53,904 nt of DNA from positions 1 through 53,904 of the forward strand of contig CALKGQ010000006.1 of the NCBI GenBank assembly GCA_938085425.1, read 5' to 3'. Shown piece by piece: positions 1 through 53,904 of the stretch. Each line of letters opens with the position of its first letter. Positions within the stretch are counted from its first letter, which is position 1. Origin of the DNA: an uncultured Flavobacteriales bacterium. GTDB taxonomy: Bacteria > Bacteroidota > Bacteroidia > Flavobacteriales_D > Sanyastnellaceae. The notes beneath the pieces are model-generated. The model saw only the letters and a program-made list of their open reading frames with translations. It had not been told where the DNA came from and did no database searches. The position numbers were made by a program, and so were the translations under genes.

Positions 1-1587
1 CAAAACGACATCCTCAAGGAGTTCATGGTGCGCAACACGTTCATCTATCCGCCGGCGCCTTCGATGCGCATCATCAGTGACATCTTCGCGTACACCGCCG
101 AGCACATGCCGCGCTTCAATTCGATCAGCATCAGCGGCTACCACATGCAGGAGGCAGGGGCCACGCAGGAAATCGAGTTGGCGTACACCTTGGCCGATGG
201 CTTTGAGTACGTCAAGACTGGGGTGGAGGCGGGCCTCGAGGTGGATGCCTTTGCGCCTCGCTTGAGCTTCTTTTGGGCCAACGGCATGGCCCACCTCAAA
301 GAGATTGCCAAGATGCGCGCCGGTCGCGTGTTGTGGGCGGACCGCATGAAGGGAGAGTTTGGCGCCAATGCAAAAGGCCAAATGCTTCGCACCCACACCC
401 AAACTTCCGGTTGGTCTCTGACCGCGCAAGACCCCTGGAACAACGTGGCACGCACGGCCATCGAGGCCTTGTCCGCCACGATGGGCGGCACGCAGTCCCT
501 GCATACGAACTCCTTGGACGAAGCCATCGCCCTGCCCACAGACATGTCGGCCCGCATCGCCCGCAACACGCAATTGCTGCTGCAGCAAGAGGCCGGCTAC
601 ACGGATGCGGTCGATCCTTGGGCCGGCAGCCACGTCTTGGAAGACCTCACAGCCCAGATGATGGCATCTGCCGAGGCGCTCATGGCGGAGATCGCCGAGA
701 AGGGCGGCATGGCCAAGGCCATCGATGAAGGCCTTCCCAAGCTTCGCATTGAAGAGGCTGCGGCCATGAAGCAAGCCAACATCGACCGCGGCCGGGACAA
801 GATCATCGGGGTCAACCTCTTTGCGGTCGAGGACGAGGACGACGTGGAGGTGTTGGTGGTGGACCAAGAGGCGGTCCAACGGCAGCAATTGGATGGTCTG
901 GCGTCTTTGAAGGCCGGCCGTGACCAAAAGGCAGTGGACCGCACCCTGCACGCCCTCACCGAGGCTGCGCGCAGCGGCGGCAATTTGCTCGCTGCCTCCG
1001 TGGAAGCGGCTCGGGTTCGCGCCACTTTGGGCGAAATCAGCGATGCCCTGGAACAAGAGTTCTCTCGGTACCAACCGGCCGACCGTCGCGTGTCAGGCGT
1101 ATTTTCACGGGCGATGGAAGGTTCAGAATCCTACGACAAGGTGCGGGAGCAAAGCGATCGTTTTGCCGCAGTTGCTGGCCGCAGGCCCCGCATTCTGGTG
1201 GCCAAAATGGGCCAAGATGGCCACGACCGTGGGGCCAAAGTGGTCGCGTCTTCGTTCGCCGATTTGGGCTTTGACGTCGATTTGGGTCCCTTGTTTTCCA
1301 CCCCGGAAGAAGTGGCCCGTCAGGCCGTGGAGAACGATGTCCACGTGGTGGGCGTGAGCACGCTGGCGGCGGGTCATTTGACGCTGGTGCCAGGACTGTT
1401 GGCCGCCCTGAAGGAGGCCGGAAGACAGGACATCCTCGTGGTGGCGGGTGGCGTCATTCCATCGGGGGACCACGAGTCCCTTTACAACGAGGGCGTGGTT
1501 GGCGTCTTTGGCCCTGGAACGCCCATCACCACGAGTGCAGGGGACATCCTCGAGTTGCTCTTGCAGGCCTACGGGGACCAGGCTTGA
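1..1587 (+). CDS. mutB: Methylmalonyl-CoA mutase large subunit, 5' end outside the window
   Basis: The reading frame is open from base 1, so the N-terminal part of the gene lies upstream. The visible 528 residues cover the end of the substrate-binding barrel, including the family stretch [12 protein letters not shown], and a C-terminal cobalamin-binding domain with the DGHDRG motif whose His replaces the lower ligand of B12. The later GHLTLVP and GGVIPSGD stretches fit the same Rossmann-like domain. The enzyme interconverts succinyl-CoA and (R)-methylmalonyl-CoA in propionate metabolism. The small subunit, if present, should be upstream. A short gap of about 120 bases separates it from the next gene, and I see no terminator there. 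The family assignment is firm; the subunit name is inferred from the presence of the B12 domain. Confidence 0.95.
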
Positions 1588-1708
1588 ACTCGTTCTGTCC
1601 TGCCCGTTTGGCTTTTCATGCAGAATGCAGCATCTTAGAGAACGTCTGCGAACGGTCTTCGTTCCAGGTGCTTTTTTGTTGAATGGTCTGACCCTTACAC
1701 CTCATCTC

Positions 1709-4207
1709 ATGTTGCGTTGCACATTCTCTTTGGCCCTTTGGGCTTCCCTTGTTGGCTCTGCGCTGATGGCGCAAGGCCCTGTGTTGAATCCAGCTTCAGG
1801 CACGCCGGTGCCGGGCGAGTTCATTGTCAAACTCGATGGCAAAACCAAGCCCCAGGACTTGACCTCTGCCAGTGCCTTTTCACAAGGGTTGCCGGAGGGG
1901 TTGGTGCTGCGTGAGACGCTGAGCGAATTGGCGTCCATTTACTTGTTCAGCCTTGAGGAAGCCAGTGCGGACAGCGAGGAGGTGCTGCGCACCATCCAAT
2001 CGTTGCCCACGGTGGTGGCGGCCCAGTTGAACCACTATGTGGAGGACAGGGCAACCCCCAACGACCCACAGTTTGGTTCCCAATGGCACCATGTGGATGG
2101 TTCTGACAACGACATCGATTCCGACGAGGCATGGGACATCACCACGGGAGGGTCCACGGCCAACGGTGACCGAATTGTCGTGGCCGTCCTCGAAGGGGGT
2201 GGGGCCAACTACAACCACGTGGATTTGATTGGCAACCACTGGACCAACAGCCTCGAGATCGATGGCAACGGAGTGGACGACGATGGCAATGGCTTTGTGG
2301 ACGATGTGAATGGCTGGAACGCTTCAAGTGGCACAGATGCCATCAGCCCAGGCGGCCACGGCACGGCAGTGAGCGGCATGATTGGCGCGGTGGGGAACAA
2401 CGGCAACGGGGGAGCGGGCGTCAATTGGGATGTAGAAATCATGCAAATCCAAATGGGCAGCTTGACGGAATCCAATGTGATTGCCGCCTACAACTATCCC
2501 TACACCATGCGGAACCTCTACAACACGACAGGGGGAAGCCAAGGGGCCTTTGTGGTGGCCACCAATGCGTCGTGGGGCATCGACAACGCGAACCCTTCGA
2601 ACTACCCTGTTTGGTGCGCGTACTACGACGACCTCGGGGCGGCGGGCATCTTGAATTGTGGGGCCACCGCCAACAACAACGTGAACATCGATGTGGTGGG
2701 GGACATGCCCACGGGATGCGGTTCCGATTACATGGTCGCTGTGACGGCCACCAACAGCAGCGACGTGAGGACCTTCTCGGGATATGGTGCCACCACCATT
2801 GACTTGGGCGCCCCGGGAGAAGCCGTGTTCCTTCCCTCGGGCTCGACAGGCTACAGCGCGACTTCTGGAACCTCCTTCGCCAGCCCATGCGTGGCAGGAG
2901 GCATTGCATTGGTGTACAGCGCGCCTTGCGCCGATTTGGCATCGAGTGCCTTGACCTCGCCACAGGCCACGGCCAATGCAGTGAGAGGCTACATCCTCGA
3001 CGGCGTGGATGCCGTTTCCAATCTGGCTTCAGAGACGGTGACGGGAGGGCGCTTGAATGTGCGCAGTTCCCTGGACCTGGCCCTGTCGTCGTGCAACCCC
3101 GATTTGGGATGCACCGATGCTTCTGCTTGCAACTACAGCCCGGAGGCCATCACCGACAATGGCAGCTGTCTTTACACGGACGCTTGTGGGGTCTGTGGCG
3201 GCGATGGCAGCAGCTGCGCAGGCTGCACGGAGGCCACGGCATGCAACTACGACCCGTCGGCCTTGGTGGACGACGGTTCCTGCGTCCTGCCGGACCCAGT
3301 GGAAGGCTGTCCTGTGTGCGACTTTGACGTTTCAGCGGCCGCAAGCAATGTGGCAGGTGGGGCCACGGGCGTGGCGACTTCCTTTTCTGCCTCGGGCGAT
3401 CTGGAGAGTGTCACCGTAAGCTTGGTGTGGACCAACGACAACAACGACGGTTCATGGGCCGGCGACCTCCTCATGGAGGTTGCGTCGCCAGATGGAGCTT
3501 GCATTGGCATTGGGGGCTACGATGTGGCCTCCTCGTGCGGGGGGGCAGGGACTTGGCCTGCCGATTGGAACACGTCCAATTCAGGCACCTATTCGGCCAC
3601 TGTGAATGCCGCCACTGCGGGGTTGTCGGGCACTGGCGAGTGGACCGTGACCTTGGTGAACGGTTGGGCCACAAGCAGTGGGGCATCTTATGACGTCACC
3701 TTTGCCGTCAATGGTTTGTGCGCCACAGGGACTGGAGGAGAGGACGTCTTGGGCTGCACCGAACCCTTTGGCTGCAACTACAATGCAGAAGCCACGGTGG
3801 ACGATGGGTCTTGCATCTTCCCTTACGACATTGTTTATGTGGACGAAGACGGCGATGGCTACGGAGGGGAAGAAGCGGTGGCGGACTGGTGTCCACCCTT
3901 GGAGTCCTGGCTCAGCTTGGCCACAGGCGATTGCGACGATACGAACAATGCAGTGCACCCAGGCGCCTTTGGCACAGGTGAGGGCATCGACAACAACTGC
4001 GATGGCATTTTGTCCACGGACGAAGCGGGCCCGAGCACATGTCCAGAGGACGTGAACGTCGATGGTTTCATTTCCGTGGCCGATGTCTTGATGCTTCTCG
4101 GAGAATTCGGATGCACCGTAGAATGCCAAGTGGATGTGGATGGGGATGAAGTGGTGACGGTGGCAGACATCCTACAGATTCTGAGTGCCTTTGGCTCTGA
4201 ATGCTGA
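1709..4207 (+). CDS. Secreted subtilisin-like (S8) protease with Cys-rich repeats, MopE-like and dockerin-like tail
   Basis: 832 residues from the ATG that opens a clear signal peptide ([14 protein letters not shown]...); upstream in-frame starts would bury it. A fervidolysin-like propeptide region precedes an S8 domain with His217 in GGHGTA and Ser389 in GTSFASP. The position of the catalytic Asp holds Glu162 ([16 protein letters not shown]), so activity is uncertain. After the protease come Cys-rich repeats of the GCTDxxACNY type, a P-domain-like beta region (about 545-670), another GCTE repeat, a MopE-like metal-binding stretch (DEDGDGY...GIDNNCDG), and a terminal pair of EF-hand-like loops ([14 protein letters not shown] and [14 protein letters not shown]) resembling a dockerin. 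No canonical T9SS C-terminal domain is present. Followed by a strong terminator, so probably monocistronic or the end of the mutB transcript. Confidence 0.9.
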
Positions 4208-4233
4208 GTCCAAGGACATGTGAATTTGCAAAG

Positions 4234-4260
4234 AAGGCGGGGGTGGACCCCGCCTTTTTT
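4234..4260 (+). terminator. Rho-independent terminator of the subtilase gene
   Basis: A perfect 9-bp stem (AAGGCGGGG with CCCCGCCTT), a 5-base loop and a run of six T follow the stop codon by 26 bases. Confidence 0.9.
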
Positions 4261-4336
4261 GTGCCCACGATTCAGCCCACATGATGCGTGGATGATGTGT
4301 GCCTGATGCGCGCTGGATGGGCCGCTTCGGGACGGC

Positions 4337-5296
4337 TCAGTCCCCCAATTTCCGTAGGTCCAACCTTAAGCCGTTGAGGAAGTCTTTGACGGGCATGGCG
4401 GGTTTGCCTTGTGGCTGAACCCGGACAAGGTCGACCGCCCCATCGCCACATTGCACGGTCATCCCGCCCTTGTGGACATGCACGGTGCCGGGTTCGCCGC
4501 CCATGTCCATCTGGGACAGCAAGGATTGATGAATGCGCAGGGTTTGCCCATCAGGCAAAGTGGTCCATGCCCCAGGAAAGGGGTGGAGTCCGCGCACCAA
4601 ATTGTGGACCTTCTGTGCGGGGTGGCCCCAATCGATTCGCCCGTCCTTTTTGAAAAGCTTTGGCGCCTTTCGCGGCGCATCCCCGTGTGGCCCAACGTCC
4701 TCTTGAGGTGTGGCCACAGCGGTTCCATCCGCCAATGCATCGATGGTTTCTGCCAGCAAATGCCGGCCTGCCTCAAGGATGCGGTCGTGAAGGATGCCTG
4801 TGGTGTCGTTGTCTCCCACTGCGACCTCCACACGTCCCAAAATGTGGCCGGTGTCGATTTGGTGTTGGAGAAGGAAAGTGGACGCGCCGGAGACCTTCTC
4901 GCCATGGATGACGGCCCAGTGGATCGGAGCCGCTCCACGGAAGTCGGGGAGGAGGGAGCCATGCAGGTTGACTGTGCCCATGGCCGGGGCCTTCCACACC
5001 AGCTCAGGGAGCATCCGGAAGGCGACGACCACGCCAAGGTCTGGCGCCCAACTTTGGAGCGTGTCCAAAAAATCGGGGGCCTTCAGTTTCTCCGGTTGGG
5101 CCAATGGCAATCCATGACGCATGGCAACCTCTTTCACATCCGAGGCCTTCATCTGGCGTCCACGTCCCGCGGGACGGTCAGGCGCTGTGACCACCCCCAC
5201 CACCTCATGCCTCGTTTCGAGCAAACGCTCCAAGCATACCGCGGCAAATCCGGGGGTGCCTAGGAAGACGATGCGAAGGGATCGGGGGGAGGCCAT
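4337..5296 (-). CDS. fmt: Methionyl-tRNA formyltransferase
   Basis: 319 residues starting MASPRSLRIVFLGTPGFA. It formylates the initiator Met-tRNA using 10-formyltetrahydrofolate in the cytosol. Family signatures are the N-terminal FLGTPGFA strand, the APDRPAGRG loop and the LHGSLLPDFRGAAPIHWA segment carrying the formyl-transfer Asn/His/Asp environment, then the C-terminal OB-like domain. Upstream codons in frame are low-complexity and overlap the end of the MATE gene region, so the ATG at 5296 is chosen. It follows the MATE gene by 26 bases on the same strand and is probably its co-transcribed partner. Nothing unusual is visible. Confidence 0.95.
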   Translation of the reverse strand: MASPRSLRIVFLGTPGFAAVCLERLLETRHEVVGVVTAPDRPAGRGRQMKASDVKEVAMRHGLPLAQPEKLKAPDFLDTLQSWAPDLGVVVAFRMLPELVWKAPAMGTVNLHGSLLPDFRGAAPIHWAVIHGEKVSGASTFLLQHQIDTGHILGRVEVAVGDNDTTGILHDRILEAGRHLLAETIDALADGTAVATPQEDVGPHGDAPRKAPKLFKKDGRIDWGHPAQKVHNLVRGLHPFPGAWTTLPDGQTLRIHQSLLSQMDMGGEPGTVHVHKGGMTVQCGDGAVDLVRVQPQGKPAMPVKDFLNGLRLDLRKLGD

Positions 5297-5322
5297 GGTC
5301 AATGGGGGGCTTGGGGTTTCAT

Positions 5323-6684
5323 TCAAGACGGGCCGAGGTCGGTGGAACCGTGCCTCCAAGGAAGAAGCTTCAAACACAGCAAGCTTCCCGCAAGGATGCC
5401 ACCAAAGTACAACCAGTCTGCGCGCCAAATCACGTGGATGGGTTGAGGCACCACCAAGGTCATGACGTACGCCACGAGGATGTAGGCCGTCACACTGGTC
5501 AATTCCACCCAAAAGGCGTGCTTGGTGAATCCTGCCCCTTGCAGGACGGCAATCGCCACGGCACTTGCCGCATACAATTGCACTGCGACAAAGGCTGTTC
5601 CCAGCGTGTCAGACATGGCATTCAGCCCTGCCTCAGAGGAGGGGCCTGAGAAGAAGTGGGACGCAATCCAATCTGGGTACAAAAGGTAGCCGTGGGTAAG
5701 GATGCCCACCCCAAGGTAACTCAGGACCAACAGGCGAAGCAGTGCCGGCTGAAGGTCGTGTTGTCGTCCTTCTCCAATCAAATTGGAGACCACCGTACGC
5801 ACGGTTTGGCCCACACCAGTGCACACCACAAAGGCGAGCATGAAGGCATTGCGCGTGAGGTGGCTGACCTTCAGCTCCATCATGCCAACGCGTTCGACGA
5901 AGAAGAAAAAGCTGGCCCAGGTGCCGATGGTCAGGCCAAATTGGGCCATCACCGGAGCTGAAAGCTTCCACCATTGCTTGAGTGCAGCCCGGTCCAGGGA
6001 CCACGTGCCAACAAAAGAAGCCGGGTGAAGTCGGGATTTGGCATAGGCCAGGGCAACCAAGGCCCCGGTGGTCTCTGCAATCAGTGATGCCCGGGCGGCG
6101 CCATCGGCCCCGAGCACCGGGCCACCCCAAAGGCCCTCGACCCAATAGGCATCGAGGGCCATATTGATGCTCGCCATCAACAAGGCCAGCGGCAAGAGCG
6201 GACGCGTTTTGGCTTGGCCAATCCAATCTCCTTCCAGAGCCATCAGAAGCGCGTAGGGGATGAGTCCCCATGCGCGGATGGACAAAAACGGCGCAAAGAC
6301 ATCGCGCACCTCTTGGCTTTGCATCAATGGAGCCCAGCCGCCAAAGGCATTGATTCCGAGGACCATTCCGGCCAACAAAACCCCCAGGGCCAGAAGCGCC
6401 ACCCTGCCTGTTCGGGCAGCTTCCGACATGTGTTTCGTTTGGCCTGCGCCGTGGTGCCTGGCCACGAGGATTTGGATCCCCATGCTTCCGCCCGTCAGGA
6501 CCATGACAAAAGTCAGGTAGACCAAGGCGGCATTGCCGGCACCGTTGAGCTCCAACTCGCCAGCACGGCTCAAAAAGAAGTTGTCCGTCAACACCACGAC
6601 GAATTGCACCAAGCTTCCCAAAGAAATGGGCAAGGCGATGCGCAGCAGGTTTCGCGTGGAGATGGACAGCGGAGTGTTGCTCAC
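5323..6684 (-). CDS. MATE-family multidrug/cation exporter
   Basis: 453 residues, starting at a GTG whose first bases form a 4-base GTGA overlap with the stop of the upstream methyltransferase gene; no ATG lies near. The protein is strongly hydrophobic with about twelve predicted membrane spans. It has the MATE layout: N-terminal ISLGSLVQFVVVLTDNFFLS, where the Asp lies in the first span, and the conserved internal duplication. It would export organic cations or drugs in exchange for Na+ or H+ at the inner membrane; the substrate cannot be read from sequence. Translational coupling to the TrmH-like gene is implied by the overlap. Confidence 0.88.
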   Translation of the reverse strand: MSNTPLSISTRNLLRIALPISLGSLVQFVVVLTDNFFLSRAGELELNGAGNAALVYLTFVMVLTGGSMGIQILVARHHGAGQTKHMSEAARTGRVALLALGVLLAGMVLGINAFGGWAPLMQSQEVRDVFAPFLSIRAWGLIPYALLMALEGDWIGQAKTRPLLPLALLMASINMALDAYWVEGLWGGPVLGADGAARASLIAETTGALVALAYAKSRLHPASFVGTWSLDRAALKQWWKLSAPVMAQFGLTIGTWASFFFFVERVGMMELKVSHLTRNAFMLAFVVCTGVGQTVRTVVSNLIGEGRQHDLQPALLRLLVLSYLGVGILTHGYLLYPDWIASHFFSGPSSEAGLNAMSDTLGTAFVAVQLYAASAVAIAVLQGAGFTKHAFWVELTSVTAYILVAYVMTLVVPQPIHVIWRADWLYFGGILAGSLLCLKLLPWRHGSTDLGPS

Positions 6685-7406
6685 AAGGAAGGGTGCAGGG
6701 AGGGAGGGGAGGAGAGACCGTGACGTGCCAAAATGCCTGAGGCATTGCGCACGGACTTGAACATCCACTGGGCCCGAAGCAAGGCCAACTCTTGGGGTTG
6801 AAGTCCCCACTCGATGTCGGAGTGCCGAAGGCGATGGTTCAGGGTGTGCATCACCACAGCCGCGGCCACGCTGATGTTGAAGCTCTCGGCAAAGCCAAAC
6901 ATGGGGATCTCCACAAAGTCGTCGGCATGGTCCATCATGAACTCCGACGCGCCCGAGAATTCCGTGCCCATGGCCAGGGCCAAAGGTCGGTCCAGTGGCA
7001 AGCTCTCAGGGGTGTGCCCTTGGGCGTGTGGCGAGGTCACCACCAGTCGCACCCCAGCGGCTTTGAGCTGCTTGACGCAGGCTTCTCTTGGGTCAGGGGC
7101 ACGCAAATAGCGGTGCAACTCGAGCCATTGAGAGGTCCCTTTCGCAACCCCTTTGTTGCGGTGCCAAGCATTTTCGTTTTCGATCAGATGCACGTCCAAG
7201 AGACCAAACCCATCGGCACTCCGCATCACTGCACTTGCATTTCTGCTTTGGTACACATTTTCCAACACCACCGAAAGGTGGCGCGTCCGGTGGGAGGAGA
7301 CGAGGTCGATTTTGGCCAACCGCGCCTCCGTCAGCAATGGCCGCAAGATGTCTGCGCATTGCATGGCATGCGCGACGTCTTCTGATGGTGGCAGGGGGTA
7401 TCCCAT
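6681..7406 (-). CDS. trmH: TrmH-type tRNA/rRNA 2'-O-ribose methyltransferase (SpoU family)
   Basis: 241 residues. The SPOUT motifs are in order: motif 1 ENVYQSRNASAVMRSADGFG (Asn and Arg of the family), motif 2 MGTEFSGAS, motif 3 FGFAESFNISVAAAVVMH that forms the SAM-binding knot. Length and architecture best fit TrmH, which methylates G18 of the D-loop of tRNA, rather than the longer rRNA enzymes. The start ATG is preceded by CATTTTTG with four bases between, a one-mismatch version of the promoter box seen at other genes here. First gene of a trmH-MATE-fmt unit downstream of the HU terminator. Exact RNA target is inferred. Confidence 0.85.
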   Translation of the reverse strand: MGYPLPPSEDVAHAMQCADILRPLLTEARLAKIDLVSSHRTRHLSVVLENVYQSRNASAVMRSADGFGLLDVHLIENENAWHRNKGVAKGTSQWLELHRYLRAPDPREACVKQLKAAGVRLVVTSPHAQGHTPESLPLDRPLALAMGTEFSGASEFMMDHADDFVEIPMFGFAESFNISVAAAVVMHTLNHRLRHSDIEWGLQPQELALLRAQWMFKSVRNASGILARHGLSSPPSLHPSL

Positions 7407-7422
7407 GGGTCAAAAATGGCGC

Positions 7423-7454
7423 AAAAAAATCCCCTCACCGAAGCGAGGGGATTT
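7423..7454 (-). terminator. Rho-independent terminator of the HU gene
   Basis: A perfect 10-bp stem (7427-7436 with 7445-7454), 8-base loop and, on the minus strand, a run of seven T. It separates HU from trmH. Confidence 0.9.
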
Positions 7455-7475
7455 CCATTCGTTGAAACTTGCGGA

Positions 7476-7739
7476 TCAGACCGTCAAGCCAGCACCTGCC
7501 TTGAACTTGACAACGTTCTTGGCTTTGATCTTGATTTCAGCACCTGTCTGTGGGTTGCGGCCTGTACGAGCAGCGCGGTGGCTCACAGAGAAAGAACCGA
7601 ATCCGACGAGGGACACGCGGTCACCTGACTTGAGGGCACCGTGGATGGCACCAGTGGTAGAGTCGAGGGCGCGAGCAGCGTCGGCCTTTGAGAGACCAGC
7701 ACCTGCGGCGATGGCGTCGACCAATTGAGACTTGTTCAT
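7476..7739 (-). CDS. hup: Histone-like DNA-binding protein HU
   Basis: 87 residues beginning [18 protein letters not shown], the usual full length for HU. The helical dimerisation half is followed by the [21 protein letters not shown] stretch, in which the conserved RxGxNPxTG beta-arm (with its DNA-intercalating Pro) is intact. HU bends and compacts DNA as a dimer in the nucleoid. It stands alone between its own TAnnTTTG promoter and its own terminator, consistent with a strongly expressed monocistronic gene. Confidence 0.97.
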
Positions 7740-7775
7740 GAGAATAAGTTGAGATTAAAAAAAAGCTATCGCTGC

Positions 7776-7783
7776 CAAATGTA
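7776..7783 (-). promoter_or_regulatory. Promoter -7 box of HU
   Basis: TACATTTG on the minus strand exactly matches the Bacteroidota consensus TAnnTTTG and ends 36 bases before the HU start. A TTG that could serve as the -33 element lies 22 bases upstream (7806-7808). Assignment is by consensus only. Confidence 0.75.
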
Positions 7784-7948
7784 TATGCGTTTTCTCAGTG
7801 TTGGCAAGGGTTCGCGGCCATTGGAGGTGATTTTGTGAACAAAGGACGCTTTGATGTTGATAAGGCCGAAAAAAACAGGCAAAAACCCAATGTTTTTGGG
7901 GGTTAGGGACGTGTTGGGAACTGCTACCTCACGCCTTTCAGGGCCTTT

Positions 7949-8290
7949 TCAGCCTCTTTTGGCATCGTCGTCGGCCGTCGGCCGCAGCCATTCCAGCACC
8001 AAACCGAAGGCTGCAAGCACCAAATACTCCGGTCCTGTGGCGCCAATCACCCAATGTTGTCCGGCGGACACCAGGCATGCCACCACCCCGAGGCTGACCC
8101 TCAGAATGCCCAAAAAGTCCGTGTCTTTGTTGGGCTGAGATTCGGGGCCATGGGACCACAACCCCAAGCTGTGCAGTGCGAGGCAAGCCCAAGGTGCAAC
8201 GGCGTGGCCTTCAGCCAGAATGCCGGCACATGCCAAGGACATGCACACGAGGTGCAGCAGACGGTGGGGACGACGGGCCAAACGGATCAT
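7949..8290 (-). CDS. Small hypothetical membrane protein
   Basis: 113 residues that I do not recognise. It has about three to four hydrophobic stretches (LLHLVCMSLACAGI, ACLALHSLGLW, LRVSLGVVACLV, YLVLAAFGLVLEWL) separated by short polar loops, and a charged C-terminus. Such a pattern suggests a small inner-membrane protein. The gene is supported by a TAATTTTG promoter box placed four bases before its ATG, the same arrangement as its divergent neighbour at 8352. Overlapping reading frames lack comparable features. Confidence 0.65.
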   Translation of the reverse strand: MIRLARRPHRLLHLVCMSLACAGILAEGHAVAPWACLALHSLGLWSHGPESQPNKDTDFLGILRVSLGVVACLVSAGQHWVIGATGPEYLVLAAFGLVLEWLRPTADDDAKRG

Positions 8291-8294
8291 GTGG

Positions 8295-8302
8295 CAAAAT
8301 TA
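8295..8302 (-). promoter_or_regulatory. Start-adjacent promoter box of the small membrane protein gene
   Basis: TAATTTTG matches TAnnTTTG and is followed by CCAC and then the ATG at 8290. A TTG lies 22 bases upstream. With this spacing the transcript would begin at or beside the start codon. Confidence 0.65.
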
Positions 8303-8339
8303 CGGGCCACGGCGGAGCCCGCTGCAATCTGCCACGCGA

Positions 8340-8347
8340 TACCTTCG
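8340..8347 (+). promoter_or_regulatory. Start-adjacent promoter box of the thioesterase gene
   Basis: TACCTTCG, then TGGC, then the ATG at 8352. It is a TTCG variant of the Bacteroidota -7 box at the same four-base spacing found at several other genes in this window. No clear -33 TTG is visible. Confidence 0.6.
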
Positions 8348-8351
8348 TGGC

Positions 8352-8750
8352 ATGATCCAACCCTACCAGCCGGAGATCCGGTTTTCAGACGTGGACGCCT
8401 ATGGTATCGTGCACAATGCGACCTACATCGTTTACATGGAGCAGGCCCGCATTCATTGGTGGCGGCAAGCGGTGCGCCAAGAGCGATGGGATTGGAGCCA
8501 GATTGGCGTGCTCGTTGCCCACCACAACATCGACTATGTCCAACCCGTGAAGTTGGGCGATCCTTTGGAAATTGCTTGCCAAATCGCCGAGGTGGGGGAC
8601 AAGAGCATGGACGTGCATTACAAAATGACCTGTGAGGGTCGGCCGATTGCCACGGCAAAAACGGTCCTGGTGTGTTTTGACCATGCCCAAAAGCGCACGG
8701 TGTCCGTTCCCCAAGCTTGGCGCGAGGCCATTGCAGAGGCGGAGCGCTGA
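8352..8750 (+). CDS. Acyl-CoA thioesterase, 4HBT/YbgC-like hotdog fold
   Basis: 132 residues from ATG 8352 (MIQPYQPEIRFSDVDAYG). The hotdog-fold signature is SDVDAYGIVHNATYIVYMEQ: the Asp, His-Asn and the Glu of the central helix are the residues used by 4-hydroxybenzoyl-CoA thioesterase relatives to hydrolyse acyl-CoA thioesters. Length is normal for the family. A longer reading with upstream starts would add a non-homologous basic stretch. The substrate cannot be told. It is divergent from the small membrane protein gene with 61 bases between the two starts, and both have start-adjacent promoter boxes. Confidence 0.88.
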   Translation: MIQPYQPEIRFSDVDAYGIVHNATYIVYMEQARIHWWRQAVRQERWDWSQIGVLVAHHNIDYVQPVKLGDPLEIACQIAEVGDKSMDVHYKMTCEGRPIATAKTVLVCFDHAQKRTVSVPQAWREAIAEAER

Positions 8751-8906
8751 GACCAGAAAGCTCCCCCTGTTGAGCCTCCTTCCGCATGTCGAAGCAACTT
8801 CCCATCCGATGGAGCGTCTTTACAGTGGTGGATGACATAGATGCAAAGTGTGTAAGAATCTGGTTTTTTTGAGGAAAACTTGACTTCTGAGCGACTCTGC
8901 TCCGTG

Positions 8907-8914
8907 TATATTTG
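8907..8914 (+). promoter_or_regulatory. Promoter -7 box of the 818-aa surface protein gene
   Basis: TATATTTG matches TAnnTTTG and ends 33 bases before the ATG at 8948. The nearest TTG upstream (8880-8882) is 24 bases away, slightly long for a -33 element. Confidence 0.65.
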
Positions 8915-8947
8915 CCGACAAATCGATTCACAACCAAACCCTTCTTT

Positions 8948-11404
8948 ATGAAGCAATTTTTCACATTGGCGTTGGCCATGGGAACTGCGTTCCTTTCCAC
9001 CGCCCAAATCACGAGCCTCAGCGTTGAGACCGTTGTTGAGCACGACGGCTCCGTCGAAGGCCTCGAAGGTCTTGCGGGTTACACCACGTACCGTGTGTAT
9101 GCCGAGATGACTTCCAGCAACGACTTCTTGTCTGCCGCTTTTGGCGATGCCGCCAATCCCATGATGATCGGATGCGATGGCACCATCTTTCAGCAGGGAG
9201 ATGTTGGATTCAATTATGCAAACGACGTCAACACGTTGTTCTTTGGTGTTTATCCTGATGCTGAATTTGACAGCTGGTTCACCATTGGTGCTGAAGATGC
9301 GAGTGATGGAGTCAACATCCAAAACACAGCCGACACCATGGCACCGGCCTTGGCGTTGTTCAATGCGGGCCAAGGTTTTGTGATCAACGACCCCATTGGA
9401 GCCTCATGGTTCAATGTGTTCCCATGCGTAGCGGGCCAAGACATCGCAGAATGTGCTGCGGGTTCACTTGCGTTTGGCGGCGACGACAGCAAAGTGCTTG
9501 TGGCACAAATCACCGCCAACGGTGACATTTATGGCCTGATGAACTTCCAAGTGTTTGCCGGAGGTGTTCAACAGGACGAAGGCTCCCAGCAAGTGGGATT
9601 GACGTTCAGTTCAGATGCCATGGATGTGTTTGGATGCACGGACGACATGGCCAGCAACTTCAACATGATGGCCACAGTGGATGACTTGTCGTGCATCTTT
9701 CCTTGCACGGTTGAACTCAACCTTGAGAACATTTCCACCCCTTCTTGCAATGGTGAGAACGACGCGGTGATCCAGACGTTCGCCACAGGTGCCCAGGGCG
9801 CGGACTACTATTACATTGATTCCATTGGAGGCGTGGGCCAAAACTTTGGCAACTTTGGCAACCTGGTGGCAGGGATGTACAACATCATCGTAGAAGATGC
9901 GGCCGGCTGCACAGACAGCCTTGATGTGGAGGTTCCAGTCACAGGTGTGGTGGAAATTGATGTGGAGTTGACCTCGCCGGTCTCTTGCAACGGTGAATCC
10001 GATGCTGTGTTGTCTGTCACCAATACGACTGGTGGCTCAGGCATGTACGAATACTACATCTCCACAGACCCAACGGTATTGACGACCCAAACAGAATGGA
10101 CAGGCCTCTCAGGAAACCTGAACCCTTCAGTGTATGCCATTGACAGCAACGGTTGCATTGGCCAGTCCGAGTCGGTCATGATTCAAGACCCGCAGGCCGT
10201 TGTGGTGGACTTGTTGGCTCCGACAGGCACATTGGATGCGAGCTGCGCCAACATTGCCGATGGTGAAATTTACCTTGTCGCCTTTGGAGGCAACGCCCCT
10301 CAAACAATCGAATACTCCGTGGACGGGGTGACCTTTGGCCCAAGTCCATTGATGGTGTCTGGAGGTACCTACACCGTGACCGCCATGGACGTTTATGGTT
10401 GCACAGGCACAGTTGAAAACGAAGTGGTGATCGGTCCTGATGCCATTGCCGTCAATGCTTTGGGTGAACCTGAGTCTTGCTTTGGCGAGAACGACGGCAT
10501 GGTGTCTTGGGCTCCTGTGGGAGGTCAAGGTGCATACAGCTTCAGCTTTGGAGGCAATGCGACAACGGAATCGGCGGTCTTGGACTTGATGCCAGGCGAG
10601 TATGAAGTCTCTGTGACAGACGAAGACATGTGCACTGAAACGGTGATGGTGGTGGTGGAAGCCGCGGCAGAGATTGTCACGTCGACCTCGGTGTTGGACG
10701 TCCTTTGTGCGGGTGAAAACGATGGCGAAGTCACGGTTTCAGCGGAAGGTGGCACCGGCTCTTTCCAATACAGCGACGATGGAAACAACTTCTCCGACAA
10801 CAATGTGTTTGACGACTTGTTGGCAGGAGACTACACGTTCTTCGTCCAGGATGAGAATGGATGCTCGGCAGGAGCAGACGCCACTGTGGCAGAAGGCGGA
10901 GCCATCTCGATCACAGGCATTGTGTCAGAAGGAGACGTGACAGGAGAGGGCAGCATTGACATCACTGTCACTGGGGGCACACCTCCGTATGAATACGAGT
11001 GGATTGGACCAGATGTTTCTGGCACCACAGATGCCGACTTGGAAGGCATTTCTTCTGGCACTTACATTGTGGAGGTCACTGACGACAACGGCTGCAGCAA
11101 TTCCGAATCGTTCAACTTGACGACAGATGTGCAAGAGATTGCAGCGGGCCTGACGGCTTCCATCTTCCCCAACCCATCACAAGGTCTCTTTGTGGTGGAC
11201 ATTGCCGGAAGCATGCAAAATTTGTCCATTCCCTACCAAGTGGTGGATGCGGGTGGACGCGTGTTGCTTGAGGACCAATGGAACGTGGGTACAGGATCAT
11301 TCCGAACCACCCTTGATTTGACGAGTGCCGAGGCCGGTATGTACAGGTTGGTGATGATGGCGAATGGCCGTCCTACCTCTGTCCAGATTGTCAAGATGCA
11401 TTGA
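8948..11404 (+). CDS. T9SS-secreted surface protein with SprB-like repeats
   Basis: 818 residues. A signal peptide (MKQFFTLALAMGTAFLSTAQ) is followed by one copy of an unassigned roughly 210-residue module (bases 9008-9631) that also occurs four times in the next gene. Then comes a GCTDDMASNF Cys-rich repeat, and about six SprB-like repeats (bases about 9700-11130), each with a CxGExD start, a GG-x-YxY centre and a GxYxVxVxDxxGC end. The last 75 residues form a T9SS type A sorting domain (IFPNPSQGLFVVDI... GMYRLVMMANG). SprB-like proteins are cell-surface adhesins in gliding Flavobacteria; an adhesive or structural role here is inferred. It has its own promoter and terminator. Confidence 0.9.
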   Translation: MKQFFTLALAMGTAFLSTAQITSLSVETVVEHDGSVEGLEGLAGYTTYRVYAEMTSSNDFLSAAFGDAANPMMIGCDGTIFQQGDVGFNYANDVNTLFFGVYPDAEFDSWFTIGAEDASDGVNIQNTADTMAPALALFNAGQGFVINDPIGASWFNVFPCVAGQDIAECAAGSLAFGGDDSKVLVAQITANGDIYGLMNFQVFAGGVQQDEGSQQVGLTFSSDAMDVFGCTDDMASNFNMMATVDDLSCIFPCTVELNLENISTPSCNGENDAVIQTFATGAQGADYYYIDSIGGVGQNFGNFGNLVAGMYNIIVEDAAGCTDSLDVEVPVTGVVEIDVELTSPVSCNGESDAVLSVTNTTGGSGMYEYYISTDPTVLTTQTEWTGLSGNLNPSVYAIDSNGCIGQSESVMIQDPQAVVVDLLAPTGTLDASCANIADGEIYLVAFGGNAPQTIEYSVDGVTFGPSPLMVSGGTYTVTAMDVYGCTGTVENEVVIGPDAIAVNALGEPESCFGENDGMVSWAPVGGQGAYSFSFGGNATTESAVLDLMPGEYEVSVTDEDMCTETVMVVVEAAAEIVTSTSVLDVLCAGENDGEVTVSAEGGTGSFQYSDDGNNFSDNNVFDDLLAGDYTFFVQDENGCSAGADATVAEGGAISITGIVSEGDVTGEGSIDITVTGGTPPYEYEWIGPDVSGTTDADLEGISSGTYIVEVTDDNGCSNSESFNLTTDVQEIAAGLTASIFPNPSQGLFVVDIAGSMQNLSIPYQVVDAGGRVLLEDQWNVGTGSFRTTLDLTSAEAGMYRLVMMANGRPTSVQIVKMH

Positions 11405-11427
11405 TGTCTGACAAAAAATGAACACAG

Positions 11428-11456
11428 AAAGGGCCCCTTCACGGGGCCCTTTTTTT
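11428..11456 (+). terminator. Rho-independent terminator after the 818-aa surface protein gene
   Basis: Perfect 10-bp stem (AAAGGGCCCC with GGGGCCCTTT), 5-base loop and a run of T. It separates the two large surface-protein genes, so they are probably transcribed independently. Confidence 0.92.
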
Positions 11457-11609
11457 GTGCCCTGTTTTTTGACATTTGCGATGAGTAACTCCAGGTCGTG
11501 TAAAAATATTTGGAATTATGTGTAATTATACCGAACTTTATATGTCTATGACGCGTATCTGTCTTTGAAATTTGACAGTTCGTCTACAACTAGGCTAAAT
11601 GATTCACAC

Positions 11610-14600
11610 ATGAACGCTTCCTTCCAAATGACCATTGCAGCCGGTAGTCGGCTTGTCACATTGATGCTGATGGCTTTTGCCTTCCATGCATCTACAAGCG
11701 CGCAAACGCCTTACTATCTCACGGTCGAGTCTGCCTCAGCAGTTGGCACAGGTGGGACGGTGTACCGTTTCTATGTTCAGCTGCCCAATCCCGGTGACCG
11801 CTTAAGTGCGGTGTTTGGAAATGACCAAGCCTCGCTGTTGGTCCATGCTCCGATGGGGGTTTTCAACAGCTCTTTCAATTCTGGTTGGAGTGCAGCAGGG
11901 ATCAACCCTCTGTTCTTGCCAAGCTTCCCTGATTTGGCTGACGATACTTATGCGACCATCGGGTTGGAAGGTCCTGCCTCCAGCATTCCCGGCGCCGCGG
12001 ACCCTTCATTGGTGGAGGATACGAGTCAGCCGATCACTCCGTTTTTCTTGAATTCGGGAGCGACGGATTTGGAGGCTTCGACGCTTACAGGTGCAAGCTG
12101 GTACGTCTTGAACACCGCCATCAACGGTGAGGCCGATTCCAATGGCCGATGTCTTATCATGCAAGTGACCACCATTGGGGACATTTCAGGCCAAATCAAC
12201 TACCAAGTGTTTCCACTCGGTGTTGGTGGTGATCAATCTCAGGTTTCTGTGGCTTTCGACGGAGTTGGTGTCTTTGGCGCGGATGCGCCTGAAGGTTGCA
12301 CCGATGCATCCGCTTGCAACTATGATGAAGACGCTGTGGAGGAAGATGGCAGCTGCGAATTCACGAGCTGTCAAGGATGCATGGACCTCCAGGCGTGCAA
12401 CTTTGACCCTGAAGCTTCCATTGCCGACAGCTCTTGCGTCTTTTGCGATTGCGGTGCATCCTCGTCTGGCTACCAACTTGTGGTGGAGTCAGTACCATCA
12501 GTCACTGTGGCGAATGCCTTGAGCTACAGAGTTTATGTGAAAATGCCCAATGCAGGCGACAAAATGAGCGCCGTCTTTGGCAACTCAGAGACACCTCTTT
12601 CCGTGAACGTTCCCGAGGGAGCGTTCAATTCTACCCTGAATCCTTCTTGGAATGCCTCAGGCATCAATCCTGCGTTTTTGTCCACTTTCCCAGAGTTGGT
12701 CGACGATACGTTTGGAACAATCGGCTTGGATGGTCCGGCATCGACTTCGGGTTTGGCGGGTGCTTCCGACCCTACCCTGGTGTCAGACCCAAACCAACCC
12801 ATGGAGCCCTTCTTCTTGGAGGATGGCGCCAATTCCCTGCTGGCCAACCAGCTGATTGGTTCTTCATGGTTTGTATTGAGCGATGCCTCCAACGCATTGC
12901 CCGATGCAGAAGGCCGGGTATTGATTCTTCAGATCACCACCACGGGCAGCATCAATGGCGAGTTGAATGTTCAAATTTTGCCAGAGGGCCAAGATGCCTC
13001 CACTGGTCAAGACCCTGACTCGGGACTGATCAAATCCTTTGCTTTTGATGGAACAGGAGCTTTTGCCCCTGAAGGAGAAGGCAACGCTTGCGGGTGCACG
13101 GATGCAACGGCTTGCAACTACCAGGCTTCTGCGAATTATGACGACGGTTCTTGTTTGCAATTGGACGAGTGCGGCGTGTGCGGTGGAGACGGCATTGCGG
13201 ATGGAGCGTGCAATTGCGAAGGGGAGGTTTTGGATGCATTGGACGTTTGTGGTGGGGAGTGCGAGGCTGATGAGGATGCAGACGGGGTGTGTGACAACGT
13301 GGACCCATGTGTAGGTGCATTGGATGCCTGTGGAATATGCAATGGGCCAGGAGAGATTTATCCATGCGGATGCGCAGGGATTCCCGCAGGCGATTGCGAT
13401 TGCAACGGCAACCAAGAGGATGCTCTTGGTGAGTGCGGGGGGGTGTGTGAAGTTGACGCGGACATGGACGGCATCTGCGACGATGTCGACGATTGCATAG
13501 GGGATTTGGACGAGTGTGATGTATGCAATGGCAACGGTGCCATTTTTGAATGCGGATGTACAGACATTCCCCTGGAGGACTGCGACTGCCAAGGCAACCA
13601 GTTGGATGCCATTGGGGTGTGTGGAGGAGAATGTCTGGACGATTTTGATGCCGATGGCATTTGTGATTCTCAAGATTCTTGTGTTGACATGGATGCATGC
13701 AATTTCAACGATGGTCTCAATGGGCCATGTGATTTTTGCAGTTGTGCAGGAACAGTGGAAGCTCCTGTTGGGCTGGTGATTGAAACACATGCCACAGGTT
13801 TGCCCAATGGAATGTCAAGCTACCGTTTGTACCTCATTGCGAGCCAACCAGAAGATGCGCTCACCTCTGTGATGGGCAAGGCGGGTCAAACCCTCCAATT
13901 GACCACCACGACTTCCTTTTTCCAAGATTCCAATGAAGCCTATGACAGTTTTGTGGCATGGGATGAGGCCGATGCTTCGCCCCAAGGAAACAACGAGGTT
14001 TGGCAAGATTTTGAAAGCGGAGGAGACTTGTTGTTTGATGGTCCTGTGGGTGGCGGTTGGACTTCTGTCTCTGGGTTTGGAGTCCCTGCAGGTGCAGATG
14101 AGCGTATTTTTCTTGCCCAACTGACCACCACAGGGGAGGTGTCTGTTTCCTTGCAGGCTGTGATGTTGTTGGCAGGTGATCCTTCTCATGCGGAGGTTTT
14201 CAATTTGGCAATCCAAGGGGTGGGGGACAACGACCCCTCGAACAATGTTTGCGGTTGCACAGACCCAGAAGCATTCAATTACAATGCCGATGCGGAGTAT
14301 GACAATGGATCTTGCATTGATGTAGTTATGGGCTGCCTAGATTCGATGGCCTGCAACTACGAAGAGGCTGCCAATACGGAGGATAGTTCTTGCCTCTACG
14401 ATGATGCTTTGGGCGTTTGTGGTGGTGCTTGCGCCGCCGATGCAGATGCCGATGGCATTTGCGACGATGTGGACGAATGCATTGGCGCACTGGATGGCTG
14501 TGGCGTTTGCAACGGCCCAGGTGACATCTACGAGTGCGGCTGCGCCGACATCCCTGTAGGGGACTGCGACTGTGATGGCAACCAAGAAGACGCCCTTGGT

Positions 14601-17600
14601 GAGTGCGGAGGTTCTTGTGAAAATGATGCGGATGCCGATGGCATTTGCGACGATGTGGACGAATGCGTTGGCGAACTTGACGCCTGCGGCGTTTGCAATG
14701 GGCCAGGAGCTGTGTTTACCTGTGGATGCACTGCGATCCCAGAAGGGGATTGCGACTGTGACGGCAACCAGCTTGACGCCTTGGGTGTGTGTGGTGGCGA
14801 TTGCTCCGAGGACGCGGATGCCGATGGCATCTGCGACGATGTGGACGAGTGTGTAGGAGAGCTTGACGCCTGTGGCATTTGCAACGGCCCTGGATCGATT
14901 TACGAGTGCGGCTGCGCCGACATCCCTGTAGGTGACTGCGACTGTGATGGCAACCAACTGGATGCATTGGGCGAATGCGGTGGTTCTTGTGAGATTGATG
15001 CCAATGAAAACGGTATTTGTGATGATCTAGAATGTCAAGCTGATTTTGAGGTCGGACAGGCATTTGGTCTTGACAGTGTCCTAGTGGCCAACGAGCTGTT
15101 TGTCACCCTTTTGAACTACAACGATGAAAGCGATTACTTCTGGAGCTTTGGAGACGAAGGAACGAGTACGGAACCCTTCCCAACTTGGACATATGAAACT
15201 GATGGACCATACGAACTGTGCCTCACTGTGAGCAATGAGGTCGCAGCGTGCGAAGAAACTTTCTGCTCCACCATTTCAGTTGATTCACTGGGCGTTCTTG
15301 ATGGTATTGACAATGGATTTTCAATCACCGTGCTCAATGGCGATTGCGTGGACATGGAGGCGCCAACTTGGTTCTACTTCCCAGCGAATGACACCATTTC
15401 TTGCTCTGAAATCATGCCATCTGTGGAGCAAACCATGCCCATTGCCCAAGACGATTGTGGTCCTGTGGAAGTGATATGGTTGAGCGATGGGCCTTTTGAA
15501 TACCCGTTTGGATGCTCGCAGAGCTATCTGTGCCCAAGGGTCTATCAGGCCACTGACGCGGCAGGGAATGTACTTGTGGACACTCTGCAGATCGCCGTTC
15601 TCGATACCGTTGCACCCAACTTCTTGTACCCAACGGACGCGTCGTTGATCATCAATGAAGTCGAAGGGGAAGTGGTGCCAGGGCTCGAGGCGTTTGTCAT
15701 CGACAACTGTGACATCAACGCAGAGTACACTGCACAATCGGATACCATCGAAAACGAAGACGGTGTGTTGATGATCCAGCGCACTTTCAACGCTTCAGAT
15801 GCTTGCGGGAACGTTGCTGAGTTTGTGCAAATCTTGACGGTCATTCAGGCATTTGGTGGATGTCTCGATGCTGAAGCGTGCAATTTCGACCCTATGGCAA
15901 ATGTGGACGACGGGTCTTGTTTGTATCCAGTCGTTGGTGAAGATTGCGAAGGCAACTGCCTTTCGGATGAGGACGGCGACGGATTTTGTGATCCTGAAGT
16001 GATGGGTTGCACCGATGAGTTGGCCTGCAACTTCATGGAGTTGGCCACCGAGGAGGATGGTACATGCGAATACTGTTCTTGTCAGGAGGATGAATTCGAC
16101 GGCTATGGTTTGCTGCTGGAACAACATGCCGTGCACGATGACGGTGAGCTCGCGGGCATGACGACCTACCGCATGTATGTCACGACACCGACAAGCACAG
16201 ATGTCATCAGTGCCATCTTCGGAGATTCGGATACGACCTTGGTCATTGCCTCAACCACTGATTTCTACCAGAATTCACTTGGCTCTTCATTGGGGTCCAA
16301 CATCAGCCCTTTGCTGTTCCCGACGTTTCCTGAATTGGCATTCGACAGCTGGCTTACCATTGGCCTGGATGCCCCGGCACAAGTCGGTGAGCAGGCGCCT
16401 TCGGTGATCGAAAATGCAGAAAATCCGTGGTTGACCAACTTTGAGGCAGGTCAAGACATCATCATTGATGATGCCGTAGGTGGTGCAGTCTATGTCGTCA
16501 ACGATGGCGCGCCCAACATTGTGTCTGGTCTGGACCAAAGGATCCTCATCGGACAATTCACCACTGATGGCGTGATGTCTGGTGTCGTGAACCTTCAGAT
16601 GTTCAGTGAGGGCGATCAAAACAATGCCAAAAAACCATCCATTCCATTTGACGGAATTGGATGGGTGCAAGGGTCAAGTAACGTTGTGTGCGGGTGCATG
16701 GATCCGACCGCATGCAACTTCAATGAAGAGGCGAACAACGAGGATGGCTCTTGTGAATTTGAGTCTTGCCTGGGTTGCATCGATCTTGAGGCTTGCAACT
16801 TCGAAGACCAAGCCACTGTGGAAGATGGCAGCTGCGTTTATCCTGAATTCCTTTGTGTTGACTGTGAGGGCAATTGTCTTGCCGACAACGACATGGATGG
16901 TGTTTGCGATTGTTTGGAATTCCCTGGGTGCACGGATCCCGTCGCTTGCAACTTCGACCCCATTTACACGGACGATGCAGGCAATTGTTACTATGCTGAG
17001 GAGTACTACGACTGCGATGGAAATTGCCTCAGCGACATCGACGGGGATGGCACATGCGATGAATTGGAAGTCTTTGGATGCACCGATGACTCCTTCTGCA
17101 ATTTCAATCCTGAAGCCACTGAAGATGATGGATCTTGTGGCGAGGACGATCAAGTCAATGACAACTGTGAAGGAGCCCTTCAAATCACTTGCGGCATGAC
17201 GCTGATGGCGGACAATTCAGACTGTGCCAATGAAGATGACGTTGAAGGGTGTGCAGGAGAATTGGCTTCGAACCCGACAGCTGGACTTTGGTTCACGTTT
17301 GCGGGCACTGGTTATCCGATCGATGTGACAACCTGTTACCCTGGAACTTTGATCGACACCTACATGAGTGTATTCGAGGGTGGCTGCAATGGTTTGGTCT
17401 GCATCGGAGGCAATGACGACCAGAGTGAGCCGGACTATGACGACCTATGTCCTACATCATTCACGGCCAGCACGGTCAATGTGGAATCTCAACTTGGTGT
17501 GATTTATCATGTGCTTGTGCAAGGTGTGTTTGGCGAGGCTGGAAGCTTTGAGATTGGATTGGAGTGCGTGCAACCTGGATGCACAGATGAAGAGGCTTGC

Positions 17601-18773
17601 AACTTTGATCCTGCAGCGACCCTGGAAAACGGTTCTTGCGATTACCCTGCAGCTTTCTACGATTGTCAGGGGAATTGTCTGACAGACACGGACGGTGACG
17701 GGATATGCAATGAGCTCGAAATTGTGGGATGCACCGACCCGTTGGCTTCGAACTACAATGATTTGGCGACAGAAGCTGGTGTGAATTGCCAATATTGTGA
17801 CCTTGAGCTTGCCATTGTCATTGAGCAGGGTCTGATTTGTGCTGGCGACAGCACAGCAGTCGCCTCCTTGAGCATGACAGGTGTGGTCTTCCCGGACAGC
17901 ATTGTGATTGCCCTCAATGGTGTCCTTCAGGACAGCACACTCTTTGAAGGATTGGCTGCGGGTTCTTACACCGCGGTGGTCAACCAAGGAACAACCTGTG
18001 AGGCATTGATCAACTTTGACATTGAAGAAGGCCAGAGTTTGGAGTTGAATGTCCAAACGACGGACGTCAGTTGTTTTGGTGACGAAAATGGTGTGATTTC
18101 AGCTGTGGCATTGTCAGGCACCTTGCCCATCACATACGAACTCACAGGTCCCGTCTCTGAAGTCAACAACATGGGGCAATACGATGACTTGCCTCCTGGC
18201 AACTATGTGTTGTTGGTCACCGATGGTTTGGGCTGTCAGACCGCCCATGAGTTGAGCATTGGAGAGCCCACCGAACTGGTGGTCGGAGCCAACATTACAG
18301 ATGCAGCTGTCTCAGGCCAAGGCGCCATTGATTTGGTGGTGGCAGGCGGCACACCGCCGTACAACTTCTCATGGACCAGTTCGACCACCTTCACTTCTGA
18401 AGAAGAGGACATCGAAGGATTGGAGGCCCCTGCGGATTACACGGTGTTGGTGACAGATGACCGTGGGTGTGAAGTCCAAAGTGGTCCCTACATCATTGAC
18501 GACGTCTACGGTGTGGATGAGCTTGGAGAGTGGGTGTTCGCCCTGTATCCCAACCCGGCATCGCAACAGTTGCACTTGGAGTTGAGCGACACGGTGATGG
18601 AGGCTGTGATGCAAGTGTTTGACGCCTCCGGAAGGGTGGTTTGGAGCCGGACGAGCGACCATTGGACAGGACGGTTCAGAGTGGATGTGGCGAGCTGGGC
18701 GAGTGGGACTTACCACGTCCAAGTATCAACCTCCAAACGTGTCGCACATGCGCAGTTCATGGTGCAACACTGA
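11610..18773 (+). CDS. Giant multi-domain T9SS cargo protein with Cys-rich repeats
   Basis: About 2387 residues from the ATG at 11610, which opens a signal peptide ending ASTSAQ; an in-frame ATG at 11565 would add 15 residues. In order: unassigned module copies 1 and 2 (bases 11712-12293 and 12471-13091), 62-residue Cys/Asp-rich repeats, a shortened copy 3 (13767-14252), more 62-residue repeats (14400-15032), one PKD-like domain (WSFGDEGTS), two HYR-like domains (about 15350-15845), copy 4 (16104-16691), a run of GCTD-type repeats, a PPC-like beta domain (about 17150-17570), two SprB-like repeats, and a T9SS type A sorting domain ([14 protein letters not shown]...). There are thirteen recognisable GCTDxxACNY-type repeats. 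The many DADADG loops suggest calcium binding as in thrombospondin type 3 repeats. A surface-exposed structural or adhesive role is inferred. Confidence 0.9.
13230..13700 (+). repeat. Tandem 186-bp repeats, block 1
   Basis: Two full 62-codon units (13230-13415 and 13416-13601) and a third that diverges after about 30 codons. Each encodes an LDAL-x-CGG start, a DADxDGICD loop, a CVGxLDAC segment and a CGC-x-IPxxDCDCxGNQ end. Confidence 0.9.
14400..15032 (+). repeat. Tandem 186-bp repeats, block 2
   Basis: Three full 62-codon units (14400-14585, 14586-14771, 14772-14957) plus a partial fourth to about 15032. These copies are closer to one another than to block 1, with long near-identical DNA stretches such as the one encoding [14 protein letters not shown], so expansion by recombination looks recent. 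Confidence 0.92.
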
Positions 18774-18800
18774 TCAAAAGACCAACCAAAACCCCAAAAG

Positions 18801-18832
18801 GAACCCCCGGCCTCGCAAGAGGTCGGGGGTTC
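18801..18832. terminator. Hairpin between convergent genes
   Basis: A 14-bp stem with a single G-U/G-T mismatch and a GCAA tetraloop lies between the giant surface protein gene and the convergent crotonase gene. There is no T run on the plus strand; on the minus strand the stem is followed by CCTTTTGGGGTTTT. It may work in both directions, but as a classical terminator it is imperfect. Confidence 0.65.
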
Positions 18833-18856
18833 TGAATGTCACGGACTTGCCTTCAG

Positions 18857-19612
18857 TCAACGCTTGAATGCGGCAATGGCTCTTCGCGTAAAGTCACTCA
18901 AGACCAACTTGCCTGAGATGGCAGCGCGTTCAGCGAGCAATTCGTCCCAGTGCTCTGTCCCTTCCCAAAGGACGCGCTTCAAATGCGCCATGGCCTCTGG
19001 ATTGCTTTGGGCCAATCGAAGTGCCAGGGCTTCCACCCCTGCATCAAGCGCCTCTGTGTCGTCAAAGACTTCCGCATAGAGACCTTGTTCCGCAGCCCAG
19101 GAAGCTGGCTTCCAGCTGGTGGCGTCAATGGCCAACATGCCCATTCCGGAGGTCCCAATTTTGCGTTCTACAGCAGGTCCAACAACAAAAGGTCCAATGC
19201 CGACTGCCAGTTCGGACAACTTGACGGATGCGTGCTTGGTGGCCAAACAATGGTCCACAGCAGCTGCAAGTCCGACACCGCCGCCGACCGTCTTTCCTTG
19301 CACCCGACCCAACACAAACTTGGGACAAGTGCGAATGGCATTGATCACAAGTGCGAATCCCTTGAAGAAAGAAAGCCCTTCTTCAGGGGTTTCGATGGCC
19401 ATCAATTCGTCAAAACTCGCGCCGGCGCAGAACGCCCGGTTGCCGGCCGATTTCAGTACAATCACTTTGACCGTAGCGTCCTTGCCAGCTTCGTCGATTT
19501 TCCCAGCCAAATCTGCCAGGAGGGATGCTGGCAAGCTGTTGCTTGCAGGATGAAAAAAGGTCACTGTGGCAATGCCACGGGCATCCACCTGTGTCCGCAC
19601 GAACGGGTCCAT
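18857..19612 (-). CDS. Enoyl-CoA hydratase/isomerase family (crotonase) protein
   Basis: 251 residues from ATG 19612; a TTG at 19624 is a less likely start. The crotonase fold is shown by the two oxyanion-hole stretches, FCAGASFDEL and GKTVGGGVGL. The second catalytic Glu (rat Glu164) is kept in KLSELAVGIGP, but the first (rat Glu144), expected right after GGG-x, is replaced by Gly. Such one-Glu enzymes are often isomerases or act on other acyl-CoA substrates, so plain hydratase activity is doubtful. It lies 15 bases after the citrate synthase stop on the same strand and is probably co-transcribed. Confidence 0.87.
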   Translation of the reverse strand: MDPFVRTQVDARGIATVTFFHPASNSLPASLLADLAGKIDEAGKDATVKVIVLKSAGNRAFCAGASFDELMAIETPEEGLSFFKGFALVINAIRTCPKFVLGRVQGKTVGGGVGLAAAVDHCLATKHASVKLSELAVGIGPFVVGPAVERKIGTSGMGMLAIDATSWKPASWAAEQGLYAEVFDDTEALDAGVEALALRLAQSNPEAMAHLKRVLWEGTEHWDELLAERAAISGKLVLSDFTRRAIAAFKR

Positions 19613-19627
19613 CGCAGGTGCCAAGGG

Positions 19628-20914
19628 TCAGCGGTTCTTGATGTCGGCGTAATCGCGGGCTGGCGAACCAGTGAACACCTGGCGTGGTCGACCAATGGGC
19701 TCCCGGTTTTCGCTCATCTCTTTCCACTGGCCAATCCATCCTGGCAGCCTTCCAAGGGCAAACATGACGGTGAACATGTCGGTTGGGATGCCGAGCGCAC
19801 GGTAAATGATGCCACTGTAGAAATCAACGTTGGGATACAATCCACGCTGAACGAAGTACTCATCGTTCAAGGCAACTTCTTCCAATTGCTTGGCGATGTC
19901 AAGCACCGGATCGTCGACCCCCAATTGTGCCAAAACATCGTCTGCGGCCTTTTTGATGATGCGGGCACGAGGGTCAAAGTTCTTGTAGACGCGGTGACCA
20001 AAGCCCATGAGACGGAAGCTGTCCGATTTGTCCTTCGCTCGGTCAATCCAAGATTGAAGAGGGGTGCCTTCCGCACGTATGGTTTCGAGCATTTCGATGA
20101 CCGCTTGGTTGGCTCCGCCGTGAAGGGGCCCCCAAAGTGCGGAAACACCAGCCGAAATGGAACTGTACAAGTTTGCTTGCGAGGAGCCAACAATCCGCAC
20201 GGTGGAGGTGGAGCAGTTTTGCTCGTGGTCCGCGTGGAGGATGAACAACTTGTTCAGGGCCGACTCGATGATGGGATCCACCACGTAGTCTTCGGCTGGA
20301 ACTCCCCACATCATGTGCATGAAGTTCCCCACGTAACTCAAGTTGTTCTTGGGGTACATCGTAGGCAGACCCATGTTGTGCTTGTAGGCTTGCGCGGCAA
20401 GGGTAGGGATTTTGGCCACCAAGCGATGGATGGTCAGATCAATGTCGGTGATGTCCCGGTTTGGGTTTTGGGATTCCGGGTAAAATGTCGACAAGGAAGC
20501 CACCATGCTGCTCAACATGCCCATGGGGTGGGCCCTTAGCGGGAACGCATCAAAGAAGCGCTTCATGTTTTCATGCACGAGGGTGTGGTGGGTGATGCTG
20601 TCGTTGAAATAGCTCAGTTCTTTCTCGTTGGGCAAGTCGCCATAGATGAGGAGGTAAGCCACCTCCATGAACGATGCCTTTTCTGCCAAATCTTCAATGG
20701 CGTAACCGCGGTAACGCAGGATCCCATTTTCGCCGTCCAAGTAGGTGATGCCACTTTGTGTAGATCCCGTGTTCTTGAACCCTGGATCCAAGGTGATGTA
20801 TCCCGTCGAGCCTCGAAGCTTGGAGATGTCAATGGCCTTTTCATTTTCAGATCCAGTAACTACAGGGAATTCGTGTTCCTGTCCGTTCAAAATGATGCGT
20901 GCGGTCTCACTCAT
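19628..20914 (-). CDS. gltA: Citrate synthase
   Basis: 428 residues from ATG 20914 (MSETARIILNGQEHEF). It condenses acetyl-CoA and oxaloacetate to citrate at the entry of the TCA cycle. The active-site segments are all present: HADHEQNCSTSTVR, GPLHGGANQAVIEML, MGFGHRVYKNFDPRA and the Asp in NVDFYSG. The short N-terminal beta region and length fit the type II, NADH-sensitive hexameric form. An 81-base leader separates the start from a perfect TATCTTTG promoter box. Likely the first gene of a gltA-crotonase pair. Confidence 0.97.
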   Translation of the reverse strand: MSETARIILNGQEHEFPVVTGSENEKAIDISKLRGSTGYITLDPGFKNTGSTQSGITYLDGENGILRYRGYAIEDLAEKASFMEVAYLLIYGDLPNEKELSYFNDSITHHTLVHENMKRFFDAFPLRAHPMGMLSSMVASLSTFYPESQNPNRDITDIDLTIHRLVAKIPTLAAQAYKHNMGLPTMYPKNNLSYVGNFMHMMWGVPAEDYVVDPIIESALNKLFILHADHEQNCSTSTVRIVGSSQANLYSSISAGVSALWGPLHGGANQAVIEMLETIRAEGTPLQSWIDRAKDKSDSFRLMGFGHRVYKNFDPRARIIKKAADDVLAQLGVDDPVLDIAKQLEEVALNDEYFVQRGLYPNVDFYSGIIYRALGIPTDMFTVMFALGRLPGWIGQWKEMSENREPIGRPRQVFTGSPARDYADIKNR

Positions 20915-20995
20915 GGTTTCGCTGTTCGAGAAAATTGATGGTCGACGAGTTCCTAAAGCCCGGGCCTTCCGAAGATGGTGGGCGAGCAGGGAGGG

Positions 20996-21003
20996 CAAAG
21001 ATA
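20996..21003 (-). promoter_or_regulatory. Promoter -7 box of citrate synthase
   Basis: TATCTTTG on the minus strand matches TAnnTTTG exactly, in the gap between the thioredoxin-like gene and gltA. Confidence 0.7.
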
Positions 21004-21056
21004 GGGGAAGGCACTCCCGGAACCTCCTTCAGGAGGTGCAAAGTCCATGCATCTCG

Positions 21057-21599
21057 TTATCTCCAGGTCGCTGTGAAGCTGTCGCGGAACTCCTCCCAAA
21101 CGCCTTGATCCACATTGGGTTGGTACGCATCACGGAAGAACTTGAGGTAGAGTTCCAATTGTCCCGGCTGTTTGTAGCCGCTGATGGGGGCGATGATGTT
21201 GGCTTCTTCATCCATGTACACCAAGGTCGGGTAAGCGCTTACACCCAGTGCCCTTGACAATTCATGGACCCCATTGCGTCCCCTCCGATTCGGGTCATAG
21301 GTGGGGTTGCTGTATACATTGTCCTTGAAAGAAACAGGATCTGGAGATTCGGCGTCGAACTTGACGGCGTAGTAGTTGGCATTGAGGTATTCGATGACGT
21401 CCGCGTTGGTGAATGTATTGGCCATCATCATCTTGCACGGCCCGCACCACTTGGTGTAGACGTCCATCATGATTTTTTTGGGTTCCTTTTTCTGGGCTTC
21501 GACAGCCTCTTCGATGGACATCCATTGGATGCCAGCGGCTTGTCCAAAGGTCAAGTGGGCCATGGCCAAAGCCATGCAGGTCAAGAAGAAATTCCTCAT
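21057..21599 (-). CDS. Secreted thioredoxin-family protein
   Basis: 180 residues beginning MRNFFLTCMALAMAHLTFGQ, a signal peptide, so it acts in the periplasm. The thioredoxin motif WCGPCK lies in MDVYTKWCGPCKMMM near residue 55, and the cis-Pro is in SAYPTLVYMD. An insertion between them (NPTYDPNRRGRNG) is typical of DUF255-like/thioredoxin_7 relatives. It probably reduces or isomerises disulfides of exported proteins, a reasonable need next to genes for Cys-rich secreted proteins, although that link is inference. No partner oxidase or cytochrome biogenesis gene is adjacent. Confidence 0.85.
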   Translation of the reverse strand: MRNFFLTCMALAMAHLTFGQAAGIQWMSIEEAVEAQKKEPKKIMMDVYTKWCGPCKMMMANTFTNADVIEYLNANYYAVKFDAESPDPVSFKDNVYSNPTYDPNRRGRNGVHELSRALGVSAYPTLVYMDEEANIIAPISGYKQPGQLELYLKFFRDAYQPNVDQGVWEEFRDSFTATWR

Positions 21600-21664
21600 G
21601 CTGCAATATCGCAAAGAATGAGAGGACCAACGGTTTCTTTCACATTACTTCTGGGGCCATGGCA

Positions 21665-21787
21665 TCATTTCTCCCCGCTGGTCTTGTGCAGATGAAGTTG
21701 TTTGGAGAATGTCACAAGTGGTCGGTCGCACCAAATCCATGCCAATACGACCGCCCCAATGGCCAGAGGCACATTGGGGCGGAACAA
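21665..21787 (-). CDS. Possible 40-aa membrane peptide, weak
   Basis: This stretch between the transporter and thioredoxin genes holds a short minus-strand frame (TTG start at 21787, or GTG at 21772) encoding one strongly hydrophobic segment, VPLAIGAVVLAWIWCDRPL, and a polar tail ending HKTSGEK. No ATG start and no promoter box are visible. It could be a small membrane protein or a chance frame. The remaining bases of the roughly 230-base gap show nothing else. Confidence 0.22.
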   Translation of the reverse strand: MFRPNVPLAIGAVVLAWIWCDRPLVTFSKQLHLHKTSGEK

Positions 21788-21831
21788 GGAGTGAGCATCA
21801 TCTCCTCCATGGGGTGGAAGCGTGCGACCGC

Positions 21832-23172
21832 TTACCCTTCTTGGTCTTCAACGCCGTGGGTCAACGGTTCGAGCTTGTTGCGCACAAGCAAGACCAACAA
21901 CCCCACGCCGACGCTTGTGGCTGCAATGCCCGTGAAAATGGTCATCTCACCGAGAGACTGCGACCACTCCCCAAGCAAGCCAGCCAATTTGCTGCCAAAT
22001 CCAGTCATGGCGAAGTAGACGCCCATCATGATGGAGGCATACTTCACAGGGGCCAGCTTGGTGATGTAGGACAACGCCACAGGAGACAAGCAGAGCTCGC
22101 CTATCGTGTGGAACAGGTAGGCCAACACCAGCCAGTACATCGCGGAAGATCCTGTGGATTCGTATTGCGCCGTGGCTGCGGTCATGAAGAAGAAGCCAGT
22201 GCCCATGATGATCAATCCAATGATCATCTTGAACAAGGACGATGACGTCTTGCCCTTCAGCTTTCTGCTGGCCCAATAGGCCGCCACAGAGGATCCAAAG
22301 AAAATGATGAACATGGCATTGATGGATTGGAACCAAGACGCAGGAACCATCCAGTCCCCAATCATGCGGTTGGTCTTTTCCATCGTGTAGATGTTCATCA
22401 GCCCGCCAGCCTGTTCAAAGGCCCCCCAAAAGAGGATGACCAACAGAAATGAAATCAAGAGGACCACAATTCGGTCCTTTTCCACCTTGGTCAACGGCGC
22501 ATTCATGACTTGAGAAGTCTCGGAAGAGTCGCCCAAGAAGTTGCCCACTTGTGACAAATACTTTTGTCCCAAGAGGTACTGGGTCACCCCCAGAGCCATG
22601 CCAATGCCAGCAAGCCCAAAGCCGTAGTGCCACCCGTAAGTTTCACCCACATAGCCCACGATCAAGCTGGACAGAAAAGCGCCCACATTGATGCCGATGT
22701 AGAAGATGGTGAATCCCTTGTCCCTGCGCACATCGCCTTGCTTGTAAAGTCCTCCCACCATGGTGGAAATGTTGGGCTTGAGCATGCCCACACCCAACAC
22801 AATGAAGACCAAGCCTGCGTAGAAGGCAGTCAGATGTTCGATGGCCAAGATGCTGTGGCCAATGAGAAGCAGAATCCCTCCGATGGTGACCGATTTTCGT
22901 TGGCCCAAGAACTTGTCTGCGATGTATCCGCCAGGCACCGACATGACGTACACCATCATGGTGTACCAGCCATAGAGTGCGAGGGCTTCGCCACTCGTCC
23001 AACCCATGCCTGGATTGGCTGCTGTGGTTTCTGCCACGAGGTAAAGCACCAAGATGGCCCTCATGCCGTAGTAGGAGAAACGCTCCCACATTTCAGTGAA
23101 GAACAAAATGAAAAGGCCAATGGGGTGGCCAAACAGTTCTTTTTGGTGTGATTCTAAGGTTGCTGTAGACAT
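21832..23172 (-). CDS. POT-family proton-coupled oligopeptide transporter
   Basis: 446 residues, highly hydrophobic, with 12 or more predicted spans of the major facilitator fold. The POT signature ExxERFSYYG is present in the first span as TEMWERFSYYGMRA, which couples protons to peptide uptake, and the second POT motif is represented by GFTIFYIGINVGAFLSSL. It imports di- and tripeptides into the cytosol. The gene for dipeptidyl peptidase IV lies directly upstream on the same strand with 120 bases between; together they suit periplasmic peptide trimming and import. Confidence 0.93.
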   Translation of the reverse strand: MSTATLESHQKELFGHPIGLFILFFTEMWERFSYYGMRAILVLYLVAETTAANPGMGWTSGEALALYGWYTMMVYVMSVPGGYIADKFLGQRKSVTIGGILLLIGHSILAIEHLTAFYAGLVFIVLGVGMLKPNISTMVGGLYKQGDVRRDKGFTIFYIGINVGAFLSSLIVGYVGETYGWHYGFGLAGIGMALGVTQYLLGQKYLSQVGNFLGDSSETSQVMNAPLTKVEKDRIVVLLISFLLVILFWGAFEQAGGLMNIYTMEKTNRMIGDWMVPASWFQSINAMFIIFFGSSVAAYWASRKLKGKTSSSLFKMIIGLIIMGTGFFFMTAATAQYESTGSSAMYWLVLAYLFHTIGELCLSPVALSYITKLAPVKYASIMMGVYFAMTGFGSKLAGLLGEWSQSLGEMTIFTGIAATSVGVGLLVLLVRNKLEPLTHGVEDQEG

Positions 23173-23292
23173 GTCAATAAGGTGTTGTTGGGTTCGACAT
23201 CAAGCCTTGTGAATGTCCGGAGTCGGGTGTCAGCAGGGCCATGAGATTGAGTGTATTGAAGGTGGTTGGTGTGTTCTGCGATAGGCCTGGAA

Positions 23293-25500
23293 TCAGAAGT
23301 GATCCTCGACGAAGTCCATCATCATGTTGAAGAGGTGCAATCTTGTGTTGCCCCCGTAGATTCCATGGTTGCGGTCGGGGTAGACAAAGAAGTCAAAGTC
23401 TTTGTTGGCGTCCACCAACGCATGGATCATTTCCATGGAATTTTGGTAGTGAACATTGTCGTCTCCTGATCCGTGAACCAAGAGGAGGGACCCCTCCAGT
23501 TTGTCAGCGTGGTTGACAGGGCTGTTCTCGTCGTAGCCGCTTTCATTTTCTTGCGGTGTCTGCATGAAGCGCTCCGTGTAGATGGTGTCGTAGTAGCGCC
23601 AGTTCGTCACAGGTGCCACAGAAATGCCTGCGCTGTACACGTCCGCACCCTTGGTCATGCAGAGCAAGGTCATGAAGCCCCCATAGCTCCATCCTTGGAT
23701 GCCAATGCGTTCTGCATCGACGTCTTCCCATGTCCCGAGATGTTGGGCCAAATCGATGAAGTCCTCGGTCTCCAGTTTGCCCAACTCCTTGTAGGTGCTG
23801 TGCTCAAACTTGCGCCCGCGGAATTGCGTTCCCCGAGGGTCACAGGAAACCACGATGTAGCCTTCTTGTGCGAGGTATTGGTGCCAAAGGAAGGTGGATC
23901 CACCCCAGCTGTCGTTCACCGTATTGGCCCCGGGGCCTCCATAGATGGCCACATAGACAGGATGCTTCTTGGATGGGTCGTGGTTTTGGGGCAACATCTT
24001 CCAGCAATTCAACTCCACCCCGGCATCGTTTGTGAAGGTGAAGAATTCCTTTTCCACCGCGCCGTAGGTGCGCATGGTTTCTTGGAGCCTTGCATTGTCT
24101 TTCAGCGTCCGAATGATCTTGCCAGAGCTGTTCCGAAGGGTGTACACCGGAGGGGTGTTGGCTGTGCTGTGGCTGTGGATGCTGTAATCGAAGCTCTGGG
24201 AAAAATCATCGCTGTGGGTGCCAGGGGTGGGGTCCAAGGTGGTGGTCTTGCCCTTCATGTCCACGTGGCCCACGTGCTTTTGTGTGGCCCCCTGCTTGGA
24301 AGAGCTGAAGTACACGCGTCCCCGCTTCTTGTCGAAGCCGAGGATGTCGATCACGTCCCACTCGCCCTGGGTCAATTGGGTGCTGTTGCCGTCAAAGTCA
24401 AACTTGTACACGTGGTTGAAACCATCCCGCTCAGAGGTCATGACAAAGGACGTGCCATCGTTCAAAAAGGTCAAGTTGTCGTTGATGTCAATGTAGGTGT
24501 AGCTCAACTCCTTGAAGACCTCGCGGGTGCCGAGCCTGTTGTTGGGGAAAGTGCCTTCGGTCAAAAGCAACCGCAGGTCGCTCTGGTGGCGGTTCATGGT
24601 GAAGATGCACAACACATCGGGGTCGTTCGTCCACTTGATGCGTGGAATGTAATGTGCGGTTTTAGGGACGGCAACTTCATGGTTTTGGCGGTCCTCCACG
24701 TGGTAGATGTGCACCGATACGTCGCTGTTTTGCTCCCCTGCTTTGGGGTACTTGAAGGTGTAGGGGTCGGGATAAAGGGACCCGTACACTGGCATGTGGA
24801 ACTCGCGCACAGCCGTCTCGTCGAATCGGAGGTAGGCCAAACGTTCACCATCGCCCGACCAAAAGAGAGCTTTGTCGTCGCCAAACTCCTCTTCGTACAC
24901 CCAATCGGTGGCGCCATTGATGATTCGGTTCACTTCCCCGTCGTTGGTCACTTGCACTTCTTCACCTGAACCCAGATTCGAGATGAAAATGTTGTTGTCC
25001 CTGACAAAGGCCACCTTGTCGCCCGCAGGGGAGAGCTGCGCCAAGCGCTGCTTGCCCAGGCCAAAATCTGTGATGGGCCGCGCCTCGCCATTGGCCTGGA
25101 AATCGTACACGTAAAAGTGCGCGTAAAACGAGTGGCGGTAAAGCCCTTCCGTCGCGGTGGTGAGCACCACAAAGCGCTCGTCGCTGCTGAACTCGTAGCC
25201 GCTGAAGCGCTCCCTAGGGTCGTCAAACGCCATGACCGATGTGAGCAGTGTGTCGACGGATTTGCCTGACTTGTACGACCACTTCACGATGCACGAACCT
25301 TTCTTGGGGTCCATTTCTTGGGTGGTGTAATGCTTGCCATCTGCCATGGAACGGATGCCCCACACATAATCGGATTGAAAGGTGCCGCTGGCCCAAATCA
25401 ATTCGTTGCTGAATGCTTTGTTGTCCTCGGAGGTTTGGGCTGAGGTGACCAAAGTGGCCGATGCCAACAGGGCGAGCCATCCGTATTTCATAAGTTCCAT
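23293..25500 (-). CDS. Dipeptidyl peptidase IV (S9B serine peptidase)
   Basis: 735 residues from ATG 25500; ATG 25491 (MKYGWLALLASATLVTSAQ) would also give a good signal peptide. An eight-bladed propeller region includes the double-Glu substrate motif WVYEEEFG, which holds the peptide N-terminus. The C-terminal alpha/beta-hydrolase domain carries the triad: Ser in GWSYGGF, Asp in GSGDDNVH and His in DRNHGIYGG. DPP IV removes N-terminal dipeptides, preferably after Pro or Ala, in the periplasm. The adjacent POT transporter could import the products. The gene is divergent from the flavoprotein gene. Confidence 0.95.
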   Translation of the reverse strand: MELMKYGWLALLASATLVTSAQTSEDNKAFSNELIWASGTFQSDYVWGIRSMADGKHYTTQEMDPKKGSCIVKWSYKSGKSVDTLLTSVMAFDDPRERFSGYEFSSDERFVVLTTATEGLYRHSFYAHFYVYDFQANGEARPITDFGLGKQRLAQLSPAGDKVAFVRDNNIFISNLGSGEEVQVTNDGEVNRIINGATDWVYEEEFGDDKALFWSGDGERLAYLRFDETAVREFHMPVYGSLYPDPYTFKYPKAGEQNSDVSVHIYHVEDRQNHEVAVPKTAHYIPRIKWTNDPDVLCIFTMNRHQSDLRLLLTEGTFPNNRLGTREVFKELSYTYIDINDNLTFLNDGTSFVMTSERDGFNHVYKFDFDGNSTQLTQGEWDVIDILGFDKKRGRVYFSSSKQGATQKHVGHVDMKGKTTTLDPTPGTHSDDFSQSFDYSIHSHSTANTPPVYTLRNSSGKIIRTLKDNARLQETMRTYGAVEKEFFTFTNDAGVELNCWKMLPQNHDPSKKHPVYVAIYGGPGANTVNDSWGGSTFLWHQYLAQEGYIVVSCDPRGTQFRGRKFEHSTYKELGKLETEDFIDLAQHLGTWEDVDAERIGIQGWSYGGFMTLLCMTKGADVYSAGISVAPVTNWRYYDTIYTERFMQTPQENESGYDENSPVNHADKLEGSLLLVHGSGDDNVHYQNSMEMIHALVDANKDFDFFVYPDRNHGIYGGNTRLHLFNMMMDFVEDHF

Positions 25501-25533
25501 GTACAGGTGAGAAAGGGTGTTCGGGTGCCAAGT

Positions 25534-25541
25534 TACTTTTG
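25534..25541 (+). promoter_or_regulatory. Promoter -7 box of the GlcD-like gene
   Basis: TACTTTTG matches TAnnTTTG and ends 27 bases before ATG 25569, inside the divergent intergenic region shared with the DPP IV gene. Confidence 0.6.
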
Positions 25542-25568
25542 ACAAGCGCACAAGATAACGCAACGCGA

Positions 25569-26987
25569 ATGGAACGGAAGAAGGAAGTATTGGAAGCTGC
25601 TGAGAAGGAATTGCCTCTTTTGTTGGATGCCGATAGGATCCACTGGTCGAAGGAATGGCTCTTGCTTCATGGCTCGGATGAAACAGAAGATTTGTCGTTT
25701 CCACCGGATGTTGTCGTGGAGCCAGAAAGCACGGACGAGGTGTCCAAGCTTCTGGCCTGGGCCAATCGACATGCTTTCCCCGTGACTGCGGCAGGCGCGA
25801 GGACAGGTCTAAGTGGTGGCGCCCTGCCTGTGAAAGGCGGAATGGCCATGTCCATGCGTCGCATGAACCGCATTTGGTCCATCGACACCCTCAACCACCA
25901 AGCCATTGTTGGACCAGGGGTCATCACAGAGGAACTGTCGAACGCGGCGGAGGCCCATGGATTGATGTATGCAGTTGACCCCGCATCAAGAGGGACCTGC
26001 ACCATTGGCGGAAACATTGCGGAGAACAGTGGGGGGCCACGTGCCGTGAAGTACGGCGTAACCAAGGATTGGGTGCTGAACCTCGAGGTGGTGTTGGCCG
26101 ATGGTCGTGTCATTGAAACAGGGGCCAACACCCTCAAAAACTCGACGGGGTACAACTTGACTCAGTTGATGGTGGGCAGCGAAGGAACCCTTGGCATTGT
26201 GACCAAAGCCACTTTGAAACTGCTGCCCCTGCCTCGACACCAAGCGTTGATGCTCGTGCCTTTCTCTTCGGCAGAGGACGCCTGTGCCGCAGTGGCGGCC
26301 ATCTTTCAGTCAGGGGCGATGCCCAGCGCCTTGGAATTCATGGAGCGCGATGCCATTGTCTTGGCCCAAACCTATGCCGGCGTCTCTGAACCGGTGCTGT
26401 CCCCAGAGGATGCGGCACACTTGATTGTGGAGGTGGACGGTTTTTCTGCCCAGGATTTGATGCCTCAGTGCGAGCGCATTTTGCCGGTGTTGGAAGCCCA
26501 CCGGTGCGGGGAAGTGCTCTTTGCAGAGTCAGCCTCTGAAAAAGAAAAGTTGTGGTTTCTTCGCCGCCGGGTGGGAGAGGCCGTCAAGGCAGAAAGTGTC
26601 TACAAAGAAGAAGATACAGTGGTGCCACGTGGGGAGCTTCCTGCCCTTCTGAGGAAGGTGAAATCTGTGGGGGTCAAACACGGTTTCCGAACCGTGTGCT
26701 ATGGCCATGCGGGAGACGGCAACCTCCATGTCAACATTCTCAAAGATGACTTAAGTGAGGAGGTATGGGAGCGCATGCTGCCTTCCGCCATCCGCGAATT
26801 GTTCCAAGAGGTCGTTCGTCTAGGCGGCACCTTGAGTGGTGAACATGGCATTGGCTGGGTGCAACGCGGTTACATGGACCTCGCTTGCAGCCCAGCGCAG
26901 CTTGATTTGATGCGTGCCATCAAGGCGGTCATTGACCCCCAAGGCATTCTGAACCCCGGAAAGGTTCTTCCCGAGCGCGAAGCGTAG
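25569..26987 (+). CDS. FAD-linked oxidase, GlcD/D-lactate dehydrogenase-like
   Basis: 472 residues from ATG 25569 (MERKKEVLEAAEKEL); a TTG at 25539 lies within the promoter box and is unlikely. The PCMH-type FAD-binding domain is evident from TAAGARTGLSGGALP, NIAENSGGPRAVKYG and VGSEGTLGIVTKATL. The C-terminal vanillyl-alcohol-oxidase-like domain has the GHAGDGNLHVNI and SGEHGIGWVQR motifs with the metal- and substrate-binding His residues. It oxidises a 2-hydroxy acid such as glycolate or D-lactate; which one is not clear. No glcE or glcF partner is adjacent. The next gene starts 32 bases downstream. Confidence 0.92.
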   Translation: MERKKEVLEAAEKELPLLLDADRIHWSKEWLLLHGSDETEDLSFPPDVVVEPESTDEVSKLLAWANRHAFPVTAAGARTGLSGGALPVKGGMAMSMRRMNRIWSIDTLNHQAIVGPGVITEELSNAAEAHGLMYAVDPASRGTCTIGGNIAENSGGPRAVKYGVTKDWVLNLEVVLADGRVIETGANTLKNSTGYNLTQLMVGSEGTLGIVTKATLKLLPLPRHQALMLVPFSSAEDACAAVAAIFQSGAMPSALEFMERDAIVLAQTYAGVSEPVLSPEDAAHLIVEVDGFSAQDLMPQCERILPVLEAHRCGEVLFAESASEKEKLWFLRRRVGEAVKAESVYKEEDTVVPRGELPALLRKVKSVGVKHGFRTVCYGHAGDGNLHVNILKDDLSEEVWERMLPSAIRELFQEVVRLGGTLSGEHGIGWVQRGYMDLACSPAQLDLMRAIKAVIDPQGILNPGKVLPEREA

Positions 26988-27019
26988 GTAGTGTCGGCAG
27001 TGGTTCTTATCTTTCATAA

Positions 27020-28537
27020 ATGAAATATCTTCTTTTGCCTGTCGTGTTTTTTGGAGCGAATGCATTGGTACATGGCCAATCAGATTGCGGGTACCAACCT
27101 GACGTGGAGCCAGACTGGAGCATTGGGGTGAGTGATATCTTGAGCATTTTGGGGCTTTTTGGAGAGGTCGACTCCGACCAAGACTACATTTGGGACAACG
27201 CGGACTTGTGCACGGACACTCAGGCATGCAACTACGATGCCAACCCAAGTGAAGAATGTTTGTACCTCGATGCATTTGGCATTTGCGGTGGAGGTGGTGC
27301 CCTGCCTGAATTGTTGGTGGGGTCTTGGAGATTGAGTACATCGGCAGGAGCGGTGGCCTTTGGCCCCGACCCCTACAGTTCGGCATGGTTTTCGAGCCCG
27401 CCCAACAGCCTTCAATCGGCCCAATACGATGACGTCTACACCTTCCACGATGACGGGACGTTCACCACGGACTACAATGGCAGCATCATCGATGCTTTTT
27501 TGGATTACAGCGAGCAGGGATACAGTTGTTCTGGCGCCGAATTGGCATTCCTCCCAGGAGGAGGAACCACTGGGGAAGATGCGTTTTCCTTGGCTCCGCT
27601 GGCAGGAGGATGCAGTTGCCCCTTCATGGGCACCAACGATGCTGGCTTGGAATACGACATTGTGGAGTTGACCAGCAACACCCTGCGGATCCATTCCCGC
27701 TCGGACAATGCTTCTTGCCAGCCAGGCTCGAGCTATGCCAGCTTCATTTTCGTTCGCGTCAATGGCGGAGACACTGGGGGAGGTGTGGATGGTGAAGATG
27801 GCTATCAGGGAGCAGACAGCTACCCGGGGATGAACCTTGTTTGGGCCGACGAATTCGACGGGTCCACCATCAACTCAAGCAACTGGACATACGACCTAGG
27901 TGCGAGCGGATGGGGCAACAATGAGTGGCAGAATTACACGTCGTCCTCCAACAACAGCTCGGTGTCGGACGGCTTCCTGACCATCACCGCACGCCAGGAG
28001 CCAGGTGGAGGCTACACCTCTGCACGAATGAAGTCGCAAGGCCTGCAAACCTTTCAGTACGGCCGCATCGATTTCAGAGCGAAAATGCCAGAGGGACAGG
28101 GCATTTGGCCTGCATTGTGGATGTTGGGCGAAAACATCAATTCAGTGAGCTGGCCTGCGTGTGGCGAAATTGACGTGATGGAGTTGGTGGGGCATCAGCC
28201 TTCCACCACCCATGGCACAGCCCACTGGGGAAGCAACTTCAGTGTGCACCAATACCAAGGGAGCTCTTCGACGTTGTCAGGGGGAGAAAAATTCAGTGAC
28301 TCCTTTCACTTGTTCTCGGTGCTTTGGCAAGAGAACAACATCTCGTGGTACTTGGACGATCAGTTGTTCTACAGCATCAACTCCAGCCAAATGAATGGTC
28401 AACCCTATCCATTCAACGCGCAGTTCTTTTTCATCATGAACATTGCTGTTGGCGGCAACTGGCCGGGATATCCTGATGCCAGCACCCAGTTCCCACAGAC
28501 CATGGTGGTGGACTATGTGAGGGTGTTCCAACAATAA
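27020..28537 (+). CDS. Secreted GH16 endo-beta-1,3-glucanase (laminarinase) with N-terminal dockerin-like module
   Basis: 505 residues. Signal peptide (MKYLLLPVVFFGANALVHGQ), then a dockerin-like half-module (SIGVSDILSILGLFGEVDSD) with a TQACNYDANPSEEC Cys repeat. Next is a lipocalin-like domain of about 150 residues. A GH16 domain follows (about 260-505), beginning NLVWADEFDG and carrying the catalytic motif GEIDVMELVG, in which the first Glu is the nucleophile and the second the acid/base. The active-site motif EIDxxE with an intervening Met is typical of laminarinases, so algal laminarin is the likely substrate. No T9SS C-terminal domain is present; the protein ends at the GH16 fold (VVDYVRVFQQ). 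Confidence 0.93.
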   Translation: MKYLLLPVVFFGANALVHGQSDCGYQPDVEPDWSIGVSDILSILGLFGEVDSDQDYIWDNADLCTDTQACNYDANPSEECLYLDAFGICGGGGALPELLVGSWRLSTSAGAVAFGPDPYSSAWFSSPPNSLQSAQYDDVYTFHDDGTFTTDYNGSIIDAFLDYSEQGYSCSGAELAFLPGGGTTGEDAFSLAPLAGGCSCPFMGTNDAGLEYDIVELTSNTLRIHSRSDNASCQPGSSYASFIFVRVNGGDTGGGVDGEDGYQGADSYPGMNLVWADEFDGSTINSSNWTYDLGASGWGNNEWQNYTSSSNNSSVSDGFLTITARQEPGGGYTSARMKSQGLQTFQYGRIDFRAKMPEGQGIWPALWMLGENINSVSWPACGEIDVMELVGHQPSTTHGTAHWGSNFSVHQYQGSSSTLSGGEKFSDSFHLFSVLWQENNISWYLDDQLFYSINSSQMNGQPYPFNAQFFFIMNIAVGGNWPGYPDASTQFPQTMVVDYVRVFQQ

Positions 28538-28637
28538 GGCAGCCCACGTCCACTTGTGAAGAACTGCGGTTCGCCGCTGCATGGAGTGTGCTTTGGAGGA
28601 GTAGTTTGGCAGCTCAAACCAACACGAACCTCGAGCC

Positions 28638-29462
28638 ATGGCGCACGATCTTTTGAAAGGAAAAAAGGGCATTGTTTTTGGAGCCCTCAACGACATGTCC
28701 ATCGCGTGGAAGGTGGCCCTTGAGGCCCACGCCCAAGGCGCAGAAATTGTCTTGACCAACGCTCCCGTGGCCATGCGCATGGGGGAAATCCACAACCTTG
28801 CCAAACTTTGTGGGGACGCTCCTGTCATTCCAGCCGACGCGACCAGCGAGGAAGATCTTCAAGCACTTTTTGAAGGTGCAATGGAGCATTTTGGGGGCAA
28901 GGTGGACTTCGTGCTCCACAGCATTGGGATGAGCCCCAATGTCCGCAAGGGAAGGCATTACACAGACATCAATTACAAGTTCCTGCAAACCACTTTGGAC
29001 GTCAGTGCCATTTCATTGCACAAGACCTTGGCCACGGCCAAGAAGCTTGATGCGTTGAATGAATGGGGAAGTGTGGTGGCCCTTTCTTACATCGCAGCCC
29101 AACGCATTTTCCCCGATTACGGGGACATGGCAGACGCCAAGTCGCTGCTCGAGAGCATCACCAGAAGCTTTGGCTACCACTATGGCGTCGCCAAGAAGAT
29201 CCGAGTGAACACCGTGAGCCAATCGCCTACGGTCACGACCGCGGGAAGCGGCGTCAAGGGCTTTGACGAATTCATCAGCTACAGCGAATCCATGTCACCC
29301 TTGGGGAATGCCGATGCGCAGTCCTGTGCGGAATATTGCATCACGCTCTTCAGCGATCTGACACGTTACGTGACCATGCAGAACCTGTTCCACGATGGTG
29401 GATTCTCCAACACTGGGGTGTCCATGGAAGTCATTTCAAAATTTGGCCCAGACGCCGACTGA
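28638..29462 (+). CDS. fabI: Enoyl-[acyl-carrier-protein] reductase (NADH)
   Basis: 274 residues. It carries out the last reduction of the fatty-acid elongation cycle. The Rossmann fold is of the divergent SDR type, with GALNDMSIAW at the nucleotide site and Tyr151, Tyr161 and Lys168 forming the FabI Y-x-Y-x6-K active site (SYIAAQR and DYGDMADAK). The substrate-loop region is present (SQSPTVTTAGSGVKGF). A 100-base gap separates it from the GH16 gene, and a strong bidirectional terminator follows. FabI is a known triclosan target; nothing here indicates resistance. Confidence 0.97.
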   Translation: MAHDLLKGKKGIVFGALNDMSIAWKVALEAHAQGAEIVLTNAPVAMRMGEIHNLAKLCGDAPVIPADATSEEDLQALFEGAMEHFGGKVDFVLHSIGMSPNVRKGRHYTDINYKFLQTTLDVSAISLHKTLATAKKLDALNEWGSVVALSYIAAQRIFPDYGDMADAKSLLESITRSFGYHYGVAKKIRVNTVSQSPTVTTAGSGVKGFDEFISYSESMSPLGNADAQSCAEYCITLFSDLTRYVTMQNLFHDGGFSNTGVSMEVISKFGPDAD

Positions 29463-29484
29463 ATCTCAATGGCCTTTCCCCCTC

Positions 29485-29516
29485 AAAAAAGAGCTTCCCG
29501 AGGGAAGCTTTTTTTT
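29485..29516. terminator. Bidirectional terminator between fabI and nth
   Basis: A 7-bp GC-containing stem with a CGAG tetraloop is extended by a G-T pair and A-T pairs, with A run before and T run after. It lies between convergent genes and would work on both strands. Confidence 0.88.
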
Positions 29517-29536
29517 GTCCCCAAGCACATCCCAAA

Positions 29537-30202
29537 TCAGGACTTGCTGGCGTGCTTCCACAAACTCTTTCGGCCCACCTTGGCTGAAATGAAGTCTTTC
29601 TCGAGAGACCACCCTCTGGCGGGAGAGAATTCCCGTCCGTAGAAGATGATTTGCAGATGAAGGGCGTTCCATCGGTCCTCGGGGAAAAGGCGCTTGGCGT
29701 CCTTTTCTGTTTGGTCCACATTCTTGCCATTGCTCAAATTCCAGCGGTGCATGAGGCGGTGGATGTGTGTGTCGACGGGAAATGCAGGAATGCCAAAAGC
29801 TTGGCTCATCACAACACCCGCCGTTTTGTGGCCCACCCCAGGAAGCGCTTCCAAGGCGTCAAAATCTGCCGGAACTTCACCACCGTGTTGGTCCATCAAA
29901 ATTCCACTCAGTTCGTGGATGGCCTTGCTCTTCTTGGGGGACAAACCGCAAGGTCGAATGATGCTTCGGATGTCCTCGACCGATTGCCTGCGCATGGCGG
30001 CAGGGTGATCGGCCAGCGCGAACAGGGCAGGGGTGACGGTGTTCACGCGGGCATCGGTGCACTGCGCGGACAAGAGCACAGCCACCAAAAGGGTGAAGGG
30101 GTCCTTGTGGTCAAGAGGCACAGGGGTTTCAGGGTACAACCTTTGAAGCTCGTCCATGATCCATGCCACTCGCTGGGCTTTGGTGGTCAATGTGTTTGTC
30201 AT
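29537..30202 (-). CDS. nth: Endonuclease III-type DNA glycosylase lacking the iron-sulfur cysteines
   Basis: 221 residues. The helix-hairpin-helix LEALPGVGHKTAGVV carries the catalytic Lys126, and Asp144 lies in FPVDTHIHRL, so base excision of oxidised pyrimidines with AP-lyase activity is expected. The C-terminal loop that normally binds a [4Fe-4S] cluster has none of the four Cys: the first position is Ser193 in YGREFSPARGW, and only two Cys occur in the whole protein, both upstream. The cluster must therefore be absent. The rest of the fold is complete. Convergent with fabI. Confidence 0.92.
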   Translation of the reverse strand: MTNTLTTKAQRVAWIMDELQRLYPETPVPLDHKDPFTLLVAVLLSAQCTDARVNTVTPALFALADHPAAMRRQSVEDIRSIIRPCGLSPKKSKAIHELSGILMDQHGGEVPADFDALEALPGVGHKTAGVVMSQAFGIPAFPVDTHIHRLMHRWNLSNGKNVDQTEKDAKRLFPEDRWNALHLQIIFYGREFSPARGWSLEKDFISAKVGRKSLWKHASKS

Positions 30203-30212
30203 GGGTGGGACC

Positions 30213-30803
30213 TCATTTGGAATGCTTGCAGGTCCACACCAATTCCGGCTCGCCGAAGGAAAGCATTTCCCGCCGGTCGCATGGCTTGCCAGACAGGGTT
30301 GTGCCTTGAAGTTGCACCTCGTTCACCTGGTCAGCATACTCCTTGAACATTCCAGAGTGTGTCACTTGCCAAAGTTTGGGGCCAACATCCAAGGGTTGAG
30401 ATTCAAGGTAGAGGTAGGACACATCCAATTCCACTTCTTTGCCGACCCACTGCCATGTCACGGGTACACTGTCCACCCACACTTGCAGATGGGCCCTTGA
30501 CCAGTCCAGCAGGGTCGCATCCGACTCTGCCCATTCCCGTTCCTCACCCAACCAAAGCACGAAGCCCTCTTCCAGTTCTCCATGGTTTTTCATGGCAAGT
30601 TCCAGGTCGTCCGTGAAGACGCGTAAGGTGGTTTGTAAGGTGTGGCTCTCAGGATTCCATCGCACATCGGTTCTCGAAAAATGAAAATCGTGTGAGATTC
30701 CCATGGCAGAAATGACCGTGCAAACCGCGATGGAGGCGAATGCCCACAACACACGCCTCTGATTTGTGGATGCTTTCTCGATGGTTGTGTCTGCTTCGGG
30801 CAT
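30213..30803 (-). CDS. DUF6702 family membrane-anchored or exported protein
   Basis: 196 residues from ATG 30803. It starts with a charged stretch, then one hydrophobic segment (VLWAFASIAVCTVISAMGIS) and a beta-rich region beginning HDFHFSRTDVRWNPESHTLQ, with RVFTDDLELAM. That stretch is the hallmark of DUF6702, a family of unknown role in Bacteroidota. A Cys pair near the C-terminus (PCDRRE and WTCKHSK) could form a disulfide. It is divergent from nrnA with 22 bases between the starts and overlaps nothing. Function unknown. Confidence 0.8.
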   Translation of the reverse strand: MPEADTTIEKASTNQRRVLWAFASIAVCTVISAMGISHDFHFSRTDVRWNPESHTLQTTLRVFTDDLELAMKNHGELEEGFVLWLGEEREWAESDATLLDWSRAHLQVWVDSVPVTWQWVGKEVELDVSYLYLESQPLDVGPKLWQVTHSGMFKEYADQVNEVQLQGTTLSGKPCDRREMLSFGEPELVWTCKHSK

Positions 30804-30807
30804 GGTG

Positions 30808-30815
30808 CAAATGTA
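30808..30815 (-). promoter_or_regulatory. Start-adjacent promoter box of the DUF6702 gene
   Basis: TACATTTG, then CACC, then the ATG at 30803. It matches TAnnTTTG exactly at the four-base spacing seen at other genes. It lies in the 22-base gap to the divergent nrnA gene, whose own start is preceded by TATCTTGC at four bases. Confidence 0.65.
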
Positions 30816-30825
30816 TCTTGCTTGC

Positions 30826-31872
30826 ATGGAAGATGTGTTCCGGAACCCGGAGGTATTGGCATTGAAAGGTAGGATGAAGCAAGGCACCCGCGTTGTGATC
30901 ACTGCGCACCGTTCGCCTGATGGGGATGCCATTGGCTCCTCTCTTGCCATGAAGCACCTGTTGGCCCACCTCGATGTGCACGCTCAAGTCATCATGCCAG
31001 ATGCCTATGCCAAGTTCTTGCAGTGGCTTCCTGGCCATGACGAGGTTTGGTTCCACGAGCGTTCGCCGGAGGCCTGCGAGCAGGCGATGCGCGAGGCCCA
31101 AGTTGTGTTTTGCTTGGACTACAATGCCCCAAGCCGGGCAGGTCGGCTGGGTCCAGCTGTCGAGGCAGCAAGCCAACGTGACACTTGTTTTGTGGCCGTT
31201 TTGGACCACCACCAAAAGCCTGAGGCCTTCGCTGATTTGTTGGTTTCAGATCCTTCCACAGCAAGCACGGCTGAATTGGTGTACCGTTTGATGAAGGCGT
31301 GGGAGATGAGCGATGCACTGGACGCCCAAATGGCGGCATGTCTGTATTGCGGACTCATCACCGACACGGGGAGCTTTCGGTTTCCTTCTGTTCAGCCTTC
31401 CACCCACGAGATGGCCTCCCATTTGTTGGGGACTGGTATGGACCACAGCAGGGTGCACAGTTTGATTTACGACGCCTGTCGTCTGGATCAAATCCAGCTT
31501 ACTGCCTATGCTTTGAGCCAAAAACTTCAAGTATTCCCAGAACACCGCAGCGCGATCGTTTCGCTTTCACAAGAAGAGCTTCGTCGGTACAATGCCCAAA
31601 AGGGGGACACGGAGGGGTTGGTGAACCGTGCCTTGAGCATTGAGGGCATCAACTTTGCGGCGTTCATCAAAGAGGATGTGGATCTTGTGAAATTGAGTTT
31701 GCGGTCGCGAGGTGCATTCAGTGTGCGCGATGTGGCAGACGCACACTTTCATGGTGGTGGTCACCACAACGCTGCCGGGGGTGCATGCGCGGATGAGTCT
31801 TTGGAGGAGGTGGTGGATCGTCTTGTGGGGTTGCTTCCAAGTTTTTCCAGTGCCCTCCAATATGAGGATTGA
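30826..31872 (+). CDS. nrnA: DHH/DHHA1 phosphoesterase, NrnA-like (nanoRNase / pAp phosphatase)
   Basis: 348 residues from ATG 30826 (MEDVFRNPEVL). The DHH motifs are ITAHRSPDGDAIGSS, LDYN, the signature VLDHHQ, and GLITDTGSFRF; they bind two Mn2+ ions. The C-terminal DHHA1 domain has the GGGHHNAAGG motif that binds nucleic-acid substrate. The family degrades oligoribonucleotides of 2-5 nt and dephosphorylates 3'-phosphoadenosine 5'-phosphate. The next gene begins 15 bases downstream and encodes a GldI-like lipoprotein, a common pairing in Bacteroidota, so the two are probably co-transcribed. Confidence 0.9.
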   Translation: MEDVFRNPEVLALKGRMKQGTRVVITAHRSPDGDAIGSSLAMKHLLAHLDVHAQVIMPDAYAKFLQWLPGHDEVWFHERSPEACEQAMREAQVVFCLDYNAPSRAGRLGPAVEAASQRDTCFVAVLDHHQKPEAFADLLVSDPSTASTAELVYRLMKAWEMSDALDAQMAACLYCGLITDTGSFRFPSVQPSTHEMASHLLGTGMDHSRVHSLIYDACRLDQIQLTAYALSQKLQVFPEHRSAIVSLSQEELRRYNAQKGDTEGLVNRALSIEGINFAAFIKEDVDLVKLSLRSRGAFSVRDVADAHFHGGGHHNAAGGACADESLEEVVDRLVGLLPSFSSALQYED

Positions 31873-31887
31873 TCCTGTTCAGTGCCC

Positions 31888-32862
31888 ATGATGGAACCAC
31901 GACATTGGCGGCATTTGGGGTCGGGGGGTATGCTGCTCTTGCTGCTCTTGGGGTGCCAGCCTCCTCCACCCAAGCCCTTGCTGCTTCCAAGTGCCGCTCA
32001 AAAAGACCGTGTTGCAAGGAAATCCATGACAGAATTCAACGCCTCACGCTTTGAGTGGGAGACCTCATTGGTGGATTCTTTTGCCCATTCAATCGATTCG
32101 GTCGTGGAGCCGATGGTCGCTGGCATGTGGATCCGTTCTGTTCTGGAAGACAACGCTTGCGAAGACCGGCCAATTTTGGGGGACCGGGTGCATTGGGATT
32201 GGAAGGCCTTTGCCTTGGACGGTCGGTTGATGACTGAAGAGAGGCAGTCGTTTTTGGTGGGCAAAGACGCTTTGCCCATGGTCTTTCACGAGGCCGCCAT
32301 GGCCTCGTGTTTCAAGGACTCCTTTCATGTTTGGTCGCCCTCCGTGGCGGCGTTTGGCCCCACAGGCATTCCGGGGCGCATCCCGCCATTTGCGCCGTTG
32401 CGCTTTGAAGTGCGACAAACGCGCCCTTTGGCGGAAGGCCAATGGCTCGTGGACGTGCAAGAGGGCAAGACCGATGAATCGACTGCGCTGAAGGCATGGC
32501 TTGAAGAAGCTGAAGTGCCAGGTTTGAAGGAAGTTGAACCTGGCCATGTCTGGGTACAGATTCATGAAGAGGGTTTTCCTCTGCAGTTTGGCGAAACCGT
32601 GGCTCTGGAGATCCAAACCCACCTGGTGTCGTGGGCTGGCACGGGTCCCACGGACGATGCTGTTGGGCAAGTTCTTGACTGGAAAGTGGGCACCCCCGAC
32701 CAGTTGGTGAAGGCCCTTGAAATCAGCACATCCATCCACCCAGAAGCTCAGGTGCTGACGGTGTTTTGCACTTCTGATTGGGCATTCGGCACCGATGGGG
32801 TTCCTGAATCAGGAATCAAGGCGCGGACCCCGGTGCGCTTTGACCTGCGCTGGACACGGTGA
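31888..32862 (+). CDS. GldI-like lipoprotein with two FKBP-type peptidyl-prolyl isomerase domains
   Basis: 324 residues from ATG 31888; a GTG two codons upstream is also possible. A lipobox (GGMLLLLLLGC) makes it a lipoprotein. Two FKBP-like domains follow. The first (about 75-175) includes LGDRVHWDWKAFALDGR and AAFGPTGIPGRIPPFAPLRF. The second (about 225-324) includes GFPLQFGETVALEI, LDWKVGTPDQLVKALE and DWAFGTDGVPESGIKART. GldI of Flavobacterium is a single-domain FKBP lipoprotein needed for gliding, so this is a longer relative. Both domains diverge from active-site consensus, so chaperone rather than isomerase function is possible. Likely acts in the periplasm on T9SS or outer-membrane proteins. 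Confidence 0.8.
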   Translation: MMEPRHWRHLGSGGMLLLLLLGCQPPPPKPLLLPSAAQKDRVARKSMTEFNASRFEWETSLVDSFAHSIDSVVEPMVAGMWIRSVLEDNACEDRPILGDRVHWDWKAFALDGRLMTEERQSFLVGKDALPMVFHEAAMASCFKDSFHVWSPSVAAFGPTGIPGRIPPFAPLRFEVRQTRPLAEGQWLVDVQEGKTDESTALKAWLEEAEVPGLKEVEPGHVWVQIHEEGFPLQFGETVALEIQTHLVSWAGTGPTDDAVGQVLDWKVGTPDQLVKALEISTSIHPEAQVLTVFCTSDWAFGTDGVPESGIKARTPVRFDLRWTR

Positions 32863-32884
32863 CTCGACCCTTGGTCCACAGTCC

Positions 32885-33361
32885 TTAAGGTTGATCCTGG
32901 TGCTCCTTCCATTGTTCCACCCATCGCCATGCGGCGCTGTCCACCAAGTCGTGCACTTGGGCAAAGCCTGAGGCGCCTCCATAGTAAGGGTCAGGCACTT
33001 CGCTGTCTTCCAGGAAAAGACCCACTTTGTTACGCCATTCTGTGCGTGGACCTGCAATTGCAAGGGCGTCTTCTAGGTTGGAATGGTCCATCACCAAAAT
33101 CACATCAAACCGGTCAAAGTCCTTTCGTACGAGAGGGCGGGACCTTTGCGATGAAATGTCCATGCCCCTGCGACGCATTTCTTGCTGGGCGCGGAGGTCA
33201 GGTGGTTCGTTTTGGTGGTGGCCAGAAGTGCCTGCGGAGTCCACCTTGATGCGAAGCCCCATCGATTGGATGTGATGTCGCAAGACCCCCTCGGCCATGG
33301 GGGACCTGCAAATGTTGCCAAGACAAACGACCAATACGCGGCTGGGCATGTTCTTGTTCAT
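32885..33361 (-). CDS. Low-molecular-weight protein-tyrosine phosphatase
   Basis: 158 residues. The P-loop CLGNICRS near residue 13 supplies the nucleophilic Cys and the Arg of the CX5R motif, and the general acid Asp is in EVPDPYYGG. Length is normal for the family. It would dephosphorylate protein phosphotyrosine or arsenate-like substrates in the cytosol; the target is unknown. It lies just downstream of dnaA, separated by a terminator, and convergent with the GldI-like gene. The ATG at 33361 is preceded by CATCTTCG at four bases, one mismatch from the promoter box of other genes. Confidence 0.93.
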   Translation of the reverse strand: MNKNMPSRVLVVCLGNICRSPMAEGVLRHHIQSMGLRIKVDSAGTSGHHQNEPPDLRAQQEMRRRGMDISSQRSRPLVRKDFDRFDVILVMDHSNLEDALAIAGPRTEWRNKVGLFLEDSEVPDPYYGGASGFAQVHDLVDSAAWRWVEQWKEHQDQP

Positions 33362-33375
33362 GGTGCGAAGATGTC

Positions 33376-33407
33376 AAAAAAAAAGCCCCCCAAGTGGGAG
33401 GCTTTTT
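33376..33407 (-). terminator. Terminator of dnaA
   Basis: An 8-bp stem (AAAAAGCC with GGCTTTTT), one C/A mismatch and a further CCC/GGG with a 4-base loop, ending in a T run on the minus strand. Confidence 0.88.
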
Positions 33408-33440
33408 CATCATTGTGATTCGTCGTTGTGAAACGAGGCC

Positions 33441-34877
33441 TCAGTGGATGGCCAACTTCTTCTCCAAATCCTCGAGGTACTTGCGGAAGTGCTTGTCCGT
33501 TTCGCTCAAATTGTTGACAGTCCTGCAGGCATGGAGTACTGTCGCGTGGTCCTTGCCCCCGCAGTGCAAGCCAATGTTCGCGAGGGACGACTTCGTCATC
33601 TTCTTGGCGAAGTACATGGAAATCTGGCGGGCTTGCACAATTTCACGCTTCCGGGTTTTGCTCTTCAGCAATTCAATGGGAAGGTCAAAGTAATCGCAGA
33701 CCACTTTCTGGATGTAATCGATGCTCACTTCGCGCGCCGTGTTCTTGACAAACTTGTCAATCATGTGCTTCGCCAAGTCCAGGGTGATGGCTTTGCGGTT
33801 CAAGCTGGCCTGGGCCACCAAGGAAATCAATGCACCCTCCAATTCTCGAACATTTGTGGTGATGCTGTACGCAAGGTACTCAATGACTTCGCGGGGCAAC
33901 TCAATGCCATCGGCATACATCTTCTTCTCCAAAATGGCCATCCTTGTTTCAAGGGAGGGCACCTGAAGATCTGCGCTCAGTCCCCACTTGAAGCGCGAGA
34001 GCAAGCGCTGCTCCATTCCTTGCATCTCTACAGGGGGCTTGTCGGAAGTCAGGACAATTTGCTTGCCTGTCTGGTGCAGGTGATTGAAAATGTGGAAGAA
34101 CACATCTTGTGTCTTTTCCTTCCCACTAAAGAACTGCACGTCGTCGATGATCAGCACATCCATCATTTGATAGAAGTGGCTGAAATCGTTGACAGTGTTG
34201 TTTCTGACAGCGTCGATGAATTGGTGTGTGAACCGCTCGGAGCTCACGTACAACACCGTCTTGTCGGGCTGGCGGTTCTTGATTTCAAGTCCAATGGCAT
34301 GGGCGAGGTGCGTTTTGCCCAAGCCCACTCCACCATAAATGAGGAGAGGATTGAAGGCTGTGCCTCCAGGTTTGTTCGCGACTGCGAATCCGGCGCTTCG
34401 CGCCAGGCGGTTGCATTCCCCTTCGATGAAATTCTCGAATGCGTAATTGGGGTTCAAGTTGGAATCGATGTTCAGCTTGCGCAGGCCAGGAATCACAAAT
34501 GGATTCTTGATGGGGGCAGGCTCTCCAACCACTGGCATGGCCACTGCAGCATTGCGCGTTGCGCGAACTTCTGAAGTGGGCACGTTGATGGTGTAGGGGC
34601 TGTTCGAAGCACCGTCATGGGCGTGTTCCATGATGATGCTGTATTCCAAGCGGGCTTCCGCACCCAATTCTTTTCGCACTGTTTTCCTCAAGAGGGAGAC
34701 GTAATGCTCCTCGAGCCATTCATAAAAGAATTGGGAGGGAACTTGAATCGTCAAGACGGTTCCGTCCAATTTCACCGGTTTGATGGGCGCAAACCACGTT
34801 TTGAAGGCTTGAGCGCTGATGTTGTCTTGGATGACAGACAGGCATTGCGCCCAGACGTTTGCGTGGTCTTGGTTCAT
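33441..34877 (-). CDS. dnaA: Chromosomal replication initiator DnaA
   Basis: 478 residues. Domain I (1-90) begins NVWAQCLSVIQDNISAQAFKTWF. The AAA+ domain III has Walker A GGVGLGKTH, Walker B VLIIDDVQFF and sensor/arginine-finger segments. Domain IV ends with the DNA-binding helix-turn-helix and its signature GGKDHATVLHA, which recognises DnaA boxes. It forms the ATP-dependent oligomer that opens oriC. Start ATG 34877 gives the normal domain I. Upstream lies a 320-base AT-rich gap without convincing DnaA boxes. Confidence 0.98.
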   Translation of the reverse strand: MNQDHANVWAQCLSVIQDNISAQAFKTWFAPIKPVKLDGTVLTIQVPSQFFYEWLEEHYVSLLRKTVRKELGAEARLEYSIIMEHAHDGASNSPYTINVPTSEVRATRNAAVAMPVVGEPAPIKNPFVIPGLRKLNIDSNLNPNYAFENFIEGECNRLARSAGFAVANKPGGTAFNPLLIYGGVGLGKTHLAHAIGLEIKNRQPDKTVLYVSSERFTHQFIDAVRNNTVNDFSHFYQMMDVLIIDDVQFFSGKEKTQDVFFHIFNHLHQTGKQIVLTSDKPPVEMQGMEQRLLSRFKWGLSADLQVPSLETRMAILEKKMYADGIELPREVIEYLAYSITTNVRELEGALISLVAQASLNRKAITLDLAKHMIDKFVKNTAREVSIDYIQKVVCDYFDLPIELLKSKTRKREIVQARQISMYFAKKMTKSSLANIGLHCGGKDHATVLHACRTVNNLSETDKHFRKYLEDLEKKLAIH

Positions 34878-35197
34878 TTTCGTTCCAGGTGAAGAGTTTA
34901 CACTTGAAGCAACTTTTCAATGGCGCTTTGCGTCCTTTGATGGTTCCTTCATGCAGTCTGCGAATGTTCAGAGAAACTTTCTTAAAAAAAAATTTTCGAG
35001 CCCTTGATTTTTGACGATTTCTGACATGTCAAAAACTGCAACGATGAAGACAATTGGTTATGTCATTTGTGTAACAGAAACCACTTCTTGAAGGCTTTGG
35101 ACATACGGTCTCACGTTGTCAACAACTTACGCGATTCAGAAGAGAATTTCGGGATGTATAATCCTTGGCGAATGTTCCTGTTTTGCAATTTTAAACC
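34878..35197. other. Intergenic region between dnaA and a divergent thioesterase gene
   Basis: 320 bases with no gene. It is clearly AT-richer than its surroundings and has an A/T run (AAAAAAAAATTTT near 34985). One degenerate DnaA-box-like 9-mer (TGTGTAACA, one mismatch to TGTGNAWAA) is visible near 35070. I see no TAnnTTTG on the dnaA strand, and only a TATAATCCTTG element on the plus strand near 35158. It probably holds the promoters of both genes; an origin here is not supported. Confidence 0.45.
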
Positions 35198-35638
35198 ATG
35201 GGAACATTCCGCGAAGAAGGAGAACATTGGTGGCATGTTCATGACCTCAGGGTCAGATACGCCGACACCGATCGAATGGACATGGTGTACCACGGTACCT
35301 ATGCAGCTTACTTGGAAGCGGCAAGGGTGGAAATGCTACGTGATGCCGGCTGGGTGTACGCTGAGATGGAGTCCGATGGCATTTTGCTTCCTGTGGTCCA
35401 GTTGAACATGACTTACAAGCGTCCAGGGCGATACGATGCTGTCCTTGAGGTATGGTCCCATGTTACGGCGCCACCGACTTCCAAGCTTTCTTTGGTGTGT
35501 GAAGTCAGATCCCAGGGGGGGGAGCTGCTGGTGCGCGGAGAGGTGACTTTGGTGTTTGTCGACCGCGCCACCGGGAAACCGAGGCGCGCCCCGCAAGGAT
35601 TCACTGAAGCCTTGAATCTGCATCATTTGATCCGATAG
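35198..35638 (+). CDS. Acyl-CoA thioesterase, YbgC/4HBT hotdog family
   Basis: 146 residues. The hotdog signature is VRYADTDRMDMVYHGTYAAYLEAARVEML, with the catalytic Asp in YADTD, the HG turn and the Glu of the central helix. It is longer than the thioesterase at 8352 and only distantly similar to it, so they are separate subfamilies. YbgC-like enzymes hydrolyse short- to medium-chain acyl-CoAs, and some work with the Tol-Pal system; no tol genes are visible here. Divergent from dnaA and convergent with the QTMAN-like gene. Confidence 0.9.
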   Translation: MGTFREEGEHWWHVHDLRVRYADTDRMDMVYHGTYAAYLEAARVEMLRDAGWVYAEMESDGILLPVVQLNMTYKRPGRYDAVLEVWSHVTAPPTSKLSLVCEVRSQGGELLVRGEVTLVFVDRATGKPRRAPQGFTEALNLHHLIR

Positions 35639-35644
35639 TTGGGG

Positions 35645-36784
35645 CTACAGCTCGTCACGAAGGAGTGCCTGGACCATGTCGTTGAGGAGGTCTTGGATTT
35701 GTGACCATTCAAATTGCAGGGCCTGAGACTCATAGGCTTTCTCCTTCAACGGCCAGTCCTGCCATTGGCGCTTTTCCAAGGCACTCATCCATTGCCCTTC
35801 AGGCAGAAACAGATGTCCCTGAGGCATGGTTTCCGGATACGCATGCTCCTGCGGCACCCAAGGCAAGGTTTGGCAGCGCATTGCCTCCACGACGGCCAAT
35901 CCGAAGTACTCCTGTTTGGGCGACAAGGGAGCGATCGTGGAGCGCCAAAGCCATTCGATGTATTCCCGATCGGATTCGACAAATCCCCAATGCAAGCATC
36001 GTCGGCCCATCTTTTCCTTCATCGATTCCCATCCTTCAGGAACGCGCTCAAAGGGCTTGCCCATCACAACAAATTCAGCGGGGAGGTTCCGTTCGAGGAT
36101 GCTGTCCACAAGGTGAATCCAAGCTTCGGTTCCTTTGTCCCAGGACCAACGCTGGTTCCACAAAAGGACTGGCGTCTCAACCTTCGACCATGAAGGCATC
36201 CCTTGTTGGGGCTTGAACTGGTCCCAGCCCACAAAATCGAGGCCGAGTGGAAGAACCTTTGATTTTGCTTCCACCATTTCCACCATGCCCGTTGGCTTGG
36301 GCTTGGGCATGCGTTCCATCCACCGTTTGGCAGCCTCCAAAAAAACAGCGCGGTGGTGCGCGGAATTGAACCAAACTTGGTCCGCTGCGAGCCCCGTGGA
36401 CAGGTTCAGGTAGGCATAGTGGTTGTCTCGTCCATGTTCTGGGTCAAGATCTGTTGGCGACCATGGAAAGGTCAATTGGTTCTCATGGAACATCACCGCC
36501 ACCTTCACCTGTGTCCAATGACGCGGCATCAGGCCTTTGAGCTGGGCGACATCGCACATGTCCGTGGTCAAAATGAGGTCAGGAGGTTGGGTTGCCGCAT
36601 TCCAGTTTTGTGCCCAAACCGCAGCCGCACCATGCATGCGCCACTTCCAGTGCCGTCCAGGAAGCGCGTGGAGGATGACATTGTGACCAGCCTTTCTCAA
36701 GGCCTTGACGCAGCCATTGGCCCACGCAGCATGGGAGCCAGTATGGTATGGGTCAAGGATCCAAATGGAGAGAGGACGTGGCAT
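35645..36784 (-). CDS. Glycosyltransferase of the DUF3524/GTDC1 family, tRNA-queuosine alpha-mannosyltransferase-like
   Basis: 379 residues from ATG 36784; the further upstream TTG is ignored. The N-terminus has the family hallmark ILDPYHTGSHAAWANG and, further on, LPGRHWKWRMHGAA. The middle has MFHENQLTFPW and LNLSTGLAADQVWFNS, and the C-terminus a GT-B donor half with WNQRWSWDKGTEAW and SPKQEYFGLAVVEAMRC. The animal family member, QTMAN (GTDC1), mannosylates queuosine in tRNA-Asp; acting on queuosine here is inferred. It overlaps the phospholipase-like gene by 32 bases, the last of a closely packed run. Confidence 0.82.
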   Translation of the reverse strand: MPRPLSIWILDPYHTGSHAAWANGCVKALRKAGHNVILHALPGRHWKWRMHGAAAVWAQNWNAATQPPDLILTTDMCDVAQLKGLMPRHWTQVKVAVMFHENQLTFPWSPTDLDPEHGRDNHYAYLNLSTGLAADQVWFNSAHHRAVFLEAAKRWMERMPKPKPTGMVEMVEAKSKVLPLGLDFVGWDQFKPQQGMPSWSKVETPVLLWNQRWSWDKGTEAWIHLVDSILERNLPAEFVVMGKPFERVPEGWESMKEKMGRRCLHWGFVESDREYIEWLWRSTIAPLSPKQEYFGLAVVEAMRCQTLPWVPQEHAYPETMPQGHLFLPEGQWMSALEKRQWQDWPLKEKAYESQALQFEWSQIQDLLNDMVQALLRDEL

Positions 36785-37862
36785 GGTTGCTTTTGAGTTG
36801 AAGGTCTGGCCCGGCAACCTTGCCGCGCTTCCAGCGCCTCTGAAGGTACAAAAGCCATCGAGGGAGCCCGACGTCCCTTTCTATGGAAGCAGCCATATGA
36901 GGTTGCCCGGCTTCCATCCATGCGGCATGCCAGGCCCTGGCAATGTGGTCCGCTGTTGTGCAAAACCGAGGCCATGTGTGGCCATGTGTCAAGCTGTCCC
37001 ATGCGGCAAGGGCTTGAAGGGAGGGAAGCATCGCCAAGGTGCGGCCACGCGTCCTCATGCGCCAGCCGTTGTTGGCCACCATGTTCTGCCATTCTTTTTC
37101 TGCTTGGAACACGTCCTCCACCAAGGCGTGGCTGTCTTTCAAGATGTCCCAAGGAGTCCAAACTGGATCGTATGGCATGCCCTCCACGGCTTCAAATGAC
37201 GTCAAATGAAGGCAGGGACAGGTGCGGGTGTGCAGCTGGGCTTCAACAGCTTGCGTTTCCCAAAGTGCGTGGATGCCGCGTTGGCCAGAGCGTTGGCCGT
37301 CGTAATTGCCTGAGGTGTGCAATGGCACGTGGGCATCGGCGAGATAATGCCCGAGGTCGGCAGCGGCGCGGATTACGTTGTCCAATTCACAGGTGGTGGA
37401 GTCGTTCGATGCCATGGCCTTCACCAGCCTTCGGTACGACCATTCAAGTTGCCAAGGAAGAACGCCATGGATTCTGGGCGATGTGAGGGAATCGATCTCA
37501 AAGATGGACTGCTTGTAGATTCCCCAAGACATGCCCCACACCGCTGGCTTGCCGTGAGAGGTGAACAGGGTGTCCAAATCGTCGAGGTCCAGATAATGTC
37601 GAGCCCCTTCTAGGCTGTCCAGATGCTTGCGGGCATCGGCTTGGGTCGCCCATCGCACCAATCGCTCTGGCGAACCGCCCCAAGCCTCTTTCATGTCTTG
37701 AGGCAAATGGGTCCATGCCAAGGCATGCAGATGACGGTGTGGTGAAAATCCCCAACCCGTCAATACGGTCAAAAGGAGGAGTCCAGCGAATTGGAGGGGC
37801 AGAGGGCTTTTGGCAAGAAAGGCTTGAGAGGACCTTGGGTCAGGAGGAGGAGAGGTGTTCAT
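36753..37862 (-). CDS. Zinc-dependent phospholipase C / S1-P1 nuclease-like protein
   Basis: 369 residues. A hydrophobic stretch (LQFAGLLLLTVLTGWGF) just before the fold suggests export or membrane anchoring, and the mature domain would start at the Trp of GWGFSPHRHLH, the N-terminal metal-ligand region of this superfamily. The metal-binding core is DLGHYLADAHVPLHTSGNYDG with GIHALWE, giving the expected His/Asp set for three Zn2+ ions. It would hydrolyse phosphodiesters in phospholipids or nucleic acids in the periplasm. It overlaps comB-like by 23 bases and QTMAN-like by 32 bases, so it is part of one transcript. Confidence 0.82.
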   Translation of the reverse strand: MNTSPPPDPRSSQAFLAKSPLPLQFAGLLLLTVLTGWGFSPHRHLHALAWTHLPQDMKEAWGGSPERLVRWATQADARKHLDSLEGARHYLDLDDLDTLFTSHGKPAVWGMSWGIYKQSIFEIDSLTSPRIHGVLPWQLEWSYRRLVKAMASNDSTTCELDNVIRAAADLGHYLADAHVPLHTSGNYDGQRSGQRGIHALWETQAVEAQLHTRTCPCLHLTSFEAVEGMPYDPVWTPWDILKDSHALVEDVFQAEKEWQNMVANNGWRMRTRGRTLAMLPSLQALAAWDSLTHGHTWPRFCTTADHIARAWHAAWMEAGQPHMAASIERDVGLPRWLLYLQRRWKRGKVAGPDLQLKSNHATSSLHLDP

Positions 37863-38574
37863 GGTTCAGCTGAACCAAGGAACCATTTTTGAGCACAGGG
37901 ATGGCCGTGCAATTGTTGGGCGTGAGGCAGTACTTCACGTCCTCATTCAAATCCAGCGCCCTGAGCCTTCGTCGATGGGAGGAAGCCTTCAAGAAGGCAA
38001 ACATGTTGTCACGGGAGGACCTGAAAATGAATTTCGCCGCGACGGTGCTGTCCTCGTCGGCATAAAACTTTCCAGAGGCCAAACATTGGTCTGCAATGGC
38101 CCCGCCACAAATGGTGTCCTCCAAGTTGAATTTGTCTTTCCACCCTGATCCAAGGACCAATATGTCGCGTTCCTGTTCAATCAGCCAATCGCACAAGGCA
38201 TTGAGGTTGTTCAGGGCGCCCACGACCACCGTATCCTTGGACCGGGCCATGTCAATGGCCTTGGTCCCATTGGTGGTGGTCAACACCACGGATTTCCCTT
38301 TCAGTTGGGGATCCATGTAACTGTAAGGGGAATTGCCCAGGTCAAACCCTTCCACGATTTGTCCTCCGCGTTCGGCCGCCGCGATGTAGCCTTTTGCCTG
38401 AAGCTCCCGGGCTTCTTCCACTGTGGCCACTGGAATGATCTCTTTGACACCATGCTCGATTGCGGTGCAGATGGCAGAGGTGGCGCGAAGGACATCCAAT
38501 ACCACCACAAGGTCAAAACTCTCTTGGTAGAGGTGGTATTCACCCGGTGAAAAACAAACTTCGATTCGGTTCAT
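37840..38574 (-). CDS. comB: 2-phosphosulfolactate phosphatase family protein
   Basis: 244 residues from ATG 38574 (MNRIEVCFSPGEY). Recognised by VVVLDVLRATSAICTA, IAAAERGGQ, NSPYSY, LTTTNGTKAI and LGSGWKDKFNLEDTICGGA, all conserved in the ComB family. In methanogens ComB removes phosphate from 2-phosphosulfolactate during coenzyme M synthesis. Bacteria in this lineage have no coenzyme M, and the gene here may serve sulfonate metabolism or another phosphatase role. Neither comA nor comC is adjacent. It follows gcvT by 61 bases and overlaps the next gene. Confidence 0.87.
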   Translation of the reverse strand: MNRIEVCFSPGEYHLYQESFDLVVVLDVLRATSAICTAIEHGVKEIIPVATVEEARELQAKGYIAAAERGGQIVEGFDLGNSPYSYMDPQLKGKSVVLTTTNGTKAIDMARSKDTVVVGALNNLNALCDWLIEQERDILVLGSGWKDKFNLEDTICGGAIADQCLASGKFYADEDSTVAAKFIFRSSRDNMFAFLKASSHRRRLRALDLNEDVKYCLTPNNCTAIPVLKNGSLVQLNHEHLSSS

Positions 38575-38635
38575 GGTTCCTGGGGAACGTGGGTTGGGGG
38601 TCAATTGAGGGGTGACGCGGTCCTTTTAGGGTCTC

Positions 38636-39742
38636 TCAGCCTTTGTAGAATGGGAATCGGATCACATGGCAAGCCAGGCTTTTGTTCCGAATCTCCACCA
38701 ACAACGAAGTCCCTGGTTGGGCGTGTGAGGCGTCAATGTACGCCATTCCAATGCCATGACCTAAGGAGGGAGACATCGTGCCACTCGTCACTTTCCCGAC
38801 CACCGCTCCGTCGGCATTTTTGACCACGTAGTCTTGTCTCGGGATCCCCCGTTCATCCATCACTAGACCCACAAGCTTGGTGGAGGGGCCTTGTGCCTTT
38901 TCGTGCTCCAAAGTCGGTTTGGCGACAAAGTCTTTGGTGAACTTGGTGATCCATCCCAGGCCTGCGGAAATGGGCGAGGTGTTGTCGTTCAGGTCATTTC
39001 CGTAAAGGCAATACCCCATTTCCATGCGCAGGGTGTCTCTTGCGCCCAAACCACAGGGGACCGCCCCTTCAGCCAGCAGCGCGTCCCACACCGACTCAGC
39101 GGCCTCCACGGGCATGTAAATCTCCAATCCTCCAGATCCGGTGTAGCCTGTGGCGGACAAGATCACCTCATGCCCCATCAGTTTGCCCAATGTGAAGGTG
39201 TAATAGGCCAGTTCTGACCAGGGCAAACCATCCGCCCGGGCAGGCCCCAAACGTCGCACCATGTCCTGGGCATTGGGACCTTGCACCGCCAGCAGCGCGT
39301 AGCGATCGCTTTCGTCGCGAACCGTGGCGTCCCATGCATGCAGCGTGACTTGCTCCTGGATCCAATTCCAGTCTTTTTCTCGGTTGCTTGCGTTGACCAC
39401 GAGCATGAAACGGTCAGAGGTCAAACGGTACACCAGCATGTCGTCCACAATCCCACCTGCATCATTGGGCATGCAACTGTATTGGACCTTGCCGTCTTCC
39501 AATGCCGAAGCATCGTTGGTGCTGATCCATTGAATCAGTTTTTCAGCGTCGGGTCCTTCCACCATGAATTCCCCCATGTGGCTGACATCAAACATGCCGA
39601 CGTCCTGCCTTACTGCTTGGTGTTCGAGCTTGAGTCCCTGGTATTGCACAGGCATGTTGTGGCCCGCAAAAGGGACCATCTTGGCGCCTGCCTTCAGATG
39701 GGCGTCATGAAGGGCGGTGGGCTTCAATGGGGTCGTTTCCAT
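38636..39742 (-). CDS. gcvT: Aminomethyltransferase, glycine cleavage T protein
   Basis: 368 residues from ATG 39742 (METTPLKPTALHDAH). It transfers the methylene group of the aminomethyl-lipoyl H protein to tetrahydrofolate. Family motifs: VPFAGHNMPVQYQ, FDVSHMGEF, the NDA...GGIVDDMLVYR segment with the folate-site Asp, and SATGYTGSGGLEIYM. gcvH and gcvP are not in the window. The start lies inside the 3' end of the WbqC-like gene (38-base overlap), and TACCTTCG precedes the ATG by four bases, so an internal promoter is possible. Confidence 0.95.
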   Translation of the reverse strand: METTPLKPTALHDAHLKAGAKMVPFAGHNMPVQYQGLKLEHQAVRQDVGMFDVSHMGEFMVEGPDAEKLIQWISTNDASALEDGKVQYSCMPNDAGGIVDDMLVYRLTSDRFMLVVNASNREKDWNWIQEQVTLHAWDATVRDESDRYALLAVQGPNAQDMVRRLGPARADGLPWSELAYYTFTLGKLMGHEVILSATGYTGSGGLEIYMPVEAAESVWDALLAEGAVPCGLGARDTLRMEMGYCLYGNDLNDNTSPISAGLGWITKFTKDFVAKPTLEHEKAQGPSTKLVGLVMDERGIPRQDYVVKNADGAVVGKVTSGTMSPSLGHGIGMAYIDASHAQPGTSLLVEIRNKSLACHVIRFPFYKG

Positions 39743-40334
39743 GGTGCGAAGGTAGCGAGGCAGCATCGGGCCCGAGGTGAAGAATGACATCCAAGATGGA
39801 GCGTCCCGTGACAAAGCCCAAACGGTCTTCAAACACTTGGGGGTACCTTGGGGTGGTGACGGCTTTCCATCGGCCTTTGGGACGCCAATCGTCGAGGTCG
39901 GGTCCTGTCAGGTAGCCATCGCTTCGCTGAGGCATGCTCAAGCCGAGCCATGAACTGGCCAAGGCGGAAGAGGCGAAAGCAGCATCCCACCATGAAGCGC
40001 CTGGTTGCAAATGTGCATTCGCCCATGCCTGGACCTCATCGATGTAGTGGTCAAAGAATGGTGCACTGCCGCAATTGGTGTGCAATGGCTTCAAAAGGCA
40101 TTCGGGAGAGATCTTGTCCGTGAACACGATGTCCATCACGTTTCGGGAGCTTGCATTTCTCCGATGCACAGGCAGGCTGACAAAGGTGGCTCCTTGAGAT
40201 TCTACGAGCAGGATGCGGTTCCGCACACTCTGCTTGACAAAGTTTTCATGTTGGCATACCATCGCGCCCGGGGTTTGGGCAAGATGAAACCAAGCCAAAG
40301 GAGGGAAGGTGGCCGCGGGAAGAACCAAGGCCAT
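39705..40334 (-). CDS. WbqC-like family protein
   Basis: 209 residues from ATG 40334 (MALVLPAATFPPLAW). The N-terminal ATFPPLAWFHLAQ, HENFVKQSVRNRILL and TFVSLPVH stretches are typical of the WbqC family, whose members occur in O-antigen and other polysaccharide loci and whose reaction is not settled. In Bacteroidota it is often found next to lepB and dapB, as here. It begins 5 bases after the lepB stop and overlaps gcvT by 38 bases, so it is translated from the same mRNA. Confidence 0.82.
   Translation of the reverse strand: MALVLPAATFPPLAWFHLAQTPGAMVCQHENFVKQSVRNRILLVESQGATFVSLPVHRRNASSRNVMDIVFTDKISPECLLKPLHTNCGSAPFFDHYIDEVQAWANAHLQPGASWWDAAFASSALASSWLGLSMPQRSDGYLTGPDLDDWRPKGRWKAVTTPRYPQVFEDRLGFVTGRSILDVILHLGPDAASLPSHHGNDPIEAHRPS
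39747..39754 (-). promoter_or_regulatory. Start-adjacent promoter box of gcvT
   Basis: TACCTTCG, then CACC, then the gcvT ATG at 39742. It lies inside the coding end of the WbqC-like gene, which makes it either an internal promoter of the operon or a chance match. Confidence 0.45.
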
Positions 40335-40339
40335 GGCCG

Positions 40340-41935
40340 TTACTTGACCGTGGTCATCATGCGGTTCCAACGGATTTTGGATTCCCCGTGCTGCTCCTCA
40401 TTTTGTTTGCTGAACCAAATGAAAGAAGCCCGGCCCACAATGTGGTCCTCAGGCACAAACCCCCACATGCGGCTGTCTGCCGACCTGTGTCGGTTGTCCC
40501 CCATCATCCAATACCCATCCATGCCAAAGGTGAAGGTGGTGCATTCTGTGCCGTCTATGCTGGTGGTTCCGTCCTTGCCCACCTGGAAGTCATGCCCTTC
40601 ATAGGCTGAGATCCACCGCTTGTAGATGGCGATGTTTCTGGGGGTGAGCTCAATGGTCTGGCCTGCCTTGGGAAGTGTGACGGGGCCATAGTTGTCGGGA
40701 TCCCAGGCGTTGAACTCATCCCCCCAAACATTGGGGAACATGGCCAGCCGGCCCCTTTGGTGGGCATTGCTCATGGGCTCCATGGACAAAGCCAAGGGCT
40801 CCATGGCCGCAGCTTCAGATTCTGTCAAGGCCATCACGGCGGCAATGCCTTCGGGCACCACACTGACGGGCCCCAAATCGAGTTTGGTGAGCCCCAGTTT
40901 TCGATAGGCCTTTTGGGCCTCCGCCTGAGAGCCAAATACCACCCGGTGCTCCATCTGGAGGCCGGGAGGATTTTCCACAGGCGCACCATCGATGTGCAAC
41001 TGGCCTTGCACCACGCTCACCGTTTCCCCGGGAAGGCCTACGCAGCGCTTGACGTAGTTCTCCATCTTGTCGACAGGTCGAGCCCGCAGCCCGGGCCGCC
41101 GTTGGGCTTGTTTCCTCGCTTGGTCCAAATATTTGTCGGGATTCAAGGAAAATGCTTGAACGTCACCTCCGGCCCTTCGGATGCCTTCTCGGCGCAAGAG
41201 TGCATGGTAGTCGTGCCCCACCAAGACCGGGTCCACGTACACGGTGTCGCCATGGGGGAAACTGAACACCACCGCATCGTAGCGCTGTACATCTCTCCAG
41301 CCTGGAAGTCGAAGGTTGGGCAGGGTGAACCATGAGGTGTAGCTTGGGGTCAATCCGCCAGGCAAGGCATTGTGCACAAAGGGCATGGAGAAGGGTGTCC
41401 TTGGCAGCTTGGCGCCGTACGAAGTTTTGTCGACCACCAGATAGTCCCCAACGAGCATGCTGCCCTCCATGGATGGGGTTGGAATGGTGAAGGGTTCAAG
41501 CAACAGCATTCGCAGCGAACCAGCCACCACGGTGGCCCAAATCAAGGCTTCACTCCATTCCCGCCAAGTGGATTTTTGCGTCTTCGACCAATCCCTCTTG
41601 CCCATCCATGTGTCGTTTCCTTGACGGAGCTCCCATAGTCCCCACCAAGGAAGGGCGCCAAAGATCCATTGGTCTTTTGCGCTGCGGCGACCAAATGCAA
41701 TGCCCAACTCCACATGCATCACGGTCAGCAGAAGCAAATTGATTCCGGGCACCCAAAGGAACAGGATCCAGTACCAAGGACGCTGGATCAAATCCAACCA
41801 CACCAAAAAGTGAAGTCCGGGGACGGCACCTTTCCAAGCTGCCGCATTGGGGTCCTTTTTGAGGAGCAATGCGGGCAAGGTGATCCATTGAAGGAGCAGG
41901 GCCAGGGCCAAAAGAATCCAGGGAAGAAGATGCAT
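40340..41935 (-). CDS. lepB: Signal peptidase I with long insertions
   Basis: 531 residues, much longer than E. coli LepB (324). Several membrane spans occupy the first 150 residues. The catalytic Ser155 is in IPTPSMEGSM and the Lys general base Lys296 in MENYVKRCVGLPGE. The conserved box E, GDNRHRSADSRMWGF, is near residue 480. The inserts between Ser and Lys (about 140 residues) and before box E (about 180) are of the kind seen in Bacteroidota. It removes signal peptides of Sec-exported proteins, including the many secreted proteins encoded here. One base separates it from dapB. Confidence 0.94.
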   Translation of the reverse strand: MHLLPWILLALALLLQWITLPALLLKKDPNAAAWKGAVPGLHFLVWLDLIQRPWYWILFLWVPGINLLLLTVMHVELGIAFGRRSAKDQWIFGALPWWGLWELRQGNDTWMGKRDWSKTQKSTWREWSEALIWATVVAGSLRMLLLEPFTIPTPSMEGSMLVGDYLVVDKTSYGAKLPRTPFSMPFVHNALPGGLTPSYTSWFTLPNLRLPGWRDVQRYDAVVFSFPHGDTVYVDPVLVGHDYHALLRREGIRRAGGDVQAFSLNPDKYLDQARKQAQRRPGLRARPVDKMENYVKRCVGLPGETVSVVQGQLHIDGAPVENPPGLQMEHRVVFGSQAEAQKAYRKLGLTKLDLGPVSVVPEGIAAVMALTESEAAAMEPLALSMEPMSNAHQRGRLAMFPNVWGDEFNAWDPDNYGPVTLPKAGQTIELTPRNIAIYKRWISAYEGHDFQVGKDGTTSIDGTECTTFTFGMDGYWMMGDNRHRSADSRMWGFVPEDHIVGRASFIWFSKQNEEQHGESKIRWNRMMTTVK

Positions 41936-41936
41936 G

Positions 41937-42638
41937 TTAAAAGAGATCAGTCATGGTGTAAACGCCCGGTAGATTGCCTTGATGGCGGGCCCAGGTCCAG
42001 CGAAGGGCCATCACTGCACCTTGGGCAAATCCCAACCGGGATTTTGCTTCGTGCTGCAAAGCAACACAATCGTGGTCGGACTCCCACAACAATTTGTGCA
42101 AACCCACGACTTCGCCAATCCGTTCGCTTTCGATGGGAAGATCCTTGGTCCAACCTGCTTGGAGAACATGCTCCTGAAGCGTCAAGGCCGTGCCACTTGG
42201 CGCATCCTTCTTGTGGACGTGGTGAACGTCTTGGATGCTTGCTTCGTAGCCATCGAGCAGGGCCATGATCCGTGTGGCTTCTCTGGCAATCAAATGGGTG
42301 GCGTGAACGGCAGGACTGAAGTTCGTGCTCCAGAATAGGGTTCCCTGATGATCCTTCGCAGCTTCCTGAACTTGGGGCAAATGAGACAGCCACCCCGTGG
42401 TGCCCGTCACCACCGGCACCTGATGTTCCAGGCAACGCAAAAGATGGGGGAGAGCGGCTTCCGGAGCTGTGGCTTCAAACACCATTCCCTCTGGCGTCCA
42501 TGGTTGTCCAGAACGGATTTCTCGACCGATTTGTCCACCGGCATCTTTCCAGGCCCCGGACACAGCCTGGCCCAGTTTCCCTGCCCCAACCACTGTCAAA
42601 GGAGGCAAGTCGTGGGGTTGAGGCAACGAGTCGATCAT
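41937..42638 (-). CDS. dapB: 4-hydroxy-tetrahydrodipicolinate reductase
   Basis: 233 residues from ATG 42638, which overlaps the DUF5683 stop by four bases (ATGA) and so indicates coupled translation. The NAD(P)H site VVGAGKLGQAV is followed by VVTGTTGW, STNFSPAVHA and the substrate motif DVHHVHKKDAPSGTAL with the catalytic His-His and Lys. It makes tetrahydrodipicolinate for lysine and diaminopimelate. An ATG at 42689 would extend it into the upstream gene and is not preferred. Confidence 0.94.
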   Translation of the reverse strand: MIDSLPQPHDLPPLTVVGAGKLGQAVSGAWKDAGGQIGREIRSGQPWTPEGMVFEATAPEAALPHLLRCLEHQVPVVTGTTGWLSHLPQVQEAAKDHQGTLFWSTNFSPAVHATHLIAREATRIMALLDGYEASIQDVHHVHKKDAPSGTALTLQEHVLQAGWTKDLPIESERIGEVVGLHKLLWESDHDCVALQHEAKSRLGFAQGAVMALRWTWARHQGNLPGVYTMTDLF

Positions 42639-43201
42639 GGCGTGGGGGCGTTGGGTGAACGGGAGAATCGCCAGGTCAGGTGGACGCATGGGACGCCAAA
42701 CGTGCTCTCCAGGCGTGCCGAAAGGGCGTCGGAAGTGTCCAGGTTTCGGAGCATCGCGCTGGTGTTGGCGTCAAGGACCTGCAGTCCGTGGGCCACCAGA
42801 AACGACAAGATGCTCAAATCACGGTTGCGGCGGTAAAACAACGCGCGCTGCTCCAAATCAAATTCGGAAAAAGGATTGCCCAAGGCATCCACAAGAATGG
42901 GTTGGGTCTCCGGGTCATCGTCGGTCAATGCCACCAAATCATCGATGCTTGATCTCATTTCTTGCGCGCTGTCCCAAGTGGACCATGCGGCATACCCCAT
43001 TCCTCCCCATACCACGGGCACCTTCCACCATTGTCGGTTGATGATTTGGCCGCTTCCTGGGACGATGGCGGCCCAGGACGTGGTTCGTTTCACCCGCATC
43101 GCCGTGCTGTCTGGCGCCAATTCGTTTTGTCCTTGTGCGGCATGTGAAACGAGGGCGAAGGCCATCGCGACCAGACAAGGAAGAATGGCCATGCGTTGCA
43201 T
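42635..43201 (-). CDS. DUF5683 family protein
   Basis: 188 residues from ATG 43201 with a signal peptide (MQRMAILPCLVAMAFALVSHAAQG). The hallmark is AAIVPGSGQIINRQWWKVPVVWGGMGYA, a conserved block of DUF5683 containing hydrophobic membrane-associated segments; a second hydrophobic stretch (LSILSFLVAHGLQ) follows. In many Bacteroidota it sits between parB and dapB, as here. Its role is unknown; co-location with cell-envelope and chromosome-segregation genes is suggestive only. Six bases or fewer separate it from parB. Confidence 0.83.
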   Translation of the reverse strand: MQRMAILPCLVAMAFALVSHAAQGQNELAPDSTAMRVKRTTSWAAIVPGSGQIINRQWWKVPVVWGGMGYAAWSTWDSAQEMRSSIDDLVALTDDDPETQPILVDALGNPFSEFDLEQRALFYRRNRDLSILSFLVAHGLQVLDANTSAMLRNLDTSDALSARLESTFGVPCVHLTWRFSRSPNAPTP

Positions 43202-43206
43202 CACAC

Positions 43207-44154
43207 TCAGTGAAGGCCCAGTTTCCGGAGCACAGCCTCCAAATCGTTCAGGTCTCCGTACTTCAACGTCACCTGACCTCCTCCCTTGGGAAGACGCTGG
43301 ATGGAAAGGCTGGCTTGTGTGCTTTTCAACCTGAGTCGGAGCATGTGCAGGGCCTGTTCTTCATCTTCGCGAAGTTGAAGCGGGGCAGCAGGGGCATGCT
43401 TTTTGGCCTGAGGACGCCAACCTCCATCCTTCACAAGCTGTTCCAAAGCCCTTACGCTGAGTTGTTCTGCTGACGCCTTTTCTGCCAATGCCACTTGGGT
43501 GTAAGGTGCATCGTTGCCTTTGACCCCAGAAAGGACCTTGGCATGTCCCATGGACAGAACCTTTTCGCGCAACATGCGCTGCACTGCATCGGGCAGGTCG
43601 AGAAGCCGCAGAAAATGGGTCACAGTGGATCGGGCTTTCCCCACCCGTTGGGCAAGCACCTCCTGTGTCAAACCACATTCTTCCATGAGGTGCTGGAAAG
43701 ACAACCCCACCTCCAATGGGTTCAAGTCTTCTCTCTGAATGTTCTCCACAAGGGCCATTTCGAGCAGGGTCCGATCATTGGCTTCCCTCACGTAAGCGGG
43801 GAGAGAAGTCAAACCGACGCGCTGGGCCGCCCGGAAGCGTCGTTCGCCAGAAATGATCTGGTATTTCGACGCTCTGATTTTTCGGAGTGTGATGGGCTGA
43901 ATGATGCCATGAACTTCGATGCTTTCCGCCAATTCCTTCAACCCCTTTTCTTCAAAGGCACGACGGGGCTGGTTGGGGTTGGCCTCAATGTCGGCGATGG
44001 CGATGTTCTGGGCATTCGCCGTTGTCGTCACAGCAGGTTTGGGAAAGTGACGCACCTCGTCGGGGTGAGGTCCATTGGTCTTGGACACAGTGGAGAAGTC
44101 CCCTCCTCCAAGCAAAGCGTCCAACCCCCGTCCCAGTCCTTTCGTCTTAGCCAT
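43207..44154 (-). CDS. parB: Chromosome-partitioning protein ParB
   Basis: 315 residues. The N-terminus MAKTKGLGRGLDALLGG is the usual ParA-interacting start. The ParB/Srx CTPase domain includes NPNQPRRAFEEKGLKELAESI, HGIIQPITLRK, the GERRFRAAQ phosphate-binding motif and ENIQREDLNP. A helix-turn-helix follows (GLTQEVLAQRVGKARSTVTHFLRLL), which binds parS, then a C-terminal dimerisation domain. It loads on DNA near the origin and spreads using CTP. Overlaps parA by eight bases. Confidence 0.97.
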   Translation of the reverse strand: MAKTKGLGRGLDALLGGGDFSTVSKTNGPHPDEVRHFPKPAVTTTANAQNIAIADIEANPNQPRRAFEEKGLKELAESIEVHGIIQPITLRKIRASKYQIISGERRFRAAQRVGLTSLPAYVREANDRTLLEMALVENIQREDLNPLEVGLSFQHLMEECGLTQEVLAQRVGKARSTVTHFLRLLDLPDAVQRMLREKVLSMGHAKVLSGVKGNDAPYTQVALAEKASAEQLSVRALEQLVKDGGWRPQAKKHAPAAPLQLREDEEQALHMLRLRLKSTQASLSIQRLPKGGGQVTLKYGDLNDLEAVLRKLGLH

Positions 44155-44953
44155 GGCTGAGGTATTTGTCCTCGGTGCGCATTTGCGTCATGTCGTTTTT
44201 CTGAAGAAGCTCGCGGGCCAAATTCAAATAGTTGACGGAGCCTTTGCACGACGCGTCGTGAAGGATGATGCTTTCTCCATGGCTTGGAGCTTCCCCCAAA
44301 CGTGTGTTTCTGTGAATCACCGTCTGGAGCACCAAATCTTGGAAGTGGGTGCGCACCTCGTCCACCACTTGATTCGCCAGCCTCAAACGCGTGTCGTACA
44401 TGGTCAACAGAATGCCCTCCACTTCAAGGGAAGGATTCAGTTGGGTTTGGACAATTTTCACGGTGTTCAACAATTTCCCCAGACCCTCCAGGGCAAAGTA
44501 CTCACATTGAACTGGCACCATCACGCTGTCTGCTGCAGTCAGAGCATTCAACGTCAGCAAGCCAAGACTGGGGGAGCAATCCAAAACGATGAAATCGTAC
44601 CCGTCACGGATGCCTTCCAGAGCATGACGCAATTTTCGCTCACGGCTTTCCGCATGGACCAACTCGATCTCTGCCCCTACGAGGTCGAGGTTGGTGGGCA
44701 GCACGTCGAGGTTGGGGGACGAGGTTGGCACGATGCAATCCTTCATGTTGACTTCGCCGGACAGCACCTCGTAGGTGCCCTTGGCCACTTGACGGGGTTC
44801 GACCCCGACCCCACTTGAGGCATTGGCCTGAGGGTCCAAGTCCACCAACAAGGTTTTGTACTCCAAAACGCCCAAACAGGCGCCCAGATTGATGGCGGTT
44901 GTGGTTTTGCCTACGCCTCCTTTTTGGTTGGCAACAGCGATGATTTTCCCCAT
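44147..44953 (-). CDS. parA: Chromosome-partitioning ATPase ParA (Soj)
   Basis: 268 residues from ATG 44953 (MGKIIAVANQKGGVGKTTT). The deviant Walker A KGGVGKTTT, with its signature Lys, switch I LVDLDPQANASSGVG and switch II VLDCSPSLGLLTLNAL are all present. ParA dimerises with ATP on the nucleoid and is stimulated by ParB, moving the origin region. An upstream frame extension (MGCAKLPP...) lacks family similarity. A 26-base leader separates the start from a TACCTTCG box. Confidence 0.97.
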   Translation of the reverse strand: MGKIIAVANQKGGVGKTTTAINLGACLGVLEYKTLLVDLDPQANASSGVGVEPRQVAKGTYEVLSGEVNMKDCIVPTSSPNLDVLPTNLDLVGAEIELVHAESRERKLRHALEGIRDGYDFIVLDCSPSLGLLTLNALTAADSVMVPVQCEYFALEGLGKLLNTVKIVQTQLNPSLEVEGILLTMYDTRLRLANQVVDEVRTHFQDLVLQTVIHRNTRLGEAPSHGESIILHDASCKGSVNYLNLARELLQKNDMTQMRTEDKYLSHG

Positions 44954-44979
44954 GGTGACTGCGCTTTTCGTCGTTTGAA

Positions 44980-44987
44980 CGAAGGTA
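44980..44987 (-). promoter_or_regulatory. Promoter-like box upstream of parA
   Basis: TACCTTCG, the same octamer found next to starts elsewhere, here 26 bases before the parA ATG and 62 bases after the DUF3276 stop. Confidence 0.5.
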
Positions 44988-45049
44988 CAGCCATGAGGTG
45001 GTGAAAGGGGAGGGAGTTTTGCACACCCCACCCGCGGTTTATCAAGGAA

Positions 45050-45460
45050 TCAGAGGTCGTCGAAGGCGATGTCGTCGTCGCTTTCGGCCGTCTTGTTTTC
45101 GCTGCTTTCGTCTGCGGCGGCTTCAGAAACCTCTTCTGAAGATTCTTTTGAATCCCCGTCGGGTTCTTGGGCCGCGCGCTCTGCAATGGGGTCCCGGAAC
45201 TCGCCTGTTTCCATCAACTCCTGGATCTTGTCCACAGCGTCCAAAAAGCCTTCTTCAAACTTCTCGAAGTCCTCGCGGTAGAGGAACAGTTTGTGCTTGG
45301 AATAACTCACATTGCCGTGGTCGTCAAAGCGCCGCTTGCTTTCTGTGATGGTCAAATACAAGTCTTTGCCGCGGGTGGCTTTGACATCGAAAAAATAGGT
45401 GCGCTTGCCTGCACGCACTGGACGTGAGTACAATTCGTCTGGGTTCTCGTAAGTCGACAT
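45050..45460 (-). CDS. PUR-family DNA/RNA-binding protein (DUF3276)
   Basis: 136 residues. The PUR-alpha-like fold is seen in RAGKRTYFFDVKATRGKDLYLTITESKRR and KHKLFLYREDFEKFEEGF, followed by an acidic, Ser/Glu-rich low-complexity tail. PUR-alpha relatives in Bacteroidota and spirochaetes bind nucleic acid as dimers. Its position before parA-parB is common in Bacteroidota and may be relevant to chromosome maintenance, but that is inference. No partner is known. Confidence 0.92.
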   Translation of the reverse strand: MSTYENPDELYSRPVRAGKRTYFFDVKATRGKDLYLTITESKRRFDDHGNVSYSKHKLFLYREDFEKFEEGFLDAVDKIQELMETGEFRDPIAERAAQEPDGDSKESSEEVSEAAADESSENKTAESDDDIAFDDL

Positions 45461-45478
45461 GGTTGGGTTTTGCAGCTC

Positions 45479-45486
45479 TGAAGGTA
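45479..45486 (-). promoter_or_regulatory. Possible promoter box of the DUF3276 gene
   Basis: TACCTTCA, one base from the TACCTTCG octamer, ends 18 bases before the start codon. It lies in the short gap after the PKD-protein gene. Confidence 0.4.
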
Positions 45487-45505
45487 GCGCAAATCCGGAA
45501 ACCTT

Positions 45506-48268
45506 TTAGCGTGCGAGCGTCAAGTGGCCTTCCGCCACACGAGGATAGCCGATTTGATCGACGTAGGCGATGTAATACAGGTACACGCCATTGGGACAGT
45601 AATGGGCGCCATCGGCCCCTTTTTGTCCCAGCCAGGGTTCCGCGGGGTCGTTCGTTTCAAACACCACGGTGCCCCATCGGTTTTGGATCCGAAGTGCGTA
45701 TTGAGTCACCCCTCTCAGAACGGGAAGCCAGACGTCGTTGATGCCGTCCCCATCTGGGGTGAATGCATTGGGGGCATAGAAGACCGAGCCGTTGACTGTC
45801 ACCAGTCCCGTGGCAGTGCTTGCACAACCATATTCATTGACCACAGTCTGTGTGATGGTGTACACTCCTCCGTCCTCATACAGGTAAGACACATTGCATC
45901 CTTCCAGCCCATTGCCGTCTCCAAAGTTGTAATAACAGTCGACGTTGCTGTCTCCCAAATACTCTGCCCATACCTCCGGATCCAAGATGTCCACCTGGTT
46001 GGGCGTGACATCGATGGCAGCCACAGGAACGGGCAAAATTTCCACGTTTTGGGGACCTTCCATGTCAAGGGACCTTACGCAGTTTCCTCCTGTTTCCATC
46101 TCCAACAAAATGGGGTAGGAGCCAGGAGAATTGTACTGGTGACTTGCATTGGGGGCACTTGAGGTGGTTCCATCGCCAAAGTGCCACAGGTAATTTGTGG
46201 CTGTTTCCGTCGTGCTCAGGTTGGTGAAGGTGACGGCATGTGGTGGGCATCCTGTGAAAGGACCTGCCTCAAAATTGATTTCTGGTTCAGGAATCGCGGT
46301 GACAGAATTGACGAAGGTTTGGATGCATCCTTCAAGACCTGGCACACTGGCCGTCAAGCTGACGTCGTAGGTTCCAGCTTCGGCATAAATCAGACCCACC
46401 ACGTTTTCGTCCTCCACGCTGGAGAAAGCAGTGGCGCCGCCAAAGTCCCATTCGTACACGGTGTTTTCATCTACGGACGCAGTGCCTGAAAACGTGTAGA
46501 AGTGATCGTCGAAGCACTCAGGTTCGGGGACATCAAATTCAGGCGCAAGCAAGAACTGGATGTCGACCTCTGCTGTGTTGACATCGGGACAAGTGAAGTC
46601 CGCCACGGCTGTGAGGGTGATGGTGTAAAGTCCTGTGTCTGGAAAAGTGTAACTGGGTGCAATGTCGCTGCTCGTGCCAGAGGGGACACCTCCCACGCCA
46701 TCTCCAAAATCCCACAAAAAGGCCGTTGCGTTTTCAGACAAATTTTCGAAGTCAAAATTCAATCCTGTGCAAAATTGATATTGGTCCTCCACGATGGCCA
46801 CGGGTGGTGGTGGCGCTGTGTAGGCAATGGTCGAGCCCTCAGTGCATCCATGGTTGGTCACAGACACAGTGGCCTCCCATGAATTGAGGTTGTTGAAAGT
46901 CACCTCGGCTGGATTTGGGATGTTTGCCAAAGAGGGTGTGCCATCGTCAAAATCCCAGAGAATGTTGGCAAACTCATCGATGTTGTTGCCTTCAAGGACA
47001 AAGTCAAACGCCTCGACCCCGTCATTGCATGAAAACCCTTCCACCACGATTTCGGGTTCCAAGGGGGGGTACACTTGGTAAATGGCTTCAGACGTGTCGG
47101 CGCAAGGCCACTCTGGGTTGACAATCAACGTCACCACAAAGTCGCCTGGGGTCGGCCAGGTGAAGGTGGGCTGAAATTCATTACTGATGTCATTGGTCAG
47201 GCCTGGCACGCCAAAGTCCCAACTGTAGCTGGAGCCATTGACTGAATTGTTGTCCATCGTGATGGTCTCTCCCACACACATCTGGGCGGGGACTTGCTCG
47301 GCCACAAAAGATTGAATGTTGGGATCGCAAAGCGTGACGTTGAATTGAAAATCTCGCAAAGTTGTATTGAGCAAGACTCCGTCGCGGTATTCTGCGACAC
47401 AAATGCCAATCGCGTATTGCCCCACTGTCGTCGGCATGCCAGTAATCAAACCTGTATTCGGATCAATGCTCATGGCTGGATCAGAGGGAATGGGATCCGT
47501 CGCACTGAACCCATTCAGGTATGGGACGTCATTGTAAGGTGGGGTTGCAGGAGGGTTGGGGACAGGGCTGTTGAGCCCATTGCCATTGCCAGTGCCACCG
47601 CCATCAAATGGAGCGCAAAAAGAGTAGACCAGTTCGTCACCATCGGGGTCCACCGCGCTGTGGTCCCAACTGAAGTCAAAGTTTGCACAAACGGCAACAG
47701 GTGGGAGTTCTTGAAAGACAGGCGCACTGTTCACAGATGTCCCGACACCTTGGGAAGTGCCAGGAACGTGGGTGACCAGAGTTGCACCGGGGTTTTCTGT
47801 GCCTCCGAAATTTTGAAGGTTGCTGATGGAGGGGTTCCGACAACAACGCTGCCACATCAAATCCCATCCGTATTCAGAAACGGAAAGGGTCGTTGTTGTG
47901 GTGTAGATGGCTTGTTCAATGCACAGCTCAGGAGGAGGTGTGCCGCAAGGGTTGCCAAGGACCACTGGCACATTGCTCACGTTTGTGAAAGACAAAGGAA
48001 TGGTCAGTACATCGTTGTTGTCCACGGCCCCAATGCCATTCCATCTTCCGATGTAAACCTGATCGTCGAAGCCTGTGCCAAGGGTGTTTGCAGGCCCGCA
48101 ATCTCTGTACACTTTGAGGGTGATTCGGTATTGTGTCCCTCCGAGATGCTCATAAAAGATCTCACCTCCCACCAAATGTGTGGCCCTTCCTTGCAGCACG
48201 GTGGCCCCAAACAACAGCACAAGGCATGCCGATCTGAGAAGGTGCAGTATGTGGGGTGAGAGGTTCAC
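45506..48268 (-). CDS. PKD-repeat surface protein with T9SS type B sorting domain
   Basis: 920 residues from GTG 48268, which gives a signal peptide (NLSPHILHLLRSACLVLLFGAT); no ATG start exists, and a GTG at 48328 would add 20 residues. The N-terminal domain starts THLVGGEIFYEHLGGTQY, a conserved opener of gliding-associated proteins. Six PKD-like domains follow, recognised by WDFG, WDFDDG, WDFGDG, WDFGG, WHFGDG and YNFGDG. The C-terminus FYAPNAFTPDGDGINDVWLP begins the type B (CHU_C) T9SS sorting domain, with RWGTVVFE and YLYYIAYVD. It would be exported to the surface through the T9SS. An adhesive role is inferred. Confidence 0.88.
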   Translation of the reverse strand: MNLSPHILHLLRSACLVLLFGATVLQGRATHLVGGEIFYEHLGGTQYRITLKVYRDCGPANTLGTGFDDQVYIGRWNGIGAVDNNDVLTIPLSFTNVSNVPVVLGNPCGTPPPELCIEQAIYTTTTTLSVSEYGWDLMWQRCCRNPSISNLQNFGGTENPGATLVTHVPGTSQGVGTSVNSAPVFQELPPVAVCANFDFSWDHSAVDPDGDELVYSFCAPFDGGGTGNGNGLNSPVPNPPATPPYNDVPYLNGFSATDPIPSDPAMSIDPNTGLITGMPTTVGQYAIGICVAEYRDGVLLNTTLRDFQFNVTLCDPNIQSFVAEQVPAQMCVGETITMDNNSVNGSSYSWDFGVPGLTNDISNEFQPTFTWPTPGDFVVTLIVNPEWPCADTSEAIYQVYPPLEPEIVVEGFSCNDGVEAFDFVLEGNNIDEFANILWDFDDGTPSLANIPNPAEVTFNNLNSWEATVSVTNHGCTEGSTIAYTAPPPPVAIVEDQYQFCTGLNFDFENLSENATAFLWDFGDGVGGVPSGTSSDIAPSYTFPDTGLYTITLTAVADFTCPDVNTAEVDIQFLLAPEFDVPEPECFDDHFYTFSGTASVDENTVYEWDFGGATAFSSVEDENVVGLIYAEAGTYDVSLTASVPGLEGCIQTFVNSVTAIPEPEINFEAGPFTGCPPHAVTFTNLSTTETATNYLWHFGDGTTSSAPNASHQYNSPGSYPILLEMETGGNCVRSLDMEGPQNVEILPVPVAAIDVTPNQVDILDPEVWAEYLGDSNVDCYYNFGDGNGLEGCNVSYLYEDGGVYTITQTVVNEYGCASTATGLVTVNGSVFYAPNAFTPDGDGINDVWLPVLRGVTQYALRIQNRWGTVVFETNDPAEPWLGQKGADGAHYCPNGVYLYYIAYVDQIGYPRVAEGHLTLAR

Positions 48269-48380
48269 TTCGAGAGGATATGGAGAGACAGTGCGGAGCT
48301 CCTGCAAGTTAACAGAAGAGGAACACAAGAGGTTGCTTGGAAGTTCTCTTCAGTTCTACAAATCCATGCCGCATTCATCG

Positions 48381-48388
48381 TAGCTTCG
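48381..48388 (+). promoter_or_regulatory. Start-adjacent promoter box of the DEAD-box helicase gene
   Basis: TAGCTTCG, then four bases, then GTG 48393. The spacing supports GTG 48393 over other GTG codons as the start. Confidence 0.6.
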
Positions 48389-48392
48389 AGGT

Positions 48393-49784
48393 GTGGAAAA
48401 ACCAACAGAAGAGAAGGGCGCTCAGCCCGTGGAAGAAAAAGTGCGATTCGACACCCTTGATTTGCATCCGGACATTGAGGATGGCTTGTTTTCGATGGGG
48501 TTTGAGACCGCCACCCCCATTCAAAGCAAAGCGATCCCCGATGCGCTGAAGAAAAAAGACATCTTGGGGATCGCCCAAACGGGGACGGGGAAGACAGCGG
48601 CATTTTTGCTGCCCACCATGGACCGTATTATGGACACCCCCAACGACGGCAAAGTCAAGGCGCTCATTGTGGTGCCCACCCGTGAGCTTGCCCGTCAAAT
48701 CGACCAAGCCGCCGAGGGCTTTGCCTATTATACGGGCATCACGAGCCTCGCCATTTATGGGGGAGGCACGGGGAAGGAATTTGCCCAAGAGAAGAAAGCG
48801 CTTACTGAAGGGGCAGACATTGTCATTGTGACTCCGGGTCGAATGCTCTCCCACCTCACCCTTGGATATGTTGACCTCAGCTCGCTGGAGGTTTTGATTT
48901 TGGATGAAGCCGACCGCATGTTGGACATGGGATTCCACCAAGACATCATGCGCATCGCCTCGCATTGCAGGAGTGAGAGACAGACCTTGCTCTTCTCTGC
49001 CACCATGCCTGACCGAATGCGCACCCTTGCCCACGACCTCCTCAGGGATCCGGTCACAGTTCAGCTTGCCTTGAGCAAGCCTGCTGCCAAGGTGAAGCAG
49101 GGTGCCTACGTTTTGTTCGATCACCAAAAAGATGACGTCCTTGTCGAGGTTCTGAAGGAGCGCAACGTGAAAAGCGGCATTGTTTTTACCTCTAGGAAAA
49201 GAACCGTGGGGCAAGTGGTGCGGGCCCTCCGCAAAGGAGGAATCAAGTGCGGTCGGATGTCCAGTGATTTGGAACAATCCGAAAGAGAAGAAGTGATGTT
49301 GGCCTTCCGTCAACAAAAGCTGCCCATCCTTGTGGCCACAGATGTGGTGTCGAGGGGCATTGACATTGACAGCATCGAGCTGGTGGTGAACTATGACGTG
49401 CCGCCCAATGAGGAAGATTACGTGCACCGCATTGGCCGTACGGCCAGGGCCGAGCGCAAGGGCGAGGGCATCACACTTGTCACCCCAGATGACATGCGCC
49501 GGTTTGGGAACATTGAGAAACTCATCGAGAAAGAGGTTCCCAAGCTGAAGGTCCCTGAATCATTGGGTGCTGTCCCAGACTACGATCCCAAATCTTCGGG
49601 TTCACGTGGCAGAGGAGGCTCCGGAGGTGGTCGTCACGGAGGCGGTGGTCGTCACGGAGGCGGTGGCCGCCACGGAGGCGGTGGCCGTCATGGAGGCGGT
49701 GGCCGTCATGGAGGCGGCGGTGGCGGAAAGCGCCATGGCAAATCGGGCGGCGGTGGAAAGCCCAACTCTGGAGGACAACGCTGA
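48393..49784 (+). CDS. DEAD-box RNA helicase with glycine-rich tail
   Basis: 463 residues from GTG 48393 (MEKPTEEKGAQPVEEK). RecA-like domain motifs: Q motif ATPIQSKAIP, Walker A AQTGTGKT, Ia PTRELA, DEAD in LILDEADRML, SAT, and in the second domain RGIDIDSIELVVNYD and HRIGRTARAERKGEG. It unwinds RNA and probably acts in ribosome assembly or cold response. The C-terminal tail (from about residue 405) is low-complexity and basic: five RHGGGG units encoded by an 18-bp tandem repeat, followed by GKRHGKSGGGGKPN. It precedes msrB by 16 bases, so the two are likely co-transcribed. Confidence 0.95.
   Translation: MEKPTEEKGAQPVEEKVRFDTLDLHPDIEDGLFSMGFETATPIQSKAIPDALKKKDILGIAQTGTGKTAAFLLPTMDRIMDTPNDGKVKALIVVPTRELARQIDQAAEGFAYYTGITSLAIYGGGTGKEFAQEKKALTEGADIVIVTPGRMLSHLTLGYVDLSSLEVLILDEADRMLDMGFHQDIMRIASHCRSERQTLLFSATMPDRMRTLAHDLLRDPVTVQLALSKPAAKVKQGAYVLFDHQKDDVLVEVLKERNVKSGIVFTSRKRTVGQVVRALRKGGIKCGRMSSDLEQSEREEVMLAFRQQKLPILVATDVVSRGIDIDSIELVVNYDVPPNEEDYVHRIGRTARAERKGEGITLVTPDDMRRFGNIEKLIEKEVPKLKVPESLGAVPDYDPKSSGSRGRGGSGGGRHGGGGRHGGGGRHGGGGRHGGGGRHGGGGGGKRHGKSGGGGKPNSGGQR
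49632..49721 (+). repeat. 18-bp tandem repeat in the helicase tail
   Basis: Five consecutive 18-bp units encoding Arg-His-Gly-Gly-Gly-Gly, starting at 49632, 49650, 49668, 49686 and 49704, with only silent differences until the last unit. Confidence 0.9.
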
Positions 49785-49800
49785 AAGACTCCCCCGCAAC

Positions 49801-50196
49801 ATGGCTTCGAAAACAAAAGAAGAGTGGCGGGCCCACCTCAGCGAGGAGGAACACCGTGTCATGCGCGAGCAAGGCACCGAGCTTCCCTTCACGAGTGGCT
49901 TCAATGCAGAGTGGCGTGAAGGCGTTTACGCATGCAAAGGATGTGGCCTGGAGTTGTTTGGCAGCACAGCCAAATTTGATGCCGGATGCGGTTGGCCCAG
50001 CTTTGACAAAGAATTGCCAGAGGCGAATGTAAAACAGGTGGTTGACCGGTCCCTTGGGATGACAAGGGTGGAGGTGCGTTGTTCAGGATGCGACAGCCAC
50101 CTTGGTCATGTGTTTCCAGATGGACCGACTCCCACGGGTACGCGTTATTGCATCAACGGAGTTTGCCTCACTTTTGACCCTAAGGAAGGGCATTAA
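49801..50196 (+). CDS. msrB: Peptide-methionine (R)-S-oxide reductase MsrB
   Basis: 131 residues from ATG 49801. The zinc-binding CxxC pairs are CKGCGLEL and CSGCDSHLG, followed by HVFPDGPTPTGTRYCING in which the Cys of RYCIN is the catalytic residue; CGWPSF is the substrate-site segment. It reduces methionine-R-sulfoxide in proteins. An in-frame upstream extension overlaps the helicase tail and is not real. The downstream lgt gene is convergent, separated by 2 bases, with no terminator visible. Confidence 0.96.
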   Translation: MASKTKEEWRAHLSEEEHRVMREQGTELPFTSGFNAEWREGVYACKGCGLELFGSTAKFDAGCGWPSFDKELPEANVKQVVDRSLGMTRVEVRCSGCDSHLGHVFPDGPTPTGTRYCINGVCLTFDPKEGH

Positions 50197-50198
50197 GG

Positions 50199-51416
50199 TC
50201 AGTCCTGGTGGGCGCGTCTTGTCGTCCAAACCCACAGGGCCACCCCGGACAAAAAGGTGCACACAGAAATCAACTCGGCTTGGGTCATGGTGATGCCAAG
50301 CCAATCAAAGGTGGTGTTCACGCGGATCTTTTCGACCCAAAATCGCTCAAAGCCATTGAACATGAGATAAGCGGCAAAGGCCTTTCCCGGCGTGCTCCAA
50401 CGCTTTCGCATGGCCCAAAGAATGGCAAACCCCAGGACTGCAGCGGTGGTCTCGTAGATCGGTGTTGGGAAAACAGCAGGGTCCAAAAACGTGCCGTACC
50501 CTTCAAAGGATGGCCACGAGTGCACATTGGGGTCAATCAATTTTCCGGTGTATCCTGCCTCTCGTGGTCCGTACACCGCATTGACATTGTTGGGGTATGC
50601 ATAACGCCAGACCCATTCAGGCGCCCAGGAAAGCCAATCGGGCATCGGGTTGGGGTTGGGAATGCCCCAATCCCCGTCTCCACTGATGTGGCAGCCCATG
50701 CGACCAATGCCGTAACCGAGCAAAAGGCCTGGTGCAGTAGCGTCTGCGAGTCGGAGAAAGTGGAGGCCTTTGCGTCGGGCAAATGCGTAAACAGAGAGCC
50801 CCCCTACAATCAACCCTCCATAAATGGTCAGTCCTCCGAGGAATGCAGACAAACTTGGGCGTTCAAGAAACGCCACGAATTCCTCGGGGTACTCGAGAAG
50901 GTGAAACATCTTGGCACCTGCGATGCCACCCACGGCTGCGGCGGCTGTGATGCCACCGACCCACTCGTGGGGCATGATGGTCTGCGTGATGGTTTTGGGC
51001 TCTGGGAGCTGGTCTTTCTTGACTTCGTAATGACGCCATGCAGTCAACACAACAGCGCCCACAATGCCCCAAAGTACATTTCCTTCAGTACTAAAAAGAT
51101 GGGCTTGAGGAAGTCCGCCTCCAGCAAAGAGCGTTGAGGCATTCGCAAGCAAGTAAATCACTTTCCAACCCAACACGAAGCCGACCAAGGCCTGCATTCC
51201 CAAATCCAAAGGGTGCGGTCCATGGCCGATCTCGATCTTTTGTTCTGAGGGCTGAAAGTGGCCTTGGAGCGTCATGCGCTTCATTTCACGACTCAGCAAG
51301 GCATGCGCAGCCACAAAGGCAAGGGCCACAAAAAAGCCAAAACTGTTGATGAGTTTGAGGGCAGGAAGGTCCCATCCCAACAGATCAAGAAAGACATGGT
51401 AGAGGTTGGGGTACAT
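50199..51416 (-). CDS. lgt: Prolipoprotein diacylglyceryl transferase
   Basis: 405 residues with about seven or eight membrane spans, longer than the roughly 290-residue enzyme of E. coli. The signature GYGIGRMGCHISGDGDWG contains the essential Arg and Gly of the Lgt signature but with Cys-His in place of the usual Asn-Phe, and YETTAAVLGF with FNGFERFWVEK follows. It transfers diacylglycerol from phosphatidylglycerol to the lipobox Cys of prolipoproteins, such as the GldI-like lipoprotein here. It follows the mtaB gene by 17 bases, but TAGCTTCG lies four bases before its own ATG. Confidence 0.92.
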   Translation of the reverse strand: MYPNLYHVFLDLLGWDLPALKLINSFGFFVALAFVAAHALLSREMKRMTLQGHFQPSEQKIEIGHGPHPLDLGMQALVGFVLGWKVIYLLANASTLFAGGGLPQAHLFSTEGNVLWGIVGAVVLTAWRHYEVKKDQLPEPKTITQTIMPHEWVGGITAAAAVGGIAGAKMFHLLEYPEEFVAFLERPSLSAFLGGLTIYGGLIVGGLSVYAFARRKGLHFLRLADATAPGLLLGYGIGRMGCHISGDGDWGIPNPNPMPDWLSWAPEWVWRYAYPNNVNAVYGPREAGYTGKLIDPNVHSWPSFEGYGTFLDPAVFPTPIYETTAAVLGFAILWAMRKRWSTPGKAFAAYLMFNGFERFWVEKIRVNTTFDWLGITMTQAELISVCTFLSGVALWVWTTRRAHQD

Positions 51417-51420
51417 GATG

Positions 51421-51428
51421 CGAAGCTA
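51421..51428 (-). promoter_or_regulatory. Start-adjacent promoter box of lgt
   Basis: TAGCTTCG, then CATC, then the ATG at 51416. It lies in the 17-base gap after the mtaB stop. Confidence 0.55.
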
Positions 51429-51433
51429 TGGCG

Positions 51434-52738
51434 TCAAGGGCTTTGAACCTCACCAGAGACCCAGCCGAGTGGGTCGACCCGCTCCAAGTGCACTGGAACC
51501 ACTTGATTTCCCTCAGCCTGGTCAAGGGGGATCGCCACCCGGATGTAATTGGGCGTGTACCCCATGCGAAGGCCATCTTCGGAGGCATCTTCCACAAGGA
51601 CTTGATGGGCCCGTCCCAACCCTTGTTCGTAATGGGCGCGCTGCATTTTCAGGCTGAGGTTGCGCAAGATTTTGTTGCGCTGTTTCCGAACAGGGACCGG
51701 CACAATGTCTTCAATTCTGAGCGCAGTAGTGTTGGGTCTTTCGCTGTAGGTGAATACATGTAGGTAGCTGCATGACAATGACTTGATAAACTCAACTGTG
51801 TCCATAAAATCTTGGTCGCTCTCTCCGGGGAATCCCACGATCACGTCCACGCCAATGCCCGCAGTGGGAAGCACTTCGCGGATGTGTTGGATCCTGGAAC
51901 GGTACAAGTCGGTTCTGTAACGACGTCGCATGGCACCAAGGACCTTGTCGCTGCCAGACTGCAAGGGGATGTGAAAGTGTGGCTGGAACTTTCGAGAGGT
52001 GGCCACAAAATCGATCAAATCGTCGGTGAGCAAGTTGGGCTCTATGGAGGAGATGCGGAACCGTTCAACGCCATCCAATCCATCGAGAGCCTTGGCCAAG
52101 TCCAGCAAAGTTTCGCCATGCGACGCGCCAAAATCTCCAATGTTCACCCCAGTGAGCACAATTTCTTTGGCTCCGGCCGCCACGGCCTTTTCAGCTTGAT
52201 TCAAGGTTTCGGCCACAGTGGCACTCCTCGAACGGCCTCGCGCCAATGGAATGGTGCAAAACGCGCAGAAATAGTTGCAGCCATCTTGGACCTTCAAGAA
52301 TGACCTGGTTCGGTCCCCACTTGAATGTCCTGGAATGAAGTCCTTCACTTCTTTGATTTCCCCAGCAACGGCTCGTCCTTCTCCTTTATATTGGAGGGTG
52401 TCAAGATGCTGGATCAAGTTGAATTTTTCTCCTGCTCCAAGCACGAGGTCCACGCCTTCGATGCTGGCGATTTCCTCTGGCTTGAGTTGGGCGTAGCAGC
52501 CCACCACCACCACGAAGGCCTCAGGATTGCTTTGCATGGCTCGACGAACCGCATTGCGGCATTTTGCATCGGCCTGGTCGGTGACGCTGCAGGTGTTGAT
52601 GACCACCACGTTGGGGGCATCGTCAATGTGCACCCTTGCGTAGCCAGACTCCTCCAATTGACGTGCAAGGGTGGAGGTCTCACTGAAATTCAGCTTGCAG
52701 CCGAGGGTGTGGAAGGCCGCTTTTTGTCCCAAAACCAT
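51434..52738 (-). CDS. mtaB: tRNA methylthiotransferase, MtaB-like (radical SAM)
   Basis: 434 residues from ATG 52738 (MVLGQKAAFHTLGCKLN). An N-terminal UPF0004 domain has three Cys (TLGCKLN, NTCSVTD, VVGCYAQ) for an auxiliary [4Fe-4S] cluster. The radical-SAM motif CNYFCAFCTIPLARG provides CxxxCxxC. A C-terminal TRAM-like stretch follows, with VPVHLERVDPLGWVSGEVQS. MtaB adds a methylthio group to t6A37 of tRNA; MiaB is the alternative, but the N-terminus and length favour MtaB. A long in-frame upstream extension is antisense to the next gene and is rejected. Confidence 0.9.
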   Translation of the reverse strand: MVLGQKAAFHTLGCKLNFSETSTLARQLEESGYARVHIDDAPNVVVINTCSVTDQADAKCRNAVRRAMQSNPEAFVVVVGCYAQLKPEEIASIEGVDLVLGAGEKFNLIQHLDTLQYKGEGRAVAGEIKEVKDFIPGHSSGDRTRSFLKVQDGCNYFCAFCTIPLARGRSRSATVAETLNQAEKAVAAGAKEIVLTGVNIGDFGASHGETLLDLAKALDGLDGVERFRISSIEPNLLTDDLIDFVATSRKFQPHFHIPLQSGSDKVLGAMRRRYRTDLYRSRIQHIREVLPTAGIGVDVIVGFPGESDQDFMDTVEFIKSLSCSYLHVFTYSERPNTTALRIEDIVPVPVRKQRNKILRNLSLKMQRAHYEQGLGRAHQVLVEDASEDGLRMGYTPNYIRVAIPLDQAEGNQVVPVHLERVDPLGWVSGEVQSP

Positions 52739-52743
52739 GGTCG

Positions 52744-52751
52744 CAAAGGTA
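52744..52751 (-). promoter_or_regulatory. Start-adjacent promoter box of mtaB
   Basis: TACCTTTG on the minus strand, then five bases, then the ATG at 52738. A TTG lies 17 bases upstream. It overlaps by two bases with the opposite-strand box for the FG-GAP gene. Confidence 0.65.
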
Positions 52752-52757
52752 GGTTTG
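52750..52757 (+). promoter_or_regulatory. Promoter -7 box of the FG-GAP gene
   Basis: TAGGTTTG matches TAnnTTTG and ends 71 bases before ATG 52829. A TTTG lies 23 bases upstream. It is interleaved with the mtaB promoter box, so RNA polymerase could probably occupy only one at a time. Confidence 0.6.
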
Positions 52758-52828
52758 GCACCTTGATGCAACATCGGTGCCCTTAGAAGAGTTAACTTGG
52801 CGGACCTCAAGAACCAAAACCACCAACC

Positions 52829-53904
52829 ATGAAAACTCTTTTCCTCCACCTTGCCACCTTGGCCGTGCTTCTCACTTGGGGGTCGTCGGTGGTCTTGTGC
52901 CAATCGTTCACCAACGCCAACAGCGCCTTGCCCACGACTTTCAACAGCGGCGGTTGTGTGGGCTTTGCCGATTTGGACGGCGATGGCTACGATGACTTGA
53001 TTGTTTTGGACGAGAGCAACATCCTGCACACGCTCTACCAAACCACAGAAGGTGGCTTTGTGGACCACAATTTGGGCCAAGTCAGTGGTGCTTCTCAGTG
53101 GGGCATGTGCGTTGCAGACTTTGACAACGATGGGCACAAAGACGTGTTCAGTGGTGGGTCTTACGACGGGGTGCACGTGCAGCACATCACGGCTCCAGGG
53201 GTGTCGACCAGCATGTCTTTGAGCGATGGCAGCATGTACATGCAGGCCTGCAACTGGGTCGACATTGACAACGACGGGTCTTTGGATGTCTTCGGATGCC
53301 ACGACGATGCCCTCAGCCGGATGTGGCAGGGAGGTTCAGAAGGCACTTTGGAGCCTGCGCCACAGCTCATCGATTTGATGGACTATGACTTGGCGGATTA
53401 CTCTTCACAAAATGACCACAGTGGGAACTACGGGACGGTTTGGAGTGATTTTGACAGCGATGGGGACATTGATTTGTTCATCGCGAAGTGCAGGCAGTTC
53501 GTGAACGACCCCCAAGATCCACGTCGCGTGAACCAACTCTGGGTGAACGACGGCACTGGAGGTTGGACAGAGGAGGCCTTGGAGCGCGGCTTGGTGTTTT
53601 ACGAGCAAAGCTGGACAGCTGATTTTGGAGACATTGACAATGACGGGGACTTTGACTGCTTGGTGACGAACCACAGCACCACGCTCTACCTCATGGAGAA
53701 CGATGGCACCGGCCATTTCAACAACATCACAGAAGGGAGTGGCTTGGAAGTGGAAGGGTTTTTCTTGCAAGCCAAATTGGAGGATTTCGACAACGACGGG
53801 TTCATGGACCTGATCTACGCTGGAGGCACCCACGCGTTGTACCACAACAACGGCGACCACACCTTCACAGAAGTGCCCAATGCCTTCCCCAACAACGACA
53901 CCAT
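52829..53904 (+). CDS. Secreted FG-GAP/VCBS-repeat protein, 3' end outside the window
   Basis: At least 358 residues, open to the window's end. ATG 52829 begins a signal peptide (MKTLFLHLATLAVLLTWGSS...). Six calcium-binding DxDxDG-type loops follow, such as FADLDGDGYDDL, VADFDNDGHKDV, VDIDNDGSLDV, SDFDSDGDIDL, GDIDNDGDFDC and EDFDNDGFMDL, spaced about 45-75 residues apart, as in an integrin-like beta-propeller. A T9SS sorting domain may lie at the unseen C-terminus. It is probably a surface or extracellular protein with an adhesive or polysaccharide-associated role, but nothing in the visible part decides this. Confidence 0.88.
   Translation, partial: MKTLFLHLATLAVLLTWGSSVVLCQSFTNANSALPTTFNSGGCVGFADLDGDGYDDLIVLDESNILHTLYQTTEGGFVDHNLGQVSGASQWGMCVADFDNDGHKDVFSGGSYDGVHVQHITAPGVSTSMSLSDGSMYMQACNWVDIDNDGSLDVFGCHDDALSRMWQGGSEGTLEPAPQLIDLMDYDLADYSSQNDHSGNYGTVWSDFDSDGDIDLFIAKCRQFVNDPQDPRRVNQLWVNDGTGGWTEEALERGLVFYEQSWTADFGDIDNDGDFDCLVTNHSTTLYLMENDGTGHFNNITEGSGLEVEGFFLQAKLEDFDNDGFMDLIYAGGTHALYHNNGDHTFTEVPNAFPNNDT

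Follow-up and report, generated by a model that had tools for sequence, protein, structure and literature searches.

The window, by which we mean the whole stretch of 53,904 nucleotides analysed here, carries seven genes whose start codon is closely preceded by the octamer TAnnTTYG. Two of these genes stand back to back: the -7 box TAATTTTG (8295..8302, minus strand) ends 4 nt before the ATG at 8290 of a 113-amino-acid protein with no match in Pfam or NCBIfam, and TACCTTCG (8340..8347, plus strand) ends 4 nt before the ATG at 8352 of a YbgC/FadM-type thioesterase. The same distance of 4 nt separates TACATTTG (30808..30815, minus) from the ATG at 30803 of a DUF6702 protein, a further copy of TACCTTCG (39747..39754, minus) from the ATG at 39742 of GcvT, and two copies of TAGCTTCG from the GTG at 48393 of a DEAD-box helicase (box at 48381..48388, plus) and from the ATG at 51416 of an Lgt-like protein (51421..51428, minus). 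In the gene for an MtaB-type methylthiotransferase, TACCTTTG (52744..52751, minus) lies 5 nt before the ATG at 52738. These seven sites, five with ATG at gap 4, one with GTG at gap 4 and one with ATG at gap 5, are those listed by the first-pass annotation, and all were found as listed. Its chance figure of about 0.04 is indeed far below seven, but the expected number is lower still: 41 starts with two spacings each give 0.029 if the composition of the window is used and 0.014 if its actual density of boxes is used.

Four more starts had been listed with one-base variants of the box, and their letters are as quoted, but they do not fare equally when their classes are counted at gap 4 in an 854 kb sample of the genome. 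The octamers before 7406 (CATTTTTG) and 33361 (CATCTTCG) are changed at T-12 and are unsupported: changes at T-12 or A-11 gave no excess at gap 4 in this sample, CA..TTYG-N4-ATG being seen 21 times with 26.3 expected. The variant TATCTTTC (27008..27015, plus), 4 nt before the ATG at 27020 of a GH16 protein, is plausible only, as its class TA..TTYC (10 vs. 3.3 expected) is perhaps in excess. For TATCTTGC (30814..30821, plus), 4 nt before the ATG at 30826, the excess of the class TA..TTG[CT] is marginal (8 vs. 3.3); this octamer and the box of 30803 lie on opposite strands and overlap by 2 nt. Two further classes, TA..TTGG (13 vs. 2.0) and TA..TTYA (7 vs. 1.4), are in excess.

The back-to-back boxed starts at 8290/8352 and 30803/30826, and a third pair in the genome (G000:C14, 109007/109038), have start codons only 61, 22 and 30 nt apart, so that divergent polymerases could hardly occupy both promoters of a pair simultaneously. 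The T9SS sorting domain TIGR04183 scored above cut-off in 2 of 8 window proteins scanned, and placement in Bacteroidota rests on these domains together with the kinship labels of the genome set. The low-molecular-weight phosphatase-like protein encoded at 32885-33361 (minus) matched three relatives of 46-48% identity, all from other phyla (an Opitutales MAG, Pseudophaeobacter and a Robiginitomaculum MAG), a pattern for which gene transfer is a possible explanation.

Excess of the box at a fixed distance from ATG

The enrichment 4-5 nt before starts, whose absence genome-wide the first-pass annotation had named as grounds for giving up its proposal, is present. In the whole genome (2,069,661 bases in 56 contigs), TAnnTTYG-N4-ATG occurs 140 times and TAnnTTYG-N5-ATG 48 times, against 16 and 6 for the same patterns with their letters reversed, and forward counts exceed this control in all 114 genomes of the family, in some only slightly (G395, 75 vs. 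56). A scan of gaps 0 to 39 nt before ATG in 454 kb, made without a gene model, gave 38 boxes at gap 4 and 0-9 at each of the other gaps. There was no peak at gap 4 for GTG, TTG or CTG in this sample, nor any excess in the genome for GTG as a general leaderless start (15 vs. 44 in the control).

Genes were called with a home-made coding caller in 854 kb, or 41% of the genome (662 genes). Of the 58 gap-4 matches in this sample, 56 coincide in frame with the 5' end of a gene so called; one of the two exceptions is 8290, a short gene that the caller did not find. In 37 of the 56 the boxed ATG was also the caller's own first choice. In non-coding DNA upstream of genes, in a profile that reassigned boxed starts to the boxed ATG and thereby favours gap 4 (the raw 454 kb count is free of this bias), 54 boxes fell at gap 4 in 496 positions, where 0.67 would be expected from the density far upstream. 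A core promoter sequence thus stands at fixed spacing right before the start codon, far above background. Exact sense boxes numbered 54, 11, 4 and 4 at gaps 4, 5, 6 and 7, followed by 8 boxes in the 3740 positions of gaps 8-15 (2.1 per 1000, vs. 1.35 per 1000 beyond 40 nt). A second, leadered group lies at gaps 16-39 (47 boxes in 9842 positions), though its difference from the trough at 8-15 is modest (p 0.03), and since the 16-39 bins also hold 21 opposite-strand boxes (reversed-letter control, 4), part of this group may be divergent promoters or background.

When the first in-frame ATG after each box was taken, 74 were found at 4-5 nt, 27 at 6-12, 55 at 13-40 and 2 at 0-1, which places 74 of 158 (47%) at 4-5 nt. 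The distribution of distances therefore has two peaks, and the same box seems to serve two kinds of gene, one leaderless and the other with a leader of about 12-36 nt, lengths in between being less common. Such a gap would be expected if ribosomes work either without a leader or with one that gives them room to bind. Above the control there are 124 matches at gap 4 and 42 at gap 5, about 166 genes in all, so that exact boxes would predict a leaderless mRNA for about 10% of some 1600 genes; this estimate covers exact boxes only, uses a gene number scaled from the sample, and comes with a caller that misses some short genes. The share of leaderless genes was also estimated by open-ended EM, but the fit moved towards a generic start context and its result was discarded.

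The probability that chance or the base composition of a TA-poor, GC-rich genome produced this pattern is negligible. It is true that the background is unusual, TpA-containing octamers being generally scarce in coding DNA here. However, the nulls were built on the genome's own densities (the reversed pattern, other gaps, other codons), and the excess of 140 over 16, the gap profile and the conservation in genus loci described below already refute an origin by chance. Specific avoidance of the box in coding DNA was considered and rejected: it occurs 49 times in sense where 176 are expected and 36 times in antisense where 217 are expected, but other TA-containing octamers are about equally scarce. 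On the antisense strand of the relatives G411, G045 and G499 the box was scarcer than the controls tried. As a separate observation, the TA-starting octamers with six fixed bases that were tested are mostly two- to fivefold below synonymous-codon shuffles in the coding DNA of the window genome, whatever the motif, and this scarcity is less pronounced in G045 and G499, two relatives of low GC content.

The consensus of boxed starts reads T A c/n c/t T T Y G n n n C, followed by ATG. At gap 4, position -6 is C in 31 boxes (TTCG) and T in 27 (TTTG), while G is found at -9 in 1 of 58 and at -10 in 10 of 58. C directly precedes the ATG in 49 of 56 boxed genes, compared with 314 of 531 unboxed ATG genes (p 2e-5), and in 11 of 15 members of the gap-5 set. 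C at -1 is common before ATG in general in the 854 kb sample, operon-internal genes included; this general start context is independent of the promoter. The extra C seen in boxed genes fits a C/A initiation step. In 16 of the 56 boxed genes the box contains an in-frame TAA or TAG, which excludes a translation start upstream of the box in those 16.

Conservation was followed locus by locus in the 11 genomes of the genus for 8290, 8352, 39742, 48393 and 51416. At 8352 the exact box stands 4 nt before an ATG in 10 of 11 loci, in 9 of the 11 together with the 8290 box on the opposite strand; in the eleventh (G471) the exact box is 27 nt before the probable ATG and the gene is apparently leadered. 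The 51416 gene is present in 10 of the 11 genomes and has an exact box in all 10 loci, at gap 4 in six and gap 5 in four, the bases between box and ATG varying while the box is kept. For 39742 an incomplete eleventh locus was left out; all 10 loci that include the start have the exact box at gap 4. This box falls in the last part of a reading frame that begins upstream and overlaps the gene (39705-40370), and coding constraint may contribute to its conservation. Close orthologous loci of 48393 were found in nine genomes, the remaining two having only distant relatives that were not counted; all 9 have GTG at gap 4, with an exact box in seven and TACTTTCA in two.

The box as a promoter element

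The first-pass annotation had likened the box to the -7 element of Bacteroidota promoters, and the tRNA genes bear this out. A search of the genome gave 28 tRNA genes, of which 23 were first in their cluster with at least 40 nt of upstream sequence (four lay behind another tRNA and one at a contig end). An exact box occurs within 60 nt upstream in 20 of these 23, in 13 of them 3-25 nt before the tRNA. Given how densely boxes occur in intergenic DNA, the probability of this is 9e-21; removing a duplicate (L083 and L084 share one upstream sequence) leaves 19 of 22, with a probability of 1e-19. Because tRNA genes are not translated, the box cannot be a translation signal there and must be a promoter element, and a place before untranslated stable RNA genes is what would be expected of a -7 promoter of the F. 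johnsoniae type. The tRNA promoters (L071-L096) also have a GC-rich stretch after the -7 box (GCGCC, GCGGCCC, GCACCCC), C at base 6 after the box in 19 of 19, and TTG starting at -36 to -33 in 8 of 19. The GC-rich stretch resembles the stringent-control discriminator of other bacteria.

In mRNA genes, one could argue that the octamer is instead a translation-start signal within the mRNA, Kozak-like or ribosome-binding, with transcripts starting further upstream. Its fixed distance from the ATG would suit such a role, as would a start context (C at -1, A near -12) common to the gene classes profiled. The position of boxed genes speaks to both sides. Boxes precede 28 of 208 divergent genes, 9 of 97 same-strand genes with a gap of at least 100 nt, 7 of 147 with a gap of 30-100 nt, 12 of 203 with less than 30 nt and 0 of 7 at stretch ends. 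This trend favours promoters. Within the last same-strand class, 7 of 20 genes at gaps of 20-30 nt are boxed, a higher fraction than among divergent genes, which shows that boxes also occur away from obvious operon heads; against a translation signal, boxes are found in only 3 of 149 genes that overlap their neighbour or follow it within 10 nt (2 of 34 at 10-20 nt). The identical box before 20 of 23 untranslated tRNA genes, its agreement in sequence and spacing with the published -7 element, the second group of boxes at 16-39 nt, and the G471 orthologue of 8352 with its exact box 27 nt before the probable ATG all point the same way, and we regard a translation-start signal as very unlikely.

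The known element closest to the box is the sigma-ABfr -7 element of B. fragilis and F. johnsoniae, TAnnTTTG. In the accessible text of PMC6847099, the distance from box to RNA-seq-predicted start is 4-5 nt in 241 of 434 candidate F. johnsoniae promoters; those with this spacing were the ones selected as "probable promoters", and in them T-12, A-11, T-8, T-7, T-6 and G-5 are nearly invariant. The consensus given there, TAnnTTTG, excludes G at -10 and -9, and the -33 element, TTTG in B. fragilis promoters, is described as much less evident in F. johnsoniae. Our box comes close to this consensus and shares the position at -12 to -5 relative to the presumed start and the avoidance of G at -9, and the use at tRNA genes is seen in the window genome; its gap to the ATG equals the commonest published box-to-start spacing. 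It differs in that C is as free as T at -6, G is tolerated at -10 and, above all, the box very often ends 4 nt before a start codon. Boxed mRNAs also lack a -33 or AT-rich upstream element: upstream of their boxes the information content stayed at or below 0.15 bits at every position, with no sign of a -33 motif or an AT-rich tract, and TTG starting at -36 to -33 occurred in 3 of 72 boxed mRNA promoters, about as often as by chance.

Predicted initiation on the start codon

As F. johnsoniae transcripts often start 4-5 nt after the box, boxed mRNAs of this genome should start on or beside the AUG. If the A of the ATG is taken as +1, the near-invariant positions of F. johnsoniae, T-12 to G-5, are reproduced. 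We infer that TAnnTTYG is a -7 promoter element that is very often set so that transcription starts on or beside the start codon, giving leaderless mRNAs; we put the probability of this reading at about 0.86. The Bacteroidota housekeeping sigma factor would read the box, whose placement in this genus would very often make RNA polymerase initiate at the A of the start codon, give or take about one base. The products predicted from the position of the box would be leaderless mRNAs beginning with 5'-AUG, rarely 5'-GUG, and ribosomes would take up the 5'-terminal start codon with neither Shine-Dalgarno pairing nor the usual A-rich leader. Genes of a second set, in which this box lies 16-39 nt upstream, would be transcribed with short leaders.

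The exact start base leaves some room. Base 5 after the box is C or T in 32 of 48 leadered promoters and in 17 of 19 tRNA promoters, and a start always fixed at that base would often put a pyrimidine at the head of the transcript. The start may therefore not be fixed: either the polymerase accepts C starts or the start shifts a few bases with the sequence, and a boxed ATG offers an A. Transcripts might then be near-leaderless, starting 2-5 nt off the start codon, either inside the gene or with a leader of 2-5 nt, so that a tiny leader or a later start codon would be used. Besides these pyrimidines, the slight enrichment at gaps 6-7 (8 boxes) and the variation between gaps 4 and 5 among 51416 orthologues would agree with such a displacement. 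We consider it unlikely, as the sharp maximum at gap 4 (54, against 11, 4 and 4 at gaps 5, 6 and 7) and the extra C at -1 fit a start on the A.

The translation context shows no Shine-Dalgarno signal, G not being enriched at -13 to -6 in divergent genes or in same-strand genes with gaps below 30 nt or of at least 100 nt. The leadered, Kozak-like initiation of Flavobacterium (PMC6847099, accessible text) likewise does without Shine-Dalgarno pairing; here an A preference near -12 is seen in operon-internal genes. In that system leaders exceed 10 nt in 87% of the predicted F. johnsoniae transcripts that have a probable promoter, and do not in 13%; in the window genome, by comparison, GC content over the 30 nt preceding ATG is lowered by only 3.3 points. 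The same method gave 3.9 points for G471 and 6.3-8.8 for five relatives outside the genus; a GC fall of 12.6% before starts, in points or relative terms not made clear in the accessible text, is reported for the phylum (PMC3155529).

Leaderless transcription is not a recognised common mode in this phylum, as the first-pass annotation had stated, and the portions of the literature at hand agree: about 3.7% of 5' UTRs are shorter than 10 nt in B. thetaiotaomicron, 5.5% of 890 mRNAs are leaderless in F. psychrophilum, and leaderless genes were predicted in 1 of 37 Bacteroidetes/Chlorobi genomes, at 2.4% of genes, in a survey of Pribnow-like boxes only (Zheng 2011, PMC3160421). The leaderless genes of Actinobacteria and Deinococcus-Thermus treated in the same paper differ from those predicted here in their -7/-10 element. 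Leaderless mRNA is mentioned as reported in some Flavobacteriia lacking CCUCC (PMC10783764). Prior hints thus exist, none of which, in the accessible text, names the box-on-start arrangement or this lineage; among the matches listed in the open-access literature (titles and starts of abstracts), there was no description of abundant leaderless transcription in a Bacteroidota lineage.

Spread in the family and meaning

The trait is graded, and strongest in the genus of the window and in g178. The excess per Mb is 60 in g178 (one genome) and 56 in the window's genus (11 genomes), then 51, 51, 48, 41 and so on down to 7 in g173. Among 199 genomes of the order, other families vary: G522 has 214 boxes vs. 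78 in the control, and f2 ranges from about 1:1 (G610, 141 vs. 143) to nearly 3:1, while some genomes show no forward excess (G525, 87 vs. 119; G511, 81 vs. 99). Inspection by eye of a phylum sample of 394 genomes found no forward-to-control ratio above the 8.8 of the window genome, the next being 5.2 in G136.

The share of boxes at 4-5 nt among those at 4-5 and 13-40 nt, with small counts in the samples of the relatives, was 0.57 in the window genome, 0.59 in G471 of the same genus, 0.47 in G436, 0.41 in G411, 0.33 in G072 (another family, 9 boxes), 0.10 in G045 and 0.06 in G499. In samples of 115-226 kb, again with small counts, G411 (41% GC) had 13 boxes at 4-5 nt vs. 19 at 13-40 nt, and G045 (45% GC) had 2 vs. 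18, and G+C content was rejected as the sole cause. The G499 sample held 3 gap-4 matches where about 11 were predicted from the whole-genome count of 131 in 2.4 Mb; because of this mismatch and the small counts, genera were ranked by whole-genome counts.

The 3' end of 16S rRNA was also inspected. Matches were found in 16 of the 114 family genomes, and 11 loci could be read to the 3' end: 8 have TACCTCC, G500 and G491 have AACTCC, and G446 has ATCTCC. These altered anti-Shine-Dalgarno cores, TTAACTCC in G500 and G491 (L046 and L047, from different genera) and TTATCTCC in G446 (L051), have the first C of CCUCC replaced. None of the 11 genomes in the genus of the window yielded a 16S match, so no link between the anti-Shine-Dalgarno change and box placement can be drawn.

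It is tempting to extend the leaderless reading to the entire family (114 species, 21 genera), in which a large part of the promoters may have come to lie on start codons. Among genes of the window's genus that have a promoter of their own, leaderless initiation may then be a main mode that has taken the place of the A-rich leader, while in three sister genera the anti-Shine-Dalgarno core has been eroded. We hold this broader proposal only tentatively, at somewhat less than even odds.

Shine-Dalgarno pairing plays almost no part in translation in Bacteroidota, and the selection of start codons in this phylum is still to be explained. For annotation, the box pins the start codon, and 19 of the 56 boxed starts differ from the coding-score call. 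According to the accessible text of PMC9581028, some antibiotics inhibit leadered but not leaderless initiation, and the predicted leaderless genes would matter for such compounds. In the three Bacteroidota species with transcript data, about 87-96% of mRNAs have leaders of some 10 nt or more, as far as the available excerpts report. A lineage with promoters on its start codons would be a natural contrast to them: one phylum and one box, with two modes of initiation.
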